Positions 1 through 32,119 of a stretch of 32,119 nt of DNA are shown one piece after another (the stretch's first letter is position 1; every line of letters begins with the position of its first letter). The translations under genes and the position numbers were made by a program. Below the pieces are notes generated by a model. That model ran no database searches. It saw only the letters and a program-made list of their open reading frames with translations, and was not told the DNA's origin. Source of the DNA: Actinomycetes bacterium (GTDB lineage Bacteria; Actinomycetota; Acidimicrobiia; Acidimicrobiales; Palsa-688); the NCBI GenBank assembly GCA_021838305.1, contig JAKCEB010000010.1:1-32119 (forward strand), written 5' to 3'.

Positions 1-712
1 AAAGTTGCTCACGGACGCCGGCCTCGTGGCTGATCCGCCCCAGGTCGTCGACGATGGTGCCTTCCATAGCCCGCCGACCGACGCCGCGGCGTCCCACGGG
101 TAGCAACGTACGACGCAGGGTGTCTTCGATCTCGAAAGCCAGCGCAGCGTACAACGCGATTGCGCCGAGAGCGATTCCCCACCATCCAGCGACGTGCTCC
201 CAGCCGCTCTGACCAGTCAGCTCGTAGATGCCGGTGATGGAGAAACGCACGGCAGCCCCACCCATCACCAAAGCGGCCAGGACCTTGCCTAATGAAGCGG
301 CGACAGTCGGGACGATCAGCGCTGCTGCCACGACGAGCATGAACAAGCCGAGCGCTTTGCTCGTCGATCCGGCCGGTGATGTTGCGGTCACAGCGCCTGT
401 GACGAGCCAGGCACCGGCGAGGGTGCCGAGGCCGGTGCCGCCGACGGAGTCACGGGCCAAAAACCCGAAGGCGGAGCTGAGCGCCTGCAGCGGAGCGGTG
501 AATAGCATGAGCACGAGTGCAACCTGCTTCCCGTCTGCCGCGGGGAGCCAGCCGAGTTGTATACCGCTCAGCGAGACGGTAGCCGCCCCGAGAGCAATGA
601 AGCCCAGAGGTAGAGGGCTGCCTATGGGCCGTAGCGTGATTCGCGAAAGGCCCGACGCCATCTCGGTGCGCGTGGAAGGGTCGGTCGAGTTGACTGGCCG
701 CGGATCCGACAC
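1..712 (-). CDS. GPR1/FUN34/YaaH-family transporter (partial, C-terminus outside window)
   Basis: Reading the complement of 712..1 gives a hydrophobic protein of which about 237 residues are visible. Near the N-terminus it has GSPLPLGFIALGAATVSL, close to the NP-x-PLGL signature of the GPR1/FUN34/YaaH (SatP) family of acetate/succinate-type transporters. At least five hydrophobic stretches follow, among them one with LFMLVVAAALIVPTVAASLG and a later one with GWWGIALGAIALYAALAFEI. The first family residue (Asn) is replaced by Ser, so the substrate is uncertain. Two starts are possible: GTG at 712, one base after the stop of the enolase-superfamily gene, or ATG at 661. I chose GTG because it fits tight coupling; neither has a good Shine-Dalgarno. 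It is the last visible gene of the operon that contains the GMC dehydrogenase, suggesting it moves a substrate or organic-acid product of that pathway. The gene is cut by the window edge. Confidence 0.72.
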   Translation of the reverse strand, partial: MSDPRPVNSTDPSTRTEMASGLSRITLRPIGSPLPLGFIALGAATVSLSGIQLGWLPAADGKQVALVLMLFTAPLQALSSAFGFLARDSVGGTGLGTLAGAWLVTGAVTATSPAGSTSKALGLFMLVVAAALIVPTVAASLGKVLAALVMGGAAVRFSITGIYELTGQSGWEHVAGWWGIALGAIALYAALAFEIEDTLRRTLLPVGRRGVGRRAMEGTIVDDLGRISHEAGVREQL

Positions 713-713
713 G

Positions 714-1808
714 TCAAGCGATTCGATACGGTTCTGCGACGGTCACCCGGAAACTCATGCCGTGACCAGGTCGCGTTCGGTCGGGGATCATGGCGCCCCC
801 GTTGGGTGGCAGAGTTCCGTCGAAGAGCATCGTCTCGATTCGGTGATGGTCGTGGAAGTACTCGACGTGGCGCAGGTTGGGGACCGACGCTGCTACGTGG
901 GCGTGGATATTGGGCGCGCAATGCCCTGAGATCTGCAGGTGGTTTGCGTCGGCGAGGGCAGCAACCTCTCGCCATACGCTATAGCCACCGCATCGCGTGA
1001 CGTCAGCTTGGAGACAATCGACAGCTCCCGCATCCAGCATTTTCGAGAAGTAGTCGAGCGTGTAGCCGTACTCGCCGGCCGCGACGTCCGCCCGAAAGCC
1101 GCTCCGAACTCGCGCCAGGCCCGCAAGGTCGTCTGATGATACGGGCTCCTCGAACCATCTGACGTCGTGATCGTCGCTCATTGCCCTTCCGAGCCGCAGC
1201 GCCTCTTTCGCTGTGTAACCACCATTTGCATCGACGTACAGCTCTGCTTCGCCGATCACACGGCGGGCCAACGCGACCCGGTGAAGGTCCCGGGCAGGCT
1301 CTGCTCCCCACGACTCGCCGATCTTTATCTTGACTCTCGGTATGGACCAGTCATCCACCCACGTGGCAAGCTGGGTCTCGGTCGTGGAGTCGTCGTAGGT
1401 GGTGAAACCCCCGCTTCCGTATACCGGCACAGTGTCGCGGGCTCGGCCGAACAGGTCAACCAGCGCGACTCCAAGCTGGCGGGCCCGCAGATCCCATAGA
1501 GCCACGTCGACTGCCGAGATGGCGGACGCCACCAGGCCGGGGCGGCCAAGATTGCGGCATGCTCTCGCCATCGTCTCAGCCGACCGTGGGATCTCTGAAG
1601 TGTCAGTGCCGATCACGGCCGGCGCCAGCAGGTCGGTGATTACCGCAACAGCACCGGCGCCCGCGTAGGTCCATCCGAGCCCCAGGTCATGGCCGTCTCC
1701 GACAGTGACGACGACCATGATCGTGGCGTCCCACGCCAAGGTCCCATCGGCCTCAGGTCTGTCGGTGGGAATCTTGTAAGCGCAAGCGGAGACCTCGGTT
1801 ACAGTCAC
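714..1808 (-). CDS. Enolase-superfamily enzyme (mandelate racemase/muconate lactonizing type)
   Basis: A 364-residue protein, normal length for this group. The barrel carries the superfamily marks in order: KIKIGES (Lys-x-Lys, about residue 160), DANGGYT (metal Asp), WFEEPV (metal Glu), AAGEYGYT (metal Glu), QADVTRCGG (Asp of the His-Asp dyad) and SGHCAPNIHAH (catalytic His). These enzymes abstract a proton alpha to a carboxylate, usually dehydrating sugar acids or racemising/cycloisomerising acids; the exact substrate cannot be read here. The start is GTG at 1808, which overlaps the TGA of the upstream GMC gene (GTGA), so the two are translationally coupled. The next gene starts one base after its stop. 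With a GMC dehydrogenase upstream, an aldonate or similar sugar-acid dehydratase is the most natural role (inference). Confidence 0.9.
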   Translation of the reverse strand: MTVTEVSACAYKIPTDRPEADGTLAWDATIMVVVTVGDGHDLGLGWTYAGAGAVAVITDLLAPAVIGTDTSEIPRSAETMARACRNLGRPGLVASAISAVDVALWDLRARQLGVALVDLFGRARDTVPVYGSGGFTTYDDSTTETQLATWVDDWSIPRVKIKIGESWGAEPARDLHRVALARRVIGEAELYVDANGGYTAKEALRLGRAMSDDHDVRWFEEPVSSDDLAGLARVRSGFRADVAAGEYGYTLDYFSKMLDAGAVDCLQADVTRCGGYSVWREVAALADANHLQISGHCAPNIHAHVAASVPNLRHVEYFHDHHRIETMLFDGTLPPNGGAMIPDRTRPGHGMSFRVTVAEPYRIA

Positions 1809-3475
1809 TGCCGGATCAACTCGGGGCGTAGTCCCCTACGGGACCCCGCGATAAGGTGATCCGCGCAGCGAGCAGCTAAAGCCATGATGGTGAGCGCCGG
1901 GTTGGCGGATCCCTGGGTGGGAAGGACGCTGCCGTCGGTGATGTAGAGATTCGGAACAGCGAAGCTGCGCTGGGTAGCGTCGACAACCCCGTCACTAGGC
2001 GAGGCGGCCATTCGACAGCCGCCGACGAGATGGGCGAAGCGGTCGATGGTCATAACTTCTTCTGCGCCGGCACCTTTGAGAATGTCTTCCATGACCCGCT
2101 GCGCTGCTTTCATGAGCGCTGTGTCGTTGTCGGATTGACTGTAGGAGAAGCGGGCCACAGGAAGCCCGTGGCGGTCCTTCTCGTCAGCCAGGGTGACGGA
2201 ATTGCGATAACGCGGGAGGAACTCGCACAAAGCTCCGAGGGTGGACCAGTGCACGTAGTCGCGCATGTATTCGCGCAACACCTCCCCCCAGTGCCCCTGG
2301 GCAGCGACGTGTTCCGCCCATGTGATCGGCAGAGGCGAGACAGTCTGGATTGAGAATCCCCGCTTGTAGTCCTTGGTCGGGTCCGTCTCGTAATACTGCT
2401 CGGAGCTGACCTCGGGAGGAGGGGCCTTGAACATACGTATCTCTTGGGCGAAGCGTCCTGCGGTCTGCGGGGCGCCCTGGACCATGATGTAGTGGCCGAC
2501 CTGTCCTTCGTCGTTGCAGAGCCCGTCGGGGAATCGTTTGCTCGCCGACAGCAGCAGGAGGCGCGGTGTTTCTATCGAGTAGCCGGCGACAGCAACCATC
2601 CGGGCGCGCTGGAAATGCTCGACGCCGCCGGTGAAATACGTGACACCCTTGGCGAGACCGTTGTCGCCGACTTCGATACTGCTGACCATGCAGTTCGCCC
2701 GGATCTCAGCGCCTTGCGCGAGGGCGTCGGGGACATGGGTGATCAGCGGAGATGCCTTCGCGTTCACCTTGCATCCCTGAAGACAGAAACCGCGGTAGAT
2801 GCAGTGCGGTCTGTTCCCGAAGCGACCATTCGCAATCGCCACCGGACCGACTCGAGCGTTCAGACCGATCGCCGCCGCACCTCGCAGGAATATCTCCCCG
2901 TTACCGCTCACCGGATGTGGCGAATAGCGGTATGAGTGAGGGTCGCCCCAAGGCCAGTCCTGACCGGATACTGGGAGCTCCTCTTCGATCGCCTCGTAGT
3001 ACGGTTTGAGGTCCTGGTAGCTGATCGGCCAGTCGGCGCCGACGCCGTCGAGGCTCGCAGTCTCGAAGTCGGAGGGATGGAAGCGGGGCGTATAGCCGGC
3101 GTAATGGACCATCGAGCCGCCAACCCCACGACCGGAGTTGTTCGAACCGAGAGGCACCGGATCGTCGCCGGTTATGACGCGCGGCTCGGTCCAGTAGAGA
3201 CGGTGGGAAGCGGCTTCGTCGCTGACCCAATCGGCGTCAGGATCCCAAAACGGTCCGGCGTCAAGAGCGACGACGCTCCACCCGGCGCGAGCCAAACGCT
3301 GCATCAAAGTAGCGCCCCCCGCCCCGCAGCCGACGATCACAATGTCGACCTCGTCGTCGTCAGCGAAGCGGCGCATGTCTCCCCGCAAACGGTGATCAGT
3401 GCGGTTATCGCCGTCGGGGACGAGCCACGCTGACGCGTTCCTCGCCCTAATCTTCTTGTCGCTGAAGCGTGTCAT
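1805..3475 (-). CDS. GMC-family FAD-dependent dehydrogenase (gluconate/sugar dehydrogenase type)
   Basis: About 556 residues from ATG at 3475. An N-terminal Rossmann FAD fold is visible as DIVIVGCGAGGATLMQRLAR (residues about 44-63), followed by GRGVGGSMVHYAGY. The GMC C-terminal part includes AHLVGGCRMA and DGSVLPTQGSANPALTIMAL, which hold the active-site His/Asn region and the FAD-contacting end. It resembles the large subunit of gluconate 2-dehydrogenase or FAD sugar dehydrogenase complexes rather than cholesterol or choline oxidases. Residues 225, 231 and 235 are cysteines (C-x5-C-x3-C), in the region where such dehydrogenases carry an iron-sulfur cluster. The longer ORF reaches 3544 but would overlap the upstream gene; ATG 3475 leaves a 19-nt gap. 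The preceding gene is a subunit-3-like partner, supporting a multi-subunit dehydrogenase. No Tat or Sec signal is visible. Confidence 0.9.
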   Translation of the reverse strand: MTRFSDKKIRARNASAWLVPDGDNRTDHRLRGDMRRFADDDEVDIVIVGCGAGGATLMQRLARAGWSVVALDAGPFWDPDADWVSDEAASHRLYWTEPRVITGDDPVPLGSNNSGRGVGGSMVHYAGYTPRFHPSDFETASLDGVGADWPISYQDLKPYYEAIEEELPVSGQDWPWGDPHSYRYSPHPVSGNGEIFLRGAAAIGLNARVGPVAIANGRFGNRPHCIYRGFCLQGCKVNAKASPLITHVPDALAQGAEIRANCMVSSIEVGDNGLAKGVTYFTGGVEHFQRARMVAVAGYSIETPRLLLLSASKRFPDGLCNDEGQVGHYIMVQGAPQTAGRFAQEIRMFKAPPPEVSSEQYYETDPTKDYKRGFSIQTVSPLPITWAEHVAAQGHWGEVLREYMRDYVHWSTLGALCEFLPRYRNSVTLADEKDRHGLPVARFSYSQSDNDTALMKAAQRVMEDILKGAGAEEVMTIDRFAHLVGGCRMAASPSDGVVDATQRSFAVPNLYITDGSVLPTQGSANPALTIMALAARCADHLIAGSRRGLRPELIRQ

Positions 3476-3494
3476 AGATGTCGGCCTACTCGGA

Positions 3495-4208
3495 TCATCG
3501 TTTCCCCTGCGGGCTTTGGTGCATCGCACCAGTGGTGTTCGCATGGCGACGCTTCGCGCGCTCCACCCGCCCAGCGAAGGTCACCGGGTCCACACTGTGA
3601 TGGTCTGCAACCTCCCATCCTTCGCGTTTGTCTACCCCGAGCGCCTTGTAGCCGCGTGGGTAAGCGGGGCCCCCGAAACCGATCTCGTTCCATGCCCAGG
3701 GGTGCGAGTAGAACGCGGTGCTCGCGTAGCGCGTCCAGAGACTCCACACCTGCGAACCTGGAAGGCTGTGCCAAACCTCTGCGTCGTGCACCGCTTGAAC
3801 CAGCGTCCCCTGCTGGCTCCACGACAGCTCATGGAAGCGCTTGTCATGGAAGGCTTTCGCGTCCATATCCAATGCCGCGAGCGTCTGCTGCCACGCAGCG
3901 CTGTCCTCTGGCATTTCCTCGTATCGCCATCCGTCGGTCTGACCGAGCGCCAGTCGGCGGTCCACCAACTCCAGCACCGGGACCTTCGGTTCAGCCTCCT
4001 GGCCGAGCAGCTGGTCGAAGAGTGCCTCGGCTGTAGCCTGCTCGGCCGCTGTGAAGAAGGAGATATCCGGCTGCGGGTCGAGTCGGGCGAGGACAACGCC
4101 GGCGGTCACGTCATCCCAGTGCTCCACGCCGTCGAGGACGTCGAAACCCGGGAATCGACCTTTGCCGCCCGGCGTGATTGCACGAGCGTCCGGCGGACGG
4201 AACGGCAA
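3495..4208 (-). CDS. Gluconate 2-dehydrogenase subunit 3-like protein
   Basis: About 237 residues. The middle, from FFTAAEQATAEALFDQLLG to the KVPVLELVDRRLA helix and LSWSQQGTLVQAV, matches the small-subunit family (gluconate 2-dehydrogenase subunit 3), which stabilises and supports the GMC flavoprotein. I chose the TTG start at 4208: it lies one base after the stop of the upstream gene and has GAAGGGG about 7 nt before it. An in-frame ATG at 4256 would run through the end of the neighbour. The C-terminal third has a Trp/Tyr-rich motif (SLWTRYASTAFYSHPWAW) seen in longer family members. Unlike many gamma subunits, no twin-arginine signal is visible, so the complex may be cytoplasmic or held at the membrane by the adjacent 4-TM protein. 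Family membership is fairly secure; the complex is inferred from gene order. Confidence 0.82.
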   Translation of the reverse strand: MPFRPPDARAITPGGKGRFPGFDVLDGVEHWDDVTAGVVLARLDPQPDISFFTAAEQATAEALFDQLLGQEAEPKVPVLELVDRRLALGQTDGWRYEEMPEDSAAWQQTLAALDMDAKAFHDKRFHELSWSQQGTLVQAVHDAEVWHSLPGSQVWSLWTRYASTAFYSHPWAWNEIGFGGPAYPRGYKALGVDKREGWEVADHHSVDPVTFAGRVERAKRRHANTTGAMHQSPQGKR

Positions 4209-4209
4209 C

Positions 4210-4704
4210 TCAGTCCCCTTCGCGCCGCAGGAGCGACGCCAGCAGCCCCATTCCACCGACGAGGCTGGCGAGTGCGGGCGCGAACGCTGGGGGTCCCATC
4301 TCTAGGTTGTATCGAAGGTTCCTCCAACCGCCAGGCTTGCGGCTGATACCACGGAAGTGGAAGAAGGTGCCCTGCATCCCGTTGGCGATCACGAGGAGTG
4401 AGGCCGCCGGCAGCACGGTTTTGGCCGCGCGGCGACTGAACACAGCGGCGACGCCCGCTGGCAGCAACGTAGGTACGATCACGATCGGCCACCACATCAT
4501 CTTGTTTCCGAAGCTGGCACCGTCATGCGAGGTGTAAATCTCCCCGGTGGTGACTATCGCTCCCGCAGCTGCCAGTCCGGCCAACGTTCGTTCAAAGCGC
4601 CCGGTTTGTACATCGTGCAATGCCCGACTGGGGAAACTACCCGCAGCGGAGCCGAGAAGGTTCCTTGTCGTCGAGGCCCCTGTTGTCTGTCGCGAAAACC
4701 GCAT
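4210..4704 (-). CDS. Conserved four-helix membrane protein of the GMC operon
   Basis: A 164-residue integral membrane protein without a named family that I can place confidently. Hydrophobic stretches are TLAGLAAAGAIVTTGEIY, a WWPIVIVPTLLPAGVAAVF helix, one centred on TVLPAASLLVIANGM, and FAPALASLVGGMGLLASLL. A polar loop between the last two contains TFFHFRGISRKPGGW and then NLRYNLEMGPPAFAP; the His and the YN/GPP residues look like conserved landmarks of small membrane proteins found next to subunit-3/GMC pairs (recollection, not checked). ATG at 4704 was chosen because GGGGAAGG lies about 9 nt upstream; the ORF is open back to 4902 but that part overlaps the ClC gene. It is the first gene of the five-gene operon and could anchor the dehydrogenase or pass electrons to quinone (inference). 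Confidence 0.72.
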   Translation of the reverse strand: MRFSRQTTGASTTRNLLGSAAGSFPSRALHDVQTGRFERTLAGLAAAGAIVTTGEIYTSHDGASFGNKMMWWPIVIVPTLLPAGVAAVFSRRAAKTVLPAASLLVIANGMQGTFFHFRGISRKPGGWRNLRYNLEMGPPAFAPALASLVGGMGLLASLLRREGD

Positions 4705-4758
4705 CGAGTTGAACCTTCCCCTAACCCGCCGGCGACAAACTGTAAGGGTGCCCCCCGG

Positions 4759-4768
4759 ATTATCGTGG
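4759..4768. promoter_or_regulatory. Possible MarR half-operator upstream of the GMC operon
   Basis: ATTATCGTGG occurs here, identical to ten bases of the palindromic operator between clcA-like and marR genes (6644-6653). It covers the stop codon of the ClC gene and lies 55 nt before the ATG of the 4-TM gene. Only one arm is present, so binding is speculative. Confidence 0.25.
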
Positions 4769-6631
4769 CGGCCGGGTTGAGCGGCGAAGGCTGAGCACCC
4801 GCTCAGCGTGGCGTTCTTCCTCCAGGAGCTTCTGGCGTGCTGACAGGAGGTCGAACTGGGTGATGAGCCCGCGCAATTGGTCAGGGTCGCGACGGTCGAC
4901 AACCGGGATCACCCCGATGTTGTGGCTGGCCATACGGTCTGCGACCCCACGGAGAATCTCGTCGGGGTATGCCACTGCGACCGGCGTGATCATGGCGTCG
5001 GCGACCTGGCTGGTCGCGTCGTCCTTACCTCCAAGGACCGTCGACCACGGCAGGATCCCGATGGTCCGATCGGTGCCGTCGAGGACGGGGTAGAGGCGCT
5101 GGCGTCGTGCGGGCGATCCCTCGCCGATCTCACGATAGACGTCGGCGAGCGTCTTGTCGGCGTCCAGTGTGTAGATTTCGGTGTCCATGACTTCGCGTAC
5201 GAAGGTGGCTTCGAGCGGGTCGACGCTGTACTCGCGCATGACGTGGAAGCCGCGGCGGGCGACTTTTTCAGTCAGAATGGACCGCTTCAAGATGAGGACG
5301 CTCACAAGGTGGGAGACCGTCGCGGCTACAAGGAGGGGAAGAAGACTGTTCTGGTCGTGGGTGAGCTCGAAAGCGAACACGATCGCGGTAAACGGCGAGC
5401 GAGTCACGCCCGCAAGCGACCCGGCGAGGCCGATCAGCGCCCAAACGCCGGTGGTGGCGCCGGGTAGGACGTGACCGGCGATCCCACCGAGAGCAGCGCC
5501 CATCATCAGGATCGGAGCCAGGATCCCCCCGCTGGTGCCGCCGCCCAGACCGCCAGACCAAATGACAAGCTTGACGACGAATAGGAGCGCGAGCGCGCCG
5601 AGACTCAGTCGACCGAGCAGCTCTGAGTGGATGGTGTTGTAGCCGACGCCGAGCGCCCTGGGGTCGACAAGGCCACCGAGACCGATGATCGCACCGCCGA
5701 TGAGCGGCCACCACATCCAATGCAGACGGCCCCGCAGACGTCCGAAGAGGTCCTCGAAACCGTAGACGGCCTGGGTCATCACCCACGCTCCGAGGCCGGT
5801 GATAACTCCGACAGCTGCGGCTCCGAGGAGGGTGATCCCGCCGAGGGGAAGGTGAGCAGGGACGGGGAAGAGAGGCTGGGGGGCGACCAGACCTGCGGTG
5901 GCCATGACCATTCGCAGCCCGTCCGCTGTCGCCGAGGCGATACCGATGAGCACCATTGAACGCGGCTTGAATTCGAAGGCGAGCAACTCGACGCCGAACA
6001 GGGTGGCAGCGACGGGCGTGCCGAATACGGCGCTCATTCCCGCCGCCGCCCCTGCCACAAGCAGACTGCGCCGCTCGGCTGCCGTGAGCCTGAAAAGCTG
6101 CCCTACGATCGACCCGATCGCTCCGCCGGTGAGGATTATCGGGCCTTCAGCGCCGAACGGGCCGCCGGTGCCGATGCTGATCGCGCTCGAGATCGGCTTG
6201 AGGATCGCGAGGCGCGGCGCAACACGGCTCCCGTTGATGAGGATCCGCTCCATGGCCTCCGGTATTCCGTGCCCCCGGATCTGCTCGGACCCGAACCGGG
6301 CGATGAGTCCCACGATCAGGCCGCCTGCTATCGGTATTACGGCTGCGAGGGCACCGAGGGTGTTGGCGTTGGGCGAAACCAGGGCCACGCTGACGCGTCC
6401 GTAGTAGAACAAGTTGGTGAAGAACCCGATCATGTCGAGCAGCGCCAGAGATATCCCTGCACCTAGCGCGCCCACCACAAGCGCGAGAGGGACGAGGGGA
6501 AGGATCTTGTTCGTCGTTGTGAAGTCGCCCAAGGCCCGTTCGGGGGTCGCCTTCGGCCGGCTGTCCACGCCCAAGTAGTCGCCATCGACGTCCGACTCTG
6601 GTGGTTGCTGAGCCTTCCTGGAAAAATACAT
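4760..6631 (-). CDS. ClC-family chloride channel/antiporter with C-terminal CBS pair
   Basis: A 623-residue membrane protein with about ten or more hydrophobic segments. ClC signatures are present: GHGIPE (120-125), GTGGPFGAEGP with the gating Glu at 162, and GGTSGGILAP (364-373). The C-terminus holds two CBS domains, about 478-535 (VREVMDTEIYTL) and about 548-605 (VADAMITPVAVA), which bind nucleotides and tune activity. The usual Ser of GSGIP is His, and the site of the chloride-coordinating Tyr reads SILTEK (451-456), so ion selectivity may differ from E. coli ClcA. The start ATG at 6631 has no Shine-Dalgarno; TAATAT lies 9 nt before it, implying an almost leaderless mRNA, and the promoter sits inside the MarR-type palindromes. 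Chloride/proton exchange, acid resistance or pH homeostasis is the likely job. Confidence 0.92.
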   Translation of the reverse strand: MYFSRKAQQPPESDVDGDYLGVDSRPKATPERALGDFTTTNKILPLVPLALVVGALGAGISLALLDMIGFFTNLFYYGRVSVALVSPNANTLGALAAVIPIAGGLIVGLIARFGSEQIRGHGIPEAMERILINGSRVAPRLAILKPISSAISIGTGGPFGAEGPIILTGGAIGSIVGQLFRLTAAERRSLLVAGAAAGMSAVFGTPVAATLFGVELLAFEFKPRSMVLIGIASATADGLRMVMATAGLVAPQPLFPVPAHLPLGGITLLGAAAVGVITGLGAWVMTQAVYGFEDLFGRLRGRLHWMWWPLIGGAIIGLGGLVDPRALGVGYNTIHSELLGRLSLGALALLFVVKLVIWSGGLGGGTSGGILAPILMMGAALGGIAGHVLPGATTGVWALIGLAGSLAGVTRSPFTAIVFAFELTHDQNSLLPLLVAATVSHLVSVLILKRSILTEKVARRGFHVMREYSVDPLEATFVREVMDTEIYTLDADKTLADVYREIGEGSPARRQRLYPVLDGTDRTIGILPWSTVLGGKDDATSQVADAMITPVAVAYPDEILRGVADRMASHNIGVIPVVDRRDPDQLRGLITQFDLLSARQKLLEEERHAERVLSLRRSTRPPR

Positions 6632-6651
6632 CGTGACACGATATTATCGTG
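6630..6651. promoter_or_regulatory. Interlocked palindromic operator and divergent promoter (ClC/MarR)
   Basis: Two perfect palindromes share an arm. ATCGTG-A-CACGAT covers 6630-6642, and CACGATA-T-TATCGTG covers 6637-6651. The block contains TATCGT (6645-6650), 7 nt before the MarR ATG at 6658, and on the other strand TAATAT, 9 nt before the ClC ATG. Both -10 elements therefore lie inside the operator, so a bound dimeric repressor would block both genes. Binding by the adjacent MarR protein is the natural inference. Confidence 0.7.
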
Positions 6652-6657
6652 GACGCC

Positions 6658-7119
6658 ATGCCCCTTCCGGAAAATGTCTATGCACGACTGCTTGCGCTCC
6701 GGACCGCAATGCGTCGCTTCGAACGCTGGAGTGAACAGCAAGCGCAGGAAGCAGGCTTGACCCCGGCGCAGCACCAGCTTCTGCTCGCTGTACGAGGTCA
6801 CGGCGATCCCCGCGGGCCGACAATCGGCGAGGTCGCTGACTATCTGGTCCTACGCCACCACAGCGCCGTGGAACTCGTGGATCGCGCCGACTCCGCTGGC
6901 CTCGTCGTACGGGTTCGTGACTCCGATGACCACCGGATAGTCCGATTGGCGCTGACCGACGACGGCGCGAGACGACTGGAAGCGTTATCTAAGTTGCACC
7001 TTCAGGAACTCCAAAGGCTCGGGTCGGATGCGCCCTGCGATTGGATCATCGATCCCGAGGCGGCCCATCCTACGTTGGCGCGCGAGTCGGCCGATGCAAC
7101 TCGCTGCCGACCACCTTAG
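6658..7119 (+). CDS. MarR-family transcriptional regulator
   Basis: A 153-residue winged-helix protein. LTPAQHQLLLAVRGHG opens the DNA-binding domain, TIGEVADYLVLRHHSAVELV is the helix-turn-helix, and VVRVRDSDDHRIVRLALTD is the wing with the Asp-Asp-x-Arg motif typical of MarR proteins. ATG at 6658 is preferred over in-frame GTG at 6649, because TATCGT sits exactly 7 nt before the ATG and the GTG lies inside the operator. It is divergent from the ClC gene and probably represses it and itself through the palindromes at 6630-6651. The last 30 residues, after QELQRLGSDAP, are unrelated to the core fold and end in an Arg/Pro-rich tail. The ligand cannot be predicted. Confidence 0.88.
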   Translation: MPLPENVYARLLALRTAMRRFERWSEQQAQEAGLTPAQHQLLLAVRGHGDPRGPTIGEVADYLVLRHHSAVELVDRADSAGLVVRVRDSDDHRIVRLALTDDGARRLEALSKLHLQELQRLGSDAPCDWIIDPEAAHPTLARESADATRCRPP

Positions 7120-7200
7120 TCCGCTCCCGTTGTGGCGTACATTTCGAGCGTGAGACGGCCGTAGTAGCCTGCGTCGAAGGCAGAGCTACGAGGACGAGGA

Positions 7201-7701
7201 GTGAATGTGAGGTCGGAAAATTCGACCGCATCAGTAGTCGGCAGAGTCGCAGAGGAGATCGACGTGACCAAGTTGCACGAGATCCTGGCTTTGTTGCTGG
7301 ACAGGACCGGTGCAAGCAGGACAACCCTCAGATGGGCTAATCGAGATTCGGGGCCAGTGCTTATCGCCGAAGTGTGTGCTCCTGGAGTTTCCTCGATGAG
7401 AGACTCCTCGCTGCGAGGTGTAGCCGAAGCTCCAACGTATCTATATTTGTTGGAGCACCGGAGATTTCTGATCCAAGAGGACTGCTTGGCCGACCCGGTT
7501 GCGCCTCCTCGATCTTTGGTCGAGGACTTCGACGTGAGAGCCCAGATGTTGGCACCAGTCACGTTGGACGACGCAATGATCGCGACGATATCGGTTCATT
7601 ACCAAGGAGCGCCGCGTGCCTGGTCGGAGGCGGACATCGAATCCCTTACGGCCGCTCAGCTCGAGGTGGCCGCTACGATCGGAGTTTCCGAGCAGCTTTG
7701 A
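7201..7701 (+). CDS. Standalone GAF-domain protein
   Basis: A 166-residue protein that is essentially one GAF domain. VTKLHEILALLLDRTGASRTT is the first helix and strand, RFLIQEDCLADP lies in the middle, and APVTLDDAMIATISVHYQG followed by WSEADIESLTAAQLEVA closes the fold. GAF domains sense small molecules or redox state; no output domain is attached, so it must act through a partner. GTG at 7201 has little room for a ribosome site; GTG at 7207, preceded by GAGGAG, or GTG at 7264 are alternatives. The 3' end overlaps the convergent GntR-family gene by 29 nt. It stands alone between MarR and GntR regulators, and I see no evidence for a specific ligand. Confidence 0.75.
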   Translation: MNVRSENSTASVVGRVAEEIDVTKLHEILALLLDRTGASRTTLRWANRDSGPVLIAEVCAPGVSSMRDSSLRGVAEAPTYLYLLEHRRFLIQEDCLADPVAPPRSLVEDFDVRAQMLAPVTLDDAMIATISVHYQGAPRAWSEADIESLTAAQLEVAATIGVSEQL

Positions 7702-8320
7702 GCCCGCTTACGGCGTGACTTCGTGCAGCGGCGGCCGCCCGGTCGGCGTCGCCACGTGACAGGGCTGCGAGCAGCTTCCGGTGGGTGTCGCAACTTGCGA
7801 TGGCGTCTGTTTCCCCGTTGCCTGGATTGACCGCAACGTCGAGAAACGGCAGGATGTGGTTGTCGACGAAGATCGACATGCGGGGCCCGAACCCTACGGC
7901 ATAGATTCCCCGGTGGAACTGGATGTGGGCTTCGCTCACGCTGTGGTCAGACTCGCCGATGCGAGTTGCAAGGTTTTCCAGCTCAGCCCAGTCTCGTAGG
8001 GTCGCGCGACGGGCCATTAGTCTCGCCGCCAAGCCGTCGAGCTCGACGCGAAGCAGGCCTATGTCTCCGAGATCGTCAGGACCGGCAGGCGTCGCCACCA
8101 ATCGGCCTTTGCCGATGCGCTGCACGAAACCGTCACTTTCGAGTCGGCGAAGCGCCTCGCGGACCGGCGTACGCGAGACGTCCATGCGTGCAGCAATCTC
8201 GATCTCGAGTATCCGCGCGCCTGGCGGGATGTCTTGGTGGACCAACTCGGTCTTGAGGCGTCGGTACACAGCCTCGCCGTGTGAGACGGGAGCGGTGGTT
8301 CGAGTTTCATCGCGTGGCAT
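7673..8320 (-). CDS. GntR-family regulator with FCD ligand domain
   Basis: 215 residues. The N-terminal winged helix reads AVYRRLKTELVHQDIPPGARI, then the helix-turn-helix RMDVSRTPVREALRRLESDGFV. The rest is the all-helical FCD domain (FadR subgroup), with IQFHRGIYAV, THRKLLAALSRGD and ARSHAVSG supplying the histidines that bind metal or acid ligands in this family. ATG at 8320 has GGGAG about 9 nt upstream; an in-frame GTG is directly before it. The gene is divergent from the ABC transporter operon across a 302-nt region holding two copies of an ACGTATACA-type element, so it most likely controls that transporter and perhaps the nearby ureide genes. FCD ligands are usually small carboxylates. 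Its 3' end overlaps the GAF gene. Confidence 0.9.
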   Translation of the reverse strand: MPRDETRTTAPVSHGEAVYRRLKTELVHQDIPPGARILEIEIAARMDVSRTPVREALRRLESDGFVQRIGKGRLVATPAGPDDLGDIGLLRVELDGLAARLMARRATLRDWAELENLATRIGESDHSVSEAHIQFHRGIYAVGFGPRMSIFVDNHILPFLDVAVNPGNGETDAIASCDTHRKLLAALSRGDADRAAAAARSHAVSGLKAARKLRS

Positions 8321-8445
8321 CACTTGGCACTCCCATGGACGGCTGACGACACCTCTCGTGAAGCGAGCGTGCCGCCAAACTATAACGTGGTCTAGGGCTT
8401 GGACTTCCTTCGGAGGCGGCGAGACAGGTCACACAATGTTCAGTT

Positions 8446-8467
8446 ACGTATACACAGTGCCGACGGT
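8446..8467 (+). promoter_or_regulatory. Putative GntR operator, copy 1
   Basis: First copy of the element beginning ACGTATACA, ending in CCGACGGT. It matches copy 2 at 17 of 22 positions. GTATAC-centred sites are typical for GntR/FadR regulators, and the gene for one is next door. Confidence 0.5.
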
Positions 8468-8555
8468 ACGGGTCGCCTGAGTTCAAGATTTTACCCTTTT
8501 GTCAAGGCCTGTAACACAGAAGAGACCTTCCCTTAATCTGCCCGACATATTGCTC

Positions 8556-8577
8556 ACGTATACATGATGTCGATGGT
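8556..8577 (+). promoter_or_regulatory. Putative GntR operator, copy 2
   Basis: Second copy of the ACGTATACA element, ending in TCGATGGT, 46 nt before the start of the substrate-binding protein gene. Its position close to the start suits repression. Confidence 0.5.
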
Positions 8578-8622
8578 TCGTTTTGAACGTCACCGACCCG
8601 ACTACACCACGAGGACAACAAT

Positions 8623-9633
8623 ATGAGCCCAGTAGGCAGCCCCGTCAGAACGCGACGCGGGCGACGTAGGACTACCACCACGTTTGCGCTACTAGGTGCG
8701 TTTTCGCTCGGAGTAGCGGCTTGTGGTTCGTCCAGTACCTCCGCTGCGACTGCGACCACGGCGACTCCTTCGACGGCTTCCTCGACGACCTCCTCGGCGA
8801 GCACCTCCTCGGTCGCCTCTGGCGTTTACGCGCCTGCGCGCGCGGCGCTTCCTGCGAGCCTGAAGGCGAGTGGGGTACTCGATGTGGCAACCGACGGAAC
8901 ATTTCCTCCTTACGCTTTTGTGCAACCGGGGACTACTACCATCGTGGGATACGAAGCTGACTTCGCTCGAGCAATCGCCCAGGAGATGGGTCTGAAGGTC
9001 GTCTTCAACAACATGGCGTTCGCCGGGCTCATACCTGCCGTACAATCAGGACGCGACCAGATCGCAATGTCGGGCTTGGAGGATACGCCTGTTCGGGAGA
9101 AGATCGTCTCGCTGGTCGACGATCTCGTAGCTCACAATGGCTTCGTCATCAAGACAGCGGACAAGGCGAAGTTCACCACCTTCAACGACCTCTGCGGGCA
9201 GGCGGTTGGCGACGTTATCGGAAGCGTCTCAGTCACTGTCGTAAACGACGAGAGCGCCACATGCAAGTCGCTCGGAAAGCCTGCCATAATCCAAAAGGAA
9301 TTCCCGGATGCCGGAACAACCCTTACTGCGCTCGAGTCCGGCCAAGTGGTAGCGCAGATGGAGACCTTTCCAGGTGCGCCCTATGAGCAGCAGCAGTCTC
9401 ACGATGCGCTTACCGCCGTGCCAGTCACAACTGGCTACAGCGCAAACTTCGTAACGGGCGAAGCTATCCTTCCGAGCAACACTCAGCTGATCAACGCAAC
9501 CCAGATCGCCCTCCAACACTTAGTAGACGACGGCCAATACAAGACGATCTTGAGCCGGTACGGGATCTCGCTACAACAGGACGGAGCCACCCAGATAATC
9601 GTCAACTGGCAGACCCACGGATTCACAGGATAA
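8623..9633 (+). CDS. ABC transporter substrate-binding lipoprotein (polar amino acid type)
   Basis: 336 residues. A lipoprotein signal is clear: Arg-rich N-terminus, hydrophobic FALLGAFSLG, and lipobox VAAC with Cys 34 as the lipidated residue. Residues 35-66 are a Ser/Thr/Ala linker. The mature part matches the family 3 solute-binding proteins: VLDVATDGTFPPYAFVQPG, VGYEADFARAIAQEMGLKV, FAGLIPAVQSGRDQIAMSG and a C-terminal YKTILSRYGI. It would sit outside the membrane and hand a small polar solute (amino acid, opine, ureide or similar) to the permease. ATG is preceded by GAGGA at good spacing. It is the first gene of a three-gene import operon; ureide-degrading genes lie just beyond, hinting at allantoin or a carbamoyl compound as cargo (inference). 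Confidence 0.93.
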   Translation: MSPVGSPVRTRRGRRRTTTTFALLGAFSLGVAACGSSSTSAATATTATPSTASSTTSSASTSSVASGVYAPARAALPASLKASGVLDVATDGTFPPYAFVQPGTTTIVGYEADFARAIAQEMGLKVVFNNMAFAGLIPAVQSGRDQIAMSGLEDTPVREKIVSLVDDLVAHNGFVIKTADKAKFTTFNDLCGQAVGDVIGSVSVTVVNDESATCKSLGKPAIIQKEFPDAGTTLTALESGQVVAQMETFPGAPYEQQQSHDALTAVPVTTGYSANFVTGEAILPSNTQLINATQIALQHLVDDGQYKTILSRYGISLQQDGATQIIVNWQTHGFTG

Positions 9634-9684
9634 GCGAATACGTGGCTGTCGACGCTGTACGCCATGTGTTGTCAAGAGAAGTCG

Positions 9685-10656
9685 ATGTCTAGCTTACTCG
9701 GCGTAGCCCGTCGGAGACGAGTAGTACGCCGGAGAGGCGTGCTCCCAGGCCCTTCGGGTTTGAAGCTGGGAAAGCCTGTCAGTAGGATCCGTGAGCCCCC
9801 TCAGCCGATGCAATATGTGCTGGGCGGAGTCGTCATAGTCCTGGTCGCCTTGGCCACCATTCGGCTAGCCGGTGACCGTCATATGGGATGGTCTGCCTTC
9901 CCAAACTATTTTTTCAGTAAACCGCTTCTCCAAGGAGTCGAAACTACCCTTGAGCTGGCTTTGATATGCCAGGTTGTCGCGGTGGTAATTGGTGCCGGGG
10001 TAGCGGCCGCAAGAGTCAGCCGAAGTCCTGTAGTAACGACGCTAGGGGACCTGTACACGTGGATTTTCAGAAGCGTCCCGCTGCTGGTCCAGTTGATCTT
10101 CTGGTTCAACATAGCATTGCTCTTCCCGAGCATCGGGATCAGCCTTCCCGGTCTCGGCTCGCTGTGGAGTGTCCCGACTAACTCAGTGATAAGCGGCTTC
10201 GTAGCCGCGCTCTTGGGCCTGGCCCTACACGAGGGAGCCTTCATGGCTGAGATCATCAGAGGTGGAATTCTGTCCGTTCCAGTTGGCCAGAGAATGGCTG
10301 CTCTCGCGATTGGGATGTCTAATAGACAAGCCAACCGCTACGTTATCCGCCCCCAGGTACTGAGGGTGACAATTCCGGCGATGGGAAATCAGTTCGTCGG
10401 ATTGCTCAAAGCTACGGCCCTTGTCTCGGTGATCGGTGGTGGGGATCTCCTCACACGAGCGCAGTACATCTACTCGCAGAATTTTCAGGTAGTAGGCCTC
10501 CTCATGGTGGTAACGGTGTGGTACTTACTCCTGGTCTCGGTGGCCTCGCTCGCACAGCGGGCTATCGAACGTCACTTCAGCAACGACCGGCGCCTGCTTG
10601 CACCACCTGCAACGCAAACAGTCAGTCCATCTCTGACAGTTCCAGCTGAGGTCTAA
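9685..10656 (+). CDS. ABC transporter permease (HisM/GlnP type)
   Basis: About 323 residues with a basic, Arg-rich 40-residue N-terminus, then hydrophobic segments YVLGGVVIVLVALATIRLAG, one around LELALICQVVAVVIGAGVAA, and further helices. TWIFRSVPLLVQLIFWFN is the typical RGTPLLVQ-type segment of amino-acid permeases. The ATPase-contact loop is GQRMAALAIGMSNRQANRYV followed by IRPQ and IPAMGNQFVGLLKATALVSVIG, a good match to the EAA motif. ATG at 9685 is preferred (AGAGAAG upstream); another in-frame ATG at 9664 has no ribosome site. The single permease probably forms a homodimer. It lies 51 nt after the binding protein and 3 nt before the ATPase gene. Confidence 0.92.
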   Translation: MSSLLGVARRRRVVRRRGVLPGPSGLKLGKPVSRIREPPQPMQYVLGGVVIVLVALATIRLAGDRHMGWSAFPNYFFSKPLLQGVETTLELALICQVVAVVIGAGVAAARVSRSPVVTTLGDLYTWIFRSVPLLVQLIFWFNIALLFPSIGISLPGLGSLWSVPTNSVISGFVAALLGLALHEGAFMAEIIRGGILSVPVGQRMAALAIGMSNRQANRYVIRPQVLRVTIPAMGNQFVGLLKATALVSVIGGGDLLTRAQYIYSQNFQVVGLLMVVTVWYLLLVSVASLAQRAIERHFSNDRRLLAPPATQTVSPSLTVPAEV

Positions 10657-10659
10657 ACG

Positions 10660-11421
10660 GTGCTCCTCGAGATCAAGGATCTCTACCTGTCCTACGGCGA
10701 GACGACAGTGCTACGAGGGCTCTCGCTCGACGTAGACAGCTCCGAGACGGTGTGCATCGTCGGCCCGTCGGGGGGCGGAAAGAGCTCGCTGCTTCGCTGC
10801 CTCAATCAACTCGAACGTTTCGACGACGGCGTGGTACTGCTCGACGGCGAGCGGATCGGGGTCCGAGAGACGAAGAGAGGGTTGGAATGGCTGCGCCCTC
10901 ATGAGGTCATGGCGCAGCGGCGGAAGTTCGGGATGGTGTTTCAGCAGTTCAATCTTTTTCCCCATCTGAGCGTTCTGGAGAACGTGGCCATCGGACTACG
11001 TACCGTCAAGGGCCTGCCCGGAAATGTGGCGCGGGCACAGGCCCAGGAGGCTCTCGCACTCGTCGGTCTCGAGGCGAAGAAGGATTCCTGGCCCAACTCG
11101 TTATCGGGTGGTCAGCAACAAAGAGTAGCCATTGCCAGGGCGATAGCAATGAAGCCGAAAGTCATGCTTTTCGACGAGCCGACCAGCGCATTGGACCCTG
11201 AGTTGGTCGATGAAGTCCTCGGCGTCATCTCGAAGCTGTCGTCGACCGGTATGACGATGCTCATCGTCAGCCACGAGATTCGTTTTGTGATGGACGTAGC
11301 CGACAAGGTGTGCTTCCTCGAAGGGGGCGTCGTCGTGGAGTCGGGCAGTCCTGGCAAGATGATCAATGCACCCGAGCAGGAGCGCACCGCTCAATTCCTT
11401 CGCAGGGTCAGGCACGATTAG
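10660..11421 (+). CDS. ABC transporter ATP-binding protein (GlnQ/HisP type)
   Basis: 253 residues. Walker A is GPSGGGKSS (about 35-43), the Q-loop region is FQQFNLFPHLSVLENV, the signature is LSGGQQQR, Walker B is VMLFDEPTSALDPE, and the switch His is in SHEIRFV. All catalytic parts are present, and the sequence is of the polar amino-acid uptake class. GTG start at 10660 with GAGGT about 9 nt upstream, inside the end of the permease gene, shows coupling. It powers the importer encoded by the two upstream genes. The stop is only 10 nt from the stop of the convergent PuuE-like gene, with no terminator between them. Confidence 0.95.
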   Translation: MLLEIKDLYLSYGETTVLRGLSLDVDSSETVCIVGPSGGGKSSLLRCLNQLERFDDGVVLLDGERIGVRETKRGLEWLRPHEVMAQRRKFGMVFQQFNLFPHLSVLENVAIGLRTVKGLPGNVARAQAQEALALVGLEAKKDSWPNSLSGGQQQRVAIARAIAMKPKVMLFDEPTSALDPELVDEVLGVISKLSSTGMTMLIVSHEIRFVMDVADKVCFLEGGVVVESGSPGKMINAPEQERTAQFLRRVRHD

Positions 11422-11431
11422 GAATCAGACA

Positions 11432-12346
11432 TTAGAAGGAGAGTGTACCGGGGGGGAAGTTACCAGCCCAGTGGCGGGCGATGTCCACTCGTCGACAGAT
11501 CCAAACTCGGTTGTGCGAAAGGACATGATCGACGAAGCGTTCGAGGGCTGCCAATCGGCCTGGGCGTCCGATCAGGCGGGCGTGCAAGCCGACGGAAAGC
11601 ATCTTCGGGCTTCCGTCCTCCCCCTCGCGCCAAAGCACGTCGAAGGAGTCACGTAGGTGGTTCTCAAAGTCCACGCCGCTCGCGAATCCCCCGCCGGCAG
11701 CTAGGCGCATGTCGTTTGTGTCGAGAGTGTAGGGGACCACGAGGTGAGGTCGGCCATGGACAGCGGTCCAGTACGGTAGATCGTCGGCGTATGAATCGCT
11801 GTCATAGAGGAACCCGCCGTGCTCGACCACCAAGCGTCGAGTGGCGGGGGAATCGCGCCCGGTATACCATCCGAGCGGAGCCGATCCGGTCAGACGGGTC
11901 AGGACCTCCACGGCGGACCTGAGATGTGCCGCCTCTGTGGTTTCGTCTATCTTCTGGTAGCTGAGCCACCGCAAGCCATGTCCTACGATCTCGTGACCAG
12001 CGCCCACGACCGCTTTCGTGAAAGCCGGGTTGCGCTCGAGTGCCTGGGCCACTGCGAACACCGACAGTGGCAGGCTGTAACGATCGAAGAGGTGCAGGAC
12101 GCGCCAGCACCCTGCCCTGCTGCCGTACTCATAGAGCGACTCCATGCTCATATGCCGATCGGCGAAGGCTTCGGCACCAGCGATCTCCGAGAGAAACGTC
12201 TCGGACACGGGATCGCCGTCGAGTACGGAGCGCTCCCCGCCCTCTTCGTAGTTGAGGACGAACTGAATAGCAATCGACGCGCCGTTAGGCCACTTCGGAT
12301 CGGGCGGGTGACCGCCGTAACCGACAAAGTCGCGAGCTTCAGCCAT
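11432..12346 (-). CDS. puuE: PuuE-type allantoinase (polysaccharide deacetylase fold)
   Basis: 304 residues beginning MAEARDFVGYGGHPPDPKWP and continuing to FVLNYEEGGE, which are hallmark segments of the metal-independent allantoinase PuuE, a branch of the NodB/polysaccharide deacetylase fold. Other landmarks are YEYGSRAGCWRVL, EIVGHGLRW, GWYTGRDSPATRRLV, YDSDSYADDLPYW and SVGLHARLIGRPGRL. The expected reaction is opening of the allantoin ring to allantoate. ATG at 12346 overlaps the end of the upstream amidohydrolase by 8 nt and has CGAGGA about 6 nt before it; the open frame back to 12538 is not coding. The gene is last in an operon with an M20 amidohydrolase and an allophanate-hydrolase-like protein, consistent with ureide breakdown. 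Close relatives acting on other cyclic ureides cannot be ruled out. Confidence 0.87.
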   Translation of the reverse strand: MAEARDFVGYGGHPPDPKWPNGASIAIQFVLNYEEGGERSVLDGDPVSETFLSEIAGAEAFADRHMSMESLYEYGSRAGCWRVLHLFDRYSLPLSVFAVAQALERNPAFTKAVVGAGHEIVGHGLRWLSYQKIDETTEAAHLRSAVEVLTRLTGSAPLGWYTGRDSPATRRLVVEHGGFLYDSDSYADDLPYWTAVHGRPHLVVPYTLDTNDMRLAAGGGFASGVDFENHLRDSFDVLWREGEDGSPKMLSVGLHARLIGRPGRLAALERFVDHVLSHNRVWICRRVDIARHWAGNFPPGTLSF

Positions 12347-13586
12347 CGAAGTCCTCGTCGGCTGCGAGCAACGCGTCGAGTGCGATTTCGACGCCGCGAA
12401 CCAAGTCAGGTCCAGCGGTGTTCTCGCCGGGATGGTGACTAACCCCGTCGATGCTCGGCACGAACAGCATCCCGATTGGCCCGAGCTCGGCAATGTGCTG
12501 CGCGTCGTGGCCAGCTCCACTAGCCAGATCCAGGGCAACCGTTCCGGCTCGTCTGCAGGATTCGTGCAGGATCCGCCGCCACCTGATATCCGTCGGCACG
12601 GCCGACGACGACGAAGTAACCGATACGGCTACGGTGGTGGTAGTGGTCCGGGCGATGTCATCGAAGGTCCTGCGTAGGACTGACACCGCTTCGGCGGCCT
12701 CGGCATCGTCGACGCTTCGCAGGTCGACACTGAAGCGGACCGAACCGGGTATCACGTTCGAGACGTTCGGTTCGACATCGAGCCGTCCTACAGTGGCGAC
12801 GGTTACGGTGCCTCCCGCCGCCAACTGCGCCACGGCAATAACCCCCTTGGACGCTGCCACCAGAGCGTCCCGCCTCATATCCATCGGTGTGGTCCCGGCG
12901 TGGTTCGCCCGGCCTTGCCAATCGACTTGGAGGCGGATCTGCCCAGTGACAGCAGTGACCACTGCGACCGGACAGTTGTTGGCGTGAAGCACCGGCCCTT
13001 GCTCGATATGGATCTCGAGATAGCCGGCGACTGCACCCCACGCCGCATCGCCGGCACGGTCAGGGTGGCTGCCCGCATTGCTCATGCGCTGTCGGAGGCT
13101 AACGCCATCTCCGCCGATCACGTCCAGCTCGCCGCTAAGGTCATGGCCAGCAGCGGCTCGACTGCCAGTGAAGGGAGACGCGACCACGCCTTCCTCGTTG
13201 ACGAAGGCTGCGAGGCGTAGCGGATGCCGAAGCGTAAGACCTGAGGCGCTAAGCGCGTCGAGGATTTCGACGCCGGCGACGACCCCGAAGGCGCCGTCCA
13301 GGCGACCGGCGCCGACCACTGTGTCAAGGTGACTGCCCATGGCAAGTGGCAGGAGGCCGGCTGCATGCCCAGCGAATTCCGCTATGAGAGAGCCGACTGG
13401 ATCAGTTCGGACCTTCGCTCCGGCTTCGGCGGCCCATGAGCCGACAAGGGCAACGGCCTCGCGATCGGGGAGTGACCAGGCGACCCGGGTCAGCGAGCCT
13501 TGCGCATCCGCACCGACGCCCGCCAGGAGGTCAATGCGGCGCAGGAGCCGGTCACCGTTGATCCGAGGGCGCCTTCGGGCGATCAA
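12339..13586 (-). CDS. M20 allantoate amidohydrolase / N-carbamoyl-amino-acid hydrolase
   Basis: 415 residues of the AllC/HyuC/AmaB type. Metal-binding and active-site segments are GSHLDTVVGAGRLDGAFGV (His, Asp), FVNEEGVVASPFTGSRAAAG (Glu-Glu), YLEIHIEQGPVL (His), GRANHAGTTPMDMRRDAL and VPSIDGVSHHPGEN (final His). Such enzymes remove the carbamoyl group of allantoate (giving ureidoglycine/ureidoglycolate, CO2 and ammonia) or of N-carbamoyl amino acids. The frame starts at TTG 13586, whose TTGA overlaps the TGA of the upstream gene, a coupled start. Downstream it overlaps puuE by 8 nt. The pairing with a PuuE-type protein favours allantoate as substrate. Confidence 0.88.
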   Translation of the reverse strand: MIARRRPRINGDRLLRRIDLLAGVGADAQGSLTRVAWSLPDREAVALVGSWAAEAGAKVRTDPVGSLIAEFAGHAAGLLPLAMGSHLDTVVGAGRLDGAFGVVAGVEILDALSASGLTLRHPLRLAAFVNEEGVVASPFTGSRAAAGHDLSGELDVIGGDGVSLRQRMSNAGSHPDRAGDAAWGAVAGYLEIHIEQGPVLHANNCPVAVVTAVTGQIRLQVDWQGRANHAGTTPMDMRRDALVAASKGVIAVAQLAAGGTVTVATVGRLDVEPNVSNVIPGSVRFSVDLRSVDDAEAAEAVSVLRRTFDDIARTTTTTVAVSVTSSSSAVPTDIRWRRILHESCRRAGTVALDLASGAGHDAQHIAELGPIGMLFVPSIDGVSHHPGENTAGPDLVRGVEIALDALLAADEDFDG

Positions 13587-14008
13587 GAGAGCGGGAGTCG
13601 CAGTACTTCCGATAGCCGGCGATTCGCTGCCAAATGACGTTGGTAGCTGCGGAATCCTCCGAGTTCGGAGATGTCGACGATCTGGTCCTCAGGATCGAGT
13701 CGATCGGGGCATAGCAACATTGCGTGGACCGACTCGCCGTCTGCAAGCTCGATGGTTCCTAACTCCAACTCCGCTGGCTCGGACGGAAGCAGCTTCCCGT
13801 GAAGGACTTCGTCAGGAATGTCGTATAGCTCACCGTCGATCGGGCGGCCACCCTTGGGCACCTCGAAAAGGCCGGGAAACTCGTCGCGCACGGCGACGAA
13901 CCGGTATCGAGCGGCTGTGCGCGCTGGGCCAAGAAATCGGGAGCCGGCATGGGCGCCGTGGTCCTTTTGGCCTGACATGGCAGTGCCGTTCAGAAACATT
14001 AGAGGCAT
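13583..14008 (-). CDS. Standalone allophanate hydrolase C-terminal-like protein
   Basis: 141 residues. MFLNGTAMSGQ, then GSRFLGPARTAARYRFVAVR, FPGLFEVPKGGRPIDGELY and HAMLLCPDRL correspond to the C-terminal domain of allophanate hydrolase (AtzF type), which resembles gamma-glutamylcyclotransferase folds, here as a free-standing protein with no amidase domain. In the full enzyme this domain acts on the decarboxylated product of allophanate; alone its function is not established to my knowledge. It is the first gene of the ureide operon and overlaps the amidohydrolase by 4 nt (TTGA). ATG at 14008 is given; ATG at 13999 fits the start of the homologous domain equally well. No clear ribosome site precedes either. 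Confidence 0.78.
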   Translation of the reverse strand: MPLMFLNGTAMSGQKDHGAHAGSRFLGPARTAARYRFVAVRDEFPGLFEVPKGGRPIDGELYDIPDEVLHGKLLPSEPAELELGTIELADGESVHAMLLCPDRLDPEDQIVDISELGGFRSYQRHLAANRRLSEVLRLPLS

Positions 14009-14148
14009 ATGTATGACGCCGATCGGCTCGGACGGCGCGCCGGCCTCTCAACTACTACGGAGGATGGACAGACGAGCATCGGGTCAACAATAGCCAAGAA
14101 TTGTCAAGGCTCAGTAATGGTAGGCCTTTCGCTCAGGTTTAAGGCGGC
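14009..14148. promoter_or_regulatory. Leader/promoter region of the ureide operon
   Basis: A 140-nt gap. On the minus strand it contains CCTTGACAAT (a -35-like TTGACA) followed by ATTGTTGACC, forming weak ACAAT/ATTGT arms 8 nt apart. No -10 at 17-18 nt is convincing. TTGTCAAGGC-N3-GTAA at 14101-14117 repeats the element at 8499-8514 in front of the ABC operon. Confidence 0.35.
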
Positions 14149-14610
14149 CTAGGGCAGGATCTCGGTCCGCCAGCTCTCGGGCGTAATGGTTACGACGACC
14201 TCCCTGTCTCCGTGACCGTCCGGAAATTCATTGACGGACAGCTTGCGCATGAAGTCCGTGGTGTAACGCTTCCCTCCCGCCGAGCCGAGGTACCTCGTGG
14301 ACATCGCAAGGATGGCGGCTTCCGTGTCGTCTCCTAGTGGCTCTATCGTGACCGGTCCCTCTGCCAGCGCAGAGCGGTACATCCCGTTCGCCACGTCCAC
14401 GACGAGCATGCTGGCCCTCCCTTCCGCCTGCAGCCGCCGAGCCTTCGCAGACGTGGCGCCGATGTTGATGCGGATGCCCGTGGCGGGCTCGTACGAATAC
14501 CAGATCGGCGCTAAGAGCGGTCCCTTGTTGACGCGGGTAATCCCGAGGTATCCGAGGTGCGGTCGCGATACAAACGCTTCCCGTTCGCTGTCGCTCATCT
14601 TTGAAGGCAT
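14149..14610 (-). CDS. PPOX-fold (pyridoxamine-phosphate-oxidase-like) flavin/F420 protein
   Basis: 153 residues. The split-barrel core reads GYLGITRVNKGPLLAPIWYSY, then ATSAKARRLQAEGRASMLVVD and ALAEGPVTIEP, matching the PPOX-class family, many actinobacterial members of which bind FMN, heme or F420. The extended C-terminus (KRYTTDFMRKLSVNEF onwards) ends in VVVTITPESWRTE, also typical. Substrate and cofactor are unknown. ATG at 14610 has AAGGA about 6 nt upstream. It is the last gene of the Rieske-ligase-SDR operon, 42 nt after the SDR stop. A second, distantly similar PPOX gene lies at 22763. Confidence 0.82.
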   Translation of the reverse strand: MPSKMSDSEREAFVSRPHLGYLGITRVNKGPLLAPIWYSYEPATGIRINIGATSAKARRLQAEGRASMLVVDVANGMYRSALAEGPVTIEPLGDDTEAAILAMSTRYLGSAGGKRYTTDFMRKLSVNEFPDGHGDREVVVTITPESWRTEILP

Positions 14611-14652
14611 GGAGTTCCTTTCACTGTCCTCGCCCCGCGCGGAGCGGGTATC

Positions 14653-15465
14653 TCAACATGAGACGCCACCATCCATCACCAGTGTCTGGCCGGTCATGTA
14701 GCTGCTGGCGTCAGAAGCCAGAAAGGCGATAGCACCGTCGAGTTCGTCGCTCCTGCCGAGCCGTCGTAGCGGGATTGCCCCTTCGAACATCTCCTTGATA
14801 GAGCTATGGTCGGTTACATCGCTCGTCATCTCGCTCGGGAACATGCCAGGGCAGAGCGCGTTCACACGGATCCCGTGTCGCGCCCATTGCAACGCCAGCT
14901 CGCGCGTCAAGCCGATCAATCCCGATTTGGCGGCAACGTAGCTTGCCTGCGGCAGAAGCGACATACTCCGCAACCCTGCGACCGAAGCCACCATCACGAT
15001 CGACCCAGCCTTCTGGGAGCGCATTGCCGGCTGCGCGGCCTTCGCAAGTGCGAAAGGTGCTACCAGATCGATCTCCATCACCTTGCGGTAGTCGGATACC
15101 TCTTCTTTTGCTGCAGGCATGGGATTGGTTATCCCGGCGTTTGCTATGACCACGTCCACCCTGCCGTGTCGATCCAGCACGCCTTGGATGAGGGCTTCGT
15201 TCGCTCCGTCCTCACCGACGTCACAGGCAACGGCTTCGGCCCGGCTCAGTTCGCTGACAAGCGTGTCTAATCGGTCCCTTCGGCGCGCAGCAAGCACGCT
15301 GGTCGCGCCTAGCGCGTCGATGACTCGGGCGAAGCGTTCGCCGAGGCCGGAGCTAGCCCCAGTGAGTACGACGACCTTGTCTCGAAGCTTAAACGAAGCG
15401 AGCGGGTCGATGCCGGTGAGCGGATGCACGGCCGCCGGCTGGTCGACGCCAGAAGTTTGTTCCAT
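14653..15465 (-). CDS. Short-chain dehydrogenase/reductase (SDR)
   Basis: 270 residues from ATG 15465. The cofactor motif TGASSGLG lies near residue 40, NANAG-equivalent VVIANAGI follows, and the active site is VASVAGLRSMSLLPQASYVAAKSG with catalytic Ser, Tyr and Lys (YVAAK). The C-terminus has ALCPGMFPSEMT and MTGQTLVMDGG, the classical SDR ending. Arg-Arg-Arg after the second strand (LAARRRDR) suggests NADP(H). GGAAGG about 9 nt upstream supports this start; the upstream extension to 15720 runs inside the acyl-CoA ligase gene and is rejected. Position after an acyl-CoA ligase suggests a 3-hydroxyacyl-CoA or dihydrodiol-type oxidation (inference). Confidence 0.93.
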   Translation of the reverse strand: MEQTSGVDQPAAVHPLTGIDPLASFKLRDKVVVLTGASSGLGERFARVIDALGATSVLAARRRDRLDTLVSELSRAEAVACDVGEDGANEALIQGVLDRHGRVDVVIANAGITNPMPAAKEEVSDYRKVMEIDLVAPFALAKAAQPAMRSQKAGSIVMVASVAGLRSMSLLPQASYVAAKSGLIGLTRELALQWARHGIRVNALCPGMFPSEMTSDVTDHSSIKEMFEGAIPLRRLGRSDELDGAIAFLASDASSYMTGQTLVMDGGVSC

Positions 15466-15484
15466 CGGTGGGTCCCTTCCGGTC

Positions 15485-17098
15485 CTAGTTGATTCGGCGT
15501 TCGCGGCCAGCCCAGTGGACTTCGCGAAGCTCACGGCGAAGGACTTTCCCTGTGGCGTTGCGCGGGAGTGCGTCGACGAACTCGATTGAGGTCGGGCACT
15601 TGTAGTGCGCGAGGCGGTCCCTGGCGAAGCGGATGAGATCGTCTGGCGAAAGCATTGAGCCTGCTGTTCGAACGACGACGCCGCGAGGTGTCTCCCCCCA
15701 CTCGTCGTCGGGCACACCAATAACCGCCACCTCGGCTACCTCGGGGTGCCAGGCCAGGGTGTCTTCGACTTCAGCCGGGTAAATGTTTTCCCCTCCGGAA
15801 ATGATCATGTCCTTCAGGCGGTCTCGAAGGTAGAGGTATCCGTCGGAATCGAGCTCCCCCACGTCTCCAGTGCGAAACCAGCCGTCGGGGCTGAGGACCT
15901 CGGCTGTCGCCTCCGGCTTTCGCCAGTATCCTTTCATCATGCGGGCGGTACGCGCCTGTACCTCTCCGGCCTCACCCGCTGGCTGGGAGCCGCCGGTGCG
16001 TATATCGATGATGCGCAGTTCGACGCCTGGGCGAGCCCGACCGCATGACCGGAGCCGTTCGACGGCGGTGGCTACGATGTGCGGCGGCCCGTTTGGATCG
16101 AAACAGTGGTCTTCTGGGTCGAGGACGCAGAGGACGCCGGCGGTCTCTGTCAGTCCGTACGCCTGGACGAACCGGCACTTCATTGCTTCGATGGCCGCCT
16201 GAAGGACCTTCGCGCTGATCGGCGCGGCCCCGTAGGCGACCGTGCGAAGCGACGAGAGGTCGGTGGTTGCGGCGGCGGCCGATTCGACAAGCGCCTGGAG
16301 CATCACCGACGCAAGTACGAGGTTTGTGACGCCCTCCGACTCGATGACCCGAAGCATGTTGTTTGCGCTCGGATCGTTGTCGATGATTAGACGGGAGCGT
16401 GACCAAAGCGCACCGATTACCGTCCCTGCACCGGCGATGTGGAACATAGGGAGGACTGACAACACGACAGACGTCCGATCGAGTCGCCACACGCCTACCG
16501 TGTCAGGTATGCACGCAGCGAGGGACCTGTGGGTGAGCATCGCCCCTTTCGGCTTCCCCGTCGTCCCCGACGTGTAGAGCTGGAGAACCGTGTTGTCGGC
16601 GGCGGCAGCCATTTGCGCACAGTCCGGAGATTGGTCACGGCGCCAGGAGTCCCAGTCGTGCCCCCATTCGCATTCGCTGTCACCGGTGTCGGCGCCGCCT
16701 ACAACGATGACCATCGCCGAGTCGGTCTCTGCCAGCTGTGCCATCGAGGCAGCGAACTCGACCGTGGTGACTATCACACGCGGAGAGCTGTCGCCGAGCA
16801 CGTACGCCATCTCCTGTTGATGAAGTCGCCAGTTGACCATGGTCATGACGACACCGGCCCGGGCAGCTCCGAGCATCAACTCCACGCAAGCCAGGCACGT
16901 CCGCCCGACGAACGCCACTCGGTCACCAGGCTTCAAGCCCAGCTTGCGCAGGCCGTTAGCGACCCGGTTTGCACCATCGTCCAGCTCATCATATGTGACA
17001 GTCCGGTCGCCGTCGACGACTGCAACACCAGCTCCGTCGGTCGCACACTGCGTCGGCCTCGCCAGGTTATCGACGGCGAATCCGCCCTCCACGCTCAT
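15485..17098 (-). CDS. Acyl-CoA synthetase (AMP-forming) of the Rieske operon
   Basis: 537 residues. Adenylation motifs appear in order: LYTSGTTGKPKGAMLTH (phosphate loop), QAYGLTETAG (A5), GWFRTGDVGELDSDGYLYL (A7), RDRLKDMIISGGENIYPAEV (hinge) and RNATGKVLRREL with the catalytic Lys (A10). It activates a carboxylic acid to its CoA thioester via the acyl-adenylate; fatty, aryl or side-chain acids are all possible. ATG 17098 overlaps the Rieske gene stop (ATGA), showing coupled translation, and the SDR starts 19 nt after its stop. A second ligase of the same superfamily is at 21075-22637. Confidence 0.95.
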   Translation of the reverse strand: MSVEGGFAVDNLARPTQCATDGAGVAVVDGDRTVTYDELDDGANRVANGLRKLGLKPGDRVAFVGRTCLACVELMLGAARAGVVMTMVNWRLHQQEMAYVLGDSSPRVIVTTVEFAASMAQLAETDSAMVIVVGGADTGDSECEWGHDWDSWRRDQSPDCAQMAAAADNTVLQLYTSGTTGKPKGAMLTHRSLAACIPDTVGVWRLDRTSVVLSVLPMFHIAGAGTVIGALWSRSRLIIDNDPSANNMLRVIESEGVTNLVLASVMLQALVESAAAATTDLSSLRTVAYGAAPISAKVLQAAIEAMKCRFVQAYGLTETAGVLCVLDPEDHCFDPNGPPHIVATAVERLRSCGRARPGVELRIIDIRTGGSQPAGEAGEVQARTARMMKGYWRKPEATAEVLSPDGWFRTGDVGELDSDGYLYLRDRLKDMIISGGENIYPAEVEDTLAWHPEVAEVAVIGVPDDEWGETPRGVVVRTAGSMLSPDDLIRFARDRLAHYKCPTSIEFVDALPRNATGKVLRRELREVHWAGRERRIN

Positions 17099-18483
17099 TG
17101 CCGTGCACCCTTAGCCGACCGTTCGTCGGGGCACATGTACGCGTCGAGGGTGGAATGGAAATGCCTGATGCGGCTCTCCTGGTATCTGGCGAGCGTGACG
17201 CCCGGTTTGCGGGAAGTCCGCAGTCCCCGCTGGATACGCATCAGGTTGTCCGTGTCCTGATCTGCGACCATAGCGGCCGAACCGAGCTCGGGAGCGTCGG
17301 CCCACCGGTCGTCCGCACCGAGCATCGTCATCGTCGCCGGTGCAGGATGGCTGCCGTCGGGGGATTTGGAAAAAAGGAACATGATCTCCATGATCGAGCT
17401 CTCCGGATCATCGCCGTTCGGCCGGAACCGGTATGTGATCGGCAATGCCTGACCGCCCCACGGGACCATGTTGGGAAACAGCATGTACTCGATGAGATCA
17501 AGCGACTCGGTGTCCGACAGCGACGACATGTCGAGCTGGGTCGAACGGGAGATCTTCTCCCTGGCCCGCAGCGCCAACTTGGCGCGCGCTGTCTCGCCTT
17601 CACCCACTTCGATCGGCTCTCCCGCAAAGAACGGCACGTCGCGGCGCATCTCCTCGACGGTCCGCTCCGCCGGGATGCCTCGCATCGACGGGCTCGGCAC
17701 CCCCTGCACGCTGATCATCCGGCTCACGTGGCGTATGCCCGGCCACACGTCATACTGCGTGTTCGAGTCGCCGTAATAGGCGAGCACCTGTGGATGCGCG
17801 ACGGCTACGTGGTAAGCCTCCACGAACGCCTCCATCGCGAGCTTCCAGTTGCAGGGCATTACCTTTGCGACGTGCGCCGCCTTGTAGCGGTTCTCGAGGT
17901 CGAACGAAGCGAAGTGCTCCGGAAGGTTCTCCAGGTAGCTGTCGAGCGGCTCGCACTCGAGGTCGAAGTTGACGAACACGTAGCCGCCCCACGTCCCGAC
18001 TTTTGCCTCGGGGAGCGACGTCTTTGCCGGATCGACATGGGGCAGGTCCCACTGCTGCGGGATGTGCAGCAAAGTCCCGTCCAGCTTCCAGGTCCACCCG
18101 TGAAACGGGCATCGAAGCCGTTGCACGCAGCCACCCGAGGTGCGCAGCATCGTCCCGCGATGCAGGCACGAGTTGATGTACGCACGGATCTTGTCGGGCC
18201 CTGTACGCACCACGATCAGGGAGTCGTGGACGATGTCGTAGACGACGTGGTCGCCCACATTGGGGATCTCCTCCACCCGGCAAGCCATCTGCCAGCACTT
18301 CCTCCAGACATTGGCGACCTCACGGTCGTGCCAATCCTTGGAGAAGTAGCGCTCTATCGACAGGTCCGCACGCGCCTGGTCGACGGCCGGCGACTCGCTT
18401 CGCATCACTGCGGGAGCGGGGTTGACGTCGGTCGCCAAAACGTCCTGTACGGAGGGCCCGGGTCTTCCGGAAGTCAGGTCCAC
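17095..18483 (-). CDS. Rieske [2Fe-2S] ring-hydroxylating oxygenase, alpha subunit
   Basis: About 462 residues from GTG 18483. The Rieske centre is CLH (Cys 106, His 108) and CPFH (Cys 125, His 128). The catalytic domain has NWKLAMEAFVEAYHVAVAH (His 225 and His 230 as iron ligands) and DQDTDNLMRIQRGL (Asp 410 as the third ligand). The residue often Asp between subunits is Glu 218, as in some family branches. It should hydroxylate or demethylate an organic substrate using O2. The GTG start has GGAGG 8 nt upstream and lies about 43 nt after a predicted transcription start; the longer frame to 18564 begins inside the -35 region. No ferredoxin, reductase or beta subunit is in the window, so electrons must come from elsewhere. 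It is first in operon A. Confidence 0.92.
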   Translation of the reverse strand: MDLTSGRPGPSVQDVLATDVNPAPAVMRSESPAVDQARADLSIERYFSKDWHDREVANVWRKCWQMACRVEEIPNVGDHVVYDIVHDSLIVVRTGPDKIRAYINSCLHRGTMLRTSGGCVQRLRCPFHGWTWKLDGTLLHIPQQWDLPHVDPAKTSLPEAKVGTWGGYVFVNFDLECEPLDSYLENLPEHFASFDLENRYKAAHVAKVMPCNWKLAMEAFVEAYHVAVAHPQVLAYYGDSNTQYDVWPGIRHVSRMISVQGVPSPSMRGIPAERTVEEMRRDVPFFAGEPIEVGEGETARAKLALRAREKISRSTQLDMSSLSDTESLDLIEYMLFPNMVPWGGQALPITYRFRPNGDDPESSIMEIMFLFSKSPDGSHPAPATMTMLGADDRWADAPELGSAAMVADQDTDNLMRIQRGLRTSRKPGVTLARYQESRIRHFHSTLDAYMCPDERSAKGARQ

Positions 18484-18532
18484 GGGCGTTACCTCCATGC
18501 GGGGCTCCATGCCGGTCAAGTCGGCCGGGTAC

Positions 18533-18561
18533 AGTGTGCCAAGAAAATGACGCAGTGTCAA
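18533..18561 (-). promoter_or_regulatory. Promoter of the Rieske-ligase-SDR-PPOX operon
   Basis: On the minus strand TTGACA (18561-18556) is followed after 17 nt by CACACT (18538-18533). The -35 is perfect and the -10 is weak, which suits a regulated promoter. Transcription would begin near 18526, about 43 nt before GTG 18483. Confidence 0.55.
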
Positions 18562-18646
18562 CAAAGCGTCCGCTTCGACTCGTCTCGCGCGACTTTCGTC
18601 CGTCGGGGATTCCGTCAGTCAGCGCGCTGCGGGTAGCGTTTAACGG

Positions 18647-20107
18647 ATGCCTGAGACAGCGATAACAGTGGACTTTGCCTCCGACGCGCTCGAAGCGTTG
18701 TCCATCTACCTCGAGATCCCATGCCTGTCCCCGTCCTACGACGCCGACTGGGAATCACAAGGGCATCTGGAGCACGCCGTGACCTACCTGGCGAACTGGG
18801 CCGCGAGCCGCCCTATCCGCGGCTTGTCCGTCGACGTGCACCGCCTGGAGGGTCGCACTCCAGTCCTGGTCTGCGAGGTGGCGGCGAGCGACCCTCACGC
18901 TACCGGGACGGTTCTACTTTACGGCCACTTCGACAAGCAGCCGCCCCTTGGAACTTGGAGCGAAGGACTCGACCCTTTCCGACCGGTGCTCAGGGGCAGC
19001 CGACTCTACGGTCGTGGAGGCGCCGACGACGGCTACTCCATATTCTCGGCATTACTGGCCGTCGAGGCGGTACAGCGGGCGGGGCTCGACCATCGACGCT
19101 GCGTGATCCTGATCGAAGGAAGCGAGGAGAGCGCCAGCCCGGACCTCGAAGCGCATGTCGACGCGCTGTCGGACCGTCTCGGGGACGTCGAGCTGCTCAT
19201 CTGCCTCGACTCCGGCTCGCCGACCTACGACCGGCTATGGCTTACCCAGTCGCTGCGGGGCAACGTCACGGTCACCGTCGAAGTCAGCGTATTGGAGCGC
19301 GGGGTCCATTCCGGGGCGGCTTCCGGAGTGGTTCCGTCCTCGTTCCGGCTGTTGCGTCGGCTGATCGAACGCTTGGAGGACTCGACGACAGGCGACGTGC
19401 TCGTGTCGGAGCTTCACGCTGAGGTGCCGAGCCTGCACCGCGCCAGGTACGAGGCTTTGGCAGCTGAGTTCGGCGATCTCGTCGGTGATGCGATGCCTGC
19501 AGTCGCAGGCCTGCAACTGTCCGGTGCGAGCGCCTCGGAGCGACTGCTGCGCCAAGCGTGGGCTCCGGCGATGTCGGTGGTCGGCATGGACGGCATTCCA
19601 TCGGTCGCGTCGGGCGGCAACGTGCTGCGGCCGATGACCGCCGTGAATCTGTCATTTAGACTGCCACCGGCTGTCGACGCGGAGGAAGCCGTTCGCGCCC
19701 TGGCCACAGTCCTCGAGGCGGATCCCCCCTCCGGGGCCCGAGTCTCGTTGCGCTTCCATTCCCCCGCGTCAGGCTGGATCTGTCCCGAGTTGCCACCCTG
19801 GCTATCGGAAGCCGTCGACGACGCTTCTTCGGCCGCATTCGGCCGTCCGGCCGCATGGACGAGCGAAGGAGGAACGATACCGTTCCTGGCGGGCCTCGGG
19901 CGGCGCTTTCCCGGCATCGCCGTCCTCGCTACAGGGGTGCTCGGACCTGGCTCGAACGCACATGGGATCGACGAATGCCTCGATCTGCCTACCGCGAACA
20001 GTGTGACGTTGGCGGTTGCGAACATCCTCGCGTCGCACGGAGCGACACACGCCAAGACACACAGCGCACGGGTGATCCAGGCTCCGTTGCCCTCAGACCG
20101 ACCATAA
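18647..20107 (+). CDS. M20-family metallopeptidase (dipeptidase/ArgE-DapE type)
   Basis: 486 residues. Zinc-site segments: LLYGHFDKQPP (first His), GRGGADDGYSIF (bridging Asp), EGSEESASPDL (Glu-Glu), LICLDSGSP (Asp) and GPGSNAHGIDE (last His). The dimerisation lid between LRGNVTVTVEV and VNLSFRLPP carries GVHSGAASG. It is a cytoplasmic hydrolase of a peptide or N-acyl bond, distinct from the AllC-like enzyme at 12339. TAGCGT lies exactly 7 nt before ATG 18647 and no ribosome site is present, so the mRNA may be leaderless. It is divergent from the Rieske operon; its stop is 3 nt from that of the convergent LLM gene. It could release an amino-acid conjugate for the neighbouring pathway (inference). 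Confidence 0.9.
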   Translation: MPETAITVDFASDALEALSIYLEIPCLSPSYDADWESQGHLEHAVTYLANWAASRPIRGLSVDVHRLEGRTPVLVCEVAASDPHATGTVLLYGHFDKQPPLGTWSEGLDPFRPVLRGSRLYGRGGADDGYSIFSALLAVEAVQRAGLDHRRCVILIEGSEESASPDLEAHVDALSDRLGDVELLICLDSGSPTYDRLWLTQSLRGNVTVTVEVSVLERGVHSGAASGVVPSSFRLLRRLIERLEDSTTGDVLVSELHAEVPSLHRARYEALAAEFGDLVGDAMPAVAGLQLSGASASERLLRQAWAPAMSVVGMDGIPSVASGGNVLRPMTAVNLSFRLPPAVDAEEAVRALATVLEADPPSGARVSLRFHSPASGWICPELPPWLSEAVDDASSAAFGRPAAWTSEGGTIPFLAGLGRRFPGIAVLATGVLGPGSNAHGIDECLDLPTANSVTLAVANILASHGATHAKTHSARVIQAPLPSDRP

Positions 20108-20110
20108 CGC

Positions 20111-21082
20111 TCAGTTCCTGCGTTCGCAAGCAAACGCGTGCAATACCCGTTGCGAGTAATCCACCGCCTCGCCGACGTCGACGTCCGGAAATCCAACGCG
20201 GCGCGACAGGTTCAAGTCGAAGAATACCTCGGTGACGCCTAGAGTTCGTAGCGACACGAGGTCATCGAGTATCTGGCTTCGGGTGCCTTGCATCGGTCGC
20301 CGTCGCCGTCCCGGGTTGGCATCGACGAGCTCCGGAACGCAGCGGACGACGATCCGAAGACTCTCCGGGTCGCGCCCAGCGAGGAGCGCACCGGATCGTA
20401 CCGTCTCGACGATAGGGCCGATGCGGTCCAGATCGAGGTCGCTACTTCCGATCCAGCCTTGGGCGACCCCTCCGGCTCGTTGCAGCGCCGCCGGGGCGGT
20501 TCCGCCGAGCAGGATAGGAGGATGCGGTCTCTGCACTGGTCGCAGGCCGAAGTCCGAGACAGGCAGCGTGTAGAAGTCACCCTCGAAGGACACGGGGTCT
20601 GCCGCCCAGATCACGTCGAGGCAGCGCAGGTATTCGTCTAGTCGCGCGCCCCGGCGCTCAAACGGAACGCCGACTGCTGCAAACTCCTCGGTTAGCCAGC
20701 CGCTTCCGAGACCGACTGTGAGCCGGCCCCCTGACATGACGTCGAGCGTAGTCACAGCCTTCGCAAGGAGTATCGGGGCGACAAAGGGCGCGCACAACGT
20801 CGCTGTCCCCAAGCCGATGCTACTGGTCAGGCCGGCTACGTAGGAGAGCATCACAATCGAGTCGTGCACCGCTCGATGCGGCGGCTGCAGGTCGCGTCCG
20901 GCAGGGCAGAGTACGCGCTGAAACGTCCACAGCGAGGAGTACCCGAGCGTTTCCGCTAGCCTGGCGGTGTCGGCGACGACGTCCGGTGCGGCCCATGGAC
21001 CAGCGATGGGAAGACCGAAGCCGATCCTCGGAAGTTCCGCGGTCACCTGCGATCCAGACCGGAAGCAATCCGGTTCAGTCAA
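20111..21082 (-). CDS. LLM-class flavin/F420-dependent oxidoreductase (operon B)
   Basis: About 323 residues with the luciferase-like TIM barrel: RIGFGLPIAGPWAAPD, GYSSLWTFQRV, SSIGLGTATL, LDVMSGGRLTVGLGSGWLTEE and a glycine-rich HPPILLGGTAPAALQR phosphate site. The GGRLxxGLGxGW motif is typical of actinobacterial LLM enzymes, which use F420H2 or FMNH2. TTG at 21082 overlaps the ligase stop by 8 nt; GTG at 21046 is an alternative that would remove 12 residues of non-conserved sequence. It sits behind an acyl-CoA ligase, so a role in oxidising or reducing an activated or parent substrate is plausible, but the substrate is unknown. Confidence 0.87.
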   Translation of the reverse strand: MTEPDCFRSGSQVTAELPRIGFGLPIAGPWAAPDVVADTARLAETLGYSSLWTFQRVLCPAGRDLQPPHRAVHDSIVMLSYVAGLTSSIGLGTATLCAPFVAPILLAKAVTTLDVMSGGRLTVGLGSGWLTEEFAAVGVPFERRGARLDEYLRCLDVIWAADPVSFEGDFYTLPVSDFGLRPVQRPHPPILLGGTAPAALQRAGGVAQGWIGSSDLDLDRIGPIVETVRSGALLAGRDPESLRIVVRCVPELVDANPGRRRRPMQGTRSQILDDLVSLRTLGVTEVFFDLNLSRRVGFPDVDVGEAVDYSQRVLHAFACERRN

Positions 21083-22637
21083 CAGAGTCCCGGTCCACGC
21101 GTTCGGCTTCTTGGACGAGTTGGTCTCTGAGTTGGCGTTTGAGAACCTTGCCGTAGTTGTTCGTGGGGAGACTGTCGAGAAGCCGATACTCCTTGGGCCG
21201 TTTGTACCGGGCGACGTGGTCGAGGCAGACCCTGTCTAGCTCCTCGAAACTCGGCGGGTTATCGATGTCAGCGGCAACGACGAACGCCGTCACGGCTTCT
21301 CCCCATTCCGGGTCGGGTTTACCTACGACTGAGACGGCGCGAACGCCGGGATGGAGCAGCAGGGTCTCCTCGACCTCGCGTGGGTAGATGTTCATCCCTC
21401 CGCTGATGATCAGGTCCTTGGACCGGTCGCGTAACGTCAAGTACCCTTCGACATCGAAGCTGCCGACGTCGCCGGTGTGCAGCCATCCTCCGCGAAGCGT
21501 CTCCGCGGTCGCCCCTGGCTGGGTCCAGTACCCCGCCATGACGACGTCGCCACGGACCACGACCTCACCTGCCTCGCCGACCGGCATTTCACGATCCTCG
21601 TCGTCGACCACCCGAACTTCGACGTCGGTCCGGGGTGAACCCACGCTTCTCACGCGCTCTTCCCACCGCGGGTCTTCCCGTGCGGTGTGGTCCTCTTTGG
21701 AGAGGGCGGTGATCGTCATAGGCGCCTCGCCCTGACCGTAGATCTGCGCCAGGCGGGGTCCGAAGACGTCGAGAGCGTGCTCGAGATCTGCGAGGTACAT
21801 CGGCGCGCCACCGTAGATGATCGTCTTGAGGTTCGACAGGTCCGCCCCGGCGAGGGCAGGGTTCTCAGCGAGGCGCTTCACCATCGTCGGGGCGGCGAAG
21901 AAAGACAATCCCGGCCAACGTCGGATCAGCGACGCTATCTCCTCGCCGTCGACGCCGCCTGACTGCGCCATGACGCTCAACGCTCCGCGAGCTATGTGGG
22001 GTAGGCCGTAAAGGCCGGACCCGTGTGAGAGAGGCGCTGCGTGCAGCATGCAGTCGCGATGCGATATCGGGTCGATGTCCGCCGTGTAGCTCAGCGACAT
22101 GACCAACAAGTTGCGGTGAGTGAGCGTCGCGCCTTTGGGTCGACCGGTGGTCCCGCTCGTGTAGAAAATCCACGCTGGGTCCTCGGGATTCGCGTCTGCG
22201 AGGACGCAGGACGGTGAGGTGACGAGTCGTTTCCATCGCTGCCCGCCGACGACAACGACAGCTTGGAGGCAAGTGACCGTGCCGACGAGAGCCTCAGTTT
22301 CCTCAGCGTGACCGTCGTCGGTCACCACGACTCGGGCCCCGCTGTCATCGACTATGTACGCGACCTCGTCCCTGTGCAGCCGGGCGTTGACAGGCACGGC
22401 CACAAGGCCGGCGTGCCAAATTGCGAACAGCGCTTCCAAGTACTCAGGTCGGTTGCGCATGACTACGGCAACCCGGTCCCCTGGGGACAGCCCGAGATTT
22501 CCTCGAAGTCCTCCCGCTATTGCCGACGCGGTGCGGGCAAAGCCGCTCCACGAGGCGTGGACGCGCTCGCCTTCCGCCAGGGCGGGATCGTCAGGGCGCT
22601 GGAAGCCCTGCCTCTGGACCCACACCGCAATGTTCAC
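21075..22637 (-). CDS. Acyl-CoA synthetase (AMP-forming) of operon B
   Basis: 520 residues from GTG 22637. Motifs: FYTSGTTGRPKGATLTH (phosphate loop), QIYGQGEAPMT (A5 region, an unusual GQGE instead of GLTE), GGWLHTGDVGSFDVEGYLTL (A7), RDRSKDLIISGGMNIYPREV (hinge) and NNYGKVLKRQL (A10, catalytic Lys). It forms an acyl-CoA from an unknown acid. AGGGG 8 nt before the GTG supports this start over the frame opening at 22673. The LLM gene overlaps its end by 8 nt. It is the first gene of operon B and divergent from a PPOX gene. Confidence 0.93.
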   Translation of the reverse strand: MNIAVWVQRQGFQRPDDPALAEGERVHASWSGFARTASAIAGGLRGNLGLSPGDRVAVVMRNRPEYLEALFAIWHAGLVAVPVNARLHRDEVAYIVDDSGARVVVTDDGHAEETEALVGTVTCLQAVVVVGGQRWKRLVTSPSCVLADANPEDPAWIFYTSGTTGRPKGATLTHRNLLVMSLSYTADIDPISHRDCMLHAAPLSHGSGLYGLPHIARGALSVMAQSGGVDGEEIASLIRRWPGLSFFAAPTMVKRLAENPALAGADLSNLKTIIYGGAPMYLADLEHALDVFGPRLAQIYGQGEAPMTITALSKEDHTAREDPRWEERVRSVGSPRTDVEVRVVDDEDREMPVGEAGEVVVRGDVVMAGYWTQPGATAETLRGGWLHTGDVGSFDVEGYLTLRDRSKDLIISGGMNIYPREVEETLLLHPGVRAVSVVGKPDPEWGEAVTAFVVAADIDNPPSFEELDRVCLDHVARYKRPKEYRLLDSLPTNNYGKVLKRQLRDQLVQEAERVDRDSVD

Positions 22638-22762
22638 TGACGTGCCCCTGGCGAGCAAAGACGGCCCGTCCACGACCTACCATCGGATCTGGCGTCACTC
22701 CACCTGGGAATGACGCATACCTTTGGGGACTGAACCATGCCTGAATCCCTCGATCCCGAAAA

Positions 22763-23188
22763 GTGAAGATAGCTTCGAGCGAGTGCCGCGAGTTGCTCCG
22801 CTCGCACAACCACGGGGTCCTCTGCACCGTTCACCCCGGGAGGGGGGTGGACGCCGTACCGGCCGTGTACGTCGCCGACGACGGTTTCGTCGCCGTTCCT
22901 GTCGATCAGGTCAAGGCGAAGACGTCGTCGTACTTGCAACGTGAGCGGAACCTCGAAGCCGACCCGAGGGCAACATTGTTGATCGAGCATTGGGACCTCG
23001 AAGACTGGACGAAGCTGTGGTGGGTCCGGGCGGGTGTGCGTTGGGAGGGTCACGGTGCCGACGGCCATGAGCGAGCGGCTGCTTTGGCGTTGCGCTTGTC
23101 GGAGGTCTTTCCGCAGTATCACGACAGACCGTTCAGCTCGATACTTCTGCTGCGAGTTGTCGCGGTCACCGGGTGGTCGGCCAGCTGA
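22763..23188 (+). CDS. PPOX-class probable F420-dependent protein (Rv0121-like)
   Basis: 141 residues of a split-barrel fold: GVLCTVHPGRGVDAVPAVYV, VDQVKAKTSSYLQRERNLEA, PRATLLIEHWDLEDWTKLWW and WVRAGVRWEG. The lysine-rich second strand and the DW-x-x-LWWV segment resemble the Rv0121 group of F420-linked proteins (from memory). Reaction unknown. GTG at 22763 has no ribosome site, but a 9-codon ORF (22737-22766) ends with TGA overlapping the GTG, so coupled translation is possible. It is divergent from operon B, and its stop is 13 nt from that of the next, convergent LLM gene. Confidence 0.78.
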   Translation: MKIASSECRELLRSHNHGVLCTVHPGRGVDAVPAVYVADDGFVAVPVDQVKAKTSSYLQRERNLEADPRATLLIEHWDLEDWTKLWWVRAGVRWEGHGADGHERAAALALRLSEVFPQYHDRPFSSILLLRVVAVTGWSAS

Positions 23189-23201
23189 GCGCCGCTAACG
23201 T

Positions 23202-24194
23202 TCAATCAGCGTTGACCGCCGGGAGGATCTCCTCGTTGAGCCGCTTCAAGTCGTCGAGTGTCTTCGAGACCGGGACATCCGAGAACGGCGGCCAGATGAG
23301 AGGCATCGTAAGCCCGGAGTCGCGAAGGCGTTTGAGGTTGTCGGTGATTTGAGTCGCGGTGCCGATAAGGATGTTGCTGGCCTTGCCCGCCGGGGTCTGG
23401 TCGGACGGTTCGTCGGTGATCACGAACCAGTACATACTGCAAAGCTCCAGTGAGTCGAGTACGTCCGCCTTACCGAGCGCGTCGAGCTCGCGCTGGATCG
23501 GGCCGCGCCACTCGCGAAGCTCCTCCGGAGTGTCCTGTATGCCGATCCAGCCCGACAGGTTGTACTTGGCAATCCGGTTCGCAGAGCGCTTGGGGTCTTT
23601 GAGCCCACTGAAGTAGATCGGCGGATGCGGATGCTGCAGCGGCTTGACCCCGAACCCGCAGCGGTCGAAGTCGGCGAACTCCCCGTGGTACTCGAACAGG
23701 TCGTTCGTCCAGATTCCCTGCATGATCTCCAGCGTTTCCCGCACGTGCGCGTGGCGTTTGGGAAAAATATGAGAAGCGCTTGCCGCAGCGAACTCCTCCG
23801 GCATCCAGCCCGCTCCGACGCCAACGTTGAGGCGACCCCCGCACAGATGGTCGACGGTGGCCAGCTCCGCGGCAAGGACGCCAGGCGAGCGGTACGGAGT
23901 GTCGGTGATGCTCATGCCGATCCGGCATTTCGAAGTCTTCGCAGCAAGCCACGGAATGAGCGGCCAGCCTTGGAACCACTCGCCGCGTGCGGACACCGGC
24001 AGGGCTTTGGGAAACTCGGTCATCATCCCGAAAGAGTGCTGAAGCTCTCCCCGGTCGGACGCCTCGGGGACGACGATGCGGTCGAGAGTCCAGATGGAGT
24101 CGAAGTCCAACTCCTCCGCGAGCCGGGTGAGGTCTTCGAGTTCCGTGACCGTCACCTTGTCGCGAAAGTTCGGTAGGTACAGGGCGAGCTTCAT
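23202..24194 (-). CDS. LLM-class F420/flavin-dependent oxidoreductase
   Basis: 330 residues from ATG 24194, which has GAGGAG 6-7 nt upstream, an excellent ribosome site. The barrel shows MKLALYLPNFRDKV, FDSIWTLDRIVVPEA, CRIGMSITDTPYRSPGVLA, LCGGRLNVGVGAGWMPEEF and HPPIYFSGLKDPKRSANR. This is the TIGR03619-type group of actinobacterial LLM enzymes, most likely F420-dependent. The open frame back to 24320 overlaps the divergent regulatory repeats and is rejected. It is monocistronic and only loosely related to the operon B LLM. Substrate unknown; it may act in the same pathway as the PPOX gene it converges with. Confidence 0.9.
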   Translation of the reverse strand: MKLALYLPNFRDKVTVTELEDLTRLAEELDFDSIWTLDRIVVPEASDRGELQHSFGMMTEFPKALPVSARGEWFQGWPLIPWLAAKTSKCRIGMSITDTPYRSPGVLAAELATVDHLCGGRLNVGVGAGWMPEEFAAASASHIFPKRHAHVRETLEIMQGIWTNDLFEYHGEFADFDRCGFGVKPLQHPHPPIYFSGLKDPKRSANRIAKYNLSGWIGIQDTPEELREWRGPIQRELDALGKADVLDSLELCSMYWFVITDEPSDQTPAGKASNILIGTATQITDNLKRLRDSGLTMPLIWPPFSDVPVSKTLDDLKRLNEEILPAVNAD

Positions 24195-24239
24195 GCGTGA
24201 CTCCTCGTCGGTAATCGGCTGGACAGGCGGTTGAGTTCT

Positions 24240-24279
24240 GCCGTACGAATCCGTGCCTCCGCGAGGGCCGTACGGATTC
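24240..24279. repeat. Nested direct and inverted repeats in the LLM/response-regulator interval
   Basis: GCCGTACG occurs at 24240-24247 and 24267-24274 (27-bp period). GAATCCGT (24247-24254) is the exact inverse of ACGGATTC (24272-24279). The block lies 46 nt upstream of the LLM start and about 115 nt upstream of the response-regulator start, a good position for an operator. Confidence 0.6.
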
Positions 24280-24392
24280 CCACAAGCAACATAAGAGGTG
24301 GACTCTCGGTGGCGCTTCAACGCGGTATCAACTTCTCATCAACGACTTCTTCGAATCGTCAGACGAGCACGGGCGCGAGTAACGTCGCGACC

Positions 24393-25106
24393 GTGTCCTG
24401 CCGACGGCATGTGCTCGTGGTCGACGACGACGAAGGGGTCCGCACCGGGGTTACCTGGGCGCTAGAGGCAGATGGCTTCGAAGTGACTGCAGTGGACAAC
24501 GGGATCGCCGCGCTCGACTCGATCCAGTCGTCGCCTCCGTCGCTGGTCGTGCTCGACCTTTCACTCCCCGGCGTCGGAGGCCTCGATATTCTTCGCCGGC
24601 TCAGGTCAGGTGGCGTCCAAACGGCGCAGAGCAGTTTGCCTGTGATCGTCCTGTCGGGACGAGACGGCGAGACGGACCGCATCGTCGGCCTCGACCTCGG
24701 CGCAGACGACTATCTCGTAAAGCCCTTCTCGCCGGGGGAGCTGGCGGCGCGCGCCCGCTCGGTTCTGCGCCGAAGTCCGGTCTACAACACGGGCGCTCGT
24801 GTGTTCGAGCCGACCGGTGTGGGCGTCGAGATAGACCGGGAATCCCGCCATGTCTGGCTCGACGGTGCTCCGGTCGAGCTGGCCGCCAAAGAGTTCGACC
24901 TGCTGGCCTACTTCATCGACCATCTGCAACGGGTGTGCACGCGCTCTGAGCTTCTCGCTGCCGTGTGGTCTAGTCACGCCGGATGGCAAACCGAAGCGAC
25001 GGTCACAGAGCACGTCTACCGGCTCCGCCAGAAACTCGAAGCTGATCCGAGCCGCCCGCAACGGTTGCGGACCATACGCTCTGTCGGCTACCGCTGGGAG
25101 GCGTGA
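24393..25106 (+). CDS. OmpR/PhoB-family response regulator
   Basis: 237 residues from GTG 24393. The receiver has HVLVVDDDEGV (acidic pocket 11-13), LVVLDLSLPG (phospho-Asp 55), VIVLSGRDG (Ser 88) and DDYLVKPFSPGEL (Lys 110). The C-terminal winged helix reads LAAKEFDLLAYFIDH and TVTEHVYRLRQKLEADP up to IRSVGYRWEA. GTG 24393 is chosen because TAACGT lies 7 nt before it (leaderless pattern) and the length matches the family; GTG 24309, with AGAGGTGG upstream, would add 28 non-conserved residues. The kinase gene starts 3 nt after its stop. Target genes are unknown; the repeats at 24240-24279 may be its site. Confidence 0.92.
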   Translation: MSCRRHVLVVDDDEGVRTGVTWALEADGFEVTAVDNGIAALDSIQSSPPSLVVLDLSLPGVGGLDILRRLRSGGVQTAQSSLPVIVLSGRDGETDRIVGLDLGADDYLVKPFSPGELAARARSVLRRSPVYNTGARVFEPTGVGVEIDRESRHVWLDGAPVELAAKEFDLLAYFIDHLQRVCTRSELLAAVWSSHAGWQTEATVTEHVYRLRQKLEADPSRPQRLRTIRSVGYRWEA

Positions 25107-25109
25107 CAG

Positions 25110-26423
25110 TTGCTGAGCGGCGAGGAGGTCACCGCAGTCCTGGACCGTCAGACCGCAGTGATGGAGCAAGTAGCGTCCGGTGCACAGCTCGGCGAAGTCC
25201 TCGACTCGATAGCACTCGCACTCGAGGAGCTAATGGCGGGCAGCATGTGCTCCGTCCTTCTCCTAGACGAAGAGGGGAGGCTTCGGAATCGTTCGGCGCC
25301 GACGCTCGCCGCTGGCTTCTCGGCAGGCGTGGACGGTCTCGTTCCCGGCCCGGCCGCAGGATCGTGCGGAACTGCGGTGCATCTCGGCGAGGCGGTGGTC
25401 TGCTCAGACGTTTCGACCGACTACCGCTGGGAGACCTTTCGTGAGCTGGCCGCCCTTTACGGCTTGCGGGCGTGCTGGTCGAGCCCGATCCGCTCCCGCG
25501 GCGAGGTGGTCGGGACCTTTGCGGTCTACCATCAAACGCCGTACGAGCCTGACGAACGCGACCGTGAACTGGTCCGCCGTTTCACTCACCTCACGTCTCT
25601 CGCGGTCGAGCACGACCGCTCCACCGCGGAACGCGAAGCGAGACACCGAGCAGAGCTCGCCCGCCAGAGCGCAGAGCGCGCGAACCACGCCAAGTCGCAG
25701 TTCGTTACTGCGCTCAGCCACGAACTTCGCACGCCGCTGCAGTCGATAACCAGCTTCACCGAGAATCTTCAGACCCTGGACTTGTCACCCGATCAACGCC
25801 AGGGTGCTCTGGAGCGGATCGGCGGCGCCGCGGCGCACATCCTCTCGATCGTCGATGACGTCCTCGACCTGGCGAGAGTCGAAGCAGGGGCAATGCCGAT
25901 AGAGCTGCAGGACGTAGACGTCAAGGACGAAGTCGAAGCGTCGCTCGACCTCATCGAGCCACTCGCAGAGCGCCGCGGTCTGCACGTCGGCTGCACGGGG
26001 CCGTCATTCTCCGTCAGAGCTGACCGGCGCCGACTTCGACAGGTAATCCTCAACCTGCTATCCAACTCTGTCCGTTTCTCCGCGCCGGGCACCCGCATCC
26101 GCGTGTACACGGAGGGCGATGACCTAGTCGGCCGGGTGCATGTTGTCGACCAGGGTGCTGGGATCCCCGAGGAGCTCATGGCGAGAGTTTTCGTACCGTT
26201 TGATCGGCTCGGCGCGGAAGCAGGCCGCGAGGGAGGTGCGGGGCTCGGATTGGTGCTCGCCCGTCGTTTGAGCGAGGCGATGGGCGGGACGCTGGAACTT
26301 TCGAGCGTCGTGGGCGTCGGCACGCACGCTGTGGTGATGTTGAGCGCCGCTGGCGCAAGTCGTCTACTGCCCCCCGAGACGCCGAAGCTGGGTGACGTGC
26401 GAGGGTTCGAGTTCGCGGATTGA
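25110..26423 (+). CDS. Soluble GAF-domain sensor histidine kinase
   Basis: 437 residues. A GAF domain covers about 25-165 ([51 protein letters not shown]). After a helical linker comes the H-box [10 protein letters not shown] (His 204). The ATPase domain has [10 protein letters not shown] (N-box), DQGAGIP (G1), VFVPFDRL (F) and GGAGLGL (G2). No membrane segment or signal peptide is present, so it senses a cytoplasmic cue through GAF. TTG at 25110 is supported by GGGAGG 8 nt upstream inside the regulator's end. It phosphorylates the adjacent OmpR-type regulator. Its last 60 bp overlap the 3' end of the convergent lldD gene. Confidence 0.94.
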
Positions 26424-27596
26424 CGTCACTCCGAGAAGCTTCATCGTGCGCACGATCTGGCCGCTCAAGATCTCGATGCTGCGCTCCGCCCCCGCGCGGC
26501 CGCCTGCCATCAAACCGTAGAGGTAGGCCCGGCCGACGAGGGTGAACTTGGCACCCATCGCGATCGACGCGACTATGTCGGCGCCGGACATGATGCCTGT
26601 GTCGATCGCTATGTCGACGTCCGAGCCTACCTCGCGTACGACTCGCGGGAGGAGATGAAAGGGGATCGGCGCCCGGTCGAGTTGGCGTCCGCCGTGGTTG
26701 GACAAGACGATCCCGTCCACGCCAAGGTCCACTAGCGTCCTGGCGTCGTCGACCCGTTGCACGCCTTTGACGACGAGCTTCCCCGGCCACATCTCGCGGA
26801 TCACCGTGAGGTCTTCCACGTTGATCGTCGGGTCCATCGCCGAGTCGAGCAGCTCACCGACCGTCCCGCCCGTCGAGCGCAGCGATGCGAACTCGAGCTT
26901 GGGGGTGGTGAGGAAGTCCCACCACCAAGACGGCTTGCGGGCGGTATCGAGCAATGTCGCGGCCGTCAGCTGCGGCGGGATCGAGAACCCGTTGCGTTTG
27001 TCGCGCAGCCTCGCGCCCGCGACTGGCGTGTCCACCGTGAACAGCAGCGTGTCGAAACCACTCGCCGCCGCACGCTTTACCAGCTCGTAGGAGATCTCGC
27101 GTTTACGCATGACGTACAGCTGGAACCAGTTCCGCCCGGCCGGGTTTGCCGCCCTCACGTCCTCGATCGAAGTCGTGCCGAGCGTCGATAGGCTAAAAGG
27201 GATCCCCGCTGCCCCCGCAGCGCCGGCTCCGGCACTCTCGCCCTCGCTTCGCATGAGCCGCGTGAATCCGATAGGCGCCACTGCGAACGGCCACGCGGAC
27301 GGGCCCCCGAAGACCTCGCACGACGTGTCGACCTTGTCGGGTGCCCCGCGCAGTATCCGGGGATGGAACTCGACGTCACGGAAAGCCTGGCGGGCTCGCT
27401 GTAGAGAAATCTCCTCCTCGGCCGCCCCGTCGGCGTAGTCGAAAGGGGCTTGGGGCGTGCGCTTCTTTGCGAGCTTCCGCAAGTCCTCGATGGTCAGCGA
27501 CGCGTCCAGCCGGCGTCTGGTCGCGTCTAACTGCGGCCTCTTGAACTTCACGAGGTCGAAGATCTCTGCTGGCCTCGGCAACTGTCTTTCGACCAT
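26364..27596 (-). CDS. lldD: FMN-dependent L-lactate dehydrogenase/alpha-hydroxy acid oxidase (LldD2-like)
   Basis: 410 residues, closely resembling mycobacterial LldD2 along its whole length. [73 protein letters not shown] (Lys 277) and [12 protein letters not shown] (catalytic His 301, Arg 304) are the FMN and substrate residues of the L-2-hydroxy-acid dehydrogenase family. [11 protein letters not shown] binds the FMN phosphate. It oxidises L-lactate or a similar 2-hydroxy acid to the keto acid, passing electrons to the respiratory chain or O2. ATG 27596 is preceded by GGAG. It follows katG by 68 nt on the same strand. The conserved C-terminal [10 protein letters not shown] shows that its end, and the 60-bp overlap with the kinase gene, are genuine. 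Confidence 0.93.
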
Positions 27597-27664
27597 GTTC
27601 TCCGATGTTAGGTGGCGTCAAGTCGCCAGCGCTGCTCGCCAACTCGTACGTTCGCGGCCCCTCC

Positions 27665-29845
27665 TCAAAGCCGGTCGGCCATCATCACCTTGTCCCAAGC
27701 GGAGACAAAGTCGGATACTAGCTTCGCTGCACCGTCGTCGGATGCGTACACCTCCGAAATTGCCCGAAGCTGCGAGTTGGATCCGAAGACCAGGTCGACG
27801 GCTGTTGCTGTCCAGCGCTGATCGCCCGTGGCTCGCTTGCGGCCTACGAAGACATGCTCCTCATCTGGCGACACGGTCCACTCGGTATCCATGTCGAGCA
27901 AGTTGACGAAGAAGTCGTTGCTCAACACCCCTGGGCGGTCCGTCAGGACCCCGTGCTCGGTCGCTTCGAAGTTGACTCCGAGGCACCGCATCCCGCCGAC
28001 CAGCACGGTCATCTCAGGGGCTGTCAAACCGAGCAGGTTCGCTCGCTCGACGAGCAGATGTTCGGGAGGGAGCTTCTCGGCCGCCCTCAAGTAGTTTCGG
28101 AAGCCGTCTGCTCTAGGTTCCAGCAAAGCGAACGAATCGACGTCGGTCATCTCGGCAACAGCGTCGGTCCGCCCAGGGGTAAAAGGTACGTTGATCTGCT
28201 GTCCGGCCGCCGCCGCGGCCTGGCGGATCGCGAGACAGCCCCCGAGGACGATGAGGTCGGCGAGCGATACTCGTGTGCCGTCGCTGCGGGACTCGTTGAA
28301 CTTCATCTGGATGGACTCCAAGCTGGCAAGGGTGTCCGCAAGCTGCGACGGGTTGTTGACTTCCCAGTTCTTCTGCGGCTCGAGCCTGACCCGCGCTCCG
28401 TTCGTGCCGCCGCGCATGTCGGTGGCTCGGAATGTCGACGCGGACGCCCACGCCGCAGCTATCAGCGCCTCGGGCGCAAGTCCAGATGCGAGGATCTGAG
28501 TCCCCAGCGTCTCCACGTCGGCGTTTGAAACCAGATCGTGGTCCACTTCGGGAAGAGGATCTTGCCAGATCTGCGGCTCGGACGGCACGAGAGGCCCGAG
28601 GTAACGCGATCGTGGGCCCATGTCGCGATGCGTTAGCTTGAACCAGGCTTTCGCAAAAGCTTCGGCGAACTCGTCGGGATGGGCATGGAAGCGCTCAGAT
28701 ATCGCTCGGTACTCAGGGTCGGCTTTGAGAGCGAGATCCGTCGTCAGCATCGTCGGAGCGTGACGTTTGGTGGGGTCATGGGCGTCAGGCACGGTGTCTT
28801 GCGCGCCGGGATCCTTCGGGGTCCACTGTTTCGCCCCGGCGGGGCTCGTCGTCAGCTCCCATTCGTAGCGGAACAGGTTGTCGAAGAAACCGTTGTCCCA
28901 CCGGATCGGATTGGCAGTCCATGTGCCTTCGAGACCGCTCGTGCAGGTATCCGCGCCACTGCCCGTGCCGTAGGAGTTGCGCCAGCCGAGGCCTTGCTGT
29001 TCCAGCGGTGCGCCCTCAGGTTCAGGTCCGACATAGTCGGCTGGTACCGCGCCATGGAACTTGCCGAAGGTATGCCCGCCGGCGATGAGGGCGACCGTCT
29101 CCGTGTCGTCCATTGCCATCCTCGCAAACGTCTCACGGATATCGACCGCCGCTGCAAGGGGATCAGGGGTTCCGTTCGGTCCCTCAGGGTTGACGTATAT
29201 CAGGCCCATCTGCACCGCCCCGAGCGGGTTCTCGAGCTGCCGCTCCCCGCTGTAGCGCTCGTCGCCGAGCCATGTCTGCTCTGGACCCCAGTAGGTGTCG
29301 TCGTCTGGTTCCCAAACGTCGGCTCGCCCACCGCCGAAACCGAAGGTCTTGAACCCCATCGATTCGAGCGCACAGTTTCCGGCGAGGATTATCAAGTCCC
29401 CCCAAGACAGCTTCCGCCCGTACTTGGCCTTGACGGGCCAAAGTAGCCGTCGGGCCTTGTCGAGGTTGGCGTTGTCGGGCCAGCTGTTGAGCGGAGCGAA
29501 GCGCTGATAGCCTCTACCTGCTCCTCCTCGGCCATCAGCTACCCGGTACGTTCCAGCGCTGTGCCAGGCCATCCGGATAAAGAGCGGTCCGTAATGGCCG
29601 AAGTCCGCCGGCCACCACTCCTGCGAGTCGGTCATCACGTCGACGATGTCCCGAATGACCTCGTCCAGATCAAGGGAGGCGAACTCGGATGCATAGTCGA
29701 AGCCTTCGCCCATCGGGTTCGCCTTCGCAGAGTTGCGGTACAGGCGGTCGAGGTCGACTTGCTCGGGCCACCACTGGCTGTTCGGACGGCTACCCGCCGA
29801 GGTATGAAGCACCGGGCATCTGGTTTCGTTGCTGGCATCCGACAC
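27665..29845 (-). CDS. katG: Catalase-peroxidase KatG
   Basis: 726 residues, full length for KatG. The distal site is [11 protein letters not shown] (Arg 91, Trp 94, His 95). Trp 94, Tyr 217 ([11 protein letters not shown]) and Met 243 (ARMAMDD) would form the covalent adduct essential for catalase activity; the 26-residue Tyr-Met spacing equals that of the tuberculosis enzyme. The proximal heme ligand is His 258 in [10 protein letters not shown]. It disproportionates H2O2 and acts as a broad peroxidase in the cytoplasm. GTG 29845 follows AAAGGGAA. The N-terminus [10 protein letters not shown] and [11 protein letters not shown] is typical. It lies 36 nt after furA, whose product probably represses both genes until peroxide oxidises it. 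Confidence 0.98.
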
Positions 29846-29881
29846 GTCGTGTTCCCTTTCTCATGGTCGTTTTGTGTTTGA

Positions 29882-30319
29882 TTACTTCTTTGAGGCACTG
29901 GCTTGGCAGGCGGGGCAGATCCCCCAATATGTAACTTCGGCTTCGTCGAGGACGTAGCCGTGGGCGTCGGAGGGCGTCAGGCAAGGTCGCTCGCCGACAG
30001 CACAGTCGACGTCGCCGACCGCGCCGCAGCGCCGGCAGACGACGTGGTGGTGGTTATCTGCGACGCGAAGTTCGTAGAGGGCAGGGCTGCCCGCCGGTTC
30101 GATGCGCCTTGCGATACCCGAAGCGCACAGAGCCGCAAGCACGTTGTACACCGCTTGGTGGGAGACCGATCCGACGCTGTCGCGCACCTCCGCGATGATC
30201 GTTTCGGTGTCGGAATGCGGGCGTCGATCCAGCGCTTCGAGCGCGCCGAGCCGGGTCGACGTCACCCTTAGCCCCGCCGAGCGCAAAAGCGCCTTGTAGT
30301 CATCGCTTGTTCTCTCCAA
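29882..30319 (-). CDS. furA: Fur-family repressor FurA
   Basis: 145 residues. The DNA-binding domain contains RVTSTRLGALEAL and SVSHQAVYNVLAALCASGIA; the dimerisation domain has NHHHVVCRRCGAVGDVD, which supplies metal ligands and a CxxC pair, and ends with VTYWGICPAC, a second CxxC. This composition, directly before katG, marks it as FurA, the peroxide-responsive iron-binding autorepressor of actinobacteria. TTG 30319 is the only in-frame start that keeps the first helix and has GAGGATG upstream. The promoter at 30341-30369 gives a leader of about 15 nt. Confidence 0.95.
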   Translation of the reverse strand: MERTSDDYKALLRSAGLRVTSTRLGALEALDRRPHSDTETIIAEVRDSVGSVSHQAVYNVLAALCASGIARRIEPAGSPALYELRVADNHHHVVCRRCGAVGDVDCAVGERPCLTPSDAHGYVLDEAEVTYWGICPACQASASKK

Positions 30320-30340
30320 CTGGCATCATCCTCGGTTAGT

Positions 30341-30369
30341 AGAGTAGCTCATAAAATGGAATATGTCAA
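30341..30369 (-). promoter_or_regulatory. furA-katG promoter
   Basis: On the minus strand a perfect TTGACA (30369-30364) is followed after 17 nt by TACTCT (30346-30341). Transcription would start near 30334, 15 nt before the furA TTG. The spacer, TATTCCATTTTATGAGC, is unusually AT-rich and resembles (from memory) the AT-rich FurA box that overlaps the mycobacterial furA promoter. The -35 lies immediately beyond the stop codon of the ATPase gene. Confidence 0.75.
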
Positions 30370-30372
30370 GTA

Positions 30373-31881
30373 TTATTGGTCGTCTGAATACAGCTCCTCG
30401 AGCCCGACAAGTCGAACGTCCGATCTCGCTGCTGCCGCCCTGATCAGTTCTTGGGAGAAACCGGATGCCGATGCGAGTACCAACCGGGCGCCTTTAGCCT
30501 CGGGCATCAACGTCCGTATGCGATCTAGGCGGGCCAAGTCCCGACCGTCGAGGTAGCGAAGTTTGGCTTCGCCGATAGCCTCGATTACACGGTTTCGGGT
30601 GCCGGTGCCCGGGCTCAACGCGACAATGTCGAGTTGGTGGGCGGCGCGCATGTCCTTGTCGTTGACGACGGTAGTCCCCACTGTAACGATTGGTGCGTCG
30701 AAAAGTGCTACGCCGCGTCGGGCTAGGTACTCCCGTGCGAGACGTTCGAAGTGCGGACCGAGCACCAGCGACTCGAAGCTTTGCTTCGCGTCGGACCACG
30801 CCTCAACTCCGCGTCTGTCTTCGAAGAGAGCGCTCCGAGGATGGCGGACCACTTGGTGAAAGCGAATTATCGGATCCGCGACCCTGTAGACGGGACGGCG
30901 CTGTCGGACGACGTCGTCGTCCTTGTCGAGAAAGTTCGCGCGCACAAGGGCATCAAGGGGATGCAGCACGCTCTGCTGAGAGCGACCGAGTTGGTTCGCG
31001 ATTGAAGTCTGAGTGCAGTTGCCCAAAGCCACGGAAGCCAGCACGGATAGATAGAGCGCCCGGTTCTCCATGCCCCGTTGCTCGCCGAGAAGCCACTCGT
31101 CCTCTCGAAAGAGAGCAGACGCAGGGGTTAAGACCTCGTCGACGACCCAGGAGTCGAGGTCCGCAAGAGACGACGGTGTTGAGCGCACAAGCTCGCGGTA
31201 ACCGGGCGTCCCTCCGACGATCGCATCGACTCGGAAGGCAAGGCGCGGGTCGTCTAGACCCCAGAACCGCATTGACTCGACGTAGCCGAATGGCCGAACG
31301 AGTAGGTTGGTATGCACTCGCCCTCGAAGTGCGCCTTGGCCCTCGAGGAGGTTCGCCATCACCGAAATCGCCGAGCCGCAAAGGATGAGGCGAATGGCAG
31401 GCCCGTTCTCCTCCTGAGACCTGTCAACTGACCGCTGCAGGAGTGACGGCAGTTCGGGCGAGCGCTCCAGCAGATAGGGAAACTCGTCAAGGATTGCCAC
31501 AGACGGCTTCATGACACTCGAAGTGGCGACACCGCTCTGCGGCAGTCCGGCAAGGAGGGGCCCGTCCGCTTTAGCTGGGGCGAGTCGCCCCAGGCTGGAG
31601 ATCACCTCCTCCCAACTTGCCAGGGCCAGGCGGCCGAATCCGAGATGGGTTCCGATACTTTCACCTAGTTCGGCGAGCGTCTGGGACGCTTCGTGCTCGA
31701 GCGCCTGGTAGTAGAAACCACCGGTGGCCGAGGCAAGTCGTCGAAGGGGGAAGGATTTGCCCTGTCGTCGGCGGCCGTACACGATTCCGATACGAAGGCC
31801 CGGAGTCGGGTCCGATACGAACTCCGATAGGGTCGCCCACTCGTGCTCGCGGTTAAAGAGGTCTGCGGGTCTGTCGAGCAC
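30373..31881 (-). CDS. AAA-type ATPase with DUF234-like nuclease domain
   Basis: About 502 residues from GTG 31881. The N-terminal NTPase has NREHEWATLSEFV, Walker A GRRRQGKS and Walker B SVAILDEFPYLL, with sensor-like RLILCGSAISVM. A winged-helix part follows (SIANQLGRSQQSVLHPLDAL, VYRVADPIIRFH). The C-terminus has AHQLDIVAL and, later, EAIGEAKL: an Asp and a Glu-x-Lys pair of a PD-(D/E)xK fold, as in DUF234 of archaeal-type ATPases. Function is not established; defence or DNA maintenance is possible. ATG 31890 lies inside the -10; GTG 31881 is 7 nt after TACTAT, so I prefer it. It is transcribed alone towards furA. Confidence 0.85.
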   Translation of the reverse strand: MLDRPADLFNREHEWATLSEFVSDPTPGLRIGIVYGRRRQGKSFPLRRLASATGGFYYQALEHEASQTLAELGESIGTHLGFGRLALASWEEVISSLGRLAPAKADGPLLAGLPQSGVATSSVMKPSVAILDEFPYLLERSPELPSLLQRSVDRSQEENGPAIRLILCGSAISVMANLLEGQGALRGRVHTNLLVRPFGYVESMRFWGLDDPRLAFRVDAIVGGTPGYRELVRSTPSSLADLDSWVVDEVLTPASALFREDEWLLGEQRGMENRALYLSVLASVALGNCTQTSIANQLGRSQQSVLHPLDALVRANFLDKDDDVVRQRRPVYRVADPIIRFHQVVRHPRSALFEDRRGVEAWSDAKQSFESLVLGPHFERLAREYLARRGVALFDAPIVTVGTTVVNDKDMRAAHQLDIVALSPGTGTRNRVIEAIGEAKLRYLDGRDLARLDRIRTLMPEAKGARLVLASASGFSQELIRAAAARSDVRLVGLEELYSDDQ

Positions 31882-31888
31882 CACGGCC

Positions 31889-31918
31889 ATAGTACTGACT
31901 CGACTTTGTAAAAGTCAA
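31889..31918 (-). promoter_or_regulatory. Promoter of the ATPase gene with overlapping palindrome
   Basis: On the minus strand TTGACT (31918-31913) is followed after 18 nt by TACTAT (31894-31889), 7 nt before GTG 31881: a leaderless arrangement. The perfect inverted repeat GACTTT-GTA-AAAGTC (31902-31916) covers part of the -35 and the spacer. ACTTTGTA is also directly repeated at 31903 and 31918. Confidence 0.6.
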
Positions 31919-32003
31919 CTTTGTATTACATAGACGTTATTTCTGTCGCTGGAGGGAGCTGTCGCTCTGGCTGGAATAGTCGCCGATTGAGCGTGCCTGA
32001 CCG
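31919..32003. other. Intergenic tail with weak inverted repeats
   Basis: No gene is seen in this stretch. GTCGCTGGAG (31945-31954) has an exact inverse CTCCAGCGAC at 32033-32042. An imperfect hairpin (GCGTGCCTG at 31991 against CAGGCATGC at 32007) brackets the stop of the next gene but has no T-run, so it is a weak terminator candidate. Confidence 0.35.
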
Positions 32004-32119
32004 TTACAGGCATGCGCTTTCGACGAGGCGCACTCCAGCGACGAGCTCGAGGGAGCGCACTCTCTCCTCCAGACTGTGCAACCGCGTCGACAGGATCAAC
32101 TCATCCGCACCGGTGCGAT
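32004..32119 (-). CDS. C-terminal fragment of an unidentified protein
   Basis: The last 116 bases, read on the minus strand, give an open frame of 38 residues before a TAA stop (32006-32004): RTGADELILSTRLHSLEERV, then a short tail ending AGVRLVESACL. It is helix-rich with a heptad-like LHSLEERVRSLEL stretch. The rest of the gene lies outside the window and I do not recognise the family. Confidence 0.45.
   Translation of the reverse strand, partial: RTGADELILSTRLHSLEERVRSLELVAGVRLVESACL

What the first reader, a model, noticed from the sequence alone, without database searches (positions are those of the whole stretch)
6630..6658. Two interlocked palindromes covering both divergent promoters and a start codon
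ATCGTG-A-CACGAT and CACGATA-T-TATCGTG share the CACGAT arm, making three half-sites in 22 bp. Both -10 elements (TATCGT for marR, TAATAT for the ClC gene) are inside, and start codons follow after 7 and 9 nt, so both messages are leaderless or nearly so. The three-half-site layout offers two mutually exclusive dimer positions, a possible switch between regulating the channel and the regulator.
Basis: partly seen in the sequence, partly recalled or inferred. Interest (0 to 1): 0.6.

Follow-up and report, generated by a model that had tools for sequence, protein, structure and literature searches.

The report
Tandem MarR operators between divergent promoters
A real and conserved 22-base control region between a chloride-channel gene and its MarR-type regulator packs promoters, repressor sites and a start codon together; it is best read as a tightly compressed version of an ordinary self-regulating switch, not as two competing repressor positions.

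Summary
ATCGTG-A-CACGAT (6630-6642) and CACGATA-T-TATCGTG (6637-6651) are exact. The three-half-site pattern ATCGTnnnACGATnnnATCGT occurs once in the 2.8-Mb assembly. It occurs at 18 listed places in 16 of 397 order-level genomes, mostly between MarR and ClC genes, while the reversed control pattern gives none. The same register precedes this MarR in 35 of 70 non-redundant homologous loci.

The comparison changes the interpretation. A fourth half-site (ACGAT), not used to select loci, stands 3 nt after the third (mean 3.3 of 5 matches; 0.5-1.7 at neighbouring offsets). Loci with only one site carry the ATCGTnnnACGAT type; none carries only the middle, everted type. So the array is most likely two abutting MarR operators 16 bp apart, and the second palindrome is their junction. 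In this genome the outer arm of operator 2 is lost (0 of 5), leaving three half-sites. A switch between mutually exclusive dimer positions is not supported.

Overlapping divergent -10 elements are plausible. A leaderless marR is supported by conserved -10-to-start spacing. A leaderless ClC fits this window and a few relatives, but in most relatives that ATG is out of frame. Protein binding and transcription starts were not testable here. A compact new member of a known kind.

The parts
6630..6642 (.). Operator 1 (O1): ATCGT-GAC-ACGAT, half-sites H1 and H2; intact palindrome
   Evidence: Unique in the assembly; the same type and register in relatives; the type found alone at single-site loci
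6646..6658 (.). Operator 2 (O2), degenerate here: H3 ATCGT (6646-6650) kept, H4 (6654-6658, CGCCA) 0 of 5 matches to ACGAT
   Evidence: H4 conserved in relatives (A 23, C 21, G 30, A 27 of 35), mean 3.31 of 5 matches versus 0.5-1.7 at neighbouring offsets
6637..6651 (.). Second palindrome CACGATA-T-TATCGTG, read here as the O1/O2 junction (everted arrangement ACGATnnnATCGT), not an operator
   Evidence: No locus has this as its only site; spacer symmetry kept in 4 of 35 relatives
6645..6650 (+). Putative marR -10 element TATCGT (TANNNT), 7 nt before ATG 6658
   Evidence: Sequence; T at the first position invariant in 35 of 35; spacing to the start codon conserved
6641..6646 (-). Putative ClC -10 element TAATAT, 9 nt before ATG 6631; TAnnAT in nearly all relatives
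   Evidence: Sequence; column conservation
6658..7119 (+). marR-like regulator gene (start ATG 6658; alternative in-frame GTG 6649)
   Evidence: Pfam MarR_2 E=4.1e-12; best solved-structure match 3u2r, a MarR protein
4760..6631 (-). ClC-type chloride channel or exchanger with CBS domains
   Evidence: Pfam Voltage_CLC E=5.6e-72 and CBS E=2.2e-15; NCBIfam ClcB-like model matched but below its curated cut-off

Best explanation
The region is a compressed autoregulatory node. The MarR-like dimer binds operators of the type (C)ATCGTnnnACGAT(G). Ancestrally two such operators stand side by side, 16 bp centre to centre. O1 lies over the ClC start-site region and part of its -10. O2 lies over the marR -10 and start. 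Bound protein would block RNA polymerase at both overlapping divergent promoters, repressing the channel and the regulator together until a ligand releases it. In this genome O1 is intact and O2 keeps only the half-site that also serves as the marR -10. ClC would then be repressed mainly by O1, and marR by O1 occlusion with at most weak O2 binding. The marR message is (near-)leaderless; the ClC message is probably so here. Shown: the letters, the conserved array, the fourth half-site, the association with MarR and ClC. Inferred: binding by this MarR, repression, promoter positions, ligand release.
For: Array in the same register before MarR in 35 of 70 non-redundant loci; 1 of 3500 shuffled sequences reaches that score. 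The fourth half-site was not used for selection yet is conserved. G283 and G130 carry four perfect half-sites. In L067 all four arms read GTCGT/ACGAC, changed together. O1 flanking bases are complementary in 27 of 35 versus 20.2 in shuffles. Single-site loci (Nocardia L064/L066/L068, L019, L020, L072) carry the O1 type, none only the junction type. Where ClC and MarR form one operon, an O1-type site with 0-1 mismatches sits upstream of ClC in 3 of 4 loci checked (L094, L095, L097; not L096). The -10-to-start spacing for marR is conserved.
Against: No binding, footprint or transcript data. The sequences are related, so counts are not independent events. H4 lies between -10 and start, so promoter or start-region constraints could add to its conservation. 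The window's own H4 is gone, so O2 may not work here. 24 of 67 aligned MarR relatives show no site near the gene; in some the site is upstream of a ClC-MarR operon, in others none was found. In 17 of 28 relatives the left-arm ATG is out of frame with ClC.
Confidence: 0.72

Rival explanations
1. One reading: one dimer chooses between the two overlapping palindromes, which share H2, so occupancy of one excludes the other and shifts regulation between the channel and the regulator.
For: In the window both palindromes are perfect and share six bases; half-sites 1-3 are conserved in many relatives.
Against: The two palindromes have opposite arm orientation, so one two-fold symmetric dimer would not be expected to read both. 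No locus has the junction palindrome as its only site while several have only the O1 type. A fourth half-site exists. The junction's spacer symmetry is not conserved.
Confidence: 0.07
2. Only O1 is a MarR operator; the third and fourth half-site letters are mainly constraints of the overlapping promoters (TATCGT as marR -10, possibly with a TGn extension, plus start-region preferences).
For: H3 coincides exactly with a TANNNT -10 and the T at offset 15 is invariant in 35 of 35. H4 is lost in the window and weak in several relatives. Single-operator loci exist.
Against: A TANNNT element does not demand the central TCG, yet C and G of H3 are invariant in 35 of 35 (H3 was, however, part of the selection pattern). 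H4 matches ACGAT specifically at the 3-nt register, and L067 changes all four arms together.
Confidence: 0.18
3. The sites are bound by another regulator, or are a fortuitous symmetry of two back-to-back -10 elements with no regulator.
For: Promoter -10 symmetry alone can create bidirectional promoters (PMC10268837).
Against: The ATCGT/ACGAT arms go beyond -10 requirements, track this MarR even where no ClC match was found nearby (Nocardia L064/L066/L068, Conexibacter L063), and the 13-bp operator is unique in the assembly.
Confidence: 0.03

Closest known systems
MarR-family autorepressors with a divergent target gene and palindromic operators over both promoters (general knowledge of the family)
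   Same: wHTH MarR_2 protein, divergent gene pair, inverted-repeat operator of about 13-15 bp over the promoters
   Different: Two operators abut so closely that they form an extra palindrome, and operator arms double as -10 elements and overlap a start codon; the target is a ClC channel; ligand unknown
Bidirectional promoters with overlapping symmetric -10 elements (PMC10268837; PMC12825309, which includes the AcrR-repressed acrA/acrR pair)
   Same: Two divergent -10 elements overlapping on opposite strands, serving a regulator and a transporter-type gene; polymerase binding one way would exclude the other
   Different: Inferred start sites are about 24-27 bp apart, at or just beyond the 7-25 bp definition and not the common 18 bp; starts are not mapped
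Actinobacterial leaderless genes (TANNNT about 12 bp before the start codon; PMC3160421)
   Same: marR TATCGT begins 13 bp before ATG, and the spacing is conserved
   Different: The -10 is also a repressor half-site

Membership tests
MarR-family regulator | MarR winged-helix domain | tested here: met
   PF12802 E=4.1e-12, 46.5 bits against a cut-off of 27
MarR-family regulator | Binds a palindromic operator as a dimer | not testable with these tools
   A conserved palindrome tracks the gene; binding not measured
Divergent autoregulated MarR operon | Operator in the shared intergenic region, conserved with the gene pair | tested here: met
Divergent autoregulated MarR operon | Regulator represses both genes and is released by a ligand | not testable with these tools
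   No expression data
Bidirectional promoter | Overlapping divergent -10 elements | tested here: met
   6645-6650 (+) and 6646-6641 (-) in sequence; TAnnAT/TATCGT columns conserved
Bidirectional promoter | Mapped divergent starts 7-25 bp apart | not testable with these tools
   Only inferred, about 24-27 bp
Leaderless gene (marR) | TANNNT about 12 bp before the start codon, conserved | tested here: met
   Start exactly 7 nt after TATCGT in 16 of 35, 5-8 nt in most others
Leaderless gene (ClC) | ATG in the left arm is the ClC start, conserved | tested here: inconclusive
   In frame in the window and 6 of 28 relatives (L079 and L091 clear); out of frame in 17
Two mutually exclusive overlapping operators | The second palindrome is an operator in its own right | tested here: not met
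   Zero loci with only that type; spacer symmetry not conserved

The most novel reading that the evidence does not exclude
A single 29-bp element in which every MarR half-site doubles as a promoter or start-codon element, so that two dimers on a 16-bp tandem and RNA polymerase in two opposite orientations compete for the same bases; loss of one arm, as here, would tilt the balance between channel and regulator during evolution.
Probability: 0.25. Interest if true: 0.5.

Novelty: new member of a known kind. Interest (0 to 1): 0.35.

Why it matters
It gives a specific operator sequence and a testable regulator-target pair (MarR and a ClC channel) found across Acidimicrobiales-type genomes and their relatives; no paper on such a pair was found in the searches made here. 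It also shows how comparison of relatives can turn an apparent three-site switch into two tandem operators, one of them decayed. The array with half-sites doubling as -10 elements is a compact natural case for studying repressor and polymerase competition at bidirectional promoters.

Tried and rejected
Mutually exclusive dimers: rejected on comparative grounds. A conserved leaderless ClC start: rejected as a general rule because the ATG is usually out of frame; the out-of-frame ATG opens short reading frames without evident shared sequence, so a conserved leader peptide is not supported. A wider regulon in this genome: the exact 13-bp operator is unique; one-mismatch sites exist, somewhat more than control, but were not followed up. 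A recognition-helix difference between MarRs with and without the site: none seen. Covariation at the O1 spacer: none. Literature on MarR-regulated ClC: nothing relevant in the searches. Laying the whole genome in the script box was not available.

Full report
What is there. The window holds a divergent gene pair, a ClC-type channel with CBS domains (- strand, 6631-4760) and a MarR-like regulator (+ strand from ATG 6658, or GTG 6649). Only 26 bp separate ATG 6631 and ATG 6658. A TANNNT element (TATCGT) stands 7 nt before ATG 6658, and on the other strand TAATAT stands 9 nt before ATG 6631; the two hexamers overlap by 2 bp.

Is it chance? No. The array is unique in the 2.8-Mb assembly, and so is ATCGTnnnACGAT. 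In 397 genomes of the order the three-half-site pattern occurs in 16, at 18 listed places (two of these are the reverse reading of a four-half-site array), with no hit of the reversed control. Most lie between homologues of this MarR and ClC. Among 70 non-redundant loci with a MarR homologue, 35 carry the array with at most 2 mismatches in 15; 1 of 3500 shuffled upstream regions does. The relatives come mainly from Acidimicrobiales-type metagenome bins, with Nocardia, Mycobacterium and Conexibacter further out.

What it is. The column profile shows H1 ATCGT, H2 ACGAT and H3 ATCGT at 8-bp steps, and then a fourth half-site that took no part in the selection: A 23, C 21, G 30, A 27 of 35, with T or the G of GTG in the fifth place. 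Mean matches to ACGAT are 3.31 of 5 at that offset and 0.5-1.7 at the others from 20 to 35. Two genomes have four perfect half-sites in the order-level scan, and Leekyejoonella L067 has all four arms as GTCGT/ACGAC, changed together. The flanking bases of O1 (C before, G after) pair as a palindrome in 27 of 35, against 20.2 in shuffles. So the simplest reading is two tandem operators of the type CATCGTnnnACGATG, 16 bp apart. The palindrome in the middle is their junction. Loci with a single site (Nocardia L064, L066, L068; L019; L020; L072) carry the operator type; none has the junction type alone. As a further test, loci in which ClC and MarR form one operon were fetched: in 3 of 4 an operator-type site with 0-1 mismatches sits upstream of ClC.

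In the window the outer arm of operator 2 matches 0 of 5. The three-half-site layout is therefore most likely the remnant of a four-half-site one, with H3 kept, perhaps because it is also the marR -10. The direction of change (loss here rather than gain elsewhere) is inferred from the breadth of the four-site form; no tree was built.

Promoters and starts. The T before H3 is invariant (35 of 35) and is needed for TATCGT on one strand and TAnnAT on the other. A start codon lies exactly 7 nt after TATCGT in 16 of 35 relatives and 5-8 nt after in most of the rest, which fits the published signature of leaderless actinobacterial genes (PMC3160421). For ClC the left-arm ATG is common (23 of 28) but in frame in only 6, one of these a doubtful match. 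The ATG is explained by the operator's own letters (ACGATG), and most relatives seem to start ClC further downstream. In this window ATG 6631 is in frame and is the likely start; later in-frame starts were not tested.

Mechanism. MarR bound at O1, and at O2 where intact, would cover both -10 elements and both starts and repress both genes; polymerase bound in one direction would also exclude the other. Overlapping divergent -10 elements are a known class (PMC10268837; PMC12825309), and the acrA/acrR pair is a described case with a repressor. Binding, repression and ligand are inferred, not shown.

Verdict. Observation confirmed; interpretation partly supported. This is a compact, conserved member of a known kind of control region, with one decayed operator arm in this genome.

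Noticed in passing
L006, L009, L032-L034, L040, L042-L046, L048, L051, L052, L055, L088 (- strand, left operator arm): The operator arm gives an ATG close to the inferred ClC transcription start that is out of frame with ClC and opens short frames of about 10-31 codons; no shared peptide was evident.
   Followed up: partly
L097 (G006:C11), L094 (G020:C1), L095 (G012:C300): In some relatives ClC and MarR lie in one operon instead of divergently, and the operator-type site is upstream of ClC.
   Followed up: yes
G031 (L004, L103, L104 and a further locus): One genome carries four homologues of this MarR; two of the loci have partial ClC matches and an operator-type site nearby.
   Followed up: no
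window 7201-7701 and 7673-8323: Downstream neighbours are a small GAF-domain protein (+) and a GntR/FCD regulator (-) whose 3' ends overlap by about 29 bp.
   Followed up: no
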